Shown here piece by piece: positions 1 through 64,000 of a DNA stretch of 64,000 nt. Location of the stretch: contig NZ_CP116967.1 of the NCBI RefSeq assembly GCF_032050975.1, positions 2,477,001-2,541,000 on the forward strand, in the 5' to 3' direction. Made by a program: the position numbers and the translations under genes. The notes beneath the pieces were generated by a model. That model did no database searches. It saw only the letters and a program-made list of their open reading frames with translations, and was not told the origin of the DNA. The DNA comes from Candidatus Nitrospira allomarina. Its GTDB lineage: Bacteria > Nitrospirota > Nitrospiria > Nitrospirales > UBA8639. Numbering within the stretch: the stretch's first letter is position 1; each line of letters starts with the position of its first letter.

Positions 1-271
1 GTCTGGTCAAGGCCGCTCCGATGGATCCGATAAAACAGAGCACATTGACCTGGGGTTGGCGTCCTTCCCGGATCCATCGATGAAGGGCGCGCACCCCTGA
101 GGGTTCATTACCGTGCAATAAGGTACACATGGCCCGCGTGCGCGTGGTATCCAGGCCAGGAAGCCAAAGAAAGGTCGGCTCACCAAGCTTCATCAGGAAA
201 TCCTCAACCGTCTGTCCCACGTCTTGTGGTGTGGGTGCTTCCCACCTGGGTATAGGTCGTGCGAGGCTCAT
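1..271 (-). CDS. AstE/AspA-family zinc hydrolase (N-terminal part, runs off the left edge)
   Basis: The reverse strand is open from an ATG at 271 to the left edge, giving the first 90 residues of a protein. About residue 57 it carries LLHGNEPSG, the HxxE zinc-binding motif of the succinylglutamate desuccinylase/aspartoacylase branch of M14 peptidases. That family cleaves acyl or aminoacyl amide bonds; the substrate here is unknown. The start codon overlaps the stop of the upstream GCS2-family gene in an ATGA arrangement, so the two are probably translationally coupled and may make and remove the same gamma-glutamyl or amide-linked compound. The C-terminus lies outside the window. Confidence 0.72.
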   Translation of the reverse strand, partial: MSLARPIPRWEAPTPQDVGQTVEDFLMKLGEPTFLWLPGLDTTRTRAMCTLLHGNEPSGVRALHRWIREGRQPQVNVLCFIGSIGAALTR

Positions 272-1761
272 TCGAGGTTCAGACTCCATTGTGAAACGGG
301 CGCGCCCGTATGTGAGGCTCGCAGATAATCTTCGAGCATGTGCGTTAGAGCCGTAGGGCGGTCATGCCCACGGCTCTCATACTGTTCCAGCCGATGGATC
401 TGCCAACGGGCGCCATTCATACGGGTTTCCAAGCGACCCCGGATCACATTCAGCATGGTTTGGATTTCTTCCTTCTCCACCCCGCTCTCCTCCAAGCCCT
501 TCTCGGCCACCGGCAACAATTCCCCGGCCAGGTCACACACGGAAATTTCGCGCAACCCATGCCCTGGCTGACCCGGGCATACTAACATGGCATCCATCCC
601 ATATTCGGCCGACCGATAGAAATTCCGGTGCGCATATTCAAACGGAAACTGGTGAAGGAGCTGGTCGATCTGCTGACGCATGCCTAACGTCAGCCCTATC
701 ACAAATGCCGCATTGGCCGCCATATCAATCGGCGTAGGTCCTGAGGGTAGAGATCGAAATTCGACGCGAAAATGTCCACCGGCATTGGCATCATAAATCG
801 CCCGATTCCACCGCCAGACGGTTCCCTGGTGCAGGCGTAATTCTTCGAGCTGCGGCAGTTGCCCTCGACTGAGGCATTCCATGGGATCTTCCGGACTCAT
901 GACCGGCAACAAGGGGGAATGAAGCGCCACGGCTTCGGCAAATAACTCATACGCCCCTCGGCGGACCCACCCATGGCCAAACGACACTCTGGCCGGTTGA
1001 TGCCAATCACTTTCCTGGGCTTTTCGACTGTCGATTGCTTGCTTGAACAAGGCCACGCGCGTTTCTTCCCACAGCCGATGGTGCAAAAAAATGGGACTAT
1101 TCGCACCGAGCGCCAAGGCAACGGGCGTGACCAGTTGCGCCGCATTAAAGACGTGAGCGAAATCCTGAGGGTTCACCCGAAGATGAATTTGAAAAGAAGT
1201 CGTGGCCCCTTCCAGCGTGACATCTGGACAGGTCACCGTTAAGGGCTCCGGTCCATTGATGTGTATCGCAAATGGCCCTTCCCGTAATCGTCGAAGGCCG
1301 GCCGAGAGCGCACGATAGCGTGGGAGATCCGACATCACCGGCGAATCCAGTTCTTCGGCGCAGAGAGTCGGCAGGATGCCAATCGGCGCAATGCGTCCTC
1401 CCAATCTATGCGCACAATATTCCAATGATTGAATGGCGTTCGCTAACTGCGCCCGGACATGGGAAAAGGGATGGCCCGCCAAGGCGACGGGAGACAAATT
1501 ATACTCTAAATTAAACCGGTCTAACTCGAGTTGGAGGTGTGCATCATGCGCGCAATTCAGAAGGGTGCGATTAATGGGATAGGCCCGGCCTTCGCTATTG
1601 ATAATCGAGAGTTCAAGTTCCGCCCCGATGGAGAGAGGACCGACACCAAACCCCGGCTGCTCCACCACATGCTTAAGAGCTTTCAAGCTTTGAATCAACC
1701 GTTGCCCGAACCGGGTAAAATCCTCTTCGTCAAACTGGTCGCGATCAATACATAAACCCAT
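268..1761 (-). CDS. Glutamate-cysteine ligase family 2 (GCS2/YbdK-like) carboxylate-amine ligase
   Basis: A 497-residue cytoplasmic protein with the GCS2 family hallmarks: an N-terminal ISIGAELE-like stretch (GPLSIGAELELSI, about residues 40-52) that supplies metal/ATP ligands, LELDRFNLEYNLSP, and HFRVEFRSLPSGPT in the C-terminal half. Family members join glutamate (or another carboxylate) to cysteine or another amine with ATP. Many GCS2 proteins outside the classical glutathione pathway have unproven substrates, so the exact product is left open. The next gene downstream (AstE/AspA-like) overlaps by 4 bp, which suggests one operon for synthesis and hydrolysis of an amide. Length is within the larger end of the family. 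The start ATG at 1761 faces a divergent intergenic region with a perfect inverted repeat. Confidence 0.78.
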   Translation of the reverse strand: MGLCIDRDQFDEEDFTRFGQRLIQSLKALKHVVEQPGFGVGPLSIGAELELSIINSEGRAYPINRTLLNCAHDAHLQLELDRFNLEYNLSPVALAGHPFSHVRAQLANAIQSLEYCAHRLGGRIAPIGILPTLCAEELDSPVMSDLPRYRALSAGLRRLREGPFAIHINGPEPLTVTCPDVTLEGATTSFQIHLRVNPQDFAHVFNAAQLVTPVALALGANSPIFLHHRLWEETRVALFKQAIDSRKAQESDWHQPARVSFGHGWVRRGAYELFAEAVALHSPLLPVMSPEDPMECLSRGQLPQLEELRLHQGTVWRWNRAIYDANAGGHFRVEFRSLPSGPTPIDMAANAAFVIGLTLGMRQQIDQLLHQFPFEYAHRNFYRSAEYGMDAMLVCPGQPGHGLREISVCDLAGELLPVAEKGLEESGVEKEEIQTMLNVIRGRLETRMNGARWQIHRLEQYESRGHDRPTALTHMLEDYLRASHTGAPVSQWSLNLE

Positions 1762-1848
1762 AGTTGTGATTCATACCTGATTTTCCCGACAAGGTAAAGA
1801 ATCCCGCCTGCCCGAACCGTGTTCCCTGTTCACGTGAAGGTTGCGGGC

Positions 1849-1873
1849 TTTCATGAATATTTCATTCATGAAA
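1849..1873. repeat. Perfect 10-bp inverted repeat in a divergent promoter region
   Basis: TTTCATGAAT and ATTCATGAAA are exact reverse complements separated by 5 bp. The element sits between the GCS2 gene (start at 1761, minus) and the frameshifted PKD-like gene (start near 1992, plus). Its palindromic form and position suggest a dimeric regulator's operator. It is AT-rich and lacks a following T-run, so it is not a good terminator. Confidence 0.5.
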
Positions 1874-1991
1874 TCAATAAATAGTTCCGAAATAGAGGCG
1901 GACAGGATTGTGTGAAGTCGCTTGGTGAGGCCTGTCAGTCGTCCGTATTGAAAACAGCGGCCGGCAGAACAATGAAAAGGAGAACGGAAAA

Positions 1992-2658
1992 ATGAAGCCG
2001 ATATTATGGCTGAGGAAATCCGCAGGTGCCATCTTCGTCCTCATGTGTGGAATCGGCATTCCTACGGCATGGATCACAGCAGGACGCCTCTGGTGAAAAT
2101 ACGGGCATCCCCGGCACGGGATGTCGCACCGAGCACTGTGAGCTTGAGAGTGTCTACGGATTCGGTCCCTGAAGTGGAACTGATAGCCTGGGATTATGAA
2201 GGCGATGGAAGATTTGACGCAGAAGGGCCTCATCTCCATTCTCAGACCGTCACCTTCTCACATGCCGGACACTTTTCCCCTCGCGTGATTGTGACAAATA
2301 CACAGGGTCAAACCTTTGAAGCGACGACCGACGTGGTATTAGAGAATCCGGAAGATCTCCAGGCTGCCCTCAATGCCCGGTGGCGGGGCATGCTGGGAGC
2401 CTTGGCGAAGCAGGATATTGAGGGGGCTGTCGCGTTTGTGGCTACCAGAAGGCGTGATGCCATGCGACATGATTGGACCGTGCTGGCCGATCATTTAGGA
2501 GAGATCGCCAATCCTTTTTCCGTTCCCCTTCAACTGACAGATGGGCAAGGATTTCGGGTGATAGCCAAATCAGCGGACCCATTGCCGATGGGGGAAATCC
2601 AATTTCCTTTAGATGTGTGTGGGAAGCGGATCATCAATGGTATATCAAAAATTTTTAA
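1992..2658 (+). pseudogene. Secreted PKD-like protein broken by two frameshifts
   Basis: The gene can be followed through three frames. It begins at an ATG at 1992 (after GAAAAGGAGAAC, a good ribosome site) and encodes a hydrophobic signal peptide, MKPILWLRKSAGAIFVLMCG, that hits a stop near 2096. From roughly 2080 the next frame reads a PKD/CARDB-like beta domain containing ELIAWDYEGDGRFD and VTFSHAGHFSPRVIVTN, typical of Ig-like modules with a D-x-DGDG-like turn. Near 2625 the sensible reading moves again and ends in WEADHQWYIKNF then TAA at 2658. Both moves fit single-base losses. It is either a decayed secreted protein or two assembly errors. Function is unknown. Confidence 0.6.
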
Positions 2659-3083
2659 AACCCGGAATTTCTTGAAATCCAATCCTGGCTGACTATGAAC
2701 CCAGGAGATCCTGTTTTCGAAGGGCTCGGACTGCACTGGCTGAACCGTGTCAGGCCCTCTTTTCTCGTGTGGCCTGTGCGGGACCGAAGCCATAAATAAC
2801 ACCCGGCAAATGCCTCCGCGCCACAACACCACGTACCACTCACAAACAGGAATTGAAGAAACTGCCCCTTGCGCGCAGTGTGCTAGGCCGTACGTACGCT
2901 GCTTGGGGGAAGCAGGATGGGCTTAAAAGGGGAGGGGCTTGTCTTAAACAGTGGAAAAAGCTTGCTTTTTTTCAACCAATACAGAAAGATCCCCGATATA
3001 GGAAGACACACCCCTTAAAACTGGTAAAATTCAACCTTTTGTGGCAGCTTGTTTTACGGATTTATAAGGAAGGGCGTTCATAA
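2659..3083 (+). other. Intergenic region upstream of the type I restriction operon
   Basis: No convincing gene was seen in these 425 bp. A 34-codon open stretch from 2695 and a 76-codon stretch ending at 3083 have no family resemblance and no ribosome site. An AAGGAAGGG ribosome site just before 3084 belongs to hsdM. This is probably the left edge of the restriction island; no integrase, direct repeat or attachment site was recognised. Confidence 0.45.
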
Positions 3084-4625
3084 ATGCTGACGGGTGAAAT
3101 TCGCAATCAGGTCGATCAAATCTGGAATGCTTTCTGGTCTGGAGGGGTTTCAAATCCGCTTTCGGTCATTGAGCAGATCACCTACCTGTTATTCATCAAG
3201 CGGCTTGATGAGTTGCATACTCTTGAAGAAAGCAAAGCGCAGACGCTCGGGATTCCGATGGAGCGTCGGATATTCCCGGAAGGCACCGACGAAAAGGGGA
3301 GGGCATACGAAGACATGCGTTGGACCCGGTTCAAAAACTTTGAACCGCGCGAAATGATGGCGGTGGTGGATGAGCATGTTTTTCCCTTCCTGCGTAGTTT
3401 AGGAGCGGAGGGGTCTAGTTACGGTCGCCATATGAAGGATGCCCGTTTGGGCTTCAGCAACCCTGCGCTTCTCGCCAAGGCCGTCGAAATGCTCGACAAA
3501 ATTCCCATGGAGGATCGAGACACCAAGGGGGACCTCTATGAGTACATGCTGGGTAAGATCGCGAGCGCCGGACAAAACGGACAGTTCCGGACACCGCGCC
3601 ATATCATCCAGCTTATGGTGGAGTTGACCAAGCCAACACCGAAAGATGTGATCTGCGACCCCGCTTCGGGTACTTGCGGATTTCTGGTTGCTGCCGGAGA
3701 GTATTTGCGCCAGCATCACGCAGCCCTGTTTCGTGACGAGAAAAAGCGCAAACACTTCCACGAACAAATGTTTCATGGATTTGATTTCGACCCGACCATG
3801 CTGCGCATCGGATCTATGAACATGACCCTGCACGGGGTCGAAAATCCCGATGTCAGTTACCGTGACAGTTTGGCCCAGGATCACACGGCTGATGCCGGGA
3901 CCTATTCGCTGATCCTTGCTAATCCGCCCTTTGCCGGATCCCTTGATTACGAGGCCACGGCCAAAGACCTTCAGCAGATCGTCAAGACCAAGAAGACCGA
4001 ATTGCTTTTCCTTGCCCTGTTTCTGCGCCTACTGAAGACCGGCGGGCGGGCGGCGGTCATCGTCCCGGACGGCGTGCTGTTTGGCTCATCGAAGGCACAC
4101 AAAGAATTGCGCCGCATGCTGGTGGAGGAGCATAAGCTCGATGCGGTCATCAAACTTCCCTCGGGGGTGTTCCGTCCCTATGCAGGTGTCTCGACCGCGA
4201 TCCTGGTGTTCACAAAAACCGGTGTCGGCGGCACCGATCACGTCTGGTTCTACGATCTTCAAGCTGATGGCTTCTCACTCGATGATAAGCGCACGCCACT
4301 ATTGGCGGGAGAAAAGCTTGGCGTTTGTCCGAGCGAGGAGATCAATGACGAAGAGCACGCGAAGAACAACCTTCCCGACCTTCTGATGCGTTGGACTGAA
4401 CACGAGGGGAATGAGCGTGACAATGTTCGCACAGCACAAAGTTTCTGCGTACCGAAGGACGAGATTAGTGCCACGGGCAGCTATGACCTTTCTCTTAACT
4501 GTTACAAGAAAGTTGAGCACGAAGAGCAACACCACGACGCCCCAGCCGATATCATTCGCGAACTCCGAGGGCTAGAAAAAGAGATTTCTGACGGCCTCAA
4601 CAAGCTTGAGGAGATGATGGGATGA
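3084..4625 (+). CDS. hsdM: Type I restriction-modification methyltransferase subunit M
   Basis: A 513-residue N6-adenine DNA methyltransferase, the modification subunit of a type I system. The N-terminal helical HsdM_N domain (about residues 5-140, with QITYLLFIKRLDEL) is followed by the SAM-binding domain. Motif I appears as CDPASGTCGFLVAA (about residues 190-204) and the catalytic motif IV as NPPF at residues 280-283, the family's N-P-P-F/Y form for adenine-N6. The protein assembles with HsdS as M2S to methylate the recognition sequence and with HsdR for restriction. A strong ribosome site (AAGGAAGGG) precedes the ATG. The stop overlaps the hsdS start (ATGA, 4622-4625). Confidence 0.96.
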   Translation: MLTGEIRNQVDQIWNAFWSGGVSNPLSVIEQITYLLFIKRLDELHTLEESKAQTLGIPMERRIFPEGTDEKGRAYEDMRWTRFKNFEPREMMAVVDEHVFPFLRSLGAEGSSYGRHMKDARLGFSNPALLAKAVEMLDKIPMEDRDTKGDLYEYMLGKIASAGQNGQFRTPRHIIQLMVELTKPTPKDVICDPASGTCGFLVAAGEYLRQHHAALFRDEKKRKHFHEQMFHGFDFDPTMLRIGSMNMTLHGVENPDVSYRDSLAQDHTADAGTYSLILANPPFAGSLDYEATAKDLQQIVKTKKTELLFLALFLRLLKTGGRAAVIVPDGVLFGSSKAHKELRRMLVEEHKLDAVIKLPSGVFRPYAGVSTAILVFTKTGVGGTDHVWFYDLQADGFSLDDKRTPLLAGEKLGVCPSEEINDEEHAKNNLPDLLMRWTEHEGNERDNVRTAQSFCVPKDEISATGSYDLSLNCYKKVEHEEQHHDAPADIIRELRGLEKEISDGLNKLEEMMG

Positions 4626-5806
4626 ATTTGGAGGTGTTGAGTGAAATCGCTGAAATCCACTCAGGTGCGGGATTCCCCAAAAAGTATCAGGGGGAGACCC
4701 AAGGGGATTTACCATTTGCTAAAGTTGGGGACATCTCAAATGCGAAACGAGAAGAAGGAAAAACAATTTCACGAGCCGAAAACTATGTGACCAAACAAAT
4801 AGCGCAGCAACTTCGAGCCAAAGTTTTCCCAAAAAACTCAATCGTATTTGCAAAAATTGGTGAAGCTATTCGTAAAAATAATCGGGCGATCACATCTTTG
4901 CCCATGACATTTGATAACAATGTGATGGGAATAATTCCTAATGCTGAAAAAGTATCCCCCCAATACCTTTACCACTTTCTCGAAACAGTTGATTTCTACA
5001 CTTTAGCCAATTCTACAACTGTACCCTCCATCCGCAAAACGGACATGGAGAAGCTGGAAATCCCACTCCCACCCCTCGAAGAGCAAAAACGTATTGCGGC
5101 GATCCTTGATCAGGCCGATGCATTGCGCCGCCTTCGTCAGCGCGCCATCGATCGCCTGAACGAACTCGGTCAGGCGATTTTCTATGAGATGTTTGGTGAT
5201 CCTGCGACCAACCCAATGGGATGGCCAACGGAAAAGTGCGGCACTCTGTGCGAGAGAATTACTGTAGGAATCGTCGTCAGGCCAGCGTCTTACTACCAGC
5301 CATCCGGAGTCCCGGCGATCCGGGGAACGAATATCAAACCCAGTGGCATTGATCTTAGCGACGTAGTTTATTTTTCTGAAAGCGACAATGAAACTCGTCT
5401 TTCAAAAACACGTGTTTGGGAGGGTGATCTTGTCATTGTTCGATCGGGTAGACCAGGTCTAGCAGCAGTCGTTTCTAAGGGACTAAGTGGCGTCAATTCG
5501 ATAGATGTTCTAATCGCAACCCCGTCAAAACATAAAGTAAAATCCTATTTCTTAAGAGATTTGATCAACTCCAAGGGCGGAAAGGCAATTGTGCTTTCGG
5601 AAAGCAAGGGTCAGGTTCAACAACATTTTAATGTGGGGTCTCTCTCTGACGCCGATCTAATTCTTCCTCCAATGCGGCTTCAGACGGAGTACGAGCTAAT
5701 GGTGAGTGACATTGAACGGCAGATGACGCAATTGCGGAAGGGAGTGGACAGAACCAGTGATCTTTTTGGCACTCTCCAACACCGCGCCTTTCGAGGGGAA
5801 CTATAA
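4622..5806 (+). CDS. hsdS: Type I restriction-modification specificity subunit S
   Basis: A 394-residue HsdS that gives the restriction complex its DNA target. It has the usual two half-subunits: target-recognition domain 1 (about residues 1-145), a central conserved helical spacer (about 146-205, containing IPLPPLEEQKRIAAILDQAD), target-recognition domain 2 (about 206-355) and a shorter C-terminal conserved helix (MRLQTEYELMVSDIERQM). The first domain's DNA is visibly more AT-rich than hsdM or hsdR, as expected for domains exchanged by recombination. It overlaps hsdM by 4 bp. Its bipartite target sequence cannot be predicted from sequence alone. Confidence 0.95.
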   Translation: MNLEVLSEIAEIHSGAGFPKKYQGETQGDLPFAKVGDISNAKREEGKTISRAENYVTKQIAQQLRAKVFPKNSIVFAKIGEAIRKNNRAITSLPMTFDNNVMGIIPNAEKVSPQYLYHFLETVDFYTLANSTTVPSIRKTDMEKLEIPLPPLEEQKRIAAILDQADALRRLRQRAIDRLNELGQAIFYEMFGDPATNPMGWPTEKCGTLCERITVGIVVRPASYYQPSGVPAIRGTNIKPSGIDLSDVVYFSESDNETRLSKTRVWEGDLVIVRSGRPGLAAVVSKGLSGVNSIDVLIATPSKHKVKSYFLRDLINSKGGKAIVLSESKGQVQQHFNVGSLSDADLILPPMRLQTEYELMVSDIERQMTQLRKGVDRTSDLFGTLQHRAFRGEL

Positions 5807-5808
5807 AT

Positions 5809-5910
5809 ATGAAAGCCACGGAAGCCGGTCTCCTCGCGTTTTTAAAAAAAATCACCGCAATTCATGATTCCAGGCTATCAATGCGCTATTCCTGGACTGA
5901 ATGGAGGTGA
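5809..5910 (+). pseudogene. N-terminal relic of a DUF262 (GmrSD-type) gene
   Basis: Two bases after the hsdS stop an ATG opens MKATEAGLLAFLKK, matching the usual start of DUF262 (GmrS/GmrD N-terminal) proteins. After the run of eight A's the next frame reads SPQFMIPGYQCA, and the original frame then resumes with RYSWTEW. Joined by one inserted A and one lost T, these recreate the family signature SPQF-x-IP-x-YQ-x-x-YSWTE. The frame stops at 5910, four bases before hsdR, and the rest of the gene is absent. DUF262 proteins act in type IV restriction and other defence systems and are common in type I loci. The short length keeps certainty moderate. Confidence 0.55.
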
Positions 5911-5913
5911 TGA

Positions 5914-8900
5914 GTGAGCCAGTTCGCCTTCTTACAAGCTGAATTTTCCCCGGTCTTTGAACATGCAAGGAAGGCCGAAAACGCGGCCCTGAACGACCCG
6001 CGCGCGGCTTGTTTTTATGCCCGGCTTGCCCTGGAAACGGCTGTGAAGTGGATGTATGCGCATGACAGGACGCTGCGTAGTCCCTATGACAACGCTCTCT
6101 CGGCCTTGATCCATGAGGGAACCTTCCGAGGTCTGGTTGGCAATGCTCTTGTCACCAAAGCCCGGATTATCAAGGACCTTGGAAACCGGGCGGTTCATGA
6201 TACCCGTCCTGTTGCAGGACAAGCAGCGACCACGGCGCTAAGAGAATTGTTCCATTTTTCCTATTGGCTGGTACGCACCTACGCCAAAGGCGCAAAGCCC
6301 GAAGCGGGGCGGCAGTTTTCGCCGGATTCCTTGCCAAAAACCGCTCAAATTGAAGTGACGACCTTGGCCCGCCTGCAAGCTGTGGGCAAAGACTATGCTG
6401 AAAAAACCAAGGCACACGAGCAGGCGGAAGCGGCGCGAATCCAGACTGAACAGCAGCGGGCCGCATTAGAGACGGAAATTGCGCGCCTCCAGGCAGAGAT
6501 CGCGGCTGTTAAACAAGCTAACCAGGCGGCCCCTGATACCCATGACTATAATGAGGCGCAGACCCGTGACGCCTTTATTGACTTGCTTTTGCATGAGGCC
6601 GGTTGGACGCTTGATCAGGAGCGGGATCGTGAGTTTCCCATCACGGGCATGCCCAACAATACCGGCGAAGGTTTTGTCGATTACGTGCTTTGGGGGGATG
6701 ACAGCAAGCCTCTGGCACTGGTTGAAGCCAAGCGCACCAAACGGGATCCGCGCGTCGGCCAACAGCAGGCGAAGCTTTACGCGGATTGCCTTGAATCGCA
6801 GTTTGGTCGTCGTCCCGTCATCTTTTACACCAACGGCTATGAGCATTGGCTTTGGGATGATGCAAGCTATCCACCCCGGTCTGTTCAGGGTTTTCTAAAG
6901 AAAGACGAATTGTTGCTTTTGCATCAGCGAAAGAACACCAAAAAATCACTTGCCTCCGTTGAGATCGAAACTGGAATCGTCGAGCGGTTTTATCAGACGC
7001 GGGCGATAAGGCGCGTTGGCGAAGCCTTCGAAAAGGAAAATCAAAGGAAAGCATTGCTGGTCATGGCCACCGGATCCGGCAAAACCCGCACCGTCATCGC
7101 CCTGATCGATCAGTTGATGCGTGCGAATTTGGTGAAGCGGGCATTGTTTCTTGCTGACCGTGTCGCGCTGGTGAGACAAGCAGTAGGCGCATTCAAGACT
7201 CATTTGCCCTATGCGGCCCCCGTCAATCTTGTCACCGATAAAGCCACGGAAGGCCGCGTTTATGTCTCAACCTATCCAACGATGGTCGGGTTGATCGACG
7301 AAGTGCAAAACGGCGTACGGCGTTTTGGGCCAGGGCATTTTGATCTGATTGTGATCGATGAAGCACACCGCTCCGTTTATCGAAAGTACCGTGCCATATT
7401 TGATTACTTTGACAGCCTTTTGGTCGGGCTAACAGCGACCCCGCGTGCTGAGATCGATCGGGACACCTATTCGCTGTTTGAGCTGGAACGAGGCGTGCCG
7501 ACAGATTCCTACGATTTGGATGAAGCCGTGGCAGACGGGTATCTGGTGCCGCCAAAAGCTGTTTCAGTACCGCTGAAGTTTCAACGCGAAGGTATTAAAT
7601 ATGACGACCTCTCCGAGGAGGAGAAGGAGGAATGGGACGCGCTCGAATGGTCAGAGGACGGAACTGTTCCTGCCCGCGTTGATGCTTCCGCGATCAACAA
7701 GTGGCTTTTCAATGCGGATACCGTGGATAAAGTTCTCGAACACGTTATGACCCATGGGCTGAAAGTCGAGGATGGGGACCGGCTTGGCAAAACCATCATT
7801 TTTGCCAAGAATCACGATCATGCTGTTTTTATTGCAGAGCGCTTTGATGCAAATTATCCCCATTTAAAAGGGCATTTTGCCCGCGTCATTGACTTCCAGA
7901 CCGAGTATGCACAGTCACTCATCGATGACTTCTCCAACCCTAGTCGAGCTCCGCATATCGCCATTTCGGTCGATATGCTTGACACCGGTATCGACATACC
8001 GGAGGTCATTAATCTCGTTTTTTTCAAAATCGTCCGTTCCAAAACTAAGTTCTGGCAAATGATCGGACGCGGCACGCGCTTACGACCTGATCTATTCGGG
8101 CCGGGACAACACAAGGAACATTTTCTGGTCTTTGACTTCTGCCAGAATTTCGAGTTCTTCAACCAGAATCCAGCCGTGACAGATGGTGCGCTTGGAGTCT
8201 CTCTCAGTGAGAAACTTTTCAAAACACGTGTTGAGTTAATAGGGGAGATTGATCAGACCAACCTTGAAACCGATATTGAGCCCTTAATCGCTTTGCGCAA
8301 GAGTTTGAGCGACCGGCTGTTCGACGAAGTTGAAAATATGAGCCTGGACAATTTTATTGTCCGGCCAAAGCGGCGCTTTGTTGAAAAATTCCAGGTAAAA
8401 AAAGCCTGGGAAGATCTGACGCCCGAAGCCCGAGCCGAGCTGACCGAACATATTGCCGGGTTACCGAGCGCGCTTGTTGATGATGACCTGGCCGCCAAAC
8501 AGTTCGATTACCTGATCCTCATGGCGCAACTGGTCGTCCTGCGCACCGATCCCGGCTTCGTTAAACTTCAGTCTCGGATCATGGACATTGCCTCGCAGCT
8601 TGAAGAGCTGAGCAATGTGCCAATGGTCGCGGCCGAGATGGCATTGATCCTGGAGGTGCAAACAGACGAATACTGGCAGGGGATCAATCTGCCTATTCTG
8701 GAGACTCTTCGGAGGCGGCTGCGCGGCCTTGTGAAACTAATTGAACCGGCAGCCCGGAAGATCGTTTATACGGATTTCGAGGATGAGATAGGGGCGGGGA
8801 TGGTCGTCGATTTGCCCATTGCCGGCTCCGGCACGGACAAAACACGTTTCCTCATGAAGGTGCGTCATTTCCTCTCTCAGCATCAAGACCACATCAGTAT

Positions 8901-9303
8901 CCAGAAACTGAAACGAAATGAGCAGCTCACACAACAGGACCTATCCGAGTTAGAGCGTATTTTTATTGATGAGGGGGTGGGCGCTGACGATGACCTAAGG
9001 CGCATTCGCGCGGAAGGCGGCCTGGGGATTTTCATTCGCACCCTCGCCGGGCTAGATCGGGAGGCCGCCAAGCGTGCCCTGACGAAATTTATGGATGGAC
9101 GGACGTTAACCGCCAATCAGATCGGGTTCGTCGATCTGATCATCGAGCATTTAACTGAGCGTGGCATTATGGATCCGCGCCGCCTTTATGAGAGCCCTTT
9201 TACAGACATCGACGACCAAGGCGTCAGTGGCTTGTTCCCAAATAATGATGTGAAAGCACTTATTGAGGTTTTGGATGATGTGCGTCAAAGAGCGGTGGCA
9301 TGA
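5914..9303 (+). CDS. hsdR: Type I restriction endonuclease subunit R (EcoEI-like)
   Basis: A 1129-residue motor and nuclease subunit. In order: a DUF4145-like helical N-terminus (about 1-130), a coiled coil (about 150-205), a PD-(D/E)xK nuclease core (D256 and E271-A-K273 in LALVEAKRTKRD), and an SF2 helicase with Walker A TGSGKT (about residue 385) and DEAH box at 482-485. Helicase motif VI is QMIGRGTRLRPD, and an EcoEI_R_C-like C-terminal domain follows. It translocates DNA and cuts unmethylated DNA when bound to HsdM2S. The start is a GTG at 5914 placed directly after GGAGGTGAT, which decides it over internal ATGs. All catalytic motifs are intact, so the system looks functional. Confidence 0.95.
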   Translation: MSQFAFLQAEFSPVFEHARKAENAALNDPRAACFYARLALETAVKWMYAHDRTLRSPYDNALSALIHEGTFRGLVGNALVTKARIIKDLGNRAVHDTRPVAGQAATTALRELFHFSYWLVRTYAKGAKPEAGRQFSPDSLPKTAQIEVTTLARLQAVGKDYAEKTKAHEQAEAARIQTEQQRAALETEIARLQAEIAAVKQANQAAPDTHDYNEAQTRDAFIDLLLHEAGWTLDQERDREFPITGMPNNTGEGFVDYVLWGDDSKPLALVEAKRTKRDPRVGQQQAKLYADCLESQFGRRPVIFYTNGYEHWLWDDASYPPRSVQGFLKKDELLLLHQRKNTKKSLASVEIETGIVERFYQTRAIRRVGEAFEKENQRKALLVMATGSGKTRTVIALIDQLMRANLVKRALFLADRVALVRQAVGAFKTHLPYAAPVNLVTDKATEGRVYVSTYPTMVGLIDEVQNGVRRFGPGHFDLIVIDEAHRSVYRKYRAIFDYFDSLLVGLTATPRAEIDRDTYSLFELERGVPTDSYDLDEAVADGYLVPPKAVSVPLKFQREGIKYDDLSEEEKEEWDALEWSEDGTVPARVDASAINKWLFNADTVDKVLEHVMTHGLKVEDGDRLGKTIIFAKNHDHAVFIAERFDANYPHLKGHFARVIDFQTEYAQSLIDDFSNPSRAPHIAISVDMLDTGIDIPEVINLVFFKIVRSKTKFWQMIGRGTRLRPDLFGPGQHKEHFLVFDFCQNFEFFNQNPAVTDGALGVSLSEKLFKTRVELIGEIDQTNLETDIEPLIALRKSLSDRLFDEVENMSLDNFIVRPKRRFVEKFQVKKAWEDLTPEARAELTEHIAGLPSALVDDDLAAKQFDYLILMAQLVVLRTDPGFVKLQSRIMDIASQLEELSNVPMVAAEMALILEVQTDEYWQGINLPILETLRRRLRGLVKLIEPAARKIVYTDFEDEIGAGMVVDLPIAGSGTDKTRFLMKVRHFLSQHQDHISIQKLKRNEQLTQQDLSELERIFIDEGVGADDDLRRIRAEGGLGIFIRTLAGLDREAAKRALTKFMDGRTLTANQIGFVDLIIEHLTERGIMDPRRLYESPFTDIDDQGVSGLFPNNDVKALIEVLDDVRQRAVA

Positions 9304-9373
9304 GGGATGTGAAGAGGGATCATAAAAGATGGTTTTATGGGTATTTTAATCTTGTGAATTAGGGGATAGCTTA

Positions 9374-10348
9374 ATGAGCAGAGAAAAGAAAAGTTTTGGT
9401 AGTGTCAGCTTAGTCCGTCAGGGTGGGCACAAGTTTTATTCTCTTACAATCCCAAGTGATGTTATCGCACAAACAACTTTTGTTATCAATCGTGAAGAAG
9501 ATCCGATTGAAGGGTTTCAAAGGGAACTGGACAAAAAGAGAGCGGCAGAGATTGCAGTTTATATAGACTCGGGGTTGGGAACGGTCCCTTCGTCAATTGT
9601 CCTCTCAGCCCAAGCCGATGCTGCTTTAGAATATAATTCAAGCAAAAAATCACTTAGTTTTAATCCAATACCCAAAGCATTTTTAATCATTGATGGCCAG
9701 CATCGAGTTTATGGATTTAAACTGGCTAAAACCGCATTGCGAATACCGGTTATAATTTATGACGGCCTAACCAAAAGAGATGAAAGTCGGTTATTTATTG
9801 ACATTAATTCTACCCAAAAAGGGGTAAGGCCAGAACTCTTGCTCGATATTAAAAAACTAGCTGAATATGAATCCGATGAAGAACAGTATCTTCGTGATTT
9901 ATTCGATATCTTTAATAAGGACAATAAAAGTGTTCTTCTGGGAAGATTGTCGGCCGCGAAGAAAAGGAAAGGTCATTACACTCGGAACACTTTTAATTCT
10001 GCATTTAAGCCTCTTATTAAAAATTTTGGTGGGCGGCCCGTAGAAGAGGTTTATGAGATATTTAATAATTATTTATATGCATTTCGCGAAGCCGTATTAA
10101 GACCAAAAAAATTAACCGATTATCTTTTTTCTTTAAATGTATTCAAATCTGCTTGTTCTTTCTTTCCAACCATTGCGGAGCGAGTAAAAGATAAATGCGG
10201 GGCTATTTATTCGGTGGACAATTTCAAGGATATTCTCGAACCACTTGAGAACAGAATTAAAGCCAACAAAATTACTGAGACAGGAAACGCCTATAAGCCC
10301 TTACTAGAACACTTAGAGGAATCCTTGAAAAAGGACTTTACACTTTAA
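9374..10348 (+). CDS. DGQHR-domain protein (DndB-like)
   Basis: A 324-residue protein of the DGQHR superfamily. The signature IDGQHRVYGF lies near residue 112, followed by RLFIDINSTQKGV (about 137-149), the arrangement seen in DndB and related proteins of DNA phosphorothioation and other defence loci. No dndACDE genes are nearby, so it is not a canonical Dnd system. The DNA is markedly more AT-rich than hsdR, pointing to separate acquisition. It starts 70 bp after hsdR, and its TAA stop is directly followed by the ATG of the next gene, which implies a two-gene unit. The biochemical role of stand-alone DGQHR proteins is unsettled. Confidence 0.82.
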   Translation: MSREKKSFGSVSLVRQGGHKFYSLTIPSDVIAQTTFVINREEDPIEGFQRELDKKRAAEIAVYIDSGLGTVPSSIVLSAQADAALEYNSSKKSLSFNPIPKAFLIIDGQHRVYGFKLAKTALRIPVIIYDGLTKRDESRLFIDINSTQKGVRPELLLDIKKLAEYESDEEQYLRDLFDIFNKDNKSVLLGRLSAAKKRKGHYTRNTFNSAFKPLIKNFGGRPVEEVYEIFNNYLYAFREAVLRPKKLTDYLFSLNVFKSACSFFPTIAERVKDKCGAIYSVDNFKDILEPLENRIKANKITETGNAYKPLLEHLEESLKKDFTL

Positions 10349-11305
10349 ATGTCAAATATTGCCAGGATATTATCACAGCTAGCATGCCTGAAACAGTTTA
10401 AAGTGTATTCAAAAAGCGAGACTGATATAAGGGGTTGGGTCGCCAATCAGAGTTATTTCATTGATTATGATATAGAACCGAATTGTTTCAAAGTAAGAAT
10501 AAATGATCACTCCTTTTTTCTTGCCTTAGCAAATGACTGCGATCGAATGGCAAGAGCTGCATTTGAAACAATTACCAATATTCAAAGCAATCCTACTTTC
10601 CCCAAAAGTTCTTCATGGCACTTTATTCAATCATATTACTCTGCTTTTTTTTCAGCCCATGCAATTCTGAGAGTTTTTGGCATCTCTTGTAACCAATTTG
10701 ATCAAGAGCACATGAATAAAATATTGGAACAAGTAGAACTTTTCGATAGGGCCAATGGAGTTTCTCGCTTAGAAAAAGGGTTTTACAAACTTCAATTTAA
10801 TGATTCTACTAACGAGATTGAATTCAAAAAATTAAAAGATTCTCATAGGGACACATGGGCGTGTTTTCTCACACTTATAAAGGAATTAATCCAGAAGATT
10901 GATCAAACGACTGGCCTAGGGGATGAAAAAATAAAAGCTATTAATTTACTGTCAGAGATAAAAGATGGGCTAACCAGATCAGGAGGTAGTTCAACAGGCA
11001 ACTGGTTATCCATTATTCGGAATGATGTAAATTATAGGCATTCTCACGGACTTTGGTTTCCCTTTAGAAGACAAAACCTGGGGCAATATAATAAAGAAAA
11101 TTGTTGTACAGACTGGTTAAATGATTCGATAAATACTTTTACCTTAACCGGTCGGAAGGATATCGAAGCGGCATTGATATTGAACACTTTAATTATTAAT
11201 CTCCTGAAAAATTTACTTTGGGAATGTAATGAAAGATTTTTGAATGAGAACAAGATTTTTAAAAATGGATCCTTAAAAATGCTTGAGATCATAGGAGCCC
11301 ACTAA
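10349..11305 (+). CDS. Unrecognised protein with HEPN-like features, paired with the DGQHR gene
   Basis: A 318-residue protein with no confident family. Two features recall HEPN-fold proteins: a helix around residues 90-106 with FIQSYYSAFFSAHAIL, resembling the first HEPN helices, and an R-x6-H motif, R224-NDVNYR-H231, which fits the Rx4-6H catalytic motif of HEPN ribonucleases. The C-terminal 60 residues are helical. It starts immediately after the DGQHR stop codon and shares that gene's low GC, so the two probably act together, perhaps as sensor/regulator and effector. The RNase assignment is an inference from motif shape only; no homologue was checked. Confidence 0.5.
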   Translation: MSNIARILSQLACLKQFKVYSKSETDIRGWVANQSYFIDYDIEPNCFKVRINDHSFFLALANDCDRMARAAFETITNIQSNPTFPKSSSWHFIQSYYSAFFSAHAILRVFGISCNQFDQEHMNKILEQVELFDRANGVSRLEKGFYKLQFNDSTNEIEFKKLKDSHRDTWACFLTLIKELIQKIDQTTGLGDEKIKAINLLSEIKDGLTRSGGSSTGNWLSIIRNDVNYRHSHGLWFPFRRQNLGQYNKENCCTDWLNDSINTFTLTGRKDIEAALILNTLIINLLKNLLWECNERFLNENKIFKNGSLKMLEIIGAH

Positions 11306-11460
11306 CCTCCTCAGCCCACTGGGTCGTAATCGATTCCATTTTGGTTTGGCAATCAAATCCCTGCTTTACAAGGTAACCCCTTTGACTCACAGGAATATTA
11401 CCCACCAAGGACATGTTGTGTAGCATGATGCGTAGATCGTTGTGGGAAAGGAAGAAGACT

Positions 11461-11661
11461 ATGCCAACAAATTTTGCACTTGATGATAAACTTGTTCAAG
11501 AAGTGCAACGTCTAGGAGGGCATTCCACTAAACGAGCTGCTGTCAATGCAGCACTCCGAGAATATGTCACCCGCCGGAAGCAGAAAAACGTCCTTGAGAT
11601 ATTCGGAACCCTGGAATGGGACCCCAAATATGATTACAAGACGGCACGAAAACGGAAATGA
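11461..11661 (+). CDS. vapB: VapB-type antitoxin
   Basis: A 66-residue protein. The N-terminus (TNFALDDKLVQEVQRLGG-HSTKRAAVNAALREYV) has the shape of a ribbon-helix-helix/VapB family DNA-binding segment, and the basic C-terminal tail (residues 40-66) would wrap the toxin. The ATG at 11461 is chosen over an in-frame upstream start because GGAAAGGAAG lies just before it and the family's length is 60-80 residues. It overlaps the vapC-like gene by 4 bp (ATGA). The antitoxin normally binds the toxin and represses the operon promoter. Confidence 0.85.
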   Translation: MPTNFALDDKLVQEVQRLGGHSTKRAAVNAALREYVTRRKQKNVLEIFGTLEWDPKYDYKTARKRK

Positions 11662-12056
11662 CTGTCTTAGTCGATACGTCCGTATGGTCTCTCGCCCTTC
11701 GGGAAGATGACCCGGCAGACCACCCCGCAGTCAAAAAATTACAAAGCTTCCTGTTAGACACACAAAACATTGTCCTTATTGGGATTATTTTGCAGGAAAT
11801 TCTCCAAGGCTTTAAACATGAAGGGACCTTTACAAAAGTTACCACCTATCTGGATGCCTTTCCCCTGCTCTCCTTAAACCGTAGTGACTTTGTTGCGGCA
11901 GCCAAACTTCGCCGCCAGGCCGCAGCACAAGGGTTGACCCTCTCCACCCCTGATTGCCAAATCGCCGCAGCCGCCATCCAACACGACTGCACCCTCTTAA
12001 CCACCGACAAAGATTTTTCGAATCTTGCTCAATTGGTGCCCCTGCAATTGGTCTAG
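11658..12056 (+). CDS. vapC: VapC-type PIN-domain ribonuclease toxin
   Basis: A 132-residue PIN domain of standard VapC length. The acidic metal-binding residues are in place: D6 (VLVDTS), E47 (ILQEIL), D99 (TPDCQIAAAA) and D117 (TTDKDF). VapC toxins cleave tRNA or rRNA when freed from the antitoxin. It is translationally coupled to the antitoxin upstream. The pair closes the defence-type island and is not obviously linked to the DGQHR/HEPN genes, which end 155 bp earlier. Confidence 0.93.
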   Translation: MTVLVDTSVWSLALREDDPADHPAVKKLQSFLLDTQNIVLIGIILQEILQGFKHEGTFTKVTTYLDAFPLLSLNRSDFVAAAKLRRQAAAQGLTLSTPDCQIAAAAIQHDCTLLTTDKDFSNLAQLVPLQLV

Positions 12057-12375
12057 CTCTCTTCCGTATGATCGCCTCGGCCGTCAAGTCTGAGGAGGCC
12101 AGTTTGTTTGGCGGCCTGCTTGGGAATATCAAGCATGGTGACCAGGCTGTTAAAAAGAAATGGTTTTTTTGATCACAATTGCTGGCTGGTCACATCAGGA
12201 TCCATTCTCGCAATAGATGCTCCCAAGATCGGCCCCTACTTTTGATCTCTCCCGTTTGTAGATATCCTTACTTTATCAATTAAGTAGGATCTAGATATTG
12301 ACCATGGATTAGGTTCGGGAAACATTGCGGAGACGGGGGTTACCTCCACCAATAAGAGGGGAGTCGATCAGTGGT
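12057..12375. other. Intergenic region with a possible 3'-end relic of the neighbouring MBL gene
   Basis: No full gene was seen. On the minus strand, 12309-12356 encodes LIGGGNPRLRN followed by a few residues and TAA. This resembles the C-terminus of the adjacent MBL-fold gene (IIGGGKDTLRT), with the shared DNA run ATTGGTGGAGG. It may be what remains of a tandem copy. The rest is AT-rich non-coding sequence. Confidence 0.35.
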
Positions 12376-12987
12376 TCAGATCTGACAGAACGTGCGAAGC
12401 GTGTCTTTGCCTCCACCAATGATTGGGTTCCCATGGGCGAACAGCAGATGATCGAAGGTCTCCTGCTGACAAATCTGGAGGAACGCGGCTTTCAGGCCAC
12501 GCTTGACGGCGGATGGATCATCGCCAATCAGCGTGTCAGGTACAAAGCCGAGTTCGCCGTCTTCATTGATGATTGCATCACCAATAGACAACACACCGCC
12601 GGCACTTGGAAGCAGCAGAGCTGTCTCTTCAGGGCAGAGTATGCCGACTTTAAGCGCACGGACATCGCCCGGCAATTCGTCGCCGAACCGGAACCCCGTA
12701 ACGGCCAAGTTCCCGTCCGCAAACTCGTGCAGCCCCGCCTCATGGCACCAGACCGTGACGCCAAAGTTTTTGATAAATTGTCGGCAGTGGCGGTCGTGGA
12801 GCCGATTGGTCAGATAAATGTGTTGCGGGGCCGGCCGTTCCCTGAACCAGTCGATGCCTTCCTGAGGCACCAGGGGATCGATAAGAAAGGCCGGGGTCAG
12901 GCAGGAGACGTAGTAGCTGTCGACTTCAATGTGGATGTCGGGGTGAGCAACTCGCCAGTGAAAAATTCCTGGTAGTGGTTCGTTCAT
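12376..12987 (-). CDS. Metallo-beta-lactamase-fold protein, probably divergent
   Basis: A 203-residue protein with an MBL-like layout: an N-terminal beta segment, a core strand-loop reading IYLTNRLHDRHCRQF (about 77-91) in the place of the HxHxDH loop, HEAGLHEF after it, and GDAIINEDGELGF plus LLFAHGNPIIGGG near the end, which match the family's later metal-ligand positions. The first motif is degenerate compared with HxHxDH, so metal binding or catalysis may be altered. The substrate is unknown. It stands alone, with the vapBC pair ending at 12056 on the other strand. Confidence 0.62.
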   Translation of the reverse strand: MNEPLPGIFHWRVAHPDIHIEVDSYYVSCLTPAFLIDPLVPQEGIDWFRERPAPQHIYLTNRLHDRHCRQFIKNFGVTVWCHEAGLHEFADGNLAVTGFRFGDELPGDVRALKVGILCPEETALLLPSAGGVLSIGDAIINEDGELGFVPDTLIGDDPSAVKRGLKAAFLQICQQETFDHLLFAHGNPIIGGGKDTLRTFCQI

Positions 12988-13247
12988 GGGGTGCCATCAT
13001 CGGTTCGGCAGAATTTCGTTCATACGATCCGCCGTGTGTGTATGATGTGTGAACCTCCGACTTTGAACATTGGCTCCATTTCGACCTTAGGCGGTAATGT
13101 TGACCATACACTCAGGTATGCGCGGACTGTCAGTTAGAATGGACAGTCTTGAGCCTCATTGAAATAGTCTCACATCATGAAATATAAACCATACCATGCG
13201 AATCTCACAATTGCCCGTTAGGTACCCGTATTCCACTGTAACCCTGG

Positions 13248-14348
13248 ATGGAAAAAATGACTCAACTTCTTTTGCTGACCCCATTCCAATTAGGTGACCT
13301 GCACCTGAAGAATCGGGTCATCCTGGCGCCGATGACCAGGGCACGAGCCGGAAAAGCACGATTGGCGAATGCCTTAATGGCTGAATACTACCGACAGCGA
13401 AGTTCGGCGGGATTACTAATTACCGAAGCCACCACCATTTCCTCCCAAGCGAATGGCTGGAATGAATCCCCCGGCATGTACACGGTGAAGATGCGGGACG
13501 CGTGGAAACAGGTGACCGACGCTGTCCATGCCGAAGGAACTCCTATCTTTTTACAATTGTGGCATATGGGACGGGCTTCACACAGCAGTTTTCATGATAG
13601 TGAGCTTCCGGTGGCCCCTTCCGCGATTATGCTTAACGGCGATGGGATTCATACCCCTCTAGGGAAGCAAGCCTATGAGGTTCCGCGGGCGCTGTCTACT
13701 GAGGAGATTGCCCTCGTGGTTGCCGACTACCAAAGAGCCGCCCGCTATGCGAAAGAGGCGGGGTTCGATGGCGTGGAGATTCATGGAGCCAACGGGTACT
13801 TGATCGATCAGTTTTTGCAATCACGGACCAATGTGCGTACCGACCGGTATGGCGGGAGCATTGAATCCCGCTATCGGTTTTTGAAGGAAATTGTCACAGC
13901 GGTTTGCGCTGTCTGGCCTTCACAGCGCGTGGGGGTGAGACTCTCTCCCAATGGCAATTTTAACGATATGGGATCACCGGATTTCCGCGAACAGTTCACC
14001 TATGCAGCCGCTCAGTTAGATGCCTGCAATCTGGGCTACCTGCATATCGTGGACGGCCTGGGCTTCGGCTTCCATGAACTAGGGCCTCCAATGACCTTGC
14101 GTGAATTTCGTTCTGTCTATCATGGCACCTTAATGGGCAATTGCGGATACGACAAGTCATTGGCCGACAGTGTGATTAGAGAGGGTCACGCCGATTTAAT
14201 CGCGTTTGGCCGCCCGTATATCAGCAACCCTGACCTGGTGGAGCGCTTTAGGCGCAATGCTGAGCTGAACGAGCCCGCTGATATGCAACATTGGTATTTG
14301 CCCCTGGGCGCGAAAGGTTATACAGACTATCCCAGGCTATCAGAATAA
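13248..14348 (+). CDS. Old yellow enzyme family NADH:flavin oxidoreductase (NemA-like)
   Basis: A 366-residue FMN enzyme of the usual OYE length. Hallmarks are LKNRVILAPMTRARA (about 21-35), the substrate-binding HGANGYLIDQFLQ (H and N pair, about residues 179-191), TDRYGGSIESRYRF, and the C-terminal phosphate-binding segment LIAFGRPYISNPDL. Such enzymes reduce activated alkenes, nitro-esters or quinones with NAD(P)H in the cytoplasm. A second ATG (13257) is possible; neither has a clear ribosome site. No operon partner is evident. Confidence 0.93.
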   Translation: MEKMTQLLLLTPFQLGDLHLKNRVILAPMTRARAGKARLANALMAEYYRQRSSAGLLITEATTISSQANGWNESPGMYTVKMRDAWKQVTDAVHAEGTPIFLQLWHMGRASHSSFHDSELPVAPSAIMLNGDGIHTPLGKQAYEVPRALSTEEIALVVADYQRAARYAKEAGFDGVEIHGANGYLIDQFLQSRTNVRTDRYGGSIESRYRFLKEIVTAVCAVWPSQRVGVRLSPNGNFNDMGSPDFREQFTYAAAQLDACNLGYLHIVDGLGFGFHELGPPMTLREFRSVYHGTLMGNCGYDKSLADSVIREGHADLIAFGRPYISNPDLVERFRRNAELNEPADMQHWYLPLGAKGYTDYPRLSE

Positions 14349-14553
14349 ATGGGATGAACAGGATACTGTCAACGAACCTGGCTTTGCATGGATGTGTGTG
14401 GGAAGGAACTCACTGCCCATCGGAAGCCAAGAGAATGCTGTCTGGCGATCATATTGTAGGAGAGTGTTTGCCACCTTAAGGGCCCCCATGATGAGGCATT
14501 CGCCATGCACACCTTCCTCCCTCAAGATGAATTTCTCTACTCTATGAGATCAG

Positions 14554-15066
14554 CTATTGATCGGGGACTTGATTGGTTGCCGCCTGACTCAGCAGCTTCA
14601 GCTGCTGTTGAAGATGACCCCAATGCGTACCCGCCCAGTAGAGTTGGCCACAATTTGGGCAACCGGTAAAGTGCGTGTGATGTTTGGCGACAAAAGGAGG
14701 CACTTCTGGACCGGCTTGAGCAGGTGGGATGTTCTCCAGAATGTGGTTGCAGGCAACGCAGCGACACACCGTCTCCTCGTCAATCGCGAGCCTGATCCCA
14801 AGTTCCGTTCGGATCTGCCGTAATTGGTCGGTCACGAAGTCGCTGCGAATAAGCGTAAAACGGCCTCGAACGGCTTTCCGTTGGACCAGAAATCGATCCC
14901 GGGTTAAAAGCCATCGATGTTCATTCAAGACTCGATCGACGATCGCTTTGTCGGCCATGTTCCGCTCATACGCGGTATCATACCCAAGGATACGAAGCCA
15001 TCGGGCCAGCTTGCCAAGCATGGCATCAACAAAAAATTTCTGTTTCGGGATATGAGCTTGAGTCAT
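14554..15066 (-). CDS. Mut7-C (PIN-like) RNase-domain protein with zinc ribbon
   Basis: A protein of the Mut7-C family: FFVDAMLGKLARWLRILGYD near the start, WLLTRDRFLV in the middle, then a zinc ribbon with CRCVACN and CPNC (C-x2-C pairs). The family is PIN-like and is named for the C-terminus of the Mut-7 exonuclease; bacterial members are presumed RNases but their targets are unproven. The ATG at 15066 is preferred because homology-like sequence begins there. An in-frame ATG at 15165 would add 33 residues with no family resemblance. Confidence 0.82.
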   Translation of the reverse strand: MTQAHIPKQKFFVDAMLGKLARWLRILGYDTAYERNMADKAIVDRVLNEHRWLLTRDRFLVQRKAVRGRFTLIRSDFVTDQLRQIRTELGIRLAIDEETVCRCVACNHILENIPPAQAGPEVPPFVAKHHTHFTGCPNCGQLYWAGTHWGHLQQQLKLLSQAATNQVPDQ

Positions 15067-15285
15067 GATACAATTTGTTTTTGGAGTCTTGCGACATTCG
15101 CATGGGTCAATATGCAGGTTGATCGTTCCAGAATCCGTCTCTTTACAAAGGAGAGGGTTTTTCACGCAGATCTGTTTCGCCCGAATAATTTACACGATTT
15201 ACCGCAGCACCAGAAATGATTTGACCACTTGTCTGAAAAGACCCTATCTTGCTCAGAGTGTCTGTGAAAGGTGCTTATAGATTAG

Positions 15286-16248
15286 ATGGAGATTTGGGGA
15301 CGGCTTAGGGGAGGATTAATTTTGAACCGATTTCTTTGTCTTGTCATAAGTTTTGGATTTTTGGCTCTGAGCAATCCCATGCCTCTTCCACTCGTTGCGG
15401 CTGAAGATCCTGAGGAAATGCCCCGGTTGCCGTTGGCGATGGAGGTGTTTTTAAAGAAGCCCGGTAAACATCTGTATGAACTGCATGTTCATTTAACCAA
15501 TATCAGTGATGAACCGGTCAGCGTGGATGTTCGGGATTTGCCCTGGAATCCCACGGATGGTTCTACCTGGCTCTCGGTTAGCCGTTTGGATGCCCACAAG
15601 AGTCCAATCAAGCAGGACCTTCCTATTGGGAGGTTCGGATCACAAATGGTCCCACTGGTGCCGGGCGAATCGATTCAGAATAGGGTGGCATTAAATCCCC
15701 GGATTCCTTCCCTATTAGATGATATTGAGCAAGCCGGGGTGCAATTGCAGTGGGACTGTCCTCCGTCTAACCTCAAGTTTGTGTGCAAACCCGGTTCACC
15801 CAATACCCTTATCATTCCCAAGGGCGATCCCGGCCAACCGGATGTGTATGCTATTGACCAACAAACCTGTCTGGCTCTGGAAAGCCGCATTGGTCTTGTC
15901 GATATTCCTGAAGGGCATGATGTGTTGTTTCTCCTCGCCTCCGAATCGCTCATGACGGATCTGGAGGGAATGACCTCGTTGCTTCTTGAGGTGGATGACT
16001 ATGTTCAGCGCTGTCATCCGAGTTGGACGAACAGTTGGGCGGTGAGCTTTGTGACCGATAAGAAGTTCGCAGGATTTCTGAGTGAGGGGGAGAATCGGCG
16101 TTATTTTGCAGAAGGCCTCTGGCAAGAGGCGAATATCGGGCAGTACTCCAGTCAAATCCGCACGTTATTCCGATTTCAGTGGATTAAGAAACGAGCGGAT
16201 ACCGTCTATCTTTCTCTTTTTCCCTTCCAACAACAGAACGATACTTAA
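15286..16248 (+). CDS. Secreted protein of unknown function
   Basis: A 320-residue protein with an N-terminal hydrophobic signal-type segment (FLCLVISFGFLAL, about 18-30) and a likely cleavage after VAA near residue 39. The mature part begins with a beta-rich stretch (YELHVHLTNISDEPVSVDVRDLPW) resembling an Ig-like or chaperone-usher-type sandwich, and has two cysteines that could pair (C158 and C167). A TTG start at 15321 would give a tidier signal peptide. No family was recognised. It is convergent with pdxB. Confidence 0.6.
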   Translation: MEIWGRLRGGLILNRFLCLVISFGFLALSNPMPLPLVAAEDPEEMPRLPLAMEVFLKKPGKHLYELHVHLTNISDEPVSVDVRDLPWNPTDGSTWLSVSRLDAHKSPIKQDLPIGRFGSQMVPLVPGESIQNRVALNPRIPSLLDDIEQAGVQLQWDCPPSNLKFVCKPGSPNTLIIPKGDPGQPDVYAIDQQTCLALESRIGLVDIPEGHDVLFLLASESLMTDLEGMTSLLLEVDDYVQRCHPSWTNSWAVSFVTDKKFAGFLSEGENRRYFAEGLWQEANIGQYSSQIRTLFRFQWIKKRADTVYLSLFPFQQQNDT

Positions 16249-16395
16249 ATAAAAGATTGGAGCCCGACCCTTCCGTTGGCGGTTCGACTACCCCTTCTCC
16301 CATCGACCCGGCTCCGGACAAACCCTTTGACTGCCGGGCCGGACGTTGCCCTCAGGATGAACGGGTGCTATTCAGTTGTCCTGTCCATTTCTGTT

Positions 16396-17562
16396 TCATG
16401 CTTCCTCGCTGAATTCCAAAAACCCAATTTCTGCAAGCAGGTGCTGAAGCCTTTCCTGGTTTTTGGGGAGGGTGACGTTGGTTCGGTGGAATTCCCGGCG
16501 GACGGGATAGTTTTTGCGAAGTTCGTCAAAGCGACGAGGCCGTTCTTTCTGAGGCATCGTAAGCAGTTGTTGCATGCGATGATAATCGGCCTCCAGGTCA
16601 TAGATTGTGCTGACCATTTCTTGAATCAACTCTTCATCAGATTGCTCGTGATAGTCGATGGTTAAAGAGGGGACGGTTGGTGTGGGCAGTACCTTAATCG
16701 GGTTCCATGTGGGGGAGATGCCCAGATGTTTGCACAAGGCTGCGTAGATCATGAAGGTGCCATTGGCTTTGCCATCGAGGGAGTGGCCGGCAATATGGGG
16801 TGTGCCGATCGTGACGGCTTGAAAGAGGTCCCAGTTAATGGCGGGTTCCTCTTCCCACACGTCGATGATGGTCGGGCCGATACGATTTTCGGTGATGGCG
16901 TTCAGCAGCGCATGGGTCTCCACGACTTCCCCACGCGCGGCATTGATGAAGATCGCGGATGGATTCAGCCATTTGAGTGTCTGCTCATTGAGCATGTGAT
17001 AGGTCGGGTAGGGGCCGTCGGTGGTCAAGGGCGTATGGAGCGTCACCACGTCACAACTGAGCGTTTCGGCTAACGACCGGTGCTCCACTTGGCCCGTTTC
17101 TGCCAGGGGAGGATCATGGAGGACCGGGAGCATCCCAAGCGCTTCCACTTTATGCTTGACCAGTTTGCCGATATTCCCGACGCCGATAATGCCAATGGTT
17201 TTCCCTTTGAGTGAAAACCCCTGTTGCTTGCCCAGGAATAATAAGGACGCCAGGACATATTCGGCCACCGAATTGGCATTCGATCCGGCCGCTGAGGTAA
17301 AGCCGATATTTCGGGCTTTGAGATAGGCTTCATCGATGTGGTCCACTCCTGCGGAGGCCGATCCGACAAATTCGACAGGAGTCCCTTCCAATAAGGTGTG
17401 ATCAACCCTCGTGATCGATCGAATGAGGAGAATATTCGTATTGTGCAAATCGCTTGATTTGATGGATCGCCCGGGCAGAAGAGTCAGATTTCCCAAGCTG
17501 GCAAACGCCTCGTGGATATAGGGGATATTTTCTCCGGCTACCATGTTGATCGATTTTTTCAT
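16396..17562 (-). CDS. pdxB: Erythronate-4-phosphate dehydrogenase
   Basis: A 388-residue D-isomer-specific 2-hydroxyacid dehydrogenase of the PdxB subfamily, which oxidises 4-phosphoerythronate in deoxyxylulose-5-phosphate-dependent pyridoxal phosphate synthesis. The NAD site is GIIGVGNIGK (about 125-134). The catalytic Arg is in NAARGEVVE, the Glu in the following helix, and the His in GTPHIAGHS. The C-terminal 90 residues form the extra dimerisation domain typical of PdxB (DUF3410-like), which distinguishes it from SerA or lactate dehydrogenases. A hairpin-forming inverted repeat lies about 40 bp upstream of the start. Confidence 0.92.
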   Translation of the reverse strand: MKKSINMVAGENIPYIHEAFASLGNLTLLPGRSIKSSDLHNTNILLIRSITRVDHTLLEGTPVEFVGSASAGVDHIDEAYLKARNIGFTSAAGSNANSVAEYVLASLLFLGKQQGFSLKGKTIGIIGVGNIGKLVKHKVEALGMLPVLHDPPLAETGQVEHRSLAETLSCDVVTLHTPLTTDGPYPTYHMLNEQTLKWLNPSAIFINAARGEVVETHALLNAITENRIGPTIIDVWEEEPAINWDLFQAVTIGTPHIAGHSLDGKANGTFMIYAALCKHLGISPTWNPIKVLPTPTVPSLTIDYHEQSDEELIQEMVSTIYDLEADYHRMQQLLTMPQKERPRRFDELRKNYPVRREFHRTNVTLPKNQERLQHLLAEIGFLEFSEEA

Positions 17563-17600
17563 ATCTTGTGCCTTTCAGACGATGTTTTTCCAAACCTGCA

Positions 17601-17624
17601 GCCTATCGGAACTTGCCGATAGGC
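17601..17624. repeat. Inverted repeat upstream of pdxB
   Basis: GCCTATCGG and CCGATAGGC are perfect reverse complements around a 6-base loop. The element begins 39 bp before the pdxB start, so it would lie in the 5' leader or promoter. It could be an operator or a leader hairpin. No following T-run on the pdxB strand supports termination. Confidence 0.45.
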
Positions 17625-17737
17625 GCTAGCCTTGCTTTTGTTGTTACATGGACCCCCCCGATGCGAGGGCAGGCAAAAATCATAAGAGAGAGGGGAAAGG
17701 GGCAGGTCTTTTTTGAGGAGGCGAGTTGAAAAGAATG

Positions 17738-17762
17738 GGGCCTGACTTATTCAGTCAGACCC
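17738..17762 (-). terminator. Possible terminator of the minus-strand cupredoxin gene
   Basis: A hairpin of GGG-C-CTGACT with AGTCAG-A-CCC (one mismatch, 5-base loop) lies about 160 bp beyond the stop of the gene at 17920-18888. Read on the minus strand it is followed by a short T-rich stretch (ATTCTTTTC). This is a weak intrinsic terminator. The remaining 17563-17919 gap holds no gene. Confidence 0.4.
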
Positions 17763-17919
17763 TCCTCGCCAGGCTGGTTGATCCAGGTGGATATGTTGAG
17801 AACACCCTACAGAGATAATAGCTAACTGATCTGTTTATTCCAATCAAGCACATGCATCAATAGCTTTTTTCGGAAATGGGCGAGCAAGGTCCTTGCCAGG
17901 GCCTTACATGTATGCCGTA

Positions 17920-18888
17920 TCAATGCGCTGAATGGGTATTGGCGGTCTTTCCATGCTGGTCGCTGAGGATGTCTTGCGTCTCATGGGTCGCTTGAACATC
18001 ATAAACCGCACCTTCCTTTTCCAGGACCTCGGTGCCAAACCGATAATTAGAGAACATCGTATTATGAGCCATGCGCCGGTCGATCGGATTCTGGAATTCC
18101 ATCCTGGTCTTCAATGTTTCGTTGGCTAAGATCACCACATCCATTTTAATAAATCCTCCCATGCCCGGATGCCAGGCCAAGAGCGAGTAGACGCCTTCGG
18201 GGACATCTGGGAGTGTGAAATTTCCTTCAGCATCGGTAATGGCGTAATACGGGTTGTCTACCGCAACTCCCCAGCTTTGCATGTAGGTGTGAAATCCGCA
18301 TTCCAAGTAGAGGATTCTGCGGCCCTGGGAGAATTCAACCGTGTCGAGCATCGCCTCTCCGGGGTTGTGTTGATGATCCTTGATTCTGTTCTTGGGATGG
18401 AACGGATTGAGCCGGAGTGGGCGATGAAGCATGACTTTTGAGCCGAATGGTGCCGTTTCATAAATTTGCACATCATGAATAATGGGATCCATGTTGACGA
18501 TGTGGAGCGGTTGTTCGTTTTGTACAACCGAGACCCAGGGCGTAAAGAGGCAATCCTCCACCGTCACTTTGGCTGCATCTGTTTGGGGAAAAGGCTTGCC
18601 TTGAGAAATTCCCTCCAAAAAGACGACGGTATTCTGGAGACCACCATCCGGCGCCACTTGAAATTCATCGACGAGACGCCATCCTGTTCCGGTGGAAATA
18701 CGCCCGCAAAAGTCCGTATCGGGATTGGTAATCAGACTGTACGCCAATGCCGGGGGTTCTTTCCCCGCTAAGGTCACCTTTCCGGTAATGGTGCCTCCAT
18801 TGGAGACCGTGATTTCCTCATAGCTAAATGCGGGAGCGATCAGGACAATGTTGAGACCTAACGTGAGAACATACGAGATGAATTTCAT
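17920..18888 (-). CDS. Periplasmic amicyanin-like blue-copper protein with carboxypeptidase-regulatory-like domain
   Basis: A 322-residue exported protein (signal peptide about 1-22, cut after AFS). The core has H138 in VNMDPIIHD and C197-G-F-H200-T-Y-M203, the C-x2-H-x2-M arrangement of amicyanin-type type-1 copper sites, so a blue-copper centre is expected. It is followed by a CarboxypepD_reg-like beta domain (AITDAEGNFTLPDVPEGVYSL, about 216-236) and a low-complexity His-containing tail. Cysteines 61 and 113 are also present in the paralogue at 30263 and may form a disulfide. It likely carries electrons in the periplasm for a copper oxidase. It lies 6 kb from the giant multicopper oxidase on the opposite strand. 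Confidence 0.72.
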   Translation of the reverse strand: MKFISYVLTLGLNIVLIAPAFSYEEITVSNGGTITGKVTLAGKEPPALAYSLITNPDTDFCGRISTGTGWRLVDEFQVAPDGGLQNTVVFLEGISQGKPFPQTDAAKVTVEDCLFTPWVSVVQNEQPLHIVNMDPIIHDVQIYETAPFGSKVMLHRPLRLNPFHPKNRIKDHQHNPGEAMLDTVEFSQGRRILYLECGFHTYMQSWGVAVDNPYYAITDAEGNFTLPDVPEGVYSLLAWHPGMGGFIKMDVVILANETLKTRMEFQNPIDRRMAHNTMFSNYRFGTEVLEKEGAVYDVQATHETQDILSDQHGKTANTHSAH

Positions 18889-19510
18889 GGAACGATCCTT
18901 TGGTCAATTAGTTTATACGGGTGCAAGCGTTAAACCCCAGTGATAAATTGATCTTAAGAAGTATATTAAATACATTTTCAGACATCTGGAAAAAAGAGGC
19001 ACGGTCATCACGATCATAATAATATGCTGGTTTCATGCCAAAGATTGGTGCGTCCAGGAATTCAACGATCTGTTCGGGTTTCACTTATGAAAAAGAAAAC
19101 AAAAAGGCGTCCGGTTAGCCGCCACCTTAGGTTGTCAGGCCGATCTATTACAGCTATGTAAAGCATAAGTTTAAAGCCATGTCATGTCTTAATTACAACA
19201 GAGCAACAGTGCCCGGGAAATTCTTCTTGAAAAAACATGAAGGTCGACGCCTTCAGCCTGTTTGGTTCCGCACCTTTCTGGCTCTGATGGCATCGACGGA
19301 AAGTTAGAAAAATCAACGAATTAAGGTTTCTTCCGACTCTGGCCTTTCAATTGCTTATCTTTCCATTAATGGTCCGAAATGCAATATTAATCCCTGATAC
19401 CTCCCCTGTTATCTGAAAGTCAGTTTGCGGTGTCTGGAAAAACGAGTATGGGTGTTGCTTTATCGGGCATGTTCCATTAGCTACGTTTTATAATTTCCAG
19501 GAGGTTCATC
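18889..19510. other. 622-bp divergent intergenic region
   Basis: No gene or recognised RNA was seen. It separates the minus-strand blue-copper gene from the plus-strand nucleotidyltransferase. A good -24/-12 match on the plus strand is listed separately. A weaker one on the minus strand (GG/GC spacing at 19039-19026, TGGCAT upstream but CAGC downstream) faces the blue-copper gene. A small hairpin, TGAAGG-N6-CCTTCA, occurs near 19240. Confidence 0.4.
19340..19355 (+). promoter_or_regulatory. Candidate sigma-54 promoter before the first nucleotidyltransferase
   Basis: TGGCC-N7-TTGCT with GG at 19341-19342 and GC at 19353-19354, exactly 10 bases apart, matches the TGGCAC-N5-TTGCW consensus. It lies about 155 bp upstream of the gene at 19511. 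No GTCCA-N6-TGGAC palindrome was found next to it, so a link to the nearby activator is unproven. Confidence 0.42.
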
Positions 19511-20512
19511 ATGGCTGTTCAGACCCTACCGTCCTCCGTGTGGTCCATCGTGTTGGCAGGTGGTGAAGGCGAACGGATTCGCCCCTCAATCCAGCAGTGG
19601 CTCGGGTACCCGGTTCCGAAACAATACTGCACCTTTGTCGGTACCCGTTCTATGTTGCAACATACGTGGGACCGGGCCGACCAAATCGGGCAGCCCAGGA
19701 AAAAAGTGACGGTTGTTGGTCGAACACATCAGCAGAGGTTGGAACATCATTGCACGAGGCAAGATGAAGGCACGCTGATCTTTCAGCCGCGAAATTGTGA
19801 CACGGCCCCGGGAGTGTTTCTTCCTCTTACTTACGTGAAAGCCTGGGATCCTCACGCGGTCGTGGTCCTTTTACCCGCCGATCATTTTATCTGTCCCGAA
19901 GATCGCTTTGTGTCGGCAGTGCGTCGGGCTGTGCGAGCAGTAGAATTTTTATCTGATCGAATGATTCTCATGGGCGTTCGTCCGTCTCATCTGGAGCTTG
20001 ATTATGGATGGATATCCGTCGGAGGAGTGCTCGGGTGGAGTGGAGGGACGTCTATTCGTCGCATCCAATCATTTGTAGAAAAGCCGGCGGCTCTTGATGG
20101 CAAGCGAATGATGTCAGAGGGAGCGTTGTGGAACACCCTGGTACTGGTGACCAAAGTCGAGACGCTGTGGAAATCCGGATGGTTGTGCTTTCCTGATATG
20201 ATGGATCGTTTTGAAGGGCTACGAAGGCAGATCGGGACTCCGGCCGAAGGTTCGACCCTCCAGGCTATGTATCAGGATATGCCTACACGAAATTTTTCCC
20301 GTGATGTCTTGCAACCTCTTGCCGGTCAATTAGGTGTCATGGAGCTTAATGATGTCACGTGGAGCGATTGGGGCCGGCCGGAACGAATTGTGGAGACTCT
20401 GCGATCAATAGGGAAAAAGCCTGCCTTTCCAATGGAGGCCTTTATGGGAGCGGGTGCGTCATTCAATACCCAAATTCCACAGGACATGGGTTATCCCTAT
20501 CTGAGCTGCTGA
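19511..20512 (+). CDS. Sugar-phosphate nucleotidyltransferase (mannose-1-phosphate guanylyltransferase-like)
   Basis: A 333-residue GT-A-fold nucleotidyltransferase. The N-terminal nucleotide-binding signature is SIVLAGGEGERIRP, followed by PVPKQYCTF (the PKQ lysine contacting the sugar phosphate), FQPRNCDTAPG and VVLLPADHFICP with the metal-binding DH. It resembles GDP-mannose pyrophosphorylases but lacks their C-terminal isomerase domain, and the sugar substrate is not certain. A close paralogue is at 52872-53939; the two share the NTAPGVFLPL-type segment, the MPTRNFS motif and the WSDWGRPERI end. A ribosome site CCAGGAGG precedes the ATG. Confidence 0.82.
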   Translation: MAVQTLPSSVWSIVLAGGEGERIRPSIQQWLGYPVPKQYCTFVGTRSMLQHTWDRADQIGQPRKKVTVVGRTHQQRLEHHCTRQDEGTLIFQPRNCDTAPGVFLPLTYVKAWDPHAVVVLLPADHFICPEDRFVSAVRRAVRAVEFLSDRMILMGVRPSHLELDYGWISVGGVLGWSGGTSIRRIQSFVEKPAALDGKRMMSEGALWNTLVLVTKVETLWKSGWLCFPDMMDRFEGLRRQIGTPAEGSTLQAMYQDMPTRNFSRDVLQPLAGQLGVMELNDVTWSDWGRPERIVETLRSIGKKPAFPMEAFMGAGASFNTQIPQDMGYPYLSC

Positions 20513-21006
20513 AAAGATTGTCTGGGCTGTCTAGAGGATTTTTCCTTTCTAAGCAGCCGTCCTTTCGAGCAGACAAGCTCGTGTAGTCCATCCCAACGGG
20601 AGGTTTCAGGGCTCTGTTTCAAACGACCTCCCTACTCTTGTATGGCCCTTTTCCACTCTGAGTTGTTTCTCTTATCCCCGGTTCCTCTTTTTCCCAAATC
20701 CTCTTTTTTTGTTTGGGTCTATGAACCTGTCATCGGGTCCAATTTTCCTTTCTGCTTTTCAATGGTTTGTGAGGCAAAAATCAACAAATTGACTGTCTGG
20801 TGGTGGTGCGTTTGTCGTCAATGGCCTGGTCTGAGACGGGATCCATTTCCCTCTTCTCTTTTAAATCGTTTCTCATCCGTGTGGGACTTAATGGCACAAA
20901 GGTCGCAAGAGGTGTGACAAAGACCATGATGCGGCACGGCGTCGTTTTAGGGAATGAAATCTGTGTATTTTAGAAGGTGAAAAAATCCAGATGTTAAACA
21001 CAAGGA
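20513..21006. other. Intergenic region with a weak hairpin
   Basis: No supported gene lies in these 494 bp. GGGAGGT (20598-20604) can pair with ACCTCCC (20636-20642) around a long loop, and may help end transcription of the nucleotidyltransferase. The remainder is T-rich and featureless. Confidence 0.4.
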
Positions 21007-21486
21007 ATGGCAGGCATGAGTGAGCCAGGAGATCCCGAACGGATTATCTGGAAAGGGTATCCCTCGTGGGGGCATTTTACTTGGCTCTATTTTTTTAGCC
21101 TATGGACAGGACTCCGAGGTTTTTTACTTCTACGTATGGGGTTTCCCGGCTGGGAGATGTGGTTTGTCGGGGCAGGGATATTATTGAGTTTGGTGGTGGT
21201 ACTTCGATATTGGGCCAAATATCTGCTCACGTCCAAGCGAGTGGTACTGAAGAATGGGTATTCGGGAAAAGATATGGCGAGCGTGGAGTTCGGGATGTTC
21301 AAGTCTGTCGAAGTCATGCAGGGACCAATAGCCAGAATGTTGGGAATCGGTACTCTTGTTATTCACTCCGAGAATTCAGGCCGGAGTGTTCGGTTCCGTG
21401 GCATCAAGGATCCTGAGGTCATTGAAACAAAATTACGGGCGCTCCTTCCTCCATCTTCTCCTGTGTTGACTCACAACCCCGCCTGA
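21007..21486 (+). CDS. Membrane-anchored bacterial PH-domain protein
   Basis: A 159-residue protein with two N-terminal transmembrane helices (about 24-45 and 52-70) followed by a bPH2/YdbS-like domain: YLLTSKRVVLKNGYSGKD, then KSVEVMQGPIARMLGIGTLVIHSENSG and FRGIKDPEVIETKLRALL. Such domains sit on the cytoplasmic face of the membrane; their ligands are mostly unknown. A second ATG (21016) is possible. It is followed after 44 bp by the b-type-cytochrome-like gene, so it may be cotranscribed with the redox genes. Confidence 0.8.
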   Translation: MAGMSEPGDPERIIWKGYPSWGHFTWLYFFSLWTGLRGFLLLRMGFPGWEMWFVGAGILLSLVVVLRYWAKYLLTSKRVVLKNGYSGKDMASVEFGMFKSVEVMQGPIARMLGIGTLVIHSENSGRSVRFRGIKDPEVIETKLRALLPPSSPVLTHNPA

Positions 21487-21530
21487 ACGATGAATACACC
21501 AGTTGTGATGAGAAAAGAGAAAAGTTCTTT

Positions 21531-22118
21531 ATGATCCCGTCTCTTTCCCGTCGTACATCTTTGGTTCTCGGTCTGACTTTTCTCACCATAGCCGGCGCCC
21601 TTTTTCTTGAATTCCTCTTGAGTGTCAGAGAAGACCGGCCCTTCGGTCACACGCAAATGGCTCACCTGGTTGGGTGGACCGGCCTGGTCTTCATTGGTCT
21701 GACTTTTGTGTATCCACTGAAACGGTGGTTGTATCCTAATCAGGTCTGGTCACATGGATGGTTTCAAGTACATATCGTCTTTGGAATTGTTGGCCCCTTA
21801 ATCATTTTTGTCCATGCCGGTGTGCATTTCCATGCCCTGGTGCCGATCATCGCCCTTATCACCATGGTTCTGGTAGTGATGAGTGGGATCACCGGGCAGG
21901 CCTTGCATTATCTGGCGTTTCGAACATTGTACGAACGACGGCATGAGCTGGCGTTTGAAGGGATGACCGAGGAGGCGATTGAGGCGCACCTGCATGGTCT
22001 GGCGCTACAAGAGGAGACACTCCGATGGTGGAAATGTCTTCACGGCCCCCTAACGTGGTCATTTGTTTCATTCACCCTGCTGCACATCGGAGGAGCCCTC
22101 TTTTTCGGCGGCTTCTAA
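21531..22118 (+). CDS. Multi-pass membrane protein resembling a diheme cytochrome b subunit
   Basis: A 195-residue protein with about five transmembrane helices. Histidines fall inside or at the ends of helices: HGWFQVHIVFGIVGPLIIFVH and HAGVHFH in the middle, HYLAF, and LLHIGG at the end. Paired His on neighbouring helices is how b-type hemes are held in ferric-reductase-like and NarI-like subunits. The five-heme cytochrome gene begins only 3 bp downstream, so the two probably form a quinone-linked electron-transfer unit. The heme count and direction of electron flow are inference. Confidence 0.65.
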   Translation: MIPSLSRRTSLVLGLTFLTIAGALFLEFLLSVREDRPFGHTQMAHLVGWTGLVFIGLTFVYPLKRWLYPNQVWSHGWFQVHIVFGIVGPLIIFVHAGVHFHALVPIIALITMVLVVMSGITGQALHYLAFRTLYERRHELAFEGMTEEAIEAHLHGLALQEETLRWWKCLHGPLTWSFVSFTLLHIGGALFFGGF

Positions 22119-22121
22119 ATC

Positions 22122-22700
22122 ATGGGATGTCGTCGACCATGGGTTGCTCCCCTTATCTGGGTTTTGACAGGTCTGATCATCGTGGCACTGGCCTGGGCTT
22201 CTCCCTCATACACAGAAGCCTTGTGGGCTCCTGGAAATCTCAGCCGGTATCACACTGACATTGCGAGATGTCTGTCCTGCCATGAACCGTTTAAAGGAGC
22301 TACACCGCAAAAATGCGTGAACTGTCATACGTTGGCAGCATTTCAATCTCGATCCGGGGATGTTCGCCAATTGCATCAAAAGGCGATTCAAACTGGAGAA
22401 ACTTGTCTGGTTTGTCATACGGAGCATCGGGGTGTGTTAACGGCCATAACTATCGGTAGGGTCGAAAATCCTCATGGAGAATTAATTTTTCGGGCCACCG
22501 GCGCGACGTCCTGCTCTGATTGCCACGTGATAAACGCCGGGGCTGGGAAACAGAATGGCACCCTACTACACAATTCGTACGTTGAACGATTGATGCGGAA
22601 AGGAGAGGGTGCTCATCGACTCGGGCATTTTGCGAAATGTTTGAAGTGCCATCGTGGGGGACAATTGGAGGTTGACGATGAGGGCAAGGATGAAAAATAA
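22122..22700 (+). CDS. Membrane-anchored pentaheme c-type cytochrome
   Basis: A 192-residue protein with one N-terminal membrane anchor (about 9-27) and five CxxCH heme-attachment motifs: CLSCH (50), CVNCH (65), CLVCH (95), CSDCH (131) and CLKCH (173). Additional His residues are available as distal ligands. It would face the periplasm and move electrons between the membrane b-type partner encoded just upstream and a periplasmic acceptor or donor. The spacing resembles small multiheme NapC/NrfH- or cytochrome c3-like proteins, but no specific family was fixed. The C-terminus is acidic and soluble. Confidence 0.85.
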   Translation: MGCRRPWVAPLIWVLTGLIIVALAWASPSYTEALWAPGNLSRYHTDIARCLSCHEPFKGATPQKCVNCHTLAAFQSRSGDVRQLHQKAIQTGETCLVCHTEHRGVLTAITIGRVENPHGELIFRATGATSCSDCHVINAGAGKQNGTLLHNSYVERLMRKGEGAHRLGHFAKCLKCHRGGQLEVDDEGKDEK

Positions 22701-22913
22701 GATTTCCCTCAGGTTGCCAAAAAACTCTTCAATCACATTGTAGAAAAAATCCACAGGATGACCACTCTCCGAGGCCATTTTAAGGACGAAATGGGCCAAT
22801 TTGGGCATCTACCCTATATAAACCCAGGGCCCAGAATTTGCTGAGTATATGTTTATTGTGAGCATTTCCGGTTTCCTAAGAAAGTGTGGCATGTTTCGGA
22901 AGAGGGTGCGGTA

Positions 22914-23336
22914 ATGTCCTCAGATACCACACCGGTAAAACATCGCGGCCAATCCTGTACCATTCTGGTCGTTGATGATGATGAAGCAATGCGGACACTC
23001 CTTGTGGACGCCCTTCAAGAAAAAGGGTGTCGAGTGATCGAGTCAGAGAATGGGACAGATGCCTTGAATGTCCTAAAGGCCGTGGTGCCGAATGTGATTG
23101 TGACGGACTTGAAAATGCCGGATGGCGGATTTCCCTATTTGCGGCGCCTCCAGGAAGGAGCTCCGGATTGTCCGATTGTCGTCATGACGGCGTATGGAGA
23201 CAGTCAGTCCAAGGCGAAAGCGTTAGATTGTGGAGTCAAAGGATATTTCGAAAAGCCTCTTCGTATTTCTGATTTGAAGGCATGGATTTGTCAAATGTGT
23301 TTGGTGAATCCCTGCGGGAACCTTCCGTTTTATTGA
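22914..23336 (+). CDS. Single-domain response regulator
   Basis: A 140-residue receiver domain without an output domain. Acidic pocket DDDE (VVDDDEAM), the phospho-acceptor Asp in VTDLKMPDGG, the conserved Thr in VMTAYGD and Lys in YFEKPL are all present. The ATG at 22914 is chosen because homology starts soon after it. It lies 40 bp before the sigma-54 activator gene. That activator has a PAS domain rather than its own receiver, so this protein may act on it or in a phosphorelay. No histidine kinase is adjacent. Confidence 0.88.
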   Translation: MSSDTTPVKHRGQSCTILVVDDDEAMRTLLVDALQEKGCRVIESENGTDALNVLKAVVPNVIVTDLKMPDGGFPYLRRLQEGAPDCPIVVMTAYGDSQSKAKALDCGVKGYFEKPLRISDLKAWICQMCLVNPCGNLPFY

Positions 23337-23376
23337 GGCAATACACACGATAGCGAAATAAAGAAAGGGTAAAACG

Positions 23377-24795
23377 ATGGCCGGATCGTTCGTGCATCAG
23401 GATTCTGATTCCGACGTGTCTTGGAGTGCGCGGATTGAAGGATTAAAGTTTCTGGCGCAGCAGGTGGATGAGCCGGTTGTGATTTTCAATCCTCGGAAGG
23501 AATTGGTGTATGCCAATCCCTCAGCCAATAAAATAGCGAAAGATTGTCCATTAATCCTTTCATCATCCCTTTCTTCTTCCGATTCACTGCCTTCCAATCA
23601 GACACCTTGTGACCCTTGTCACGCAATGGAACTGTTTCGGTCTGACAGGCAAGTTCAGGATACATTTCCCTGTCCTTCCCATTCGGTTGTTACCACGCCA
23701 GGATGTCCGTTGCCACGTGCGGTGCCATTGAGAAGCGGGACCGGTATGACCCATGTTGCGATATTGATGGGGGCTCGGGGGAGTGAGAGTATTATGATGG
23801 TTCCACAGGACGAGGATTCATCTGACCCGCCTGCAATGTCTGGGGATTCCTTGACGGAGGCCCTCCCTCCCACGATCATCGGAGGCAGTGACCCGATTCA
23901 ACAATTGGTGGAAATGGTTCGATTGATCGCCGCGAGTGAGGCAACGGTGCTCATTCAAGGGGAAAGTGGAACCGGGAAAGAATTAGTGGCGAAGACCATT
24001 CATGCCTTGAGTCGCCGACGCCTCAGGCCTTTTATAGTGGTGGAATGCAGTGCATTGCCCGAAACCTTGCTGGAAAGCGAATTATTCGGTCATGTACGGG
24101 GATCCTTTACCGGAGCGGTCGCTGATCGCAAAGGCTTGTTTGAAGAAGCCGAAGGTGGCACAATTTTTTTGGATGAAATTACTGATACCACTCCTGCATT
24201 TCAAGCCCGCTTACTTCGCGTTTTGCAGGAAGGCGAAATCAAGCCCGTGGGGAGCAATGGATCCGTCAAAGTGAATGTGAGGGTCATCTCGGCCGGGAAT
24301 AAACCTCTGGACCATCTTGTGGCAACCAAGCTGTTTCGTGCAGATTTATATTATAGGCTCGCCGTCCTCCCGTTAACCGTCCCGCCATTGAGGGAGCGAA
24401 GAGAAGATATCCTACTGTTGGTGGAGTATTTTCTGGATCAATGCGCCAGAAAGCACGGGCGTGGTCCGATGCAGGTCAGCCCCGATGCCCAAACGGCTTT
24501 ATTACACCATTCGTGGCCTGGGAATGTCCGGGAATTAGAAAACTTGATTGAACGGGTGGTGGTCACATGCCCGCATTCCACACTTGAAGTGAAAGATTTT
24601 TTTGCCGATCATCCCTTGCAACCCGATAAACGCGATTTGAGTTCGATCGGGAAAATCGCTCGCCAGGAAGCGGAACGGTCAAGAATCCTCCAAGCCCTCA
24701 GGGATGTGAAGGGAGATAAGACCCGCGCTGCGCGGGCCTTGAATATCAGTCGATCCAGCCTCTACAACAAGCTGCGGGACTATCATATTTCCTAA
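23377..24795 (+). CDS. Sigma-54-dependent transcriptional activator (PAS-AAA+-Fis)
   Basis: A 472-residue NtrC-type enhancer-binding protein. A PAS-like sensor (about 20-135) contains a cysteine set at C78, C81, C99 and C110 (CDPCH ... FPCP ... TPGCP) that could bind a metal or Fe-S cluster. The AAA+ domain (about 168-395) has Walker A GESGTGKE (195-202), the sigma-54 contact loop as GSFTGA (242-247) instead of GAFTGA, and Walker B TIFLDE. The C-terminus is a Fis-type HTH (ARALNISRSSLYNKL). The oxidase promoter region directly downstream carries -24/-12 boxes and two palindromes, so this activator is likely its regulator. Confidence 0.93.
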   Translation: MAGSFVHQDSDSDVSWSARIEGLKFLAQQVDEPVVIFNPRKELVYANPSANKIAKDCPLILSSSLSSSDSLPSNQTPCDPCHAMELFRSDRQVQDTFPCPSHSVVTTPGCPLPRAVPLRSGTGMTHVAILMGARGSESIMMVPQDEDSSDPPAMSGDSLTEALPPTIIGGSDPIQQLVEMVRLIAASEATVLIQGESGTGKELVAKTIHALSRRRLRPFIVVECSALPETLLESELFGHVRGSFTGAVADRKGLFEEAEGGTIFLDEITDTTPAFQARLLRVLQEGEIKPVGSNGSVKVNVRVISAGNKPLDHLVATKLFRADLYYRLAVLPLTVPPLRERREDILLLVEYFLDQCARKHGRGPMQVSPDAQTALLHHSWPGNVRELENLIERVVVTCPHSTLEVKDFFADHPLQPDKRDLSSIGKIARQEAERSRILQALRDVKGDKTRAARALNISRSSLYNKLRDYHIS

Positions 24796-24842
24796 TCTGC
24801 CCGGGTTTTTGCCCCCAAAATCCCCATTCTCAGCTTTCAATT

Positions 24843-24858
24843 GTCCATTTTTTTGGAC
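24843..24858. promoter_or_regulatory. Upstream palindrome 1 (GTCCA-N6-TGGAC), putative enhancer
   Basis: GTCCA and TGGAC flank six T's. The same palindrome with a different 6-base centre occurs 64 bp downstream, about six helical turns. It lies 48 bp after the activator's stop codon and about 180 bp upstream of the -24/-12 promoter, the usual place for an enhancer-binding protein site. The T-rich centre is not needed for the match. Confidence 0.55.
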
Positions 24859-24906
24859 GCACAACTTCTTGAATTTTAGTTGAAATAACAAACCACGGAA
24901 AAGTTG

Positions 24907-24922
24907 GTCCAAGGTGTTGGAC
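24907..24922. promoter_or_regulatory. Upstream palindrome 2 (GTCCA-N6-TGGAC), putative enhancer
   Basis: GTCCAAGGTGTTGGAC repeats the arms and spacing of the palindrome at 24843, with an even longer dyad (GTCCAA/TTGGAC). It is about 115 bp upstream of the candidate sigma-54 promoter. Two same-face copies are typical for hexameric activators. Confidence 0.58.
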
Positions 24923-25020
24923 ATTCTGCCGCGTTGTGCATTTTTCCATTCATTCCTGATTGTCGGCTGAAATCCGCACCAGTACCGACTTCTGTGGTTT
25001 GTCGCATGGATGAGTGTTCA

Positions 25021-25036
25021 TTGGCATCGATGTTGC
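25021..25036 (+). promoter_or_regulatory. Candidate sigma-54 (-24/-12) promoter of the giant multicopper oxidase
   Basis: TTGGCAT-N5-TTGC with GG at 25023-25024 and GC at 25035-25036 matches the sigma-54 consensus with correct 10-base spacing. It implies a start near 25047 and a leader of about 200 bases before the oxidase ATG. The activator gene and two palindromes lie just upstream. The long leader has no recognised riboswitch. Confidence 0.62.
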
Positions 25037-25246
25037 GGAACAATTTGATGCCGACGCTGGTTTGGGTGTGATGGACCGGCCTCCGGAATGCCCGACCTCT
25101 CCAAGAGGATTCCCGGCGTCGGCACTTAACAATCAAGTATCTGGCCGGTCTGTTTTTCGAGAAACGTGAATTGTGGGAAACAAGTTGTCTGATTGAGAGC
25201 AAACCCAATCGATCTTTATTCACCTCATAGGTAAGGAGGCCGGAGC

Positions 25247-28200
25247 ATGTATCACGGCAAGAGTAAATTTTTAACTGCGTCTATATTTTTGGCGCTGATG
25301 GGGGGGGCGGCCTTCTGGGCTACTCCAACCTTTGTCAGTGCTGAAAATGCATCTCCTTCACACGCCCATCAGACGGGGATGCCGGCGCAATCTCCTGGTT
25401 GGGCCGAACAGCTCAAGGGCCAGACGATTGTGGAAGATGCCATGGAAGGGCGGGCGGAACGGGCGGCCCTGGTTGAGCAGCAGCATCAACGCATGATGGA
25501 GCAAATGCAGAAGGACATGGAGCATAAGGGTGCCGACACGGGTGCATTTGATTCCATGTCGATGATTCACCAATATGGAGGGGGGCCGGCGAATGGCCTT
25601 CTGGCAAGTACTCCCGGTGTGGAGCCGGTGTCCATGAAAGGTGGGTTATGTCCCAAGACCGCACCTGTTCGAAATTATGATGTGTCAGCCATTAATGTGG
25701 AAATTAGTCTGAATCAATGGCTGGATTATTATCCCGGGTACATGTATGCCTTGACCGGAAATATTGACAAGATCCGTGAGGAGGAAGCCAAAAATGCCGA
25801 GGCTCGTGAAAAGGAAGGTCATGTCGATCCGGGAGCTGTGAACAATGGCATTCAGGATCAGTGGATACAACCCTTGGTGATTCGCGGCAATCAAGGCGAT
25901 TGCGTGAAGGTTACTCTGCGTAACCAATTGGAGTTCGGCGAAGAAGTCAGTTTGCATATCAATGGGTCTGATATGGTGATGAGCCAGACCGGTCAACCGG
26001 CGCTCACCACCAATCCTGATTCGGTGGCGACAGAAGGCCAAGCCATTGAAATGGAATGGTACATCCATCCCGATACTCAAGAAGGTGGAAAGCAATTTCA
26101 TACCTTTAGCAATGACCGGGAGTTGACGGTCATGGGACTCTTCGGCGTCTTCGTCGTGGAACCACGTGGATCGAATTACTATGAGCCCTTGGGTACGGGG
26201 CCGGCCACGGAAGCCACGAGTGGCTGGCAGGTGATGATTGATAATGGGGACGGACCAGACTTTCGGGAATTTGTCCTGATTTATCATGAAGTGGGTGATG
26301 AAGCATTTCGTCCCGTGAATAAGCATGGAGACTTCCTGCCTCAGCGGGACCCGCTCACCGATGCCTATCGTCCGGGTGCCCGGGCTCTCAATTATCGGAG
26401 TGAACCGTTCGGAATTAACAATATGCACGTGCAACATGAATACTTTGGATTTGAAGATGAGTCGATGGCGTATAGTTCCTATACCTTTGGTGATGCCGCC
26501 CCGACTATTCCCAGGAGTTATTTAGGTGACCCGGCTAAATTCCGTATTGTGCATGGTGGATCGGAAGTCTTCCATTCGCATCATCCTCACGGCGGGTCGA
26601 TTCGGTGGCAACGAAGCCCACGTGCGACGCAGATGCCGGTCTGGAGTACGGGGCAAAACGGACCTGTGAAATTTCCGGTGATTCGGACGAAGTCGGACAG
26701 AGTCGATGTGGAAGTGATTGGGCCATCCGAAGCGTTAGATTTGGAGACCGAATGCGGCTCGGGGCTTTGCCAATGGTTGGCGGGAGATTTTCTCTTTCAC
26801 TGCCATGTGGCGCATCACTATGTGGCCGGTATGTGGGGTTACTGGCGTGTGTATAACAGCCTGCAAGAGCCAGGTGTGCAAAATGACGTGATGGCTCCTT
26901 TGCGAGAATTGCCGGACCGGTTAGGCCGCATTCACAAGCCCGTGACTTCCGATCAACTGGTGGGCAAGACCGTCAATTGGTTTGGCAAGCAATTCAAGAT
27001 TGTGGGTAAAGGCAAAAGTGATTGGAAAGCCGACCCCGCCGTCGTGAATATTAAAGATTGGGTAGAAATGCAGCTCAGCAATCAAGGCAAGCCCGGACAT
27101 AAAGATGATGAGGCCGGTCAAATGAAGGCCTATGATGCCACCGTCATGGATTGGGTCTGGGATGGGTCGAAGGCCATGAGCGAGAAAGAGCCGACCCTTG
27201 GGGAAAATCCCAAATATCGGCCGGAGTGGCAGGGATATAAAGCCGGGGAACGGCGGGCCATTTGGTTTGAACCGTCAACCGGGAAAGTCGCGTGGCCGTG
27301 GCTCACGCCACATTTCGGAAAACGGGCGCCGTTTTCCAATGATCACAATCCGGCCCCATGGTTGGAAATGATCCGATTGAATCCTGATGGAACACGGTCG
27401 GTCGAACCGGCCAAGGCGGGCGAAAATGGCTCTTGGAGTCTGTGTCCGGATCGAGCCGGATCACAAGATTACAAGGTGCATTTTATTAAGTTACCGATAG
27501 AATTGTCGGCTGCCGAAGGAAAAGAGCCGGCGATTGTCGACCCCAATGGGCTTCTCTATGTTGTGCATGAGGAAGAGGAAGAGGTGCGAGCCAACAACGA
27601 CAAAAAATTCCCGTTGGTGGTTCGGGCGAATGTGTATGATTGCATCGATTGGACGCTGACGAGTGAATGGTTGGATGACGATATCACGAACTTCCAGTCG
27701 TCCAAGATCAACACGCATTTCCATTTCTTCCAGTTCGATAATCAGGCATCTGATGGAGTCATTTCGGGATTTTCGTATGAACAATCCATGCGGCCGTTTA
27801 CCCAATTCGAGAAAAAGTCGGATAAAGGGTTGCCGGTGCCGATGAATGCGAAGGTGACGAAGGCCGCCAAGAAAGGTGACAAAACCTTGGAGGTTTCGAA
27901 TGCCAAGCAATATCATGTGGGCATTCCGATTCTGATTGGTGCGGATAATGTCAAAGGCCAGGAGGTGCGACGGATCGTCAAAATTAATGGCAATACGTTG
28001 ACATTTGCCCAGCCCTTGAAGAATGCGCATCCGGTCAAGGACATTGTCACCGTGGAATATGTCCGGCAACGGTTCTGGGTGGATGCCGATGTGGGCAGTG
28101 TGTTCTGGCATGACCATGCCTTTGGTGGCACAACCTGGCCGCACGGGGCAGTTGGGACCATGATTGCCGAACCCTTCGGTTCCACGTGGCACGATCCGAA

Positions 28201-30130
28201 GACCGGCAAGCGGATTCGCTCGGGTCCGGTAGCCGATATTCATGCGGTGGAACGTGTGGGACATGATGTGGCAGGCAGCTTCCGTGAATTGATGGTGCAC
28301 ATCATGGATACGGTGCCGCACACGGTAAATATCGTGACGGCGGGCAATCCTCCAGGGCAACCGGTGGATGTGGCCTTAGAAGCGGGTCGGACGGTGTCGT
28401 TTATCATGCCGCCGAACGACCGGATTAAAATGACGCCCATGCCGTTCCTGAATGGCGGCACACATACGACGGGAGGAGCGTTCAATTTCCGGGCTGAGCC
28501 ATTCGCACAACGATTGGTCAATAACCCGGATCCCTCCAAGCTCTTCAGCAGTGCGGTGCATGGCGATCCCAGCACGGCCATGATTCGGGCCTACTTGGGT
28601 GATGCCATTGTGTTTAGATTAATTGACGTAACCATGAATGAAAGTAATGTGTTTACGTTGTCCGGCCATACCTTCTGGTCAGAACGGTATGCGCAAGAGG
28701 CGAATCGCAAACATTCGCTGCATATCGGAATTGCCGAACGGTATGACCTGGTCATTCCGGAAGCGGGTGGGCCGCGCCATCAAGCCGGCGATTACATGTT
28801 CTTTAATGGCCGGAGTTCGAAGTTTTCGGAAGGCTCCTGGGGGCTGATTCGGGTCTTAGATAAGCCGGTGGGTGATCTGCAGCCCTTACCGAATAAGGCC
28901 TATGGCAAAGAGGGCATGCCGGAGCGATTGCCGGTTTGTCCGAAAGGGGCTCCGGTGAAGAGCTTCAGTGTCGTGGCCTTGGACCATCCGGGGATGAGCT
29001 TTAATAACAATGCTCCGGAAACGATTGAAGTGGACTTTGAGCGCAAGATTGAATTGCGCAATCCTGAAGCCAAAATCTATGTCCTCGAAGATGAGGTGCA
29101 AAAGGTCGGTAGTGATGTGCAACCCATGCCGTTAACGTTACGGGCCAACGTGGGTGACTGTCTCCAAGTCAAATTGACGAATAAGCTCAAAGAAGGGCGA
29201 GCGTCATTCTCGGCCTTCGGCCTGGCCTTCGATCCCAAAGATTCCCAAGGCCTCAATTTGGGGAACAACCCCGGGGACCAAACCGTGGCGCCCGGTGAAT
29301 CCCGGATGTACACCTATTATGCGGATCCCTTCAATGGCGAGACGCAAACCTTGGTGTGGGATTGGGGGAATGTGTCGATGAATCCCCGCAACGGCCTGTT
29401 TGGCGGAATCATTATCGGTCCCAAGGGATCACAGTACCGTGATCCAAAAACCGGGGAAGATATTTCCCTGAAAAACAGTTGGAATGCCGATGTGATTGTG
29501 GATCGGACTATTCAGGGCAATGAGAGCCGGGTGAGCTACCGGGATGTCGCCTTGTATTTCCAGGACGAGGATAACATCATCGGAACCAGCTTCATGCCCT
29601 ATGTTCAAAATGTGGCAGGCCTGACCGGCGTCAACTATCGCGCCGAACCCTATCTTCATCGCGAAGAAGCCGGTTGTTCATTGGGCCGGATGTTCCAACC
29701 GTGCCAAGTGGACAAGCCGCAGGATCCTGCGACACCGGTGATTGAAGCCCATGCCGGAGACAAAGTACGGATTCACGTCTTTGGCGCCAGCAGTGAGCAG
29801 AATGGAATGTTCACCGTGGAAAAGCATGAATGGCCGATTGAACCCTTCCTGCCCGGTGCGGATATGATTAGCACCGTGGAGTTCTCGGGTTCGGAAGGTT
29901 TGGATGTTTTCCTGCCCTCGGCAGGAGGAAGATGGTCTCTGACTGGAGATTATGTGTGGAGCAATGGCCGATTACCCTATTCCCAATCGGGGCAGTGGGG
30001 TTATCTCCGGGTGTTGCCGGACACGGATCAACGGATTCAGCCATTGGATGGTTCGGCCATGTCTTCCAAACAAGCGGCTCTTGAGGAGTCCAGTGCCGAG
30101 CCGCGAATTATTCCTACCATCGCGAAGTAA
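25247..30130 (+). CDS. Giant periplasmic multicopper oxidase (MnxG-like architecture)
   Basis: A 1627-residue exported protein (signal peptide about 1-32, cut after VSA) built from repeated cupredoxin-like domains. Copper-ligand clusters include H237 (LHING), H443-S-H-H-P-H448, H518-C-H-V-A-H-H524-Y-V-A-G-M529 (a full type-1/trinuclear motif, Met axial), H824-F-H826, H955-D-H957 with H966, and H1141. A Met/Gln-rich helix (residues 60-90) and a small beta insertion (about 865-935) are extra. Typical oxidases have about 500 residues; this size and multi-domain layout recalls the Mn(II) oxidase MnxG. The substrate (Mn, Fe, Cu or an organic) is not shown. A strong site, AAGGAGG, precedes the ATG and a strong terminator follows. 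Confidence 0.88.
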   Translation: MYHGKSKFLTASIFLALMGGAAFWATPTFVSAENASPSHAHQTGMPAQSPGWAEQLKGQTIVEDAMEGRAERAALVEQQHQRMMEQMQKDMEHKGADTGAFDSMSMIHQYGGGPANGLLASTPGVEPVSMKGGLCPKTAPVRNYDVSAINVEISLNQWLDYYPGYMYALTGNIDKIREEEAKNAEAREKEGHVDPGAVNNGIQDQWIQPLVIRGNQGDCVKVTLRNQLEFGEEVSLHINGSDMVMSQTGQPALTTNPDSVATEGQAIEMEWYIHPDTQEGGKQFHTFSNDRELTVMGLFGVFVVEPRGSNYYEPLGTGPATEATSGWQVMIDNGDGPDFREFVLIYHEVGDEAFRPVNKHGDFLPQRDPLTDAYRPGARALNYRSEPFGINNMHVQHEYFGFEDESMAYSSYTFGDAAPTIPRSYLGDPAKFRIVHGGSEVFHSHHPHGGSIRWQRSPRATQMPVWSTGQNGPVKFPVIRTKSDRVDVEVIGPSEALDLETECGSGLCQWLAGDFLFHCHVAHHYVAGMWGYWRVYNSLQEPGVQNDVMAPLRELPDRLGRIHKPVTSDQLVGKTVNWFGKQFKIVGKGKSDWKADPAVVNIKDWVEMQLSNQGKPGHKDDEAGQMKAYDATVMDWVWDGSKAMSEKEPTLGENPKYRPEWQGYKAGERRAIWFEPSTGKVAWPWLTPHFGKRAPFSNDHNPAPWLEMIRLNPDGTRSVEPAKAGENGSWSLCPDRAGSQDYKVHFIKLPIELSAAEGKEPAIVDPNGLLYVVHEEEEEVRANNDKKFPLVVRANVYDCIDWTLTSEWLDDDITNFQSSKINTHFHFFQFDNQASDGVISGFSYEQSMRPFTQFEKKSDKGLPVPMNAKVTKAAKKGDKTLEVSNAKQYHVGIPILIGADNVKGQEVRRIVKINGNTLTFAQPLKNAHPVKDIVTVEYVRQRFWVDADVGSVFWHDHAFGGTTWPHGAVGTMIAEPFGSTWHDPKTGKRIRSGPVADIHAVERVGHDVAGSFRELMVHIMDTVPHTVNIVTAGNPPGQPVDVALEAGRTVSFIMPPNDRIKMTPMPFLNGGTHTTGGAFNFRAEPFAQRLVNNPDPSKLFSSAVHGDPSTAMIRAYLGDAIVFRLIDVTMNESNVFTLSGHTFWSERYAQEANRKHSLHIGIAERYDLVIPEAGGPRHQAGDYMFFNGRSSKFSEGSWGLIRVLDKPVGDLQPLPNKAYGKEGMPERLPVCPKGAPVKSFSVVALDHPGMSFNNNAPETIEVDFERKIELRNPEAKIYVLEDEVQKVGSDVQPMPLTLRANVGDCLQVKLTNKLKEGRASFSAFGLAFDPKDSQGLNLGNNPGDQTVAPGESRMYTYYADPFNGETQTLVWDWGNVSMNPRNGLFGGIIIGPKGSQYRDPKTGEDISLKNSWNADVIVDRTIQGNESRVSYRDVALYFQDEDNIIGTSFMPYVQNVAGLTGVNYRAEPYLHREEAGCSLGRMFQPCQVDKPQDPATPVIEAHAGDKVRIHVFGASSEQNGMFTVEKHEWPIEPFLPGADMISTVEFSGSEGLDVFLPSAGGRWSLTGDYVWSNGRLPYSQSGQWGYLRVLPDTDQRIQPLDGSAMSSKQAALEESSAEPRIIPTIAK

Positions 30131-30135
30131 GCCAG

Positions 30136-30197
30136 ACCCTCATTCCGAGGGTTAGCGAAAGCGGGGAAGCCACTCTTCGGCTTCCCCGCTTTTTTTT
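30136..30197 (+). terminator. Strong intrinsic terminator after the multicopper oxidase
   Basis: A 13-bp perfect stem, AAGCGGGGAAGCC with GGCTTCCCCGCTT, around a 7-base loop runs straight into a T-run (30159-30197). A smaller hairpin, ACCCTC-N5-GAGGGT, precedes it (30136-30152). It should separate the oxidase transcript from the blue-copper gene downstream. Confidence 0.9.
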
Positions 30198-30262
30198 GAG
30201 TGAGTGGTTCGATAGAATGTCCATAAGCATAACAATCATTTTATTTTTTGTGGGAGGAGAGA

Positions 30263-31183
30263 ATGAAGGGCCGAAAAGGATGGAAAGGGATCGTAGGGGT
30301 TGGGCTTATAGCGCTTTTCGCGCAAACGGCATGGTCCTACGATGAAATAACCGTGACCGATGGGGGAACCATTCAAGGGAAAGTGACCATTACGGGAGAT
30401 AAGCCCAGACCCATGGCCTTTAATCTAGTGACGATCCCCGATCCGGTGTTTTGTGGAACCATCTCTACGGGAACGGGTTGGCGGATTGTTGAGGATTTTA
30501 TTATTGGGCCTGATCAAAGCCTTAAAGATGTGGTGGTTTTTCTCAAAGATATCGAACACGGGAAACCGTTTCACATGCCTAAGGTCAGGATCGAATCAGT
30601 CGACTGTGAATTCATTCCGTTTGTGAATGTATTGCGCGATGGAGACGAACTGACCGTCGTCAATATGGATCCGGTCGAGCATGATATTCAGGCCTATGAA
30701 ACGGCCAGAGAGCGAGGGGCCAGGGTCCTGTTCAATCGTCCTCTACCGATGAATCCGTACCACAAGGTGGCGGGAATATTCGGCAAGAAACACCTTCCCG
30801 GTGAACCAATGGTGGAAAAAATACATTTACGAAAAGGACGGAATGTGTTTGTCATGCAGTGTGGATTCCATCCCTATATGTTTTCTTGGGGACTTGTGTT
30901 GGAGAACCCCTATTATGCGATTACTCCCGAGGATGGAACCTTTGAAATGACCGATGTTCCTCCTGGAGACTATATGCTGACGGCCTGGCATCCCGGGATG
31001 AAGGAGTTTGTGGAACAACCCATCACGGTGACAGCTCAGAAAGCCACTGTGGCTAATTTTCAGTTTGAGGCTCCACAAGGCCGTCGTAGTGCGCATGAAA
31101 TAGAGGTAAATCCCCGGTTTGGATTGGAGTTATTAGAAGAAGGCCTTGAAATTGTCCCTTCGATTAGACGCCAGATTCCCTAA
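30263..31183 (+). CDS. Periplasmic amicyanin-like blue-copper protein, paralogue of 17920-18888
   Basis: A 306-residue exported protein (signal peptide to AWS near residue 25) starting at ATG 30263 after GGAGGAGA; a TTG 15 bp upstream is less likely. The architecture matches the paralogue: STGTGWR near residue 69, H140 in VNMDPVEHD, and C200-G-F-H203-P-Y-M206, the C-x2-H-x2-M blue-copper loop of amicyanin. The CarboxypepD_reg-like domain with DVPPGDYMLTAWHPGM follows. Two further cysteines (C64, C115) are shared. It sits directly after the giant oxidase and before a DUF3365 heme protein, so a role as electron carrier to or from the oxidase is plausible. Confidence 0.75.
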   Translation: MKGRKGWKGIVGVGLIALFAQTAWSYDEITVTDGGTIQGKVTITGDKPRPMAFNLVTIPDPVFCGTISTGTGWRIVEDFIIGPDQSLKDVVVFLKDIEHGKPFHMPKVRIESVDCEFIPFVNVLRDGDELTVVNMDPVEHDIQAYETARERGARVLFNRPLPMNPYHKVAGIFGKKHLPGEPMVEKIHLRKGRNVFVMQCGFHPYMFSWGLVLENPYYAITPEDGTFEMTDVPPGDYMLTAWHPGMKEFVEQPITVTAQKATVANFQFEAPQGRRSAHEIEVNPRFGLELLEEGLEIVPSIRRQIP

Positions 31184-31252
31184 CGGGCTGTCATGCGGGC
31201 CACGAGTGGTCACCCGGCAGACAAGGGAAATTTATGACGGAAAGTCCAAGAA

Positions 31253-31268
31253 CAGGAGACATCTCCTG
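31253..31268. repeat. Palindrome upstream of the DUF3365 gene
   Basis: CAGGAGA-CA-TCTCCTG is a perfect 7-bp inverted repeat with a 2-base centre, 75 bp before the ATG at 31344. It could be an operator. It shares no sequence with the GTCCA palindromes upstream of the oxidase. Confidence 0.35.
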
Positions 31269-31343
31269 AGGTAGACCGCTCGAAACAAGGCAACAGGATG
31301 TTGGTTCATTCACTGAAGTATGACGGATGAAAGGAGGGCGGCC

Positions 31344-31976
31344 ATGAGTTTACGGATATTATTCATAGGAATCGTGCTGGGGGCAATGGTGTGCACAAGC
31401 GGTTGGGAGAGCGCACAAGCTGCGGGGGAGGATGAAATGGAAGTGCGGATGGCACCAGGGACTGAAGTGAGTTTCTCTCCAGAGGTTGTGGCCGGGTATA
31501 TCCATACGGTGATTGCCGCAGACAGAGCGCTCTATACGACACATGTGGTGGATCGCATGCAGGAGAATCGGATCGTGATTGCCGCAGAAGCCTGGAAGCA
31601 ACGGAAGGCGCTTCCTCTCCCTGCGCAAATGCTTTTGATGGGTGGACGAGTGGCCGAAATGGGGGGGACCGGGCTGCGATATCGTCTGGCCAGTTTGTGG
31701 CCTATTTATGAGGAAAATGGGCCAAGCACCAACTTTGAAGAGTCTGGATTGAAATTCGTGGCTGAGAATCCCGATGAAGTATATAGTGGAATTATCAAGA
31801 GAGGGGATCAACGGTTTTTTAAAGCCATTTATGCGGATCGGGCGGTTTCAAAAGCCTGTGTGGACTGCCACAACGGGCATTTGTTGAGTTCCAAGCGTGA
31901 TTTCAAAATGGGAGATGTGATGGGTGCCATCATCATCTCGTTTCCGCTACCTTCAGAAAAGAAGGAATCTCCCTGA
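31344..31976 (+). CDS. DUF3365 (Tll0287-like) periplasmic monoheme protein
   Basis: A 210-residue protein with a signal peptide (about 1-27, AQAA). It has the Tll0287-like sensor fold pattern and one CxxCH heme motif, CVDCH, about residue 180 (SKACVDCHNGHLLSSKRDFKMGD), followed by the family's typical K-x-GD-x-GA-x-I ending. Such domains bind a c-type heme and act as periplasmic redox or gas sensors or small electron carriers. The ATG at 31344 is chosen because AAAGGAGG lies 8 bases upstream. It is the last member of the copper/heme region. Confidence 0.85.
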   Translation: MSLRILFIGIVLGAMVCTSGWESAQAAGEDEMEVRMAPGTEVSFSPEVVAGYIHTVIAADRALYTTHVVDRMQENRIVIAAEAWKQRKALPLPAQMLLMGGRVAEMGGTGLRYRLASLWPIYEENGPSTNFEESGLKFVAENPDEVYSGIIKRGDQRFFKAIYADRAVSKACVDCHNGHLLSSKRDFKMGDVMGAIIISFPLPSEKKESP

Positions 31977-32072
31977 ACGAGCAAAGACCTTCTGTCCATT
32001 TTTGAATCCGATGGCAGGAAGGTGGCTGTGGATGTTGAACCCGCAGTCACCTTCAGTCTGCTGTTCGATGGG

Positions 32073-32882
32073 TCATGACAGTCTTCGGGAAGTCTGTTCT
32101 TTCACATCCAACCGATCTCTCAGCCAATCTCCCAGCATGTTAGCCGCAAGAACGACTGCCATAAGAGCCAAGCCGGGAAAGACGACCAGGTGGGGAGCTA
32201 CCAACATGTAGCGGGTTCCGTCGCGAATCATGCTTCCCCATGACGCGGCAGGAGGTTGAACACCCAGTCCCAAAAAGGAGAGGCCGGCCTCGGCTATGAT
32301 GGCGCCGGCGACACCAAAGCTGGCTTCAACAATAAGCGGAGCCATGATTAACGGCAGAAGGTGCCGGAGAATAATACGCCAAGGCGGTGCGCCGATGGCC
32401 TGGGCCGCCAGCACGTGATCGGCGTGCTTGAGGGCGAGAACCTGTCCTCTCGCCAGGCGGGCGTATCCCACCCATCCCACGATTCCCAGAGCCAGAATCA
32501 CATTGCCGATTCCCGGTCCTAATGCCCCGGCGAGGGCGATGGCAAGCAGTAATCCCGGGAAGGCGAGCATGACGTCCACAATTCGCACAAAACCGGCATC
32601 GACCCATCCGCTGAGATACGCACTGGAGACGCCGAGAAGGCTTCCAAGACTCACCCCCAGGGCGACCACACACAGCGAAACAAAAAACGACGTGTGTGCG
32701 CCGCTGATGAGGCGGTCGGCAACCGGTCGACCTAATTCATCATGCCCCAACCAGTGCTCCAGGCTTGGCGGGGAAAGGATTTTGGTGAGATCAATCGCAT
32801 CAGGAGTTAAGGAAAAGATGAAATTGAAGATGGCCAGAAAGGCCCAGGCGGCGATGATGGAGAGTGGGAGCCAAAGACGCAT
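32073..32882 (-). CDS. ABC transporter permease, DppC/OppC type
   Basis: A 269-residue inner-membrane permease of the peptide/nickel class, with about six transmembrane helices and the EAA loop AAQAIGAPPWRIILRHLLP that docks the ATPase. The family's N-terminal helix begins at the ATG at 32882, just 2 bases after the permease-1 stop; an upstream in-frame ATG (32975) would overlap it by 91 bp and is unlikely. It pairs with the DppB-like permease. Substrates are probably di- or oligopeptides or a metal chelate. No ATPase genes are adjacent. Confidence 0.92.
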   Translation of the reverse strand: MRLWLPLSIIAAWAFLAIFNFIFSLTPDAIDLTKILSPPSLEHWLGHDELGRPVADRLISGAHTSFFVSLCVVALGVSLGSLLGVSSAYLSGWVDAGFVRIVDVMLAFPGLLLAIALAGALGPGIGNVILALGIVGWVGYARLARGQVLALKHADHVLAAQAIGAPPWRIILRHLLPLIMAPLIVEASFGVAGAIIAEAGLSFLGLGVQPPAASWGSMIRDGTRYMLVAPHLVVFPGLALMAVVLAANMLGDWLRDRLDVKEQTSRRLS

Positions 32883-32884
32883 CG

Positions 32885-33811
32885 TTAGCCAGTGGTGAAT
32901 TGGATGCGAGGGTCCAGCCAGGCATATAGCAGATCCGTGAGCAGATTCACCACGATATAGGTCACGCTGATACAAAGCACTGCTGCTTGCACAACCGGAT
33001 AATCGCGCTGTTGTATGGCTTCAATCATCAGTAGGCCTAATCCCGGCCAGGCAAAAACCGTTTCAGTGATCACCGCTCCACCCAGCAAGCCCCCAAGCTG
33101 CAGGCCCAGGAGGGTCAAGATGGGTAAGAGGGCATTGGGGAGTGCATGGTGCAAAACTGCTCGGGTTGAGGAGAGGCCTTTGGCGCGAGCGGTCCGCATA
33201 AAGTCCTCCCCCAGTACCTCAAGGACGCTGCTCCGAATCATTCTGGCCAGGATGGCCGCCATGGCTGTACCGAGTGTGAGGGCAGGCAGCACGACGGCGT
33301 TCCAACCTTCCCGACCACTCACGGGAAACCAGCCAAGCCAGAGGGCCCCGACTAAGATGAGTACAGGACCCATCCAGAAATTGGGAATCGACATTCCAAA
33401 CAGCGCAAACCCCATGGCGCCATAATCCAGAGGTGTGTGTTGCCGGACGGCTGCGACGAGGCCGAGGGGAAGCGCTAAACCGATTGCCACAATCAGTGAG
33501 ACGAGACTGAGATAGAGGGTGGCGGGAATGCGTTCGATGAGCAGATCTACAATCGCCCGACCCGAAAACAACGATGTGCCCAAATCCAGATGTAAAAGCC
33601 CCTTGAAATAAATCCACCACTGTTGATGGAGGGGAAGGTCCAAGCCTAAGGCATGGCGAAGGGTTTCTTTGTCTGTCGGTTGAGCTGATTCACCCAGCAT
33701 CACTTCTACGGGGTCGCCTGGGATAAGATGAATCAACAGAAACACCAGGCAAATCACTCCCAGGAGGGCGAGCATCGCGCTCAAGATTCTTGTCACCAGG
33801 AAATGGGTCAT
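32885..33811 (-). CDS. ABC transporter permease, DppB/OppB type
   Basis: A 308-residue inner-membrane permease. The N-terminus has the DppB signature (LVFLLIHLIPGDPVEVMLGE), the EAA loop is FMRTARAKGLSSTRAVLHHALPN, split over two helices, and the last helices end in LLTDLLYAWLDPRIQF. It forms the translocation pore with the DppC-like subunit. It sits between the substrate-binding protein (70 bp upstream on the minus strand) and dppC, so the three genes form one operon. Confidence 0.93.
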   Translation of the reverse strand: MTHFLVTRILSAMLALLGVICLVFLLIHLIPGDPVEVMLGESAQPTDKETLRHALGLDLPLHQQWWIYFKGLLHLDLGTSLFSGRAIVDLLIERIPATLYLSLVSLIVAIGLALPLGLVAAVRQHTPLDYGAMGFALFGMSIPNFWMGPVLILVGALWLGWFPVSGREGWNAVVLPALTLGTAMAAILARMIRSSVLEVLGEDFMRTARAKGLSSTRAVLHHALPNALLPILTLLGLQLGGLLGGAVITETVFAWPGLGLLMIEAIQQRDYPVVQAAVLCISVTYIVVNLLTDLLYAWLDPRIQFTTG

Positions 33812-33881
33812 GACGAAGCCGGAGAAAACGGTAATTGAAAAAAAAGAGCCGGCGTGCCCAGGTCATGGTCGCGTGGCATGG

Positions 33882-35507
33882 TCATGGGTAAAGCCGTGCG
33901 AAGTGTGTGGGGGGAACTGAGGGAGGTCCCATCCACCGGACCTGACTGAGTCCGTCAAAATTGCCATCGGCACTCAATTGATATCCGGTGATGGTGGTGG
34001 ACGCCAGAGCATAATGGTCTTCAAACCAGAGAGGCACATACGGAAGGGTCTCCAGGAGACGGGCTTGAAGGGTTCGATACAATGTCTGCTGCTCCTGCCT
34101 GTTCAGGGTCTGTTCGGCTTGCATCATGAGACGATCCGCCACCACATCTGCAAAGTGACCACGGTTGGCGCCGACGGGAGGGATGGCGTCACTATGAAAG
34201 GCGTACCGGAAAATATCCGGAGATTTCACACCGACCCAGGCCAGGCTATACATTTGGAATCGGCCGGATTTGATGTCGCCGTAAAATGTGCCCCAATCGT
34301 GGCTTTGGATGGAGACATCAATTCCAACCTGGTCGAGTTGGTATTGAATGATCGTGGCCAGGCGCAATCGAAAGGGGTCAGTTGAGGTTTTATAGGTGAT
34401 GGTCGGCCGATGGTCATGATCATATCCGGCTTCCTTCAATAGGCGTTTTGCCTCCTCCGGATCGTAGGCGTACCCTGATAAGGATGCATGCCCAGCCCAA
34501 TGCTCCGGAGGAAAGAGCGTTTGCGCGACCCTGGCTCGTCCTCTCAATACGTATTGAATAATGTGCTCACGATCGATGGCATGGGCGATAGCCTTCCGTA
34601 CCAGTTCTTGACCGACCACAGGATCTAACTGATTGAATCCCAGGTAGGCAAAATTTGCCCCTTGACGCTGTTGCAAGGTAATGGCCTTGTGGGCGGACAG
34701 ATATGTGACTAGCTCAGGGGGGAGATCATTTTGAAGGAGATGAATTTCGTTTGCCAACAGCTTGAGGGTTCGAACGGTCGGATCGGGAATTCTTAAAAAT
34801 TCAACACGTTGACCATCTGCTTGTCGCTCGATAACAAGCCGGGTGTCATCGGGACGTTCGAGAAATTGAAAGGGCCCGCTGCCTATGGGGTGGTCATGGA
34901 AGGGGTACCCCCTGGCAATAAGGTTTGCGGGGAGAATGCCGATAACTAAATAGCCGGGAAATAATGAATCGGGCCGCTTCAGAAAGAAATCGACGGTATT
35001 CTCCGTCGGCGTGTCGATCCGGGTGATAATTTGCAAAATACCGCGATGTGGAGATGCCGTGGCAGGATTCAGAATGGAGGCATAGGTGGCTTTGACATCG
35101 TTAGCGGAGAGTCGTGCCCCATTGTGGAAGAGCGGCCTCGGTTCTTGTAAGTCGAATCGATAATGGATGGGAGAGAGTTCACGCCACGTGGCCAAAGCTG
35201 GAATCGGGATCGTGCCCTCGCCGAAGTCCACTAGGCGCGAATACAGCAGCCGATTGAGTCGAGCCGAAGTGGCATCCGTGGCATAACGCGGATCTAAATT
35301 CGTCGGCGAATTGGCTAACCCAAAACGCAGCGTGTAATCAGGAAGCGATTCAGTGCAGCCAACAATTGACATGAGGCCCAAAACCATCAGCCATAATCGC
35401 CAGTTCATCTGAAAGCCATGAAGCATTCTTTTGGCAGAACCGATAGGGGAACACACGGGGGATTGATTATGGCTGAGATCGCGACGTTCTTGGAAAGAAA
35501 TCCTCAT
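33882..35507 (-). CDS. Peptide-type ABC transporter substrate-binding lipoprotein
   Basis: A family-5 extracellular solute-binding protein (DppA/OppA class). Starting from an internal Met (ATG at 35408), MNWRLWLMVLGLMSIVGC gives a compact lipoprotein signal with lipobox IVGC. Family sequence follows: LDPRYATDATSARLNRLLYSRL, NGARLSANDVKATY, and LGFNQLDPVVGQELVRKAIAHA. The longer start at 35507 would add 33 residues ahead of the signal and is less natural. It would deliver peptides or another ligand to the DppBC-like permeases. With no oppDF partner here, energy must come from ATPases elsewhere. Confidence 0.9.
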   Translation of the reverse strand: MRISFQERRDLSHNQSPVCSPIGSAKRMLHGFQMNWRLWLMVLGLMSIVGCTESLPDYTLRFGLANSPTNLDPRYATDATSARLNRLLYSRLVDFGEGTIPIPALATWRELSPIHYRFDLQEPRPLFHNGARLSANDVKATYASILNPATASPHRGILQIITRIDTPTENTVDFFLKRPDSLFPGYLVIGILPANLIARGYPFHDHPIGSGPFQFLERPDDTRLVIERQADGQRVEFLRIPDPTVRTLKLLANEIHLLQNDLPPELVTYLSAHKAITLQQRQGANFAYLGFNQLDPVVGQELVRKAIAHAIDREHIIQYVLRGRARVAQTLFPPEHWAGHASLSGYAYDPEEAKRLLKEAGYDHDHRPTITYKTSTDPFRLRLATIIQYQLDQVGIDVSIQSHDWGTFYGDIKSGRFQMYSLAWVGVKSPDIFRYAFHSDAIPPVGANRGHFADVVADRLMMQAEQTLNRQEQQTLYRTLQARLLETLPYVPLWFEDHYALASTTITGYQLSADGNFDGLSQVRWMGPPSVPPTHFARLYP

Positions 35508-35692
35508 GCAACCTTAGGAAAACGGCGTGTGAACGAGACGGGAAAATAGCGTGGGGATTTATGCATGGCGATGTTTTTCTAATTTTACAGGGATTATCCC
35601 TATTGTAAAAGGGCGAAAGTTGAAGATTCGAAGAACCTCTGCCTTGCCATGTCCCCTTATTCAAGCAATAGACTAATCAAAGGAGATTACGA

Positions 35693-37063
35693 ATGAGTTC
35701 GGCTGCCACGATGACCTCTCATGGAAATGCGACGACCCAACCTCACAGCGCCCGCTCCCTAACGGCTCCGACCACGATTGAAGAGACCGGATTGCCGGAG
35801 GAATTGCTTGTACAGCTTCTGGTCAGAACTCTCTACACCCAAGGAGAACTCACCGAGCGATCGGCCGGGGAGATTATGAAATTGCCTTACGGAGTCATGA
35901 GGGAGCTGTTCATCCTTATCCAACGGGAGAAGTTGTGCGAGGTCAAGGGACATGGGGAGTCTCTTGGAGTGTTACTCCGGTATGTGTTGACGGAAGCCGG
36001 TCGTCAGAGAGCCACGGCTTTTATGGATCTGTGCCGGTATGTGGGACCGGCTCCTGTTCCCCTCAATCAGTATATCAACATGATCAAAAGTCAGCCCGTG
36101 AATAGTTTAACCATAGACCGACGTACCGTGACAGCGGCCACGGAACATCTGGTCTTGACTCCTGGCACCGTGGACCAACTCGGGGAAGCCGTCAATTCCG
36201 GCTGGGCCATTTTTTTGTATGGGCCTCCTGGAAACGGGAAAACGGTTTTGGCCGAGGCCATTGGAAAGATGTTGGAAGCGGTAGGCGGGGGAGAAGTTTA
36301 TATCCCCTATGCCATGGAAGTCGATGGCCAAATCATTCAAGTGTTCGATCCGATCACTCACGTTAAAGTCGACGCTCCACAAGAAGCGGCCAGATCCTTA
36401 ATTGAAGCCAAAGTGGAAAAAGATACCCGCTGGGTGCTGTGTAAGCGTCCGATCGAGTTTGCCGGCGGTGAGTTGACGATGGCCACGCTGGATCTCTCTT
36501 TTAATGCGTCCGCGAAATATTACAAGGCGCCTCCTCACATTAAAGCCAATGGCGGGGTGTTTCTGATTGACGACTTCGGACGACAATTGGTCCGTCCGCG
36601 AGATTTGCTCAACCGATGGATTGTGCCGTTGGAAAAGCGGGTGGATTATCTGACCTTGCATACGGGAAAGGTCTTTCAGATTCCCTTCGATACGATTGTC
36701 TTGTTTGCCACGAATCTGGAACCGGCCAAGTTGGCGGATGAAGCGTTCCTTCGCCGCATCAGAAATAAAATCTACATTGCCGATCCGACCCCCGAACGGT
36801 TCACGCAGATTTTTGAAGAAGTCTGCAAGAAAAAGGGGGTGCCGTATGATCCTGAAGCCGTGCAGTATTTATTGGATGGTGTGTATGTCAAGTATCAATT
36901 AAATATGCGGAGTTGCCATCCCAGGGATTTGATCGAGCAGATTGTCAGTATTGCAAAATTTAACGGAGTGCCGCCGACCCTCTCCAAAACGTTTATCGAT
37001 CGGGCTTGCCATACCTATTTCTTTGTAGAGGCAGCCGAATACGATCAGAACACGAGTCAGTAA
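35693..37063 (+). CDS. AAA+ ATPase with N-terminal winged-helix-like region
   Basis: A 456-residue protein. Residues 30-110 look like a helix-turn-helix/winged-helix module (ELLVQLLVRTLYTQGELTERSAGEIMKLP ... LLRYVLTEAGR). Residues 155-400 form an AAA+ core: Walker A LYGPPGNGKTVLAEAIG (about 181-197), Walker B VFLIDDFGRQ, sensor 1 LFATNLEP and an arginine-finger-like FLRRIRNKIYI. It is described in databases only as an ATPase of general type; its partner is unknown. AAAGGAGAT precedes the ATG. It stands alone between an ABC operon and unrelated genes. Confidence 0.83.
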   Translation: MSSAATMTSHGNATTQPHSARSLTAPTTIEETGLPEELLVQLLVRTLYTQGELTERSAGEIMKLPYGVMRELFILIQREKLCEVKGHGESLGVLLRYVLTEAGRQRATAFMDLCRYVGPAPVPLNQYINMIKSQPVNSLTIDRRTVTAATEHLVLTPGTVDQLGEAVNSGWAIFLYGPPGNGKTVLAEAIGKMLEAVGGGEVYIPYAMEVDGQIIQVFDPITHVKVDAPQEAARSLIEAKVEKDTRWVLCKRPIEFAGGELTMATLDLSFNASAKYYKAPPHIKANGGVFLIDDFGRQLVRPRDLLNRWIVPLEKRVDYLTLHTGKVFQIPFDTIVLFATNLEPAKLADEAFLRRIRNKIYIADPTPERFTQIFEEVCKKKGVPYDPEAVQYLLDGVYVKYQLNMRSCHPRDLIEQIVSIAKFNGVPPTLSKTFIDRACHTYFFVEAAEYDQNTSQ

Positions 37064-37097
37064 CGTTTACCCTACCGATGCCTTTCGCTATGATGGC

Positions 37098-37123
37098 CCA
37101 ACTTTCCAGGGAGGGAAGGTTGG
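37098..37123 (+). terminator. Hairpin, possible terminator after the AAA+ gene
   Basis: CCAACTTTCC pairs with GGGAAGGTTGG (one G-T pair) around a short loop, 35 bp beyond the AAA+ stop. The following sequence is only mildly T-rich, so termination would be weak. Confidence 0.4.
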
Positions 37124-37337
37124 TCTCCAATCTTCCCGGCCGTTCCTCCCATTTGTACCTCACGCATTGACATTCTTGTCAATTGACCAAGAATTTGCCT
37201 GGTTTACTACAGATCCGTGGCTGAGTTCAATGTTGGTGTCTTATGCCGATTCGCAAAGATAGCAGCGATGGCTGGCCACAAGAACAAAAAAAATGATTGA
37301 AGTTGCAGGGATTGTCCCGTGTTTTTCAGGAGAATTG

Positions 37338-37754
37338 ATGGATAGTGGGACTCTCGCAAATTTCGCAAGTGTCAAAGGCGCTTTCGGGGCAGTGATGCTG
37401 TATTTCAGGATTCAACGTAAGCTCCATATGAAGCAGCAGGGGGAACGAGTCTGGATCCCACTTGCCGATTGGCTCATTATTCTCGCGACGTTGGTATCTC
37501 TCCTTCTGGTGATGGTTCCACTAGTGACTCTAGATTTGACTTCGCCTAACTATCTGAGATTGCCGATGGCGGCCTGTGGTGCAGCTGCCATTCTTGTATC
37601 CGGATATGTTTTTGCGATCCTCGCTCACTACCGAATTTTCTTCGGCAGTTCCTGCGCTGGCGCTCGAAGTCTAGCCGAGCCTCTTGAGATCATGTCCTCA
37701 TCCATTGCGGTTTTTGCTGCGCTCGGCTTGTTCTTGTTTGTTTTAGGAAGATGA
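37338..37754 (+). CDS. Small multi-pass membrane protein of unknown function
   Basis: A 138-residue protein with three hydrophobic helices (about 43-63, 78-98 and 117-137) and a charged segment near the start (RKLHMKQQGERV). The ATG at 37338 is chosen over an upstream ATG (37293) because AGGAGA lies 5 bases before it. Its stop overlaps a possible upstream start of the gluconolactonase-like gene (ATGA). No family was recognised. Confidence 0.6.
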   Translation: MDSGTLANFASVKGAFGAVMLYFRIQRKLHMKQQGERVWIPLADWLIILATLVSLLLVMVPLVTLDLTSPNYLRLPMAACGAAAILVSGYVFAILAHYRIFFGSSCAGARSLAEPLEIMSSSIAVFAALGLFLFVLGR

Positions 37755-37807
37755 GCCCTCATTCATACGAAGGGACAGGTTGCTTGGGCAGACAGGGGAT
37801 TACCACC

Positions 37808-38845
37808 ATGTGGAAACGTATATTGCCAGCCCTCGTGCTCTTGTTTTTAGTGTTGAACGTCGGGACGCTTCTCGCTCAGAATTCATTGCCCATCGTGGAA
37901 TCCGAAGCCAAGTTCGAGCAGGTGTTCAGCGGTGGATTCTGGCTTGAGAGCCCGGCTGTCGCTCCGGACGGTTCGGTCTACTTCTCAGACATTCCACACA
38001 CCAGTGTGAGCGGGATGCAGGCCGGTCGTATCTGGCGGTATGACCCACGCACGGGAGTGACGACCATTTTCCGCTCACCGAGTGGGATGGCGAATGGCAT
38101 CGTGTTTGATGCCCGCGGCGACATGATCGTGGCCGAAGGTGCCGACTTCGGTGGCCGCAGGATAACGCACACGGAGATGAGCACAGGCAAGAGCCACACC
38201 GTTGCCGCTCTTTACAAGGGGAATCGGTTCAACGCTCCAAACGACCTGACGATCGATGCTCGCGGGAGGATCTACTTCACCGATCCGCGATACACCGGCC
38301 ATGAGCCCATCGAGCAACCGGTGATGGGCATCTATCGGATTGACCCTGACGGAAGCGTGCATCTTCTTGCGGCCAATCTGTGGCAGCCAAACGGCCTCGC
38401 CGTCTCGCCCGATCAGAAGACGCTCTACGTCGTTGAGGTTGGAACCTATAACACCAATATCCTGGAGAAGCCTCCGGTTGTTGGCGGTCCACCGAGCGCG
38501 GTTCACGCGTATGATCTCCTGGACGACGGCTCTCTTCGCTATCGAAGCATGGTGGTGACATTTCCTACGGGGACCTGGGGTGACGGGATGACTGTGGATA
38601 GAGAGGGGAACATCTACGTGGGCGTCGGTGGCCCTCCTGGTAACAATGGGGTCCACATCTACACACCGAGTGGGCAAGGACTCGCTTTTCTGGCGACCGA
38701 GGAGACGGCCGTGAATCTTGATTTTGGGCGGGGTGCCGACGCCAATTTTCTGTATGTGGTGTGCGCCCGGTTTCCCTCTGGTTCGGGACCGTGGACTCCA
38801 CCCTCCAGTAACGGCCTGTACCGCATCCGGCTTCGAACGGAGTAG
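37808..38845 (+). CDS. Secreted SMP-30/gluconolactonase-like beta-propeller
   Basis: A 345-residue exported protein (signal peptide about 1-23, LLAQ) in the SMP-30/gluconolactonase/LRE family, a six-bladed propeller using divalent metal to open sugar lactones. Family blocks are LESPAVAPDGSVYFSDIP, NGIVFDARGDMIVAEG, NAPNDLTIDARGRIYFTDP (metal-binding N and D) and QPNGLAVSPDQKTLYV. An upstream ATG (37751) overlaps the previous gene but adds no signal-like sequence. The true substrate is unknown. Confidence 0.9.
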   Translation: MWKRILPALVLLFLVLNVGTLLAQNSLPIVESEAKFEQVFSGGFWLESPAVAPDGSVYFSDIPHTSVSGMQAGRIWRYDPRTGVTTIFRSPSGMANGIVFDARGDMIVAEGADFGGRRITHTEMSTGKSHTVAALYKGNRFNAPNDLTIDARGRIYFTDPRYTGHEPIEQPVMGIYRIDPDGSVHLLAANLWQPNGLAVSPDQKTLYVVEVGTYNTNILEKPPVVGGPPSAVHAYDLLDDGSLRYRSMVVTFPTGTWGDGMTVDREGNIYVGVGGPPGNNGVHIYTPSGQGLAFLATEETAVNLDFGRGADANFLYVVCARFPSGSGPWTPPSSNGLYRIRLRTE

Positions 38846-38934
38846 AGGTACTTGCCGGTGACGGTGTTCACGCGCTGGTGTTGCATACGTAGGGGGGAGG
38901 TGTCCATGGCGAAAACCGCAAGGAGAGACTGAAC

Positions 38935-39408
38935 ATGAAAATTGGAGTCGGAGCAGATCCTTTTGGCCTGGGACTGAAAGAGGCCGTGAAGCGACATGTC
39001 CTGGCACTCGGTCATGTGTGCGTAGATTTGGGCGGGACAACGGATGAAGCACGTCCCTATTATGAAGTCGCTCATGAACTGGCCGGAAAAGTGAGTTCAG
39101 GTGAGTGTGATCGCGGTATCCTGCTTTGCGGTACCGGGATAGGCATGGCGATCATTGCGAACAAGCATCCGAATGTCTATGCCGCGGTGTGCGAAGATCC
39201 TTCCACTGCAACCAAAGCCCGATCAATCAACAATGCCAACGTGCTCACCATGGGTGGCATGCTTACGGCATCTTACAAAGCCAAGGAGATCGTTGATGCG
39301 TTTCTGATAACTGAATTCAAGAGCGGGTGGGATGATGAGATCCAAGCTTTTCTTGACCGTTCGATGGTCGATATACAGCGGATTGAGTCCGAGGAATTCA
39401 AGGATTGA
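38935..39408 (+). CDS. RpiB/LacAB-family sugar-phosphate isomerase
   Basis: A 157-residue protein of standard length for ribose-5-phosphate isomerase B. The phosphate-binding start is KIGVGADPFGLGLKEAV, and the active-site loop GILLCGTGIGMAIIANK contains the catalytic Cys and G-T-G-x-G. The ending SINNANVLTMGG is also typical. It interconverts ribose 5-phosphate and ribulose 5-phosphate, or acts on a related sugar such as galactose 6-phosphate. GCAAGGAGAGA precedes the ATG. Confidence 0.88.
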   Translation: MKIGVGADPFGLGLKEAVKRHVLALGHVCVDLGGTTDEARPYYEVAHELAGKVSSGECDRGILLCGTGIGMAIIANKHPNVYAAVCEDPSTATKARSINNANVLTMGGMLTASYKAKEIVDAFLITEFKSGWDDEIQAFLDRSMVDIQRIESEEFKD

Positions 39409-39646
39409 ATACGGGATTGGTGAACAAATTCACTAATTGCTCTTCGTAACATGTAAAAAGAAAATTCTGCTAATTTTCTCATTTTGCAGGAGCCAGATCC
39501 CTAAATCGCCAGGTTTACTTCTCGGAGAACATCAACAATAATAGCTCCTCAGGATCACCATTCCGTGTTTGAAATCAACAATGTGACCTTTTTTGTCTTG
39601 GGGAGGAGAGGGGCTACGAGGATCACTTTCACTAAGGGACATACCC

Positions 39647-40174
39647 ATGAGGAAATTTAAAAAAGCCTGGCACCATTTTGTGAGTATGATTGTGACTTTT
39701 TCTCTTGCGCAGATGCCCCTCCAAGCCTTAGCGATAACCTACAATGTGAATCGAGTGATTGATGGAAAAGGGACTGTCTCCGGCTTTATCGAAACGGATG
39801 GAACAATAGGCCCGCTCCTCGTAGCAAATTTTATAGATTGGAATCTCCGTGTAAACGACGGCTCTCATATATTTAACCTTTTGGGTCCAAAGTCTGGAGC
39901 CAATTCGACAATCATCGTGACGGGCAATACCACGAGGGCCTCCACCCAAGACATTCAGTTTGATTGTTCGGGAGATCAAGCCCGAATTCAAATCATCAAC
40001 CCATCCGCCACAAGCCCGGAGAATGGTTGGGCGCTTGTGGGAAACTTTGGCGGGCTGGTTCATGACAAATTTGAAGAAATGTGTTTTCTGTGTTCAAGTT
40101 CAGACCGGGTGGCCGTCACCGAGCATCGATCTGGGATCATTAAATTCCCAACACTTACCAACCGAATACCGTAA
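39647..40174 (+). CDS. Secreted beta-rich protein of unknown function
   Basis: A 175-residue protein with a signal peptide (about 1-29, QALA). It contains the pattern VNRVIDGKGTVSGFIETDGTIG and DWNLRVNDGSHIFNLLGPKSG, found in a family of exported proteins that often carry a PEP-CTERM tail; no such tail is present here. Cysteines occur near the C-terminus (FDCSGD and CFLCSS). The in-frame start at 39593 is less likely because the signal peptide begins at 39647. Function unknown. Confidence 0.66.
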   Translation: MRKFKKAWHHFVSMIVTFSLAQMPLQALAITYNVNRVIDGKGTVSGFIETDGTIGPLLVANFIDWNLRVNDGSHIFNLLGPKSGANSTIIVTGNTTRASTQDIQFDCSGDQARIQIINPSATSPENGWALVGNFGGLVHDKFEEMCFLCSSSDRVAVTEHRSGIIKFPTLTNRIP

Positions 40175-40330
40175 TCTCCGAACTGAGCGTCGCTCAAATC
40201 ATGACTAGTGGGGAGGGAATATCGCTCCTTCCACCTGTTCTGATGTTCGTTGGATGCGAAATCTCACCGATGCGTAGTTGCATGAACCACATATTACCTA
40301 TTTACACCTCAGGACAACTGGAGACTCATA

Positions 40331-41341
40331 ATGAAAGCCGTTGCCTACAAAACACCTGGTCCGATTGACCGTGAGGACGCCCTGCAGGATATCACCCTTG
40401 AGACACCCAAAGCTGAAGGCCGTGATCTGCTCGTCAAGATCATCGCGGTGTCGGTCAACCCCGTGGACACCAAATTGCGCCTCCGTGCTGCGCCCGAAGG
40501 CGATTGGGGGGTCCTTGGATTTGATGCCTCCGGCGTTGTCGAGGCCGTGGGGCCTGAGGTGCGAAATTTCAAATCGGGCGATGCGGTTTTTTATGCCGGA
40601 TCCATCGCACGACCCGGCACCAACAGCGAATATCACCTTGTCGATGAACGCATCGTTGGCCGAAAACCCGCCAAATTAAGTGACACGGAGGCCGCAGCTC
40701 TTCCGCTCACGGCGATTACCGCCTGGGAAATGTTGTTTGACCGGCTCGCTGTCAAACGCCCGACTCCGCAGGGAGGCAACGTCATTTTAGTCATTGGTGG
40801 CGCAGGTGGGGTCGGCTCGATCACCATTCAGCTTCTGCGGGCATTGACCGATCTCACGGTGATCGCCACCGCCTCGCGTCCTGAAACCCAGGATTGGGTG
40901 CGCGAATGCGGCGCCCATCACGTGATTGACCACCGCCAGCCTTTAGCAACTCAGGTTGAGGCACTGGGTCTCGGCGCTCCGGGGTTTGTGTTCTCAACGA
41001 CTCAGACCGGTCAGCATCTAGCTGATATCGTCGGACTGATTGCGCCGCAGGGCCGTTTTGGCCTGATCGATGACCCGGACGTGCTCAACGTCATGCCCTT
41101 CAAGCTCAAGGCCGTGTCAATTCATTGGGAAATGATGTTCACGCGTTCGCTCTTTGGCACACCGGATATGGCGGAGCAGGGCAAGCTGTTGAACGAAGTG
41201 GCCGCACTGGTCGATGCGGGACGCATCCGTTCCACCGCGACCGAAGTCGCCGGCAAGATCGCTGCGGCGACGCTGCGGGCGGTGCATGCGCAGCTCGAAA
41301 GCGGCTCTGCGCGGGGCAAGATTGTGCTAGAAGGGTTTTGA
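40331..41341 (+). CDS. Zinc-type alcohol dehydrogenase / quinone oxidoreductase family protein
   Basis: A 336-residue medium-chain dehydrogenase/reductase. The N-terminal GroES-like domain (VKIIAVSVNPVDTKLR) has no cysteine ligands, so it is a zinc-free member. The Rossmann fold has VILVIGGAGGVGSITIQLLRAL (about 153-174) and a C-terminal catalytic lobe with GKIVLEGF. It likely reduces quinones or enones with NADPH. The gene is GC-rich with proteobacterial-like codon use relative to its neighbours, which suggests horizontal acquisition. It is not in an evident operon. Confidence 0.9.
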   Translation: MKAVAYKTPGPIDREDALQDITLETPKAEGRDLLVKIIAVSVNPVDTKLRLRAAPEGDWGVLGFDASGVVEAVGPEVRNFKSGDAVFYAGSIARPGTNSEYHLVDERIVGRKPAKLSDTEAAALPLTAITAWEMLFDRLAVKRPTPQGGNVILVIGGAGGVGSITIQLLRALTDLTVIATASRPETQDWVRECGAHHVIDHRQPLATQVEALGLGAPGFVFSTTQTGQHLADIVGLIAPQGRFGLIDDPDVLNVMPFKLKAVSIHWEMMFTRSLFGTPDMAEQGKLLNEVAALVDAGRIRSTATEVAGKIAAATLRAVHAQLESGSARGKIVLEGF

Positions 41342-41896
41342 TGAGGTGCAGGGCAGAAGTGGATCATCCCCATTGCTGTGCAGGGCGACGAAATGATTTT
41401 AAAATCCGTGGTAGCGTTTCTTGTCTGAGGTGTTTGAAGAAGTGGCAAACATATGAATGGACGGATTTGATCAAAAACCTAATTCCAACTTCCCAATACA
41501 TAAATTGAAATCCTCCTCTAATTATGGGAAATCGGCCACAATCGGAAAGAAGCATGAGAAAATTTACGGGTTCTATTTTTTATTTGGTGAAGGGAACTGT
41601 AATGGCCGGAAGTTGCCGGAAGGTTAGGCGTCGATCACATCTATGTAAACAATGTGTAAATAGAATGCTTGAATGGAGGACTAGCGGTTCGCCCGGATTT
41701 CGAAATGCTTTAACAAGGATCGAGGCTACGACTGCCGTATCAACCGAAGAGTTTCCTTATGGTTTTTCCCCGTTGCGTGCTTTGACTACTTCCCCTTTCT
41801 GCTCGGTCTTTTCTGCCTGTTGTGCTAGTATTGGTACTAACAATGAACGCAAAATTCTTCCAAATGTGAACTGACTGCTTCGTTCCTTCCTGAAGC
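41342..41896. other. Long intergenic region without a supported gene
   Basis: These 555 bp hold only a 116-codon open frame (41524-41874) with no family resemblance, atypical composition and no ribosome site. I see no tRNA, hairpin-terminator or repeat of note. Confidence 0.45.
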
Positions 41897-43387
41897 ATGG
41901 CCCGGCAACGAATCACCGCCCAAGACCTCTATAACTACACCAAGTGTCTGCATCGCGTGTATCTGGATAGCAACGGCGATCCCTCCGAAAAATCCGAGGT
42001 CAGCTCATTTGTGAAATTGTTGTGGGAAGTGGGGTTGCAGACTGAACGGGATTATATTACTTCGCTCGGCGATCAGGAGATCGTGGACCTGCAAAATCTT
42101 GCGGTAGAGCCGGCATTTCAGGAAACCCTGTTGGCCATGAAGCATGGAGCCCCTGTGATTTACCAAGGCTGTCTGATTCATGAGCACTTTGTGGGGCGAC
42201 CGGATCTGTTATTAAAACGTGAGGACGGGGCGTCTCGCTTTGGCGGATATCTTTATGAGCCGATTGATATTAAGGCTGGAAAAGGTTGGGAAGAAACGGA
42301 CGGCAAGAAACCCAAGTTTAAAGAACATTACGCGTTTCAGATTTTGTTTTATCGGCTGTTACTTGAGCAGATTCAGGGAATCGTTCCAGCGGGTGGCCGG
42401 ATTATTAATGTGGACAAACAGCTTGAAGAATTTGATCCGGCTCTCTTTGAAGAACGGTTTACCCAGGCCATGCAGGACGTTCAGCAATTGGTGTCCGGAG
42501 ACGAGACTTCGGAGCCGGTGCTGGGAAGTCACTGTACCATGTGCGGATGGTTTAGCCGATGCTATCGATGGGTAAAAGACCAGTCCGATCCCACCGGTTT
42601 ATTTTTTGTGGGTAAGCAAAAGTTTGCGCTCCGGGAGCAGGGGCTTCGGACGATTCAAGATATTGCTGGCATGGATGTGCAAACCTATCTCAAGCCGCCT
42701 CATAAGATTCCGCGAATGGGAAAAGTCTCCTTGACCCGGATGAAAGAGCGGGCGCAGGTTCTGTTAGAGGGAAAGCCGAGGATACGCTCCGGCTATAGGT
42801 TCCCGGAGGTTGATCGGGAGATCTATTTTGATATTGAAGATGACCCGACCCGTGGCGTCACCTATCTGTTCGGAATGGTAATTCAGGATGGGAAAAGACC
42901 CTCTCATTTCACCTATTTTTTGGCTAAAAGGCCCGAAGATGAAGAGCAGACGGTTAGGGATTTCTGGCAATTTATTCAATCGACGGAACATGCTGTGTAT
43001 TATGTGTATTCCCATAAGGAGCGATCGACGCTGAAACGTCTGATGGAAAAATATGATCTGGATGCCGATACGTTTGAAAAATATAAGTCCTGTGAATTTG
43101 ATTTGTATCAAGACCTCATTGTGGAATATTCTGACTGGCCGACCTTTTCTTATGGGATTAAACATATCGCCAAGTTAATCGGGTTTCAGTGGAGAGACCT
43201 GGACCCGTCCGGGGCCAACTCCATTGCCTGGTATAACGATTATTTATCGGATCCAGCCAATGAAGCGCTGTTGAATAGAATTCTGGAATATAACGAGGAT
43301 GATTGCTATGCCATGGCAGCCATCACACAATATTTTGAACATCACGCCCACAAGACTCAGGGAATGGCTAAAAAGCTGGCGCCTTGA
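41897..43387 (+). CDS. TM0106-family RecB-like nuclease with RNase H-like domain
   Basis: A 496-residue protein. The N-terminal half is a RecB/Cas4-like PD-(D/E)xK nuclease: D103 in GRPDLLLK and D124-I-K126 in EPIDIKAGKG. Four cysteines, C17 and C213-x2-C216-x5-C222, can hold a [4Fe-4S] cluster, as in AddB and Cas4. The C-terminal half is an RNase H-like/DEDD exonuclease-type domain (IYFDIEDDP and EYNEDDCYAM). The combination matches the TM0106 family of putative nucleases, whose physiological role is not established. No cas genes are nearby. The phoB gene follows 26 bp later. Confidence 0.88.
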   Translation: MARQRITAQDLYNYTKCLHRVYLDSNGDPSEKSEVSSFVKLLWEVGLQTERDYITSLGDQEIVDLQNLAVEPAFQETLLAMKHGAPVIYQGCLIHEHFVGRPDLLLKREDGASRFGGYLYEPIDIKAGKGWEETDGKKPKFKEHYAFQILFYRLLLEQIQGIVPAGGRIINVDKQLEEFDPALFEERFTQAMQDVQQLVSGDETSEPVLGSHCTMCGWFSRCYRWVKDQSDPTGLFFVGKQKFALREQGLRTIQDIAGMDVQTYLKPPHKIPRMGKVSLTRMKERAQVLLEGKPRIRSGYRFPEVDREIYFDIEDDPTRGVTYLFGMVIQDGKRPSHFTYFLAKRPEDEEQTVRDFWQFIQSTEHAVYYVYSHKERSTLKRLMEKYDLDADTFEKYKSCEFDLYQDLIVEYSDWPTFSYGIKHIAKLIGFQWRDLDPSGANSIAWYNDYLSDPANEALLNRILEYNEDDCYAMAAITQYFEHHAHKTQGMAKKLAP

Positions 43388-43412
43388 GACGCACTGTTGA
43401 GGAGATTGGACT

Positions 43413-44105
43413 ATGGCTGCCACGGTATTAGTCGTCGATGATGAGAAGGATCTGGTGGAGTTGGTCAAGTATCACTTGGAAAAGGAAGGGCTCAAGTGCT
43501 TGGAAGCCCGTGATGGGGAAACGGCCTTGCAGATGGCAAGGGAACGTACTCCGGATCTTATGGTCTTGGATCTGATGTTGCCGGGGGTGGATGGTTTAGA
43601 GGTCTGCCGGAAGTTGAGGAAAGACCCGAAAACGTCTTCGATCGCCATTATTATGCTGACGGCGAAGGCCGAAGAAGTAGATCGGATTGTCGGGTTGGAA
43701 ATGGGGGCGGACGACTACATGGTAAAGCCCTTTAGCCCGAGGGAACTCCTCGCCAGAGTGAAAGCGGTGTTGCGGCGGGGACAGGGGCAGGACATGCCGG
43801 CGCTCAAACGGATTGGAACGCTCGAGGTCGATGAAGGCAAGCACCAGGTGACGGTGGACGGAACCGTGGTGGAGTTAACCGTCAAGGAATTCGATCTGCT
43901 CTGTGCGTTGATGCGGGCGAATGGCCGGGTCCTGAACCGGGAGCAAATATTGGAAACGGTATGGGGCTATTCCAATGCCGTGGATATAGAATCGCGAACG
44001 GTGGATGTGCACATTCGACGGCTCCGGGAAAAGTTAGGAAGCGAATGCCCACGCATTGTCACGGTCAAAGGTGTGGGCTATCGCTTTGAGTCAGGGACGG
44101 TCTAA
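43413..44105 (+). CDS. phoB: Phosphate-regulon response regulator (OmpR family)
   Basis: A 230-residue regulator: receiver domain (about 1-120; D-D in VVDDEKD, acceptor Asp in VLDLMLPG, K in YMVKPFS) joined to an OmpR-type winged helix (about 135-230; SRTVDVHIRRLREKLG). It lies directly before the sensor kinase and pst genes, which supports the PhoB assignment. It should bind 11-bp repeated Pho boxes when phosphorylated; such arrays lie before pstS and the second nucleotidyltransferase. GAGGAGAT precedes the ATG. Confidence 0.92.
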   Translation: MAATVLVVDDEKDLVELVKYHLEKEGLKCLEARDGETALQMARERTPDLMVLDLMLPGVDGLEVCRKLRKDPKTSSIAIIMLTAKAEEVDRIVGLEMGADDYMVKPFSPRELLARVKAVLRRGQGQDMPALKRIGTLEVDEGKHQVTVDGTVVELTVKEFDLLCALMRANGRVLNREQILETVWGYSNAVDIESRTVDVHIRRLREKLGSECPRIVTVKGVGYRFESGTV

Positions 44106-44134
44106 GGTGAGTACGATGAACGTGACCTTGATCC

Positions 44135-45517
44135 ATGCGTAATCCTTCGCTCATTCTTGTTGGTTGGATGGTGGCCTCCATGATCGGTGTGGGTGTGTCG
44201 GTTGCCTGGGCATGGCCATTCTGGGTGGTGGTTTCGTTGGGGGTTGGTCTGGTTGGCGTGGCGGTGTTGCTGACCCGGAACATATGGGATCAGACGAGAG
44301 AAAACCATGAAGATGTCATGACAGGCGTTCGTCAACTTGAACAGCTCAGCGGGATTGATGAGGCGAGGACTTCCCGTGTGTTGGAACCCGAGGCCTTTGG
44401 AGGCCATATCCAGCGCCTGGTGGAAAACGTGAAGAAACGTATGACCGGCCTCGAGGAAGAACGCACGAAAATTATTGCCATCATGGAAAATCTGGTGGAA
44501 GGGGTGGTGGCGTTTGATCCAAAGGGAAAGGTGTTATTCACCAATTCCAGCGCCCATCGAATATTGGGATTGGACGCTCAGGCGATTCAAGGACGATCGC
44601 TGTGGGAAATCATCAGAAATCAAGAACTGGCAGGTCTGGTTGAAGGTTGTCAGGAATTGGCGTGGCATGAACGACGACAGGCAGAGGTAGAATTGCATCC
44701 TCCCGTCTCCATGGTGTTAGAGGTCTATGCGCTCCCTTTTCCCTTTTCCAACCAGAAAAAGGGGAGCGTGCTGGTGTTACACGACGTCACCCAACTGCGT
44801 CGTTTGGAACAGGTACGGACGGAGTTTGTTGAGAACGTGTCCCATGAACTGCGAACTCCGCTGACGGCCATTGTCGGATATTTGGAAACGCTTGTGGATG
44901 AACCGTCATTGGAAACCCCAAACAATCGGAAATTTGTACAGGTTGCCCACCAACATGCCGTACGGCTCAGTCGGTTAGTAGAAGACTTACGCAGCCTCTC
45001 GGAAATTGAATCGGGAAAAGTCGTATTGCGTTGTGAATCGGTGCCGCTGTGTGAAGTGGCACAGGATGTCTCTGAGATGTTTCAGCATCAACTGTCGAAA
45101 AAAAATCTGCAGATCTCCAATAAAATCGGAGTCGCCCTTAGTGCCTGGGTTGATAGAGATCGGTTGATTCAGATTCTGGTAAATCTCGTGGATAATGCCA
45201 TTAAATATACGTCTGACGGAGGCACCATAACGTTTCAATCCATACCTTTGGGAGATGAGCGAATCTCATTGCAGATTAAAGATACAGGCCAGGGCATTCC
45301 TTCCACGGATCTTCCGAGGATTACCGAGCGATTTTATCGGGTGGATCGAGCGAGGTCCCGTGAAGAAGGCGGGACGGGCCTTGGGCTCTCCATTGTCAAG
45401 CATCTGCTTCAACTGCTCGATGGCAAACTTCGCATACAGAGTGAATTGGGTAAAGGCACCACCGTGGAGGTGATCCTGCCAATAGCCAGCCCCACTTCCT
45501 CAAGTCGATCTTTGTGA
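44135..45517 (+). CDS. phoR: Phosphate-regulon sensor histidine kinase
   Basis: A 460-residue kinase with two N-terminal transmembrane helices (about 3-24 and 27-46) and almost no periplasmic loop, as in PhoR, which senses phosphate through PstSCAB and PhoU. A PAS domain follows (about 115-225; IIAIMENLVEGVVAFD). Then comes HisKA with the phospho-acceptor His in VSHELRTPLTAIVGYLE and a HATPase domain with N, G1 and G2 boxes (DNAIKYTSDGG, DTGQGIP, GTGLGLS). It starts 29 bp after phoB. No strong ribosome site was seen at 44135. Confidence 0.92.
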   Translation: MRNPSLILVGWMVASMIGVGVSVAWAWPFWVVVSLGVGLVGVAVLLTRNIWDQTRENHEDVMTGVRQLEQLSGIDEARTSRVLEPEAFGGHIQRLVENVKKRMTGLEEERTKIIAIMENLVEGVVAFDPKGKVLFTNSSAHRILGLDAQAIQGRSLWEIIRNQELAGLVEGCQELAWHERRQAEVELHPPVSMVLEVYALPFPFSNQKKGSVLVLHDVTQLRRLEQVRTEFVENVSHELRTPLTAIVGYLETLVDEPSLETPNNRKFVQVAHQHAVRLSRLVEDLRSLSEIESGKVVLRCESVPLCEVAQDVSEMFQHQLSKKNLQISNKIGVALSAWVDRDRLIQILVNLVDNAIKYTSDGGTITFQSIPLGDERISLQIKDTGQGIPSTDLPRITERFYRVDRARSREEGGTGLGLSIVKHLLQLLDGKLRIQSELGKGTTVEVILPIASPTSSSRSL

Positions 45518-45582
45518 GATTTCGTGGTTTCTCCCGGATAAATCCCTTCCTCTAGTGTTTCCACCTGATCCCCCCGAAAAAC

Positions 45583-45599
45583 GTTACACAGTTGTAACC
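45583..45599. promoter_or_regulatory. Inverted repeat with an 11-bp-spaced Pho-like pair, upstream of pstS
   Basis: GTTACA-CAGT-TGTAAC is a perfect 6-bp dyad. Its two halves also give GTTACA and GTAACC at 11-bp spacing, the register of Pho boxes. It lies 66 bp past phoR. Whether it is a Pho site or another operator cannot be decided from sequence. Confidence 0.35.
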
Positions 45600-45714
45600 C
45601 GAACCTCACAGAGGTGAAATAGTCATTCGCTAGGATTCGATGGCAGGGTTAAATAATTAGACTGCCGAGCTTTTGAATTGTCACAAGTTGAGACGACCAT
45701 GACGGGAGAGGCCC

Positions 45715-45934
45715 ATGGGAACAACAAGCACAGAATGGATTGCTCCGGTTGATGTAGAACGGAAAGATCATGATCAGGTGTCAGCGGTCATTTCTGCCCG
45801 TCCGGGTGTGACGGTGCCAAAAGGAGTTTCAATTTGAAGTTCGGGCCATCCATCCGTCGTTAAACGGAAACGTGGAGAATGTCCTGGGGGGAAGCATTCC
45901 AGCAAACCCCGGAGATCGGTGGATGGGTATTTAA
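45715..45934 (+). pseudogene. Small unrecognised gene with an apparent one-base frameshift
   Basis: From an ATG after GGGAGAGG the frame reads 40 residues (MGTTSTEWIAPVDVERKDHD at the start) and stops at 45837. If one A is dropped from the AAAA run near 45820, the reading continues as VPKEFQFEVRAIHPSLNG and ends in PANPGDRWMGI at a TAA at 45934, giving about 72 residues. The composed sequence is protein-like. It could be a real gene with a sequencing error, a decayed gene, or chance. The stop overlaps the first Pho half-site. Confidence 0.4.
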
Positions 45935-45984
45935 CAAATTCGTAACATTGGCGTTACATAGAAGAAACTTGTTGGACCTACACT
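45931..45984 (+). promoter_or_regulatory. Pho-box array and promoter of the pst operon
   Basis: TTAACA (45931), GTAACA (45942), GTTACA (45953) and a weaker GAAACT (45964) repeat at exact 11-bp steps, followed by a -10-like TACACT at 45979. Eleven-base periodic half-sites before the -10 are how PhoB/PhoP dimers bind. It sits 28 bp upstream of the pstS start. Confidence 0.6.
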
Positions 45985-46011
45985 ATTTATTCACATGAGG
46001 AGGCATGATTG

Positions 46012-47025
46012 ATGAAACACAGTCAGAAACGAAAGCAAATGTGGTTGTTGGGCTTGGTGATAGGGCTGTTCATGGGCTGGACCTGGACCGCGATGCCTGG
46101 GGCCTCCACTGTTTGGGCCAAAGATGGGATGGAAGATCCCAATTGGATGAATTATGCCAGGGTGAGTGGCGTATCCGGAACCCTCAATAGCATTGGCTCG
46201 GATACCCTGAATAATCTTATGACGCTATGGGCTGAAGGATTCCGGAGGCAATACCCGAATGTCAAAATTCAAATTGAGGGAAAAGGATCAAGTACCGCTC
46301 CCCCTGCTCTCATTGAAGGAACAGCTCAATTGGGGCCGATGTCTCGTAAAATGAAGGGGAAAGAAATCGATGCTTTTGAGTCAAAGTTCGGTTATAAACC
46401 TACCGCCTTTCCGGTTGCGATAGATGCGTTGGCGGTCTATGTCAATAAGGATAATCCCATTCAAGGGATGACGATTGAGCAAGTCGACGCGGTATTTTCC
46501 ACGACCCGGCAGCACGGATATAAGGAAAGCCTCTCCAGTTGGGGACAATTGGGATTAACCGGAATGTTCGCCAATATGCCGATTAGTATCTATGGCCGGA
46601 ATTCGGCGTCGGGGACCTATGGGTTTTTCAAAGAAGTGGTGCTGGAAAACGGTGATTATAAAGATGAAGTGAAGGAACAGCCCGGTTCGGCTTCTGTCGT
46701 GCAAGGAGTGACTGAAGATCAGGCAGGGATCGGATATAGCGGTATTGGATATCGAACCTCGAGTGTCCATGCGCTTCCTCTTTCCATGAAAACAGGGCAA
46801 CCCTTTGTGGAGCCCACGTACGAAAATGCCATCAAGGGGAAGTACCCCTTGTCACGGTATTTGTTTGTGTATGTGAACAAAGCTCCCAATCAACCGTTGT
46901 CGCCGATTGTTCGAGAATTTTTGAAATATGTGTATAGCCGTGAAGGACAGAAGGTCGTCATTAAAGATGGCTATTTCCCCATCCCGGAAAAGATTATTGG
47001 GAAACAGTCAGAGCACCTCAAGTAG
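46012..47025 (+). CDS. pstS: Phosphate ABC transporter substrate-binding protein
   Basis: A 337-residue exported protein (signal peptide about 1-36). The phosphate-binding fold of PstS is clear: [46 protein letters not shown] (phosphate-contacting S and T), and [17 protein letters not shown] near residue 193. It delivers phosphate to PstC/PstA. The ATG at 46012 follows GAGGAGG by 8 bases; a TTG 3 bp upstream is less likely. It opens the pst operon, with the Pho-box array directly upstream. Confidence 0.95.
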
Positions 47026-47115
47026 AAATATCTTAAGGAACATCTGGACCGCCTCCATGAGAAACCTCTTGGAGAGCGGTTGGGTGTTCTAAAATCATTT
47101 TAGCCCTGTTTCTCA

Positions 47116-49434
47116 TTGCCCTCACACCTGATGCCACCCGTATCTTCCTCCTCTTCATCTTTAGAATCTAATAGGCAATCATTGGCTGACGTTTCCCGTC
47201 CTGGCACTCGAAGGCGGATCCGTCACCTGTTTGATCGTGTGGCCAAATATATTGTCGGGGCGGGAGGCCTGGCGACGATTATCAGTATCCTTGGGATTTT
47301 TGTGTATCTGGTGTGGGAAGTCATTCCTTTGTTTCAACCCGCTACCGTTTCTCCCGAACTGACTCTGCCTGTAGCAATTCCCGAGACTCAAGTTTCCGAA
47401 CGGACTCCCATGATGGTGGGAATTGATGAATACCGTGAAGTTCCGTTTATTTTTGAAGGAAAACAGCTCAAATTTCTTTCTTTACCCCATGGCACGCCAA
47501 TACCGGAGGCGGGAGGGGGATTGTCGATCGAGGGTGAGCCGACGTCTGTGGTGCGTGTCGGGTTAAAAGGCCATACCCTTAGCGTCGGGACCGATCGGGG
47601 ACTCGTCTATCTGGTCAAAATACTGTATCGCTCGGATTTCCAAGGGGACCAACGGACCATTCTCCCGAGTGTGAAGGTTAACGATCCTGTGCGGGTGGTT
47701 CCTGACGGAAGGGGAATAATCCTCCATGCGCATGTCACTCGAGGAGATGAATTGCAAACCGTCGTGGCTCTCACCGGAAGCGGGGAGCTTTGGGTGACCA
47801 GGATTGAAGAACCAGGGGATTTTTCCTTTTCGGATGACGTCGTTGTCACAACCAATCGGTTGGTCCTTCCCCCGAAGGCGCATCTGAGGACTTTGGCCCT
47901 GGATAGTGTGGGAAAACGATTGGTGGCCGGGACGAACGATGGACATCTCCTCGCATGGGAATGGGAACGGCAGGGATTTGATGCGCTGCCTCAATCCGTG
48001 CCTGTAGGTGCTGCCGAGGATGGGGTGACTGCTCTCTCATATGTATTAGGTGAAAGAACGTTGGTGGTTGGCACCACCTCTGGAAGCGTGAGTACATGGG
48101 CGTTCTCAGCCGATCAGTCCGGGCCGTTCGGAAAAATCTTGAGAAAAGTTCATACCTTCACTCCTCATACCCGGTCGGTGACAAGTCTCTCCGTGTCCCA
48201 ACGTGATAAAGGATTTCTCACTGCCGATGAGCAGGGAACCGTGTTGCTGCATTATTCCACGACTGGCGAAACGATTTTAGAAATCCCTGGTAGGGGCAAA
48301 GCCATCGAATCTCTGCGCTATGCTCCCAAGGCCGATGGCGCGGTGTGGGTGGAGGAAGGTGGCACGCTTCAGACCTATGCTATTGATAATCCCCATCCGG
48401 AGGTGACGTTCAAATCCTTATTTTTTCCGGTGACCTATGAAGGGTATGATCGTCCGGAGATGATTTGGCAATCCTCCAGTGGGTCGGATGAGTTTGAGCC
48501 GAAATTAGGACTCATCCCACTCATGTTTGGGACGTTGAAGGGGACGTTATATGCCATGGTGTTGGCCATACCTCTTGCGGTTATGGGAGCCATTTATACG
48601 GGGATGTTCATGCACCCTCATCTTCGAGCTGTGGTGAAGCCGTCACTGGAATTAATGGCGGCTCTACCGTCCGTGGTACTGGGCTTTCTCGCGGGCCTCT
48701 GGTTTGCTCCTCTCTTAGAAAGGATTTTCCCTGCGGTTGTGGCCATTGTGGGATTGCTGCCTCTGGTGATTGCCGTCTGTTGTCTGGCGTGGCAATTTCT
48801 TCCTATTCGGATAAAGCGTTTTGAGGCGTATGGCCTTGACCTGGTGGTCATGATGGTTGCCATCGTTCTTACGGTGAGTGCCTGTTTGATGGCCAATCAG
48901 TCGATTGAGGGCTGGTTGTTTGGAGGAAACTTCAAACAATGGTTAATACAAAATTTGGGGTTAACGTATGATCAGCGTAATGCCATTGTCATTAGTTTTG
49001 CCATGGGCTTTGCGGTGATTCCGATAATTTTCAGCATAGCTGAAGATGCCATTGCCAATGTGCCGAGGCAACTTGTCGCCGGATCTCTGGCCTTGGGTGC
49101 GACGCGTTGGCAGACCTTGACCCGGTTAGTCCTTATTTCGGCCAGTCCGGGAATCTTCTCGGCATTGATGATCGGATTTGGGCGTGCGATAGGCGAAACA
49201 ATGATTGTACTGATGGCCACCGGAAATACCCCGATTATGGATTGGAGTATGTTCAATGGATTTCGTACGCTATCGGCCAACATTGCAGTGGAAATGCCTG
49301 AAGCTCCTCATGGCGGGACCCTGTATCGTGTGTTGTTCCTGTCCGGTCTGATTTTGTTTGGCTTCACCTTTACGATTAATACAATTGCCGAAATCGTCCG
49401 GCAACGGCTCCGCCAAAAATATTCTCAGTTTTAA
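47116..49434 (+). CDS. pstC: Phosphate ABC transporter permease with large periplasmic insertion
   Basis: A 772-residue permease, more than twice the usual 300 residues. After a first helix (about 40-62) comes a long periplasmic region (about 65-455) with WD/beta-propeller-like repeats (LVAGTNDGHLLAWEWE, LVVGTTSGSVSTWAF). The C-terminal 300 residues form the true permease with six helices and the EAA loop, LVAGSLALGATRWQTLTRLVL. Extended PstC proteins are known in proteobacteria; the propeller may contact PstS or sense something. It is followed by pstA after 11 bp. Confidence 0.92.
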   Translation: MPSHLMPPVSSSSSSLESNRQSLADVSRPGTRRRIRHLFDRVAKYIVGAGGLATIISILGIFVYLVWEVIPLFQPATVSPELTLPVAIPETQVSERTPMMVGIDEYREVPFIFEGKQLKFLSLPHGTPIPEAGGGLSIEGEPTSVVRVGLKGHTLSVGTDRGLVYLVKILYRSDFQGDQRTILPSVKVNDPVRVVPDGRGIILHAHVTRGDELQTVVALTGSGELWVTRIEEPGDFSFSDDVVVTTNRLVLPPKAHLRTLALDSVGKRLVAGTNDGHLLAWEWERQGFDALPQSVPVGAAEDGVTALSYVLGERTLVVGTTSGSVSTWAFSADQSGPFGKILRKVHTFTPHTRSVTSLSVSQRDKGFLTADEQGTVLLHYSTTGETILEIPGRGKAIESLRYAPKADGAVWVEEGGTLQTYAIDNPHPEVTFKSLFFPVTYEGYDRPEMIWQSSSGSDEFEPKLGLIPLMFGTLKGTLYAMVLAIPLAVMGAIYTGMFMHPHLRAVVKPSLELMAALPSVVLGFLAGLWFAPLLERIFPAVVAIVGLLPLVIAVCCLAWQFLPIRIKRFEAYGLDLVVMMVAIVLTVSACLMANQSIEGWLFGGNFKQWLIQNLGLTYDQRNAIVISFAMGFAVIPIIFSIAEDAIANVPRQLVAGSLALGATRWQTLTRLVLISASPGIFSALMIGFGRAIGETMIVLMATGNTPIMDWSMFNGFRTLSANIAVEMPEAPHGGTLYRVLFLSGLILFGFTFTINTIAEIVRQRLRQKYSQF

Positions 49435-49445
49435 GTCGAACAGCC

Positions 49446-51077
49446 ATGAAATTTTTTCAACGGTTTTTTTCATCCGGCACATTATTTATCTGGTTGGCAG
49501 GTGGTGCCTTAGCCTGTTCTCTGCTCCTGATCGGCGGCCTCCTGGCGCTTATTTTCATTAATGGTATGGGGTATTTTTGGCCGAAGGATCTTGTGCAGCT
49601 GACGCTCAAGGATAACACCCGGGTGCTTGGGGAAATCGTGGATTCCCAACGCATTCCGGAAACGGTCACTGCGGATTTTCCCGATGGGCAGTCCCGCATC
49701 CAACTGAAAGTGGGCAACCGGGATGTGTACGGACTGGATTTCCGGTGGGTTGATGAAGCCGACATTGCCCAGCGGAACCGGCCTCAGGATGTCATCGCAT
49801 TTGAACGACGGGAGTGGGGGAATTTTTATGGCTGGGTCACGGCGGTGTGGGATGGGGAGACGCGTCTGGCTCAGGGCCAGGATATCGGGTGGGACGTCTG
49901 GTATCCCTTCCTGAAGCAGGCCGAAGTGCTTCACCAGGAAATTCATCATATTGAACACGATGTGATTGGCGCCATAAACGCTGACATGGAGCGGGCCCGC
50001 CTGAATCTGAAGGTTTTGGAATCAAAAGGGGAAATTTCTCAGGATTCAGCCGACATTCTTCAACGGGAGATTCAACAACGGGAAGCGGCATATCAGGAGC
50101 AGATTGAACGATTGGTAGGATTGTATGAGCGATTGAACCGGTATCGTGTCACCCTCCTTGATGTCACAGGCGAAGAAAAAACATTTCCGGTTGGCGGCAT
50201 TGTAAAGGCGTGGCGTCCGAACGCCATGACTGTGTCGGACAAAATTCTGATGTATGTGGAAAACTTCTGGAACGTGTTATCCGAAGAGCCACGGGAAGCC
50301 AATACCGAAGGTGGGATCTTCCCTGCGATTTTTGGTACGGTCATGATGGTCTTGGTGATGAGTGTGGTGGTGGTGCCGTTCGGCGTCCTGGCGGCCGTGT
50401 ATTTAAAGGAATATGCCAAACAAGGCCCATTGACCCGAATGATTCGGATTGCGGTGAATAATCTTGCGGGGGTTCCGTCAATTGTCTTTGGAGTATTCGG
50501 TCTGGGGTTCTTTGTGTATGCGGTGGGAGGAACCATTGATCAATTATTTTTTTCGGCCTCCTTGCCGAACCCGACGTTTGGAACCGGGGGAATGTTATGG
50601 GCTTCACTTACCTTAGCCCTCATGACTGTTCCAGTTGTGATTGTTGCGACGGAAGAGGGATTATCGGCAGTTCCCAGGGAGTACCGGGAAGGGTCGTTGG
50701 GGTTGGGGGCGACAAAATTTGAATCCCTCATGCGGGTTGTCCTGCCGTGTGCCATGCCGGGGATTTTAACCGGGTTGATTCTCGCGGTGTCCCGGGCTAC
50801 GGGGGAAGTGGCGCCACTCATGTTAACCGGCGTCGTCAAACTTGCTCCGGCCCTGCCGGTTGATAGCCAGTTTCCTTTTCTGCATCTTGATCGGAAATTT
50901 ATGCATTTGGGCTTTCATATCTATGATGTGGGATTTCAATCCCCTAACGTGGAGGCGGCAAAGCCTATGGTCTACGTCACGACCCTGGTCCTGGTTCTGG
51001 TCGTGCTTCTTTTGAACATGACCGCAATTGCGCTTCGCACTCGGATGCGGAAGCGCTATGCTGGTGCTTCGGTCTAA
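49446..51077 (+). CDS. pstA: Phosphate ABC transporter permease with extended periplasmic coiled-coil region
   Basis: A 543-residue permease, longer than the usual 280-300. After one N-terminal helix (about 14-39) lies a periplasmic segment (about 40-290) with a likely coiled coil (LNLKVLESKGEISQDSAD and following, about 185-235). The core permease has six helices and the EAA loop, YREGSLGLGATKFESLMRVVLP. It pairs with PstC, which is also enlarged, so the two additions may form one periplasmic structure. Codons and spacing fit an operon with pstC and pstB. Confidence 0.92.
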   Translation: MKFFQRFFSSGTLFIWLAGGALACSLLLIGGLLALIFINGMGYFWPKDLVQLTLKDNTRVLGEIVDSQRIPETVTADFPDGQSRIQLKVGNRDVYGLDFRWVDEADIAQRNRPQDVIAFERREWGNFYGWVTAVWDGETRLAQGQDIGWDVWYPFLKQAEVLHQEIHHIEHDVIGAINADMERARLNLKVLESKGEISQDSADILQREIQQREAAYQEQIERLVGLYERLNRYRVTLLDVTGEEKTFPVGGIVKAWRPNAMTVSDKILMYVENFWNVLSEEPREANTEGGIFPAIFGTVMMVLVMSVVVVPFGVLAAVYLKEYAKQGPLTRMIRIAVNNLAGVPSIVFGVFGLGFFVYAVGGTIDQLFFSASLPNPTFGTGGMLWASLTLALMTVPVVIVATEEGLSAVPREYREGSLGLGATKFESLMRVVLPCAMPGILTGLILAVSRATGEVAPLMLTGVVKLAPALPVDSQFPFLHLDRKFMHLGFHIYDVGFQSPNVEAAKPMVYVTTLVLVLVVLLLNMTAIALRTRMRKRYAGASV

Positions 51078-51090
51078 ATGAGGTACAATT

Positions 51091-51999
51091 ATGGAAATCG
51101 AGCAGAATTTTCTGGAACAATCTATGCCTTTGGTCAAAACCTCCGGGGCAAATCCTTTGAGGCTGGTGGTTGAAACGAGGCAGACGGACCCCATGAAGAA
51201 GGCTTTTGTAGAATCCGATACGGCTCAACATTCACCAACGGTTGTGCCTGCGAAAATCGTCATTCAGGATATGAATTTTTACTATGGAACCGTTCAGGCT
51301 CTCAAATGTGTGAATATGACCATTCCCGCCAATAAGGTGACGGCATTTATCGGACCTTCAGGTTGTGGAAAATCGACGCTCTTGCGCTGTCTCAACCGAC
51401 TCAACGATTTGGTCGATGGTGCCAGGGTCGAAGGCACAATTCTCCTGGATGAGGAAAATATTTATCGACCTGAAGTCGATGCGACCGATCTTCGAACACG
51501 GGTGGGTATGGTGTTTCAGAAGATTAACCCGTTTCCGAAGACAGTCTGGCAGAATGTGGCCTATGGTCCCCAATTGCAGAAGATCCGCAAACGTGCCATC
51601 CTTGACGGAATCGTTGAAACAAGTCTTCAGGGAGCAGGATTGTGGGATGAGGTCAAAGATCGGTTACATGCCAGCGCCTTGGGTTTGTCGGGAGGTCAAC
51701 AGCAACGACTCTGTATTGCGAGGGCACTTGCGGTGAATCCAGAAGTGTTGTTGATGGATGAACCGTGTTCCGCTCTGGATCCGATCTCCACCGGGAGGAT
51801 TGAAGAACTTCTTCATACGTTGAAAGAACGGCTTACAGTCGTCATTGTGACACATAACATGCAACAGGCTGCCCGAGTCTCTGATTTGACGGGATTTTTC
51901 CTGTTAGGGGAATTAATCGAATTCGATGACACCAAGAAAATTTTCACCAATCCAGGCGATTCCCGAACGGAAGATTATGTGACGGGGCGGTTCGGCTGA
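51091..51999 (+). CDS. pstB: Phosphate ABC transporter ATPase
   Basis: A 302-residue ATPase, slightly longer than the usual 250-260 owing to an N-terminal lead of about 50 residues. Walker [12 protein letters not shown], signature [15 protein letters not shown], Walker [14 protein letters not shown] and switch His in [15 protein letters not shown] are intact. The core begins near [10 protein letters not shown], so internal ATGs (51124, 51193) are possible starts. It energises phosphate uptake through PstCA. Confidence 0.95.
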
Positions 52000-52028
52000 T
52001 TTCTGGTAGACCAGAATAAAGGATCACG

Positions 52029-52688
52029 ATGAAACGACATTTTGATGATTCGTTAGCGGATCTCAGACAGAGAATTTTGCGCATGGGAGCGCTCGTTGAG
52101 GGCCAAATTCGTCAAGCCCTTACCGCACTTGTGGACCGTGATGATGTCGTGGCCAATCAGGTCATTCAGAATGATCGTCAGGTGAATACGATGGATGTGG
52201 TCATCGACGAACTTTGCCTCGAATTGTTGGCGCTCCACCAACCTGCGGCGAAGGACCTTCGGTTTGTCACGACCGCCATGAAAATTTCCACAGAATTAGA
52301 GCGTATGAGCGACTTGGCCGAAAATATCTGTGAGCGTGCCATCGAACTGCATGCCGAACCTCAATTGAAGCCGTACATCGATATTCCGCTCATGGCTGAG
52401 CGTGCCATTAAAATGGTGGGAGAAGCCCTTGATGCGTTTGTGCGAGGGGATTCGGTACTTGCCAGACAGGTCCTCAACGAGGATGACTATGTGGATGAAC
52501 TGAATGAACAAATATTTCGCGAACTATTGTCTTTTATGATGGAAAATCCCCAAACAATTTCGCGTGCCATCCGGTTATCATTTATCTCCAAATACATTGA
52601 GCGGATCGCCGATCATGCGACAAATGTGGCGGAACTGGTTGTGTATATGGTTGAAGGGAAAATTATCCGTCATATGAATCCAACCTGA
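52029..52688 (+). CDS. phoU: Phosphate transport system regulatory protein
   Basis: A 219-residue PhoU with two three-helix repeats and the acidic metal-binding clusters seen in the family (MKISTELERMSDLAENICERA and ISKYIERIADHATNVAELV; E/D-rich motifs of each repeat). PhoU links the Pst transporter to PhoR and restrains the Pho response when phosphate is plentiful. It ends the pst operon. Confidence 0.95.
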   Translation: MKRHFDDSLADLRQRILRMGALVEGQIRQALTALVDRDDVVANQVIQNDRQVNTMDVVIDELCLELLALHQPAAKDLRFVTTAMKISTELERMSDLAENICERAIELHAEPQLKPYIDIPLMAERAIKMVGEALDAFVRGDSVLARQVLNEDDYVDELNEQIFRELLSFMMENPQTISRAIRLSFISKYIERIADHATNVAELVVYMVEGKIIRHMNPT

Positions 52689-52763
52689 CTCTGTTTTCCT
52701 GCCTGCTGTTTTCTCCTCCCCATTTTCTCTTGTTGGTGTGTTCTCCCTCAAGCTTCCTAGCGT

Positions 52764-52819
52764 CTGTCACAAAAAATTTACCTGTCTGTGACAGGAGTGT
52801 CATTTCCCAAACGTATAGT
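52764..52819 (+). promoter_or_regulatory. Pho-box-like promoter of the second nucleotidyltransferase
   Basis: Half-sites TGTCAC (52765), TGTGAC (52787) and TGTCAT (52798) lie in an 11-bp register (one position at 52776 is unmatched). The last is 10 bp from a -10-like TATAGT (52814-52819), the usual Pho promoter geometry. The outer pair CTGTCAC/GTGACAG is also a perfect inverted repeat. It is just downstream of phoU. Confidence 0.58.
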
Positions 52820-52871
52820 GTGGGTATGAATGATCCTCAATATACACAACCACTTGCGGAAGGAGAATGGT

Positions 52872-53939
52872 ATGCAAAAATGGATTGACACCCGCGGAGG
52901 TTCCTCACCGTATTCCCAAGGTCAGGTTACTCCGTTACGTTTACAGGGCCCTGGTTCGCTGTGGTCCTTGGTCCTGGCAGGTGGACATGGGGAACGCCTT
53001 CGGGAATATACCGAACAGCGTTTCGGTGCCTATCGACCAAAGCAATATTGTGCGTTTATGGGAAAACGTTCGATGATTCAACATACCTGGAGGCGGGCGA
53101 AAGCCCTTTGTCTTCCTCATCAGGTTGTAACGGTGATGGACCAATCACACTGGGGTTATGTACGGACACAATTGATCCAGGAATCCCTTGGACGGGTGGT
53201 CTGGCAACCTGATAACCGAGGAACCGGACCCGGTGTGTTTCTGCCCCTCTCCTATATTCGAACGCATGATCCTCATGCCACGGTGGTTCTATGGCCTTCT
53301 GATCATTTCATTTTCCCCGTTGAGCCGATGATTCAAGTGGTTCATGATGCGGTGGCCTTTGTCCAGGAGCACCCGCACCGTATGGTGCTGTTGACTGTTC
53401 CTCCTCAATCGCGAGACCAGGACTATGGGTGGGTGATTCCAGGTGCTCGTGTCTCGCATCCGGGAGGGGTTCAGGTCAGGGAAGTGCGAAGATTTGTGGA
53501 AAAACCAGATGGATCCCAGCTAGAGGACATTGCCTTGAGTGGAGGGCAATGGAATACGTTGGTGTTGATTGCCAACGTTCAAACTTTATGGGAAGCTGGA
53601 CGTCAGTGTATTCCGGAGGTTGTGATGCCTCTTGAAGACCATGCGGGTGGGATTGGGACCTCAAGCGAACATCAACGTTTACTGCATCTCTATCGAACGA
53701 TGCCCACGAGAAATTTCTCGAGCGATCTCTTATCGCTGATTCCTCAGCAATTACATATGATGGATTTGACCGAGGTCTATTGGAGTGATTGGGGAAGGCC
53801 AGAGCGCATTCAGGAAACTATCGCGTGTATGAGGCGCCGTGAACTCTGTGGAGTTGCTAATGAGGCGGTTGGCCGGGTTTGGACGAAGTCCCGTCAAAAC
53901 GAGACGGTTCAGGAGGAATGCACCGTTGTTATGGGCTAG
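52872..53939 (+). CDS. Sugar-phosphate nucleotidyltransferase, paralogue of 19511-20512
   Basis: A 355-residue GT-A nucleotidyltransferase. Signature LAGGHGERLREY is followed by PKQYCAF, WQPDNRGTGPGVFLPL and VVLWPSDHFIFP with the DH metal site. The last shared segments are MPTRNFSSDL and WSDWGRPERI. It resembles mannose-1-phosphate guanylyltransferases without the isomerase part. The ATG at 52872 is chosen because AGGAG precedes it by 6 bases; an in-frame ATG at 52830 is poor. A Pho-box-like promoter is upstream, so phosphate limitation may control it, perhaps to alter surface sugars. Confidence 0.82.
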   Translation: MQKWIDTRGGSSPYSQGQVTPLRLQGPGSLWSLVLAGGHGERLREYTEQRFGAYRPKQYCAFMGKRSMIQHTWRRAKALCLPHQVVTVMDQSHWGYVRTQLIQESLGRVVWQPDNRGTGPGVFLPLSYIRTHDPHATVVLWPSDHFIFPVEPMIQVVHDAVAFVQEHPHRMVLLTVPPQSRDQDYGWVIPGARVSHPGGVQVREVRRFVEKPDGSQLEDIALSGGQWNTLVLIANVQTLWEAGRQCIPEVVMPLEDHAGGIGTSSEHQRLLHLYRTMPTRNFSSDLLSLIPQQLHMMDLTEVYWSDWGRPERIQETIACMRRRELCGVANEAVGRVWTKSRQNETVQEECTVVMG

Positions 53940-54195
53940 AGCATCTGATGATTCAATGAGATGTATGTGTCGGCTGGATGGCTGACCATGAAGCTCACGT
54001 TCGATAGATATTCTGATGAGCCGGATTTTAGGATAAAGGGCCAGCAAGAGGGATGTCCGCTGATGGAGTTGGAAGCAGCGTTTCTTTCGGAAAACTGGTT
54101 TTTAGTGCCTAACAAATCCACCGGCTAATTTTGGCAGAGGCGCTGAGATGTGTTGGCATCGTTGAAAAAAGCATCCGACTGGTCATTCACCATCT

Positions 54196-56355
54196 TCAGA
54201 AGGAAAGCGGCTTGGTGTACTTTCCTTTCCAGTTTGCAATAAACCAATCTTGAGCATGAAATGGTGCTTCATGCTCCAAAGGCTTGACGCGAGTATAGGT
54301 TCCATCGGGTTGGAGTTGTCGCGTGTGCATGTTATCTTTCAGGTAGGGACGCAAAACGGTTTCAACAATGAAGGCTCGGAGTGTGGGACTCTCAATCGGA
54401 AACAAAATTTCAACCCGACGGTCCATATTGCGAGGCATGAGATCCGCACTTCCCAGAAATAATTCATCCTGCCCTCCGTTACCAAAATAATAACAGCGGG
54501 AATGCTCGAGGAATCGTCCGACGAGAGACGTGACCGTAATGGTTTGGCTGAGCCCAGGAACCCCAGGGCGGAGCCCGCACATTCCACGGACCATGAGTTC
54601 AATCTTGACTCCTGCTTGAGAGGCTCGATACAAGGCCTGAATTGAGGCTTTGTCGACGAGAGAATTTACCTTGAATGCCAGGTAGCCGTCTCCATGTTGT
54701 TGTTGGCGGGATATTTCCCGATTGATTCGCTCGATGATATTCGTTCGAATTCCGACCGGCGCAATCAAAAGTTTCGCGTAGGAGTCTTTTTTTGAATACC
54801 CGGTCAAGGCATTGAACAGATCGGTGACATCTTCGCCGAATACCGGATGACAGGTAAATAAACTGAAATCTGTATAGAATTTGCTGGTGATGGGATTGTA
54901 ATTGCCGGTTCCGAGATGCAGATAGCGACGAATGCCATCTGATTCACGACGAACGACCATGCAGACCTTGGCATGTGTTTTCAGGCCCAGGACACCATAC
55001 ACCACATGGACGCCTTCATCTTCTAGTTTTCTTGCCCATTCAATATTATTTTCCTCATCGAACCGGGCTTTGAGTTCCAAGAGTACGGCAACCTGCTTGT
55101 CATTTTGGCGGGCTTCCATGAGGGCGTCTACCACAGGGGAGTTGATGCCTACTCGATAGAGTGTCTGCTTAATGGCTAACACCTTCGGATCCAGAGCGGC
55201 TTGTCGAATGAAATCCACGACGGGTGAGAAGCTGTCGTATGGGTGATGAAGGAAGATGTCTTCCCGTTTGATGAGTGAAAATAATGACTCCTTGGAGGTG
55301 GGGTCGTGCAGAATATTGGGGAAATGGGGTGAAAATTTCAGATCCGGTCGGTCAATGGCTGTGAGTTCAAGGAGATTCGATAGGCCGAGACGGAAGTCAT
55401 AGGTGTAAACCTGATAGGGCGCTAAACTCAGATTTCTGACCAGGATATCTTTAATGGAATCGGGCATATGCCGGTCCAGTTCCAATCGCACCACCGAACC
55501 GAATTGGCGTAAATCAATTTGTTCCTCAATGGCAGCCAGCAGATCGCCGGCTTCATCTTCCTCAATTTCAAAATCCGCATCCCTGGTAATGCGAAAATAA
55601 TAGGAGGCCTGAATTGTCAAACCCGGAAACAATAAGTCCAGATTGGCGGCGATGATGTCCTCCAGCCACACAAAGTTGGTGCTTTCCGCTCCGGTGGCTA
55701 ACCCCATTTGTTCATCGTCTGATACCTGCGATTCGTCTGGAATTCTGATTAATCTTGGAAACAACGACGGAACCTTAATGCGTGCAAAACATTCCCCACG
55801 CTCGGGGTCGTTCGCCACGACGGCCAGGTTGACCGTGAGGTTGGAGATATGGGGGAAAGGGTGGCTGGGGTCAAAGGCCAAAGGCGTCAACGCGGGAAAA
55901 ATTTCTTTTCGAAAATATCGGCGGAGAAGGGATCGTTGTTTGGGTTTGAGGTCTTGATAGGCCAGAATGCAAATATGTGCTTGCGCCAGACGCGTCAGAA
56001 GGTCATCCTGCCAACATTGGGTGACACGGGAAAAACTGCGGAGAAGGGCGTCCCGGATTTGGCCCAATTGATCGGACGGACTCATCCCATCCAGAGCGGC
56101 TTCCAGAACGCCGCTGGACAATTGCTCGCGTAATCCTGAAATTCGGATCATGAAAAATTCATCAAGATTATTGAAGAATATGGAAAGGAATTTAATTCGT
56201 TCCAGTAATGGATGGCTCGGATCTTCTGCCTCTTCCAGTACCCGTTTATTGAACTCCAGCCAGCTCAGTTCCCGGTTCAGGTACAGCTTGGGGTCATCAA
56301 GATTATCGATAACCTCAGATTGATTGGGTGCCTTCGGTTTTATCTGATGAGTCAT
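54196..56355 (-). CDS. ppk1: Polyphosphate kinase 1
   Basis: A 719-residue PPK1 of usual length, which makes polyphosphate from ATP at the membrane. N-terminal block NRELSWLEFNKRVLEEA, the active-site histidine in YLHLGTGNYN about two-thirds along, LKTHAKVCMVVRR and LMPRNMDRRVEILFPI near the end are family hallmarks. It lies convergent to the nucleotidyltransferase. The ATG at 56355 has a palindrome, ACCTCA-N-TGAGGT, about 45 bp upstream. It anchors the polyphosphate section with CHAD, Ppx and SixA genes. Confidence 0.97.
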   Translation of the reverse strand: MTHQIKPKAPNQSEVIDNLDDPKLYLNRELSWLEFNKRVLEEAEDPSHPLLERIKFLSIFFNNLDEFFMIRISGLREQLSSGVLEAALDGMSPSDQLGQIRDALLRSFSRVTQCWQDDLLTRLAQAHICILAYQDLKPKQRSLLRRYFRKEIFPALTPLAFDPSHPFPHISNLTVNLAVVANDPERGECFARIKVPSLFPRLIRIPDESQVSDDEQMGLATGAESTNFVWLEDIIAANLDLLFPGLTIQASYYFRITRDADFEIEEDEAGDLLAAIEEQIDLRQFGSVVRLELDRHMPDSIKDILVRNLSLAPYQVYTYDFRLGLSNLLELTAIDRPDLKFSPHFPNILHDPTSKESLFSLIKREDIFLHHPYDSFSPVVDFIRQAALDPKVLAIKQTLYRVGINSPVVDALMEARQNDKQVAVLLELKARFDEENNIEWARKLEDEGVHVVYGVLGLKTHAKVCMVVRRESDGIRRYLHLGTGNYNPITSKFYTDFSLFTCHPVFGEDVTDLFNALTGYSKKDSYAKLLIAPVGIRTNIIERINREISRQQQHGDGYLAFKVNSLVDKASIQALYRASQAGVKIELMVRGMCGLRPGVPGLSQTITVTSLVGRFLEHSRCYYFGNGGQDELFLGSADLMPRNMDRRVEILFPIESPTLRAFIVETVLRPYLKDNMHTRQLQPDGTYTRVKPLEHEAPFHAQDWFIANWKGKYTKPLSF

Positions 56356-56491
56356 GACCTAATCTCCTATTATGCCTGTTATGGATGAAGAGTCATTCTA
56401 CCTCATTGAGGTTATACAGGCCCATCATCAGTCCAATAAAACGGGTCAATGTCGACATAAACGGGGCAAGGAGGATTTGTGGCATAAGGCT

Positions 56492-57934
56492 TTATAGCTT
56501 TTTCCCATGTTTTTGAAGCTTTTGCCACTGTTTCGGGAGTTGTTGATACACTTGGGATTGCTGGTTTCGTAACCGTTCGATCATCAGTCCAATGACATAG
56601 GCTATGCCCGTTGACCGGGAGTATTGCTTGATGGCGAGGAGCCGTTGCTCAGCAACTAACGCATCCTGATGGTGTCCCAGAAGATCCTGCGTGTGTTGCG
56701 CTTGTTTAAGAAACTGTTTGGCACGCTTGCCAAGCAAGGGCTCGGCCAGTTCAATGGCATATCGCGCCCGTTTTAAGAGTATTCGAGTGCGATGCAGATC
56801 AGTTTTCGGGAACAAGCTGTTTGAGGCATCCACAAAATCCTGAACTTTGTGAAAGGCGTTTTCCGCTAATTCCGTAATCGTCAGTGGAGACGACTGAAAT
56901 GGAAAACGGGGTAATGAGTCCTCAAAATGATTCAGGAGATTGAGATACCGGTCACTACGCAATCCCTCCAGAAGTTTGGCACGGGCCATAGACCTCTGAT
57001 CTTCAAAAATCTTGAGAATCGATTGAAATGCACGCGTTTCTTGTATGGAGAGGTCATGGAAATTTTGACGAAATGATTCCAAAAGGACATCCCCATCTCT
57101 CACTTCGCCCAACAAAGAACCAACCCATCCCAGCTCCTGGCGGACATGCTCTGTCCATTCGGGTGCGAGAAAAGTACGCATGGCTCGAATGATGGCTCTC
57201 ATGCGGCGGATCGCGACTCGCATGCGATGGAGTGCTTCGCTATCCCGACCCAAGCGGGTGCCGGGATCATGTTGCAACATCTGAAGGAACTGGGAGTGAA
57301 GCCTTTCTCGAATATGTTCTGTCGGTGGTGCTGAAGCATCACTGAGTTTGAGGGCAAGCGGATAGGGAAGTTGTAGTGCTTGAAAAATCTTGGGTTGTAA
57401 TGGTTTCTCCTCTGCCCCGGCATACAGCAAGATCTTCCTGATAGGCTTGAGTTGAGCGGCTGTGCTTTCCTGGAGTTCGATCTCGACTTCCTGGAATGAA
57501 TGCACAGTTTTTTGGTCTCTGATGAGGGCGACGGAGTCCTGAACGACTTCAACGATGACCTGGCTGTCCTTCCGAATGCGTACCCCTTTTCTCTTTGTCC
57601 GGAGTTTTCCGAGTTGAATGGCCTCCTGTTTTCTAAAAAAAGCCGTTAATAAGTCCTGAAATTCCCAGGGAATGCTGCGACTGCTGGAATCAATGGTCAA
57701 CTCCACTCGAACGGCACCGCTGGGTATCTTTAATTGCCACACCCCATGGGCTTGTTCCACTCGTTTTCGGAGTGTCAGACCCAATTGACCGAGTCGATGG
57801 TGCTCGCTGTCAAAATAGGTGGAGGTAAATACGCGTGGCGGGATCGGCTCCCCCATGTCGGGAGGGATTTGGAAGCGGGGGGGAATCCGAAACTTAATTT
57901 CGTTTTCAATCGCCTGGTGAATCTTCCATGCCAT
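56492..57934 (-). CDS. CYTH-CHAD fusion protein
   Basis: A 480-residue protein with an N-terminal CYTH triphosphate-tunnel domain (about 1-200; ENEIKF is the E-x-E-x-K signature; also TYFDSEHHRLGQLGLTLRKR) and a C-terminal CHAD domain (about 215-475) rich in conserved histidines and basic residues (RMRVAIRRMRAIIRAMRTF, RTRILLKRARYAIELA). CYTH domains hydrolyse inorganic triphosphate and CHAD domains bind polyphosphate granules. It is 136 bp upstream of ppk1 and likely cotranscribed with it. Confidence 0.92.
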   Translation of the reverse strand: MAWKIHQAIENEIKFRIPPRFQIPPDMGEPIPPRVFTSTYFDSEHHRLGQLGLTLRKRVEQAHGVWQLKIPSGAVRVELTIDSSSRSIPWEFQDLLTAFFRKQEAIQLGKLRTKRKGVRIRKDSQVIVEVVQDSVALIRDQKTVHSFQEVEIELQESTAAQLKPIRKILLYAGAEEKPLQPKIFQALQLPYPLALKLSDASAPPTEHIRERLHSQFLQMLQHDPGTRLGRDSEALHRMRVAIRRMRAIIRAMRTFLAPEWTEHVRQELGWVGSLLGEVRDGDVLLESFRQNFHDLSIQETRAFQSILKIFEDQRSMARAKLLEGLRSDRYLNLLNHFEDSLPRFPFQSSPLTITELAENAFHKVQDFVDASNSLFPKTDLHRTRILLKRARYAIELAEPLLGKRAKQFLKQAQHTQDLLGHHQDALVAEQRLLAIKQYSRSTGIAYVIGLMIERLRNQQSQVYQQLPKQWQKLQKHGKKL

Positions 57935-58329
57935 AACAACTCATCCTGCAATATTCAGTGTGCTGTGGGCCGTTTGAATCACATCTTCCCGGGATCCGTC
58001 TCATTTTACCTGAATGAATCGCAAGAAAGTGTGAAATTCCCGCGCAAATTCTTGTCTTTTCAAGATAAATGTCTTGTTGTTTCCTGCAGGGCTTTTACGG
58101 CCACCTTCATGCTCCGGTAATCCCAGGGAGCATTACTTGAGCTCACCTGATTTAAAGAAACGGGTATCTCTTTCCTGCACGCTCTGTTGCACGTGATGGG
58201 TAATTGAGTCTGCATATGACTGTCAGAAAACGCATTGTGATCCAGAATTCGAGAGAAACTGTGTCACCAAAAAATGAATTTCGATATACTACCAGGGGAA
58301 AAGTGGGGTTCAAAACACGCAGGAGAATA
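57935..58329. other. Divergent intergenic region between CHAD and the phosphatase gene
   Basis: No gene is supported; an open frame running through 58204-58329 is only the untranslated extension of the next gene. A -10-like TATACT (58285) has TGTCAC 17 bp upstream, a weak candidate promoter, but no 11-bp Pho array was found. Confidence 0.4.
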
Positions 58330-59130
58330 ATGATGTATAAAGGATTGCCTAATAATCAACTGACTCAACTGTTGCAAACAGCTGTCCAGGCGGCCCACGT
58401 TGCGGCTGTTCCGATTCGAGCCTATTTTGAAAAGCAGGATTTCCGTATTAGAGAAAAAAGCGATGGTTCACCGGTGACTCAAGCCGATCAAGAGGGGGAA
58501 GCACTCATCCGCAGTCACTTGCTTTCCAACGCCGCAATCGGGCCTCTCGATATTCTTGGTGAAGAAGAAGGGTTACAGGGAACGGGAACAAGATGGCAAT
58601 GGGTCGTGGATCCTATCGATGGAACACGATCCTTTATCCATGGGATCCCGTTATTCGGTACCATTATCGCCTTGGTTGACGCTCGGGAACAATTTCCTGT
58701 TCTCGGAGTGATTCACCTACCCATGCTCGGTCTCACCTATGCCGCGGCCAGGGGACAAGGGATCACTCGACAAGGAAAAGCCTTACACCTTCCTGAAGAT
58801 CTTCCCATTGAAAAGGCCATTATCGGAGTGGGCGATTTCGCTCAGTTTTCCAGTGTTAATAGGGAGGCGGATTATCATCAGCTGTTAAGGATGTCCGGAT
58901 ATGTGCGAGGGTATACCGATTGCTTTGGCCATAGCCTGGTGATCAGTGGAGCCCTTGGCGCAATGGTGGATCCAGCTTTGAACCCGTGGGATATCCTGGC
59001 TACTCAAGTATTAATTGAGGAGGCAGGAGGGACGGCAATCCTTCGTCCCTCAAAGGTATCCGGAAAGGTTGATGCCATATTTGGGAACCGTTTGCTCGTC
59101 CAACATCTTACTCGAGAACTCTCCTTTTAA
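58330..59130 (+). CDS. Inositol-monophosphatase-family phosphatase (HisN/CysQ-like)
   Basis: A 266-residue metal-dependent phosphatase. The metal-binding residues are in GEEEG (ILGEEEGLQG) and the signature WVVDPIDGTRSFIHGIP, then NPWDILATQVLIEEAGG near the end. The SFIHGIP variant is common in histidinol-phosphate phosphatases of this family; inositol- or PAP-phosphatase roles are alternatives. ATGs at 58330 and 58333 both follow AGGAG; 42 upstream codons in frame lack signal or homology and are excluded. Confidence 0.85.
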   Translation: MMYKGLPNNQLTQLLQTAVQAAHVAAVPIRAYFEKQDFRIREKSDGSPVTQADQEGEALIRSHLLSNAAIGPLDILGEEEGLQGTGTRWQWVVDPIDGTRSFIHGIPLFGTIIALVDAREQFPVLGVIHLPMLGLTYAAARGQGITRQGKALHLPEDLPIEKAIIGVGDFAQFSSVNREADYHQLLRMSGYVRGYTDCFGHSLVISGALGAMVDPALNPWDILATQVLIEEAGGTAILRPSKVSGKVDAIFGNRLLVQHLTRELSF

Positions 59131-59444
59131 TATTTTCGGGGTTATAGCGATGGCAGATCTCTGTATCGCCAGGATCTCTTGAACCGCGTCTGGTGAACGC
59201 AGATCTCTGTCGAAGTTCGGACTGTAGGCTCTCATATAGTAGCGAAAACTTCAGCGGTTGGGCGATCACGGCCCCACTATTGAAACTGTCTGGGGTGTGG
59301 GGTATCGTATACATATCATTCATGATGGTTCTGTCCCTTCCTGAAGATTTCCTTCTTGCAACATCTGATACGGGTATTGACCACGGAATCTCTGTGGGCA
59401 TGAACGGGTAAAACCGAATCTATTTTTTGAAGGAGTTCAGCTAC
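59131..59444. other. Intergenic region upstream of the exopolyphosphatase
   Basis: No gene is supported. The 12-mer GCAGATCTCTGT occurs twice (59153 and 59199) as a direct repeat 46 bp apart; meaning unknown. An AAGGAG ribosome site at 59429 serves the next gene. Confidence 0.35.
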
Positions 59445-61004
59445 ATGAAAAGGCTCGCGGTTATTGATATTGGAACTAATTCCATTCACATGGTTCTAGC
59501 CGAAATTGGAAAAGGATTTTCTTACAAGATTGTCGATCGTATAAAGGATATGGCCAGATTAGGTGATGGAACCTTTACGTCTCAGCGGTTGTCTCCAGAG
59601 GCCATGGACCGTGGGTTGACCGTCCTAAAACGGTTTTCCATGCTGGCAAAGAATAAAGGATTTGATCCTATTTTACCCATTGCCACCAGTGCGGTCCGGG
59701 AGGCAAAAAATGGAGGGGATTTTTTAAAGCTCGTACGCAAAGAGCTTGGCCTTCGGGTGCGGGTCATCACCGGGGAGGAAGAGGCTCGCCTCATCTATTT
59801 AGGCGTCAGGAATAGTATGGATCTCGACCATTTTCCCGCCATGATTGTGGATATCGGGGGCGGATCCGTGGAATTGATGGCTTGTACGCAAAGGCGCTTA
59901 AAATTTGTGAGAAGCCTCAAGCTAGGTGCGATCAGGTTGAAGGATGAATTTCTCAAGGCAGATATTCCTGATAAAAAAATAATCCAACGTCTGGAAAATC
60001 TGGTCAGTCAAACCTTGAAGAAATCCTTACCATCAAAGAAACGTGACTCTCAATTTAATCAACTTGTGGCCACATCGGGAATGGCGGGGAACCTCGCGGA
60101 AATCATTTATTTGTCTAGGACCGGACGGCCGCTCTCTCAAATTGATATGGCCACGATTGAGTTAGATGAAGTTCGAGAAGTGGAAAGACTGCTGCGGACC
60201 AAAGATACACAGACACGATTGAATATACCCGGCCTGGACCCTAGGCGTGTAGATACGCTGTATTCCGGTGTGTTGGTGTTGCGTATACTTATGGAACGTA
60301 TCGGGGTCAAGCAAGCGCGTATTAGTGATAAAGCGATTCGGGAAGGGGTCATTTATGATTTCATCCAACAACATCAGGAAGGGTTGCGGGCGGAACAAGA
60401 AATTCCCCATATTCGTCGGCGTCAGGTCTTATTGTTGGCCAGACGATACCAATATCCAAAAAACCATGCGCATCATGTGGCGAAGTTGGCATTAAGCTTG
60501 TTCGATCAGACTCAAGCGTTACATCAACTTGGCGACAGGGAACGGGAGTGGTTGGAATACGCGGCTTTACTTCACGATATTGGGCACCATATTAGAGAAA
60601 ACAAACACCATAAGCACACCTACTATTTGATAACCCATGCCGATCTTCCCGGGTTTTCGTCTGAAGAGGTAGACATTATGGCCAACGTGGCGCGATATCA
60701 TCGACGGGGCCAACCAACGATCAGGCATAAAGGATTTCGACTCTTAAACCGCGAACAGCGAAAAGTTGTGCCCTGTCTCAGTGCGATTTTACGAATTGCT
60801 GATGGTCTGGATCGGAGTCATTTTTCCGTGGTCAGGAAAATTTTCATTGAACCCGGGAAGCCTCTCCGCCTCCATGTATTTTTTCGCTATGACCCGGAGT
60901 TGGAATTATGGACAACGGAACGAAGGATGAAACTTTTTGAGAAAATCTTTCATTGTCGGATTGAATTGAAGCCGGCTCCCATTGCCATGAAAACTGTGGC
61001 CTAG
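59445..61004 (+). CDS. ppx: Exopolyphosphatase/guanosine pentaphosphatase with HD domain
   Basis: A 519-residue Ppx/GppA-family phosphatase. The ASKHA core (about 1-300) has the phosphate-1 loop VIDIGTNSIHMVLAEIG and phosphate-2 loop VDIGGGSVELM. The C-terminal HD-type domain (about 310-500) has LLHDIGHHI and HH/YH metal-ligand motifs, seen in the longer members. It degrades polyphosphate from the ends or hydrolyses pppGpp. The ATG at 59445 is chosen since the family begins at MKRLAVIDIG and AAGGAG lies 10 bases upstream. Confidence 0.95.
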   Translation: MKRLAVIDIGTNSIHMVLAEIGKGFSYKIVDRIKDMARLGDGTFTSQRLSPEAMDRGLTVLKRFSMLAKNKGFDPILPIATSAVREAKNGGDFLKLVRKELGLRVRVITGEEEARLIYLGVRNSMDLDHFPAMIVDIGGGSVELMACTQRRLKFVRSLKLGAIRLKDEFLKADIPDKKIIQRLENLVSQTLKKSLPSKKRDSQFNQLVATSGMAGNLAEIIYLSRTGRPLSQIDMATIELDEVREVERLLRTKDTQTRLNIPGLDPRRVDTLYSGVLVLRILMERIGVKQARISDKAIREGVIYDFIQQHQEGLRAEQEIPHIRRRQVLLLARRYQYPKNHAHHVAKLALSLFDQTQALHQLGDREREWLEYAALLHDIGHHIRENKHHKHTYYLITHADLPGFSSEEVDIMANVARYHRRGQPTIRHKGFRLLNREQRKVVPCLSAILRIADGLDRSHFSVVRKIFIEPGKPLRLHVFFRYDPELELWTTERRMKLFEKIFHCRIELKPAPIAMKTVA

Positions 61005-61287
61005 CGGGTCACCCTATGTGTGAACCCTTCTCTGGAAATTGTTCGGGCATTTATGGGATACTTGCGCATTTTGGGGTCCCCAGCATAGGTTAAAATGTCG
61101 GGCTGCGGTTTGAGGGTGTCGACTTCTTCTTGTAGATCATGGCGGGTCACTTCATAATATCTGCTCACCAAAAAAACGAATAATCGATAGGCTAACCTGT
61201 TTTCGGCTTGGAAATTGTGATTCCTGGCCTGCAGAGTCCAAGGCGAGATTTGACCATTCTGCGCTTTCCAGTTTAAGGAGACTCCTT

Positions 61288-61905
61288 ATGTTTAGTTTTA
61301 TGCCTCGGGAAAGCGGGTTTTTTGATTTATTCGAGCAAGCATCTCAAAACGTCGTGGAAGCAGGGCAGTGCTTGAAAGTATTAATGAAGTCCTTTGATGA
61401 ACCGCATACAAAAATTCAACACATCAAAAATTTGGAGCACAAGGGTGACGATCTCACTCGTGACATTGTGTATAAACTCAATAAAACGTTTATTACCCCG
61501 TTAGATCGGGAAGATATTCACGCATTGGCCAGCGCGCTCGATGATATTCTGGACGAAATTGATGCGGTGGCGGAATTGTTCATGGTGTTTAAAATTGACC
61601 ATCCGACGCCCACGGCACTCAGGTTGTCCGAAATCCTTCATGATGCTGCTTTAGAAGTCGGGAAGGGGATTGATCTTCTTCGTCTTCAAAACTGGGATAT
61701 GAAGGACTGTGCCATTCGAGTCCATAGCCTGGAAAACGAAGCTGATCGGGTGAGCCGAGAAGCGATCTCCCGGTTATTTGAAGAGGAAGCGGATCCCAAG
61801 ACGGTGATGAAGTGGAAAGAGATCTACGAAAATTTTGAGATGGGCACCGATTCGTGTGAGGATGTGGTGAATGTCCTGGAGCGGATCGCACTCAAGCATG
61901 GATAG
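61288..61905 (+). CDS. DUF47 (PhoU-like/YkaA) phosphate-transport regulator
   Basis: A 205-residue all-helical protein of the DUF47 family (NLEHKGDDLTRDIVYKLNKTFITPLDREDIHALASALDDILD typical block from residue 47). These PhoU-like proteins are almost always next to PiT phosphate transporters, as here, and probably gate or regulate them. TTTAAGGAG precedes the ATG. The transporter gene starts 57 bp downstream but is frameshifted. Confidence 0.93.
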   Translation: MFSFMPRESGFFDLFEQASQNVVEAGQCLKVLMKSFDEPHTKIQHIKNLEHKGDDLTRDIVYKLNKTFITPLDREDIHALASALDDILDEIDAVAELFMVFKIDHPTPTALRLSEILHDAALEVGKGIDLLRLQNWDMKDCAIRVHSLENEADRVSREAISRLFEEEADPKTVMKWKEIYENFEMGTDSCEDVVNVLERIALKHG

Positions 61906-61961
61906 TGACGTGTTAGCCGAATCCTTTCTATATTTCTGATATCCTTCCCAAAAGCATTTCA

Positions 61962-62958
61962 GTGGCCGATTTCAGCATACTTCTCATTCTAATTATCGGC
62001 CTCGCACTTCTGTTTGATTTTTCAAATGGTTGGCATGATAGTGCCAATGCCGTAGCCACCGTCGTGTCCACTCGAGTCCTGAGCCCCGTCTTGGCTGTTC
62101 TTTTTGCCGGTATCCTGAATGTAATCGGGGCCTTTATGTCTACCGCGGTAGCCAAGATGGTAGGAAACGGAATTATCGATCCTGCCGCGATCAATGATGT
62201 GGTCATTATTTCCGCATTGGGGGGAGCTATCGTTTGGAATTTTATTACCTTACATATGGGGTTGCCTTCCAGTTCCTCCCATGCCTTGATTGGGGCCATG
62301 GTCGGTGCAGGTTTTATTCATGGTGGTGTCGAGGTGTTGCAGGGTGCCGGATTGATAAAGGTCATGGAAGCGATGGTCTCTTCTCCTTTATTGGGGTTTC
62401 TTGCGGCCTTTGTACTCATGGTTGGGTTGAGCTGGGCGTTTTTTCGGGCGTCGCGAGGAAGGGCCATGAGGTTGTTTCGACGTCTTCAATTGTTGTCAGC
62501 GGGGTTTATGGCTTTGAGTCATGGAGCCAATGATGCACAAAAAGCGATGGGAATCATTACCCTGGCTTTGCTTTCTTTCTGCCGGACATATTCCTTCTGC
62601 GGAAGTGCCCAAATGGGTTATAATCTCCTGCGCACTCTCTATGGGCCTGGGAACGGCCCTAGGAGGATGGAAGATTATTCGAACTCTGGGGATGCGAATT
62701 GCCAAGTTGGATCCTGTCCATGGGTTCGCCGCCGAAACCGGAGCCGGTGTCGTGTTGATGGTTACCGCCCATATTGGATTGCCTGTCAGCACGACTCACA
62801 CGATTACTTCTTCAGTCATGGGCGTGGGGGCGGTGAATCGATTGTCGGCGGTTCGTTGGGGTGTTACCAGGAGAATTGCCTATGCGTGGGTCTTTACGCT
62901 TCCCGGTTCGGCATTCTTGGCCGTGGCTTTTTACCTCCTGCTGTCTGCATTTTTCTAG
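61962..62958 (+). pseudogene. pit: PiT-family inorganic phosphate transporter, frameshifted by a 4-bp duplication
   Basis: A low-affinity phosphate permease of about 330 residues if repaired. The first frame (GTG start at 61962) covers the N-terminal helices with the PiT motifs FDFSNGWHDSANAVATVVST and GLPSSSSHALIGAMVG, and reads into SHGANDAQKAMGIITLALL. At 62571-62580 the run CTTTCTTTCT contains a tandem 4-bp unit; removing one copy restores LLSAGHIPSAEVPKWV and the C-terminal half in another frame, ending GLPVSTTHTITSSVMGVGAVNR ... at 62958. So the gene is disrupted by a 4-bp duplication, or by an assembly error. Confidence 0.85.
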
Positions 62959-63322
62959 TTGTTCGGTGTTACTTTATCTTCTGTGAATCTCAAGAGTCTG
63001 TTGGCACGTCGCATCAGGAATCTGTTGTTGCTGAATTGATAGGTAACGAATTCCTGTGACTTAAATCTTGACGTTTGGGCATATCTTTTTTCTTCTTTTC
63101 TCTGTCTGTCCTTCTTTTGTAGAATCCTTGACCTGCCCGGTTTTGTGGATACAGTCCCATCGATTTCGTCTCAAGAAATTGGTTGTCTGAAGTTGCTACT
63201 ACGGTCCCTCTATTTGGGAATGGTTCCTTTCGCATCGCTCCCTTTACTCTGACGTGTTCAAACGGATGAGTCGCGAGTTCCCTTTCACACAATTCGCGGC
63301 ATTGTAACCATAAGGAGGAGTT
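62959..63322. other. Intergenic region upstream of the bactofilin
   Basis: No gene is supported in these 364 bp; the frame running on to 63059 is the out-of-frame tail of the PiT gene. The strip is T-rich near 63085-63115. An AAGGAGGAG ribosome site before 63323 serves the bactofilin. Confidence 0.4.
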
Positions 63323-63715
63323 ATGGCCGAATCCTATCAGACAGTCTCATTGGAGGTTTCAACGGTTGGACTTGAAGAGGAAGGTTATCAAATGTATTTA
63401 GGCCAAAAGTGCCGATTGAGCGGTGTGTTGAAAGTCCAGGGGATGGCGCGAATCGATGGATTTGTTGAGGGGGAGATTTATGGGAGTGATCTGATTCAGG
63501 TGGGAAAAGATGGAAAGCTTGAAGCCACAGTTAAGGCTAAAGACATTGTCGCACAGGGTCCTCTTCGTGGGGACTTCGTCGCTCTGCAGAAGATACAGTT
63601 GCTGGCCCCAGCGACATTGGAAGGGAAAATCGATGCCCCGGTTTTTCTGCTAGAAGAAGGCGTCTTTGTCAATGGACTGGTGAAAATGGGAATGGTGCGC
63701 CCTGCGGTCTCATAA
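63323..63715 (+). CDS. Bactofilin (polymer-forming cytoskeletal protein)
   Basis: A 130-residue protein with the bactofilin right-handed beta-helix repeats: GVLKVQGMARIDGFVEGEI, GKDGKLEATVKAKDIVAQGPL, LQKIQLLAPATLEGKIDAP. Bactofilins polymerise without nucleotide and organise cell shape or surface structures. Terminal extensions are short. It is next to phosphate genes only by position; no functional link is evident. Confidence 0.92.
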   Translation: MAESYQTVSLEVSTVGLEEEGYQMYLGQKCRLSGVLKVQGMARIDGFVEGEIYGSDLIQVGKDGKLEATVKAKDIVAQGPLRGDFVALQKIQLLAPATLEGKIDAPVFLLEEGVFVNGLVKMGMVRPAVS

Positions 63716-63818
63716 TTCATTAGCCAATACATCGAGTGCCAGCCAAGGCATGGAAAGGCTATTGTTCTATTCTTCATAAGGTTGACGAGTGGTGAATATG
63801 GTGTCGTCCACAAGGCCC

Positions 63819-64000
63819 TTAGCGTAGCGCTCTGAGCTGCGCAGGGGCCATCCACCATTCTAAATTTCCTCGCCCTACTTCGACGTTTCCATCAAAAGAA
63901 ATAAGACAACCTCCGGCCTTTTTAACCGAAAGGCCTGGGCTGTTCTTTCCAAAAATCATCAATGCGGCTGTTTGGCCAAGATGAGGTTCATGTCCGACGC
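63819..64000 (-). CDS. sixA: Phosphohistidine phosphatase SixA family (C-terminal part, runs off the right edge)
   Basis: On the minus strand the last 59 codons are open to the window edge, beginning VGHEPHLGQTAALM, the second conserved His motif (GHEP) of SixA/RHG phosphatases, and ending EWWMAPAQLRALR then TAA at 63819. SixA proteins remove phosphate from histidine in phosphorelays. sixA is often grouped with CHAD and ppk genes, consistent with this neighbourhood. The N-terminal RHG motif lies beyond the window. Confidence 0.8.
   Translation of the reverse strand, partial: VGHEPHLGQTAALMIFGKNSPGLSVKKAGGCLISFDGNVEVGRGNLEWWMAPAQLRALR

Follow-up and report, generated by a model that had tools for sequence, protein, structure and literature searches.

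A sigma-54 promoter module and a conserved leader RNA upstream of giant MnxG-like multicopper oxidase genes suggest two-layer control in Nitrospira and relatives

The window analysed here is a stretch of 64,000 nucleotides from Candidatus Nitrospira allomarina (contig NZ_CP116967.1, positions 2,477,001 to 2,541,000 of the forward strand). On its plus strand, a gene for a receiver-only response regulator (22884..23336; Pfam Response_reg, 1.8e-24) precedes a gene for a sigma-54 activator (23377..24795), which in turn is followed by a gene for a giant multicopper oxidase of 1627 amino acids (25247..30130; Pfam Cu-oxidase_3, 7.4e-12). In Candidatus Nitrospira defluvii, the activator gene is likewise preceded by a receiver gene. 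Pfam matches and an ortholog alignment showed that the activator has the domain composition of an NtrC-type protein, with an AAA+ sigma-54 interaction domain (PF00158, 2.1e-65) and a Fis-type helix-turn-helix (PF02954, 4.6e-11). For the N-terminal domain, the PAS-like character was judged by eye only, as the Pfam search returned no match there. This activator contains cysteines at positions 57, 78, 81 and 110; the ortholog alignment shows clear conservation of the CxxC pair, and most of the orthologs also retain the outer two cysteines. The oxidase matched the MnxG manganese oxidase model NF041487 with 124.6 bits (1.9e-36), well below the curated cut-off of 3100 bits; it is therefore a distant relative of MnxG outside the curated family, and manganese oxidation is not implied. 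Elsewhere in the source genome, a third giant oxidase paralog (G000:C1:330308-335030) matches in two pieces that lie in different open frames, and is perhaps a frameshifted or broken gene. A minus-strand open reading frame at 24876-25223 was rejected as a gene, since it had no convincing Pfam match and overlaps the covarying RNA described below.

An earlier note on this DNA had placed two identical-arm palindromes, centred 64 bp apart, and a -24/-12 element with exact GG-N10-GC spacing in the gap between activator and oxidase. Both observations were confirmed, the gap extending from the activator stop at 24795 to the oxidase start at 25247. The palindromes, GTCCA-N6-TGGAC, are located at 24843..24858 (UAS1) and 24907..24922 (UAS2), neither being assigned a strand. 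Exactly two copies of this pattern are present in the window against 0.08 expected, and none of 100 shuffled sequences reached two. The putative sigma-54 promoter TTGGCATCGATGTTGCG (TTGGCAT-N5-TTGCG; 25021..25037, plus strand) was assigned by motif match and by its position in relatives, its GG and GC doublets lying 10 bp apart in a TTGGCAY-N5-TTGC context that is conserved in orthologs. When one mismatch was allowed, the -24/-12 motif gave six matches in the window against 5.2 expected. Such a match is thus not improbable by itself and gains its significance through conservation; the strict form GGCAY-N5-TTGC occurs only once in the window, as the promoter element. Based on this element, transcription is predicted to start at about 25047-25049. 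Between enhancer and promoter lies an IHF-like site, CAACTTCTTGAAT (24862..24874, no strand assigned), with one mismatch to YAANNNNTTGATW (consensus used, WATCAANNNNTTR), at which binding of IHF is predicted only.

To follow these elements in other genomes, we used about 100 relatives from the order Nitrospirales, among them Candidatus Nitrospira defluvii (G054) and NPIRA02/03. After an alignment of the orthologous upstream regions, 70 copies of the leader RNA, which begins at about the predicted start site, were compared; N. moscoviensis carries the element too. The earlier note had proposed a comparison of the gap in related genomes, and indeed the palindromes and the promoter were found to be conserved across Nitrospirales at a near-fixed spacing that spans at least two families. 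In 63 of the 70 sequences, 12-14 nt separate the end of the -24/-12 element from the leader. The outer palindrome, written as GTCYA-N6-TRGAC, accompanies 54 of the 70 leaders, mostly 203-212 bp and in a few cases up to 225 bp before the leader. An IHF-like match mostly starts 3-5 bp after this palindrome, with at most one mismatch in 30 of the 54 sequences versus 3% in shuffles. The second palindrome was recovered with at most two mismatches in 44 of the 54 (2.6% in shuffles) at a conserved position 64-68 bp away. This corrects the earlier note, as the second palindrome is conserved in place and usually imperfect in relatives (TGTCYA-N6-TRGA). The composite of palindrome and -24/-12 element at the given spacing was detected in 57 of 98 genomes, while the reversed control pattern produced no hits in any of the 98, which rules out a chance origin. 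Seven leaders lack the sigma-54 promoter, and the outer palindrome is missing in all seven, showing that the transcription and RNA layers are separable. Loss of RpoN was rejected as the cause of missing modules, since RpoN was found in all 14 genomes tested; in the source genome rpoN is full-length. Together, these sequence comparisons show that giant MnxG-like oxidase genes are preceded by a module of fixed spacing, in which the outer palindrome is followed by an IHF-like site, a second, imperfect palindrome and a predicted sigma-54 promoter.

Orthologs of the activator were found in 39 of 60 genomes, all of which also carry the leader RNA; both are missing from 20 genomes, and the sole exception, with a leader only, is the fragmented genome G041. 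Orthologs were counted when alignments ran through the N-terminal domain or were close fragments, a few of the 39 being partial hits that were counted by hand. The co-occurrence is strong (Fisher p 5e-15 on 60 genomes, a value that ignores shared ancestry), and the genomes compared include several genera of the family with apparent losses. In three genomes (G044, G047 and G050) the activator gene lies away from the oxidase, and the palindrome and -24/-12 element are found directly downstream of the activator. Architecture, spacing, the full-length rpoN and the co-occurrence of activator and leader thus support the proposal of the earlier note that the adjacent activator controls the oxidase through the palindromes, to which we infer that it binds. 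The further idea that the motif defines a regulon held in part. In the whole-genome scan the bare palindrome occurred 10 times versus two for the reversed control and is not specific, whereas the composite occurred once in the source genome. A broad palindrome regulon was rejected on this basis; the regulon that emerges has very few members. A possible second member was seen in G087 (L193:7685-7878, minus strand; G087:C10:460123), where the palindrome and -24/-12 module precede a gene for a 213-residue lipoprotein-like product near the oxidase. An exact GTCCA-N6-TGGAC in the source genome (L006:1501-1516; G000:C1:2270663) overlaps the start of a gene judged ArsR-like by eye, and is probably an unrelated operator. 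Near the N. defluvii activator, a copy of GGAGGCCGGTCC at the end of a receiver gene was judged to be due to chance.

The earlier note had missed both the leader RNA and its complementarity to the Shine-Dalgarno sequence. The leader, identified by folding and covariation, is a 76-nt element (25049..25124, plus strand) in which a helix, P1, closes a three-way junction; for 25045-25145 the z-score of the fold was -3.55. Across the 70 sequences, 94.7% of the cells at paired positions hold standard pairs versus 78.5% in shuffled alignments, 297 cells are doubly changed versus 88 in the shuffles, and 21 of 25 pairs show double changes. Sliding of the partner strand reduced pairing to at most 54%. 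All 11 pairs of P1 covary in this alignment, which was fitted to the model and therefore favours the structure; in the first, unfitted alignment, 11 pairs already showed double changes. P1 measures 11-13 bp, varies freely in sequence and begins at about the predicted +1. The two main families share few invariant positions besides a hairpin, GGA-CCGGCC-UCC (25073..25084, plus strand), and the junction linkers vary; across the family, the leader is more conserved than the promoter. An alternative hairpin in the core, CCGG-CCU-CCGG, was discarded because the second CCGG is not conserved, and P1 was dismissed as a transcription terminator because the U-run after it is inconsistent, being present in some relatives.

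In a scan of the phylum, the leader was detected in 114 of 396 genomes, and all listed genomes with a match belong to Nitrospirales. Matches to the exact core in Streptomyces and others remained at noise level, with at most 22.7 bits. Wherever the positions of oxidase genes were known, the leaders sit just upstream of giant oxidase genes, with a single exception, L195. In this case (L195:4111-4187, minus strand, family f2), a leader variant and a full promoter module precede a gene for a predicted exported, membrane-protein-like product of 219 residues that is not an oxidase. With its covarying helices and its retention upstream of one gene type, the element has the properties of a structured cis-regulatory leader. 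No Rfam family matched the leader, and full-text searches of the open-licence literature yielded no report of a leader RNA or riboswitch associated with Nitrospira oxidases. The leader is thus apparently new and a candidate for a new Rfam family.

The hairpin segment CCGGCCUCC is the exact complement of the extended Shine-Dalgarno sequence of the oxidase gene, GGAGGCCGG (25235..25243, plus strand), so that the hairpin can be regarded as a putative anti-Shine-Dalgarno element. A match of at least 7 nt between loop and Shine-Dalgarno sequence was present for 57 of 68 leader-bearing genes versus one of 83 others. Among 86 background genes with a Shine-Dalgarno sequence, four reached 7 nt, three of which are leader-bearing oxidase genes. 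The duplex has a predicted energy of -22.7 kcal/mol versus a mean of -12.2, and the loop is free in the nested fold. Other places in the source genome where GGAGGCCGG-N-ATG occurs mostly precede very short frames. In most genomes the pairing is not demonstrable by covariation because both partners hardly vary. In addition, type-B oxidases without a leader share the GGAGGCCGG start site, and hence the leader alone does not explain why this sequence is retained. Five leaders (L128, L129, L133, L135 and L139) keep the structure while the Shine-Dalgarno sequence of the gene matches the loop over 5 nt only. Three of these (L128:664-740, L129:690-766 and L133:649-725) belong to another oxidase subtype that has the loop CUGGCC and lacks a sigma-54 promoter in the customary position, the match extending no further than GGAGG.

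Probably, these elements form a two-layer module in which the giant MnxG-like oxidase is subject to sigma-54-dependent activation and to translational control by the leader RNA, a reading to which we assign a probability of roughly two in three. The neighbouring activator, with its PAS-like, AAA+ and Fis-type domains, would bind UAS1 and, more weakly, UAS2, and IHF would bend the DNA between the two sites and thereby help the activator to reach the sigma-54 RNA polymerase at the -24/-12 element. Once transcription had begun at about 25047-25049, the 5′-terminal 76 nt of the transcript would fold into the P1-closed three-way junction and present the loop CCGGCC. This loop and its 3′ strand, CCGGCCUCC, could then pair with the Shine-Dalgarno sequence of the same message, GGAGGCCGG, which lies some 150 nt further downstream, and keep translation low until a trigger, which might be a ligand, a metal, a protein, an RNA or temperature, freed the Shine-Dalgarno sequence.

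With respect to the transcription layer, the palindromes might be bound by a sigma-54 activator other than the neighbour. The source genome does contain about 25 matches to the activator at E 1e-60, mostly via the AAA+ domain; across genomes, however, the leader tracks only the full-length ortholog, and the module lies directly downstream of the adjacent activator even where the oxidase is elsewhere, which makes such a substitute highly improbable. For the RNA layer, the leader could mainly stabilise the mRNA, in the manner of the ompA leader, if a long 5′-terminal stem at +1 blocked decay that depends on the 5′ end and the Shine-Dalgarno match were secondary. A P1 helix that starts close to the predicted +1, measures 11-13 bp and is free to vary in sequence would fit this role. 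Stabilisation would, however, need neither an invariant 12-nt hairpin loop nor a match to the Shine-Dalgarno sequence, and we regard it as unlikely. A tentative possibility is a riboswitch function, in which the leader would bind a ligand, for instance a metal, and use the pairing of loop and Shine-Dalgarno sequence as its expression platform, a special case of the translation layer. The conserved three-way junction, its conserved internal core and its position before one type of metalloenzyme gene point in this direction; the scarcity of invariant positions outside the hairpin between the two main families, together with the variable junction linkers, leaves no clear binding pocket.

A further alternative, compatible with control in cis, is that the leader acts in trans. 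The source genome encodes a type-B oxidase paralog (C1:39490-44364) that has a sigma-70-like TTGACA upstream and no detected leader. Its start region, GGAGGCCGGTCCATG (G000:C1:44362-44376; L043, L206), is perfectly antisense to the invariant hairpin over 12 nt, with a predicted duplex energy of -30.4 kcal/mol, while the other two perfect 12-mers in this genome lie inside open frames. The corresponding 15-mer, with R at one place, was found in 52 of 98 genomes, the control giving no hits, and most occurrences coincide with oxidase starts. A small RNA carrying the hairpin might thus pair with the type-B start and shut off the paralog when the sigma-54-dependent oxidase is made, a swap of isozymes that resembles micF/ompF. 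Matching changes in G049, where the leader has CUGGCC (L195) and the start site GGCCAG, and the U-run after P1 in some relatives are in agreement with this idea. On the other hand, four genomes (G021, G027, G029 and G036) keep the start-site sequence though no leader was detected in them, some leader-bearing genomes have no type-B-like match, G092 is altered on one side only, and a consistent terminator after P1 was not found, so that there is no obvious small RNA. We therefore consider action in trans possible, yet improbable on balance. The broadest version, in which an undescribed, order-wide regulatory RNA, driven by sigma-54, would combine control in cis with antisense shut-off of a constitutive paralog start and so swap giant copper oxidases in Nitrospira and relatives, is a speculative and rather doubtful proposition.

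Individual parts of the two-layer module resemble known systems. NtrC-type activators bind paired palindromic enhancers 100-200 bp upstream of sigma-54 promoters. The present locus similarly has two dyads upstream of a -24/-12 element, an activator with AAA+ and Fis-type domains and an IHF-like site, but its outer site is strong and lies about 190 bp upstream of the -12 element, its inner site is weaker and its regulon is very small. As in translational riboswitches and other anti-Shine-Dalgarno leaders, a structured 5′ leader with covarying helices contains a segment complementary to the Shine-Dalgarno sequence; unlike in this class generally, the segment sits within a hairpin loop of a conserved fold without an Rfam match. 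The Qrr small RNAs of Vibrio, made from sigma-54 promoters with LuxO, are complementary to ribosome-binding sites. The sigma-54 promoter and the enhancer-binding protein are shared with Qrr, whereas the RNA considered here is the start of the oxidase message. In Pseudomonas putida GB-1, one report describes mnxG and mcoA with predicted IHF and sigma-54 sites (PMC11930936), and another ties the sigma-54-type regulator MnxR and rpoN to manganese oxidation in such pseudomonads, rpoN being needed (PMC11409713). P. putida GB-1 and relatives thus share with our locus large multicopper oxidase genes, predicted IHF and sigma-54 sites and a sigma-54-type activator. The Pseudomonas activator is a two-component response regulator, whereas the one encoded here is a PAS-like, cysteine-bearing protein without a receiver domain and with its own pair of palindromes; a leader RNA is not mentioned in the available parts of either report (PMC11930936, PMC11409713). 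Sigma-54 control of MnxG-type oxidases consequently has a precedent in Pseudomonas, while for the leader RNA none was found in the open-licence literature. The transcription layer is a new form of a known scheme, and the greater interest lies in the leader RNA. An earlier paper mentions a related oxidase from N. defluvii and Nitrospina gracilis, for which the suggested roles in manganese oxidation and radical defence are guesses only (PMC3578206).

A separate RNA candidate was encountered in several Nitrospira-like genomes (g12), where a palindrome near the activator and a -24/-12 element precede a conserved stretch of about 150 nt (L191:1929-2078, plus strand, and L190, L192, L196, L197, L200 and L201). 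A strong terminator hairpin, complete with U-run, closes this element, and 12 of its 49 pairs show double changes among seven sequences. Its representative L190 had no Rfam match of substance. We regard the element as a candidate small RNA under sigma-54 control.

Nitrospira are major nitrite oxidisers, with complete nitrifiers among them, and giant multicopper oxidases are widespread in this genus. Since the leader RNA is present in genomes that are already public, existing RNA-seq data could be used to test the RNA. The activator, the enhancer motif and the leader RNA make up a testable control circuit, the trigger of which would point to the physiological role of the oxidases.

Follow-up and report, generated by a model that had tools for sequence, protein, structure and literature searches.

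A predicted PhoB-type operator-promoter before a ManC-like nucleotidyltransferase gene in a Nitrospira genome

Four 11-bp direct repeats followed by a -10 hexamer lie between phoU and the gene of a short sugar-nucleotide nucleotidyltransferase, in the 64-kb stretch of DNA analysed here (the window, G000:C1:2477001-2541000 of a 4,553,057-bp single-contig genome). Judged from their sequence, they very probably constitute a PhoB-type operator-promoter, by which PhoB would activate the genus-specific nucleotidyltransferase gene from a promoter of its own under phosphate starvation.

Under this proposal, phosphate starvation would activate the neighbouring PhoR/PhoB pair, and PhoB, once phosphorylated, would occupy the four repeats in head-to-tail order just 5' of the -10 hexamer. 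There it would stand in for a -35 element and recruit RNA polymerase, and transcription of the gene would begin at a start of its own, some 45 nt 5' of ATG 52872. The encoded enzyme, which is ManC-like and has no isomerase domain, would supply GDP-mannose or a relative, a sugar nucleotide that may be destined for an envelope glycan, an exopolysaccharide or a phosphate-free glycolipid. PhoB-type activators replace the -35 contact, in agreement with the title of a work cited by PMC4415409. That article describes their head-to-tail binding to 11-nt direct repeats; it also states that several of the confirmed Pho boxes stand at genes that are not obviously regulated by phosphate.

The box and its neighbourhood

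The phoBR-like genes sit just upstream of pstS, and the box begins about 76 bp after the phoU stop codon, on the same strand (Table 1), a position just downstream of phoU that the first-pass annotation had already pointed out.

Table 1. Features of the locus and of related sites. Positions are those of the window unless another frame is named.
Feature	Position	Strand	Evidence or remark
phoB-like response regulator gene	43413..44105	+	best NCBIfam model PhoB TIGR02154, 267 bits versus a cut-off of 296
phoR/pnpS-like sensor kinase gene	44135..45517	+	two best models PnpS (366 bits, cut-off 400) and PhoR (305 bits, cut-off 334), both below the curated cut-off
Second Pho-box-like site, phoR-pstS gap	45583..45636	+	one mismatch to pattern; matrix
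pstS promoter box, TTAACAAATTC / GTAACATTGGC / GTTACATAGAA / GAAACTTGTTG + 4 bp + TACACT	45931..45984	+	
pstS	46009..47025	+	TIGR02136, 257 bits, cut-off 207
pstC, pstA, pstB	start 47116, 49446, 51091, respectively	+	assigned from position and sequence
phoU	52029..52688	+	TIGR02135, 238 bits, cut-off 130
Pho-box-like operator, four 11-bp repeats GTCACAAAAAA / TTTACCTGTCT / GTGACAGGAGT / GTCATTTCCCA	52766..52809	+	pattern, matrix, conservation
Predicted -10 hexamer TATAGT	52814..52819	+	TATGGT, TACCGT or TGCCGT in some relatives
Shine-Dalgarno GGAAGGAG	52858..52865	+	slightly altered but retained in relatives
Short ManC-like sugar-nucleotide (GDP-mannose-type) nucleotidyltransferase gene	52872..53939	+	355 aa
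ppk1	54196-56355	-	downstream of the nucleotidyltransferase gene
CYTH-CHAD gene		-	after ppk1
Paralogous nucleotidyltransferase gene	19511..20512	+	44% identical; no Pho box by these models
One-mismatch site before CBS-domain gene, then PsiE-family gene	L108 5120-5173, G000:C1:2696119-2696172	-	
One-mismatch site before Porin_O_P gene	L108 7900-7953	-	phosphate-selective porin family
Pho-box-like site before second pstS-like gene	L108 13471-13524	+	second pst cluster
One-mismatch site before Slp-like outer-membrane lipoprotein gene	L109 5305-5358, G000:C1:3675804-3675857	-	

The half-sites GTCAC, TTTAC, GTGAC and GTCAT begin at 52766, 52777, 52788 and 52799, each 11 bp from the next, the second being without the G. 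An AACG spacer separates the last repeat from TATAGT. The first-pass annotation had claimed TGTCAC, TGTGAC and TGTCAT in an 11-bp register, with TATAGT 10 bp from the last. All three hexamers were found (52765-52770, 52787-52792 and 52798-52803), in steps of 22 and 11 bp, the 22-bp gap being filled by a weaker ATTTAC (52776-52781), and the distance to TATAGT was confirmed. PMC4415409 describes a Pho box as a pair of 11-nt direct repeats and names CTGTCAT as the E. coli motif with the highest conservation; the operator in Table 1 contains at least two such repeats with a conserved core. Chains of four KTNAY half-sites at period 11 occurred once on the two strands of the window, at 52766, and at periods 8, 9, 10, 12, 13 and 14 none was found on either strand; this half-site definition was chosen after the site was seen. 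A scan of 52600-52950 with the sigma-70 consensus gave no promoter-like pair on the + strand.

The start codon is most probably ATG 52872. The open frame has its first ATG at 52830, but this one was set aside, as the Shine-Dalgarno sequence and the constant box spacing favour 52872: the distance from the box to this ATG is identical in 12 of the 14 orthologous promoters described below, and 1 bp longer in the other two.

A motif common to pstS and other phosphate-type loci

According to the first-pass annotation, the half-sites found here and those before pstS could not both match one strict motif. This claim had to be abandoned, because the pstS promoter shows the same layout. Shifting the earlier register by one base turns both boxes into four [GT]TnA[CT]-type half-sites at 11 bp, the fourth of the pstS box being GAAAC, and in both the -10 begins 48 bp after the first base. 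Both fit the single IUPAC pattern KTNAYM-N5-KTNAYM-N5-KTNAYM-N5-KWNAY-N10-TANNNT with zero mismatches. Since this pattern was written after both boxes were seen, their perfect match is not independent evidence; the other pattern matches, the backward control and a matrix trained on pstS are.

A box was present 5' of pstS in all 21 pstS loci fetched from 20 genomes of the genus, with the layout [GT]TAACA-N5-GTAACA-N5-GTTACA-N5-GA[AC]AY and a -10 that begins 48 bp after its first base, single letters varying in some of the loci. The scoring matrix was built from pstS sites only (18 distinct, the window's own included). With it, the nucleotidyltransferase box scored 12.9 and ranked fourth among 127,894 window positions, behind the window's own pstS site (46.5), the same site moved by one repeat, and the site at 45583 between phoR and pstS. 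A score of at least 12.9 was reached in 3 of 200 simulated first-order Markov windows. The box thus has the motif and the layout of the window's own pstS promoter. No positive-scoring site was seen 5' of phoB, where an autoregulation box might stand, among the 25 sites listed.

The site in the phoR-pstS gap is itself conserved, with scores above 7 in 19 of the 21 pst loci and 6.2 in G003; none was found in G001, whose contig begins about 310 bp before pstS. By eye, a related small open reading frame (..VLAVISASPGVTIEALLEHLPWMRWGHLFSILGECLQEGSVILCQKEF..) of 79-137 aa follows it in 17 of the 21 loci, two of the 17 being apparently frameshifted. The one in G010 had no Pfam match and is perhaps winged-helix-like. 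In the window (45715-45837), just a 40-aa frame is left.

Allowing up to two mismatches, the pattern matched 10 times in the 4.55-Mb genome, versus 0 for the backward control. The zero-mismatch matches to this 54-bp pattern were only those of pstS and of the nucleotidyltransferase gene. Among the four one-mismatch matches, three were at phosphate-type loci and one preceded the Slp-like lipoprotein gene, whose product scored 21.0 bits with PF03843, under the 22.5 cut-off. The Porin_O_P gene with a site is one of two, and adjoins the second pst cluster. In E. coli, psiE is under Pho and cAMP-CRP control, as stated in an excerpt of PMC4415409. The remaining four matches had two mismatches each; L106 lies before a trypsin/PDZ-type protease gene, and the other three (L104, L105 and L107) may be due to chance. 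A stricter pattern of three half-sites matched only pstS, the nucleotidyltransferase gene and the Slp-like gene, the control giving 0. Sites that closely resemble the one before the Slp-like gene were seen in G010, G012, G003 and G014.

Across the genus (20 genomes, counting this one), 72 matches with at most one mismatch were found, and 0 with the backward control. Twelve of these, in 11 genomes, are boxes of the nucleotidyltransferase gene, that of G011 preceding a degraded copy; G019, G009 and G002 have boxes with more mismatches, which are not counted in the 72. Of the 12 second-pstS matches listed, nine were fetched as loci, and the pstS matrix revealed a box in each of the nine.

Conservation of the box and rival readings

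Conservation in relatives is the strongest evidence that the site exceeds chance. The gene is present in 13 of the 20 genomes, own included, at E 1e-90 or better, with 73-88% identity in the other 12. Seven genomes are without an ortholog at this threshold, among them G011, which retains the box and a degraded remnant (L065). The ortholog is disrupted in G009 (L016) and G002 (L017), and the box persists in all three of these drafts, where either gene decay or assembly error may be at work. In nine ortholog pairs compared, dN/dS was 0.10-0.19, and the gene is under purifying selection; synonymous sites differed by 27-61%, which gives a scale for promoter conservation.

Fourteen orthologous promoters from 13 genomes (two in G018) were compared, none being dropped, and the box was kept, above background, in all 14. 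The mean majority fraction was 0.97 for the 16 core letters and 0.88 for the other box letters, against 0.60 for the 50 bp upstream; it was 0.70 for the 4-bp spacer, 0.86 for the -10 and 0.82 for the 36 bp after it. In the five diverged promoters, invariant letters numbered 14/16 in the core, 13/28 in the rest of the box, 2/50 upstream and 22/46 downstream. A clear contrast exists only with the upstream flank, because the leader after the -10 is also fairly conserved. The -10 reads TACCGT or TGCCGT in 4 of the 14 promoters. Taken together, matrix, pattern and conservation support a Pho-box promoter belonging to the nucleotidyltransferase gene itself, as the first-pass annotation had predicted.

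The gene could instead be the last of a pst-phoU operon, transcribed by read-through, with the box as a relic or a fine-tuner. It does follow phoU closely on the same strand, and the scan of 52600-52950 gave no terminator-like site between phoU and the box, the sole flagged stem being inside the box. However, in G017 (L114) the distance from phoU to the box is 4,387 bp, an interval whose open frames lie on both strands and include genes for an Slp lipoprotein and a TPR protein, and there the box stays with the gene. Moreover, conservation is much higher in the box than in the sequence 5' of it. We therefore consider read-through as the main route improbable, but it may act together with the gene's own promoter. 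Open frames resembling those of G017 also lie 5' of the box in G004 (L115), where phoU was found neither on the box contig nor elsewhere in the draft. In two genomes without an ortholog, phoU is followed on the same strand by a PpnN-type gene according to a family scan (G008), or by a look-alike of it (G015).

Two other readings accept the element but give it another partner or another shape. OmpR-family regulators bind 10-11 bp direct repeats, and a member of this family other than PhoB might recognise the box, 13 of whose 28 non-core letters are invariant in the diverged promoters. Yet the same motif and geometry precede pstS in 20/20 genomes and occur at 9/9 second-pstS loci fetched, at the PsiE locus and at the Porin_O_P locus, and phoBR-like genes sit just upstream of pstS, which makes a different regulator quite unlikely, even more so than read-through. 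Alternatively, the functional element could be the inverted repeat CCTGTCtgtGACAGG (52781-52795), acting as a hairpin, a terminator or a palindromic operator. It was flagged as terminator-like on both strands, its 6-bp arms are perfect in 6 of the 14 promoters (the window and five others), and four more differ by G-T pairs only, which an RNA hairpin would tolerate. Nevertheless, true mispairs are found in the remaining four (G016, G019, G013 and G009), so that 8 of 14 have no perfect palindrome, whereas the direct-repeat core is present in 14/14. The hairpin or terminator reading of CCTGTCTGTGACAGG was rejected, because perfect arms are kept in some relatives only, while the direct repeats are kept in all, and we give the inverted repeat hardly any credit as the functional element. 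The PhoB-type operator-promoter is the reading that we retain.

The enzyme and comparison with known systems

The nucleotidyltransferase belongs to the PF00483 superfamily (3.3e-17, 63.3 bits, gathering cut-off 21.2). Its best NCBIfam model, GMP_PMI (TIGR01479), gave 73.1 bits, versus the 372.95 needed to call it a ManC equivalog. At E 1e-5, the solved relatives found by sequence were only the mannose-1-phosphate guanylyltransferases 2x5s, 2cu2 and duplicates. An AlphaFold2 model (mean pLDDT 80.5, ends 1-26 and 327-355 unreliable) had as best fold matches the GDP-mannose pyrophosphorylases 2x65/2x5s of Thermotoga maritima and 2cu2 of Thermus thermophilus; the top one, 2x65, was at E 3.5e-19, with a TM-score of 0.69-0.73 and 20% identity over the aligned fold. 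Lower ranks were taken by pyrophosphorylases for UDP-glucose and ADP-glucose and by GlmU. The motifs GG.G.R, PKQ, SDH, YGW, FVEKP, WN and SDWG are present; those which we take to serve nucleotide binding and the metal site are largely retained in a 19-row alignment.

The genome holds three shorter paralogues, 40-44% identical to the boxed enzyme, and a canonical bifunctional ManC at G000:C1:2913667 (532 bits, cut-off 373). Upstream of the paralogue at 19511, the best listed sites scored -2.7 on the same strand and 3.9 on the opposite one, none being found at the thresholds used, and the 22 loci of unboxed homologues that were scanned (L002-L005, L018-L034, L045) had no site scoring 5 or more. 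In a tree made by a quick method, 11 boxed genes grouped as a single clade (SH-aLRT 100) with a long stem of 1.88 changes per column, and the 20 unboxed rows, among them the ManC outgroup, lay outside it.

The first-pass annotation had called the product a GDP-mannose-type enzyme. Homology and fold agree with this as far as family is concerned, but, with 73 bits against a cut-off of 373 and a canonical ManC elsewhere in the genome, its substrate may be a different one. As that canonical ManC exists, the boxed enzyme would be either a starvation isoform or one that uses another sugar or nucleotide. A GDP-mannose product with an envelope role is a tentative proposal, a little less likely than not, and the first-pass annotation, which offered envelope or exopolysaccharide changes as a possibility only, was right in this caution. 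Somewhat less likely still is that a genus-specific nucleotidyltransferase split from ordinary ManC-like paralogues, was brought under the control of PhoB, and now produces a sugar nucleotide that serves only in phosphate starvation. If it were so, a phosphate-free surface glycan or glycolipid, for example, might replace phosphate-bearing envelope parts in these Nitrospira relatives.

The analysis offers a usable Pho-box model for this group, consisting of a -10 preceded by four half-sites of the [GT]TnA[CT] type spaced 11 bp apart, and names a few predicted members of the regulon. If true, the proposal would tie phosphate stress to the supply of surface sugars in the group, and the boxless paralogue at 19511 is a ready internal control. 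Among the matches listed for literature on the Nitrospira Pho regulon or Pho box, none was a published Pho-box model for these relatives, and there was no apparent report among those listed for a Pho box or PhoB with mannose-1-phosphate guanylyltransferase or GDP-mannose. A term search did not find the word phosphate in the main text of a marine Nitrospirales genome paper (PMC10579370).

ManC (TIGR01479; Thermotoga maritima 2x5s/2x65) and the window protein have a common motif set, and 2x65 is also the best fold match. Unlike ManC, the window protein has no isomerase domain, carries N- and C-terminal extensions of its own, and reads WNT where the canonical ManC of the same genome reads WNSG. 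As for its control, an excerpt of PMC4415409 reports that PhoB acts on pssA, a surface-polysaccharide biosynthesis gene of Rhizobium leguminosarum. The proposed action of PhoB on a surface-sugar gene resembles that case; however, pssA catalyses the first step of a known exopolysaccharide pathway, whereas here a sugar-nucleotide enzyme stands without a known pathway partner. The principle is not new, because Pho control of surface polysaccharide is already known in other bacteria. Like the PhoB/PhoP Pho boxes of E. coli and others, the box consists of 11-bp direct repeats with a half-site near TGTCA, lies directly 5' of a -10 with no recognised -35 on this strand, and is of a type found before pstS and other phosphate-type genes. 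It differs from the E. coli Pho box in having four repeats and a looser [GT]TnA[CT] core. We regard it as a convincing addition to a control system that is already well known, not as a system of a new kind.
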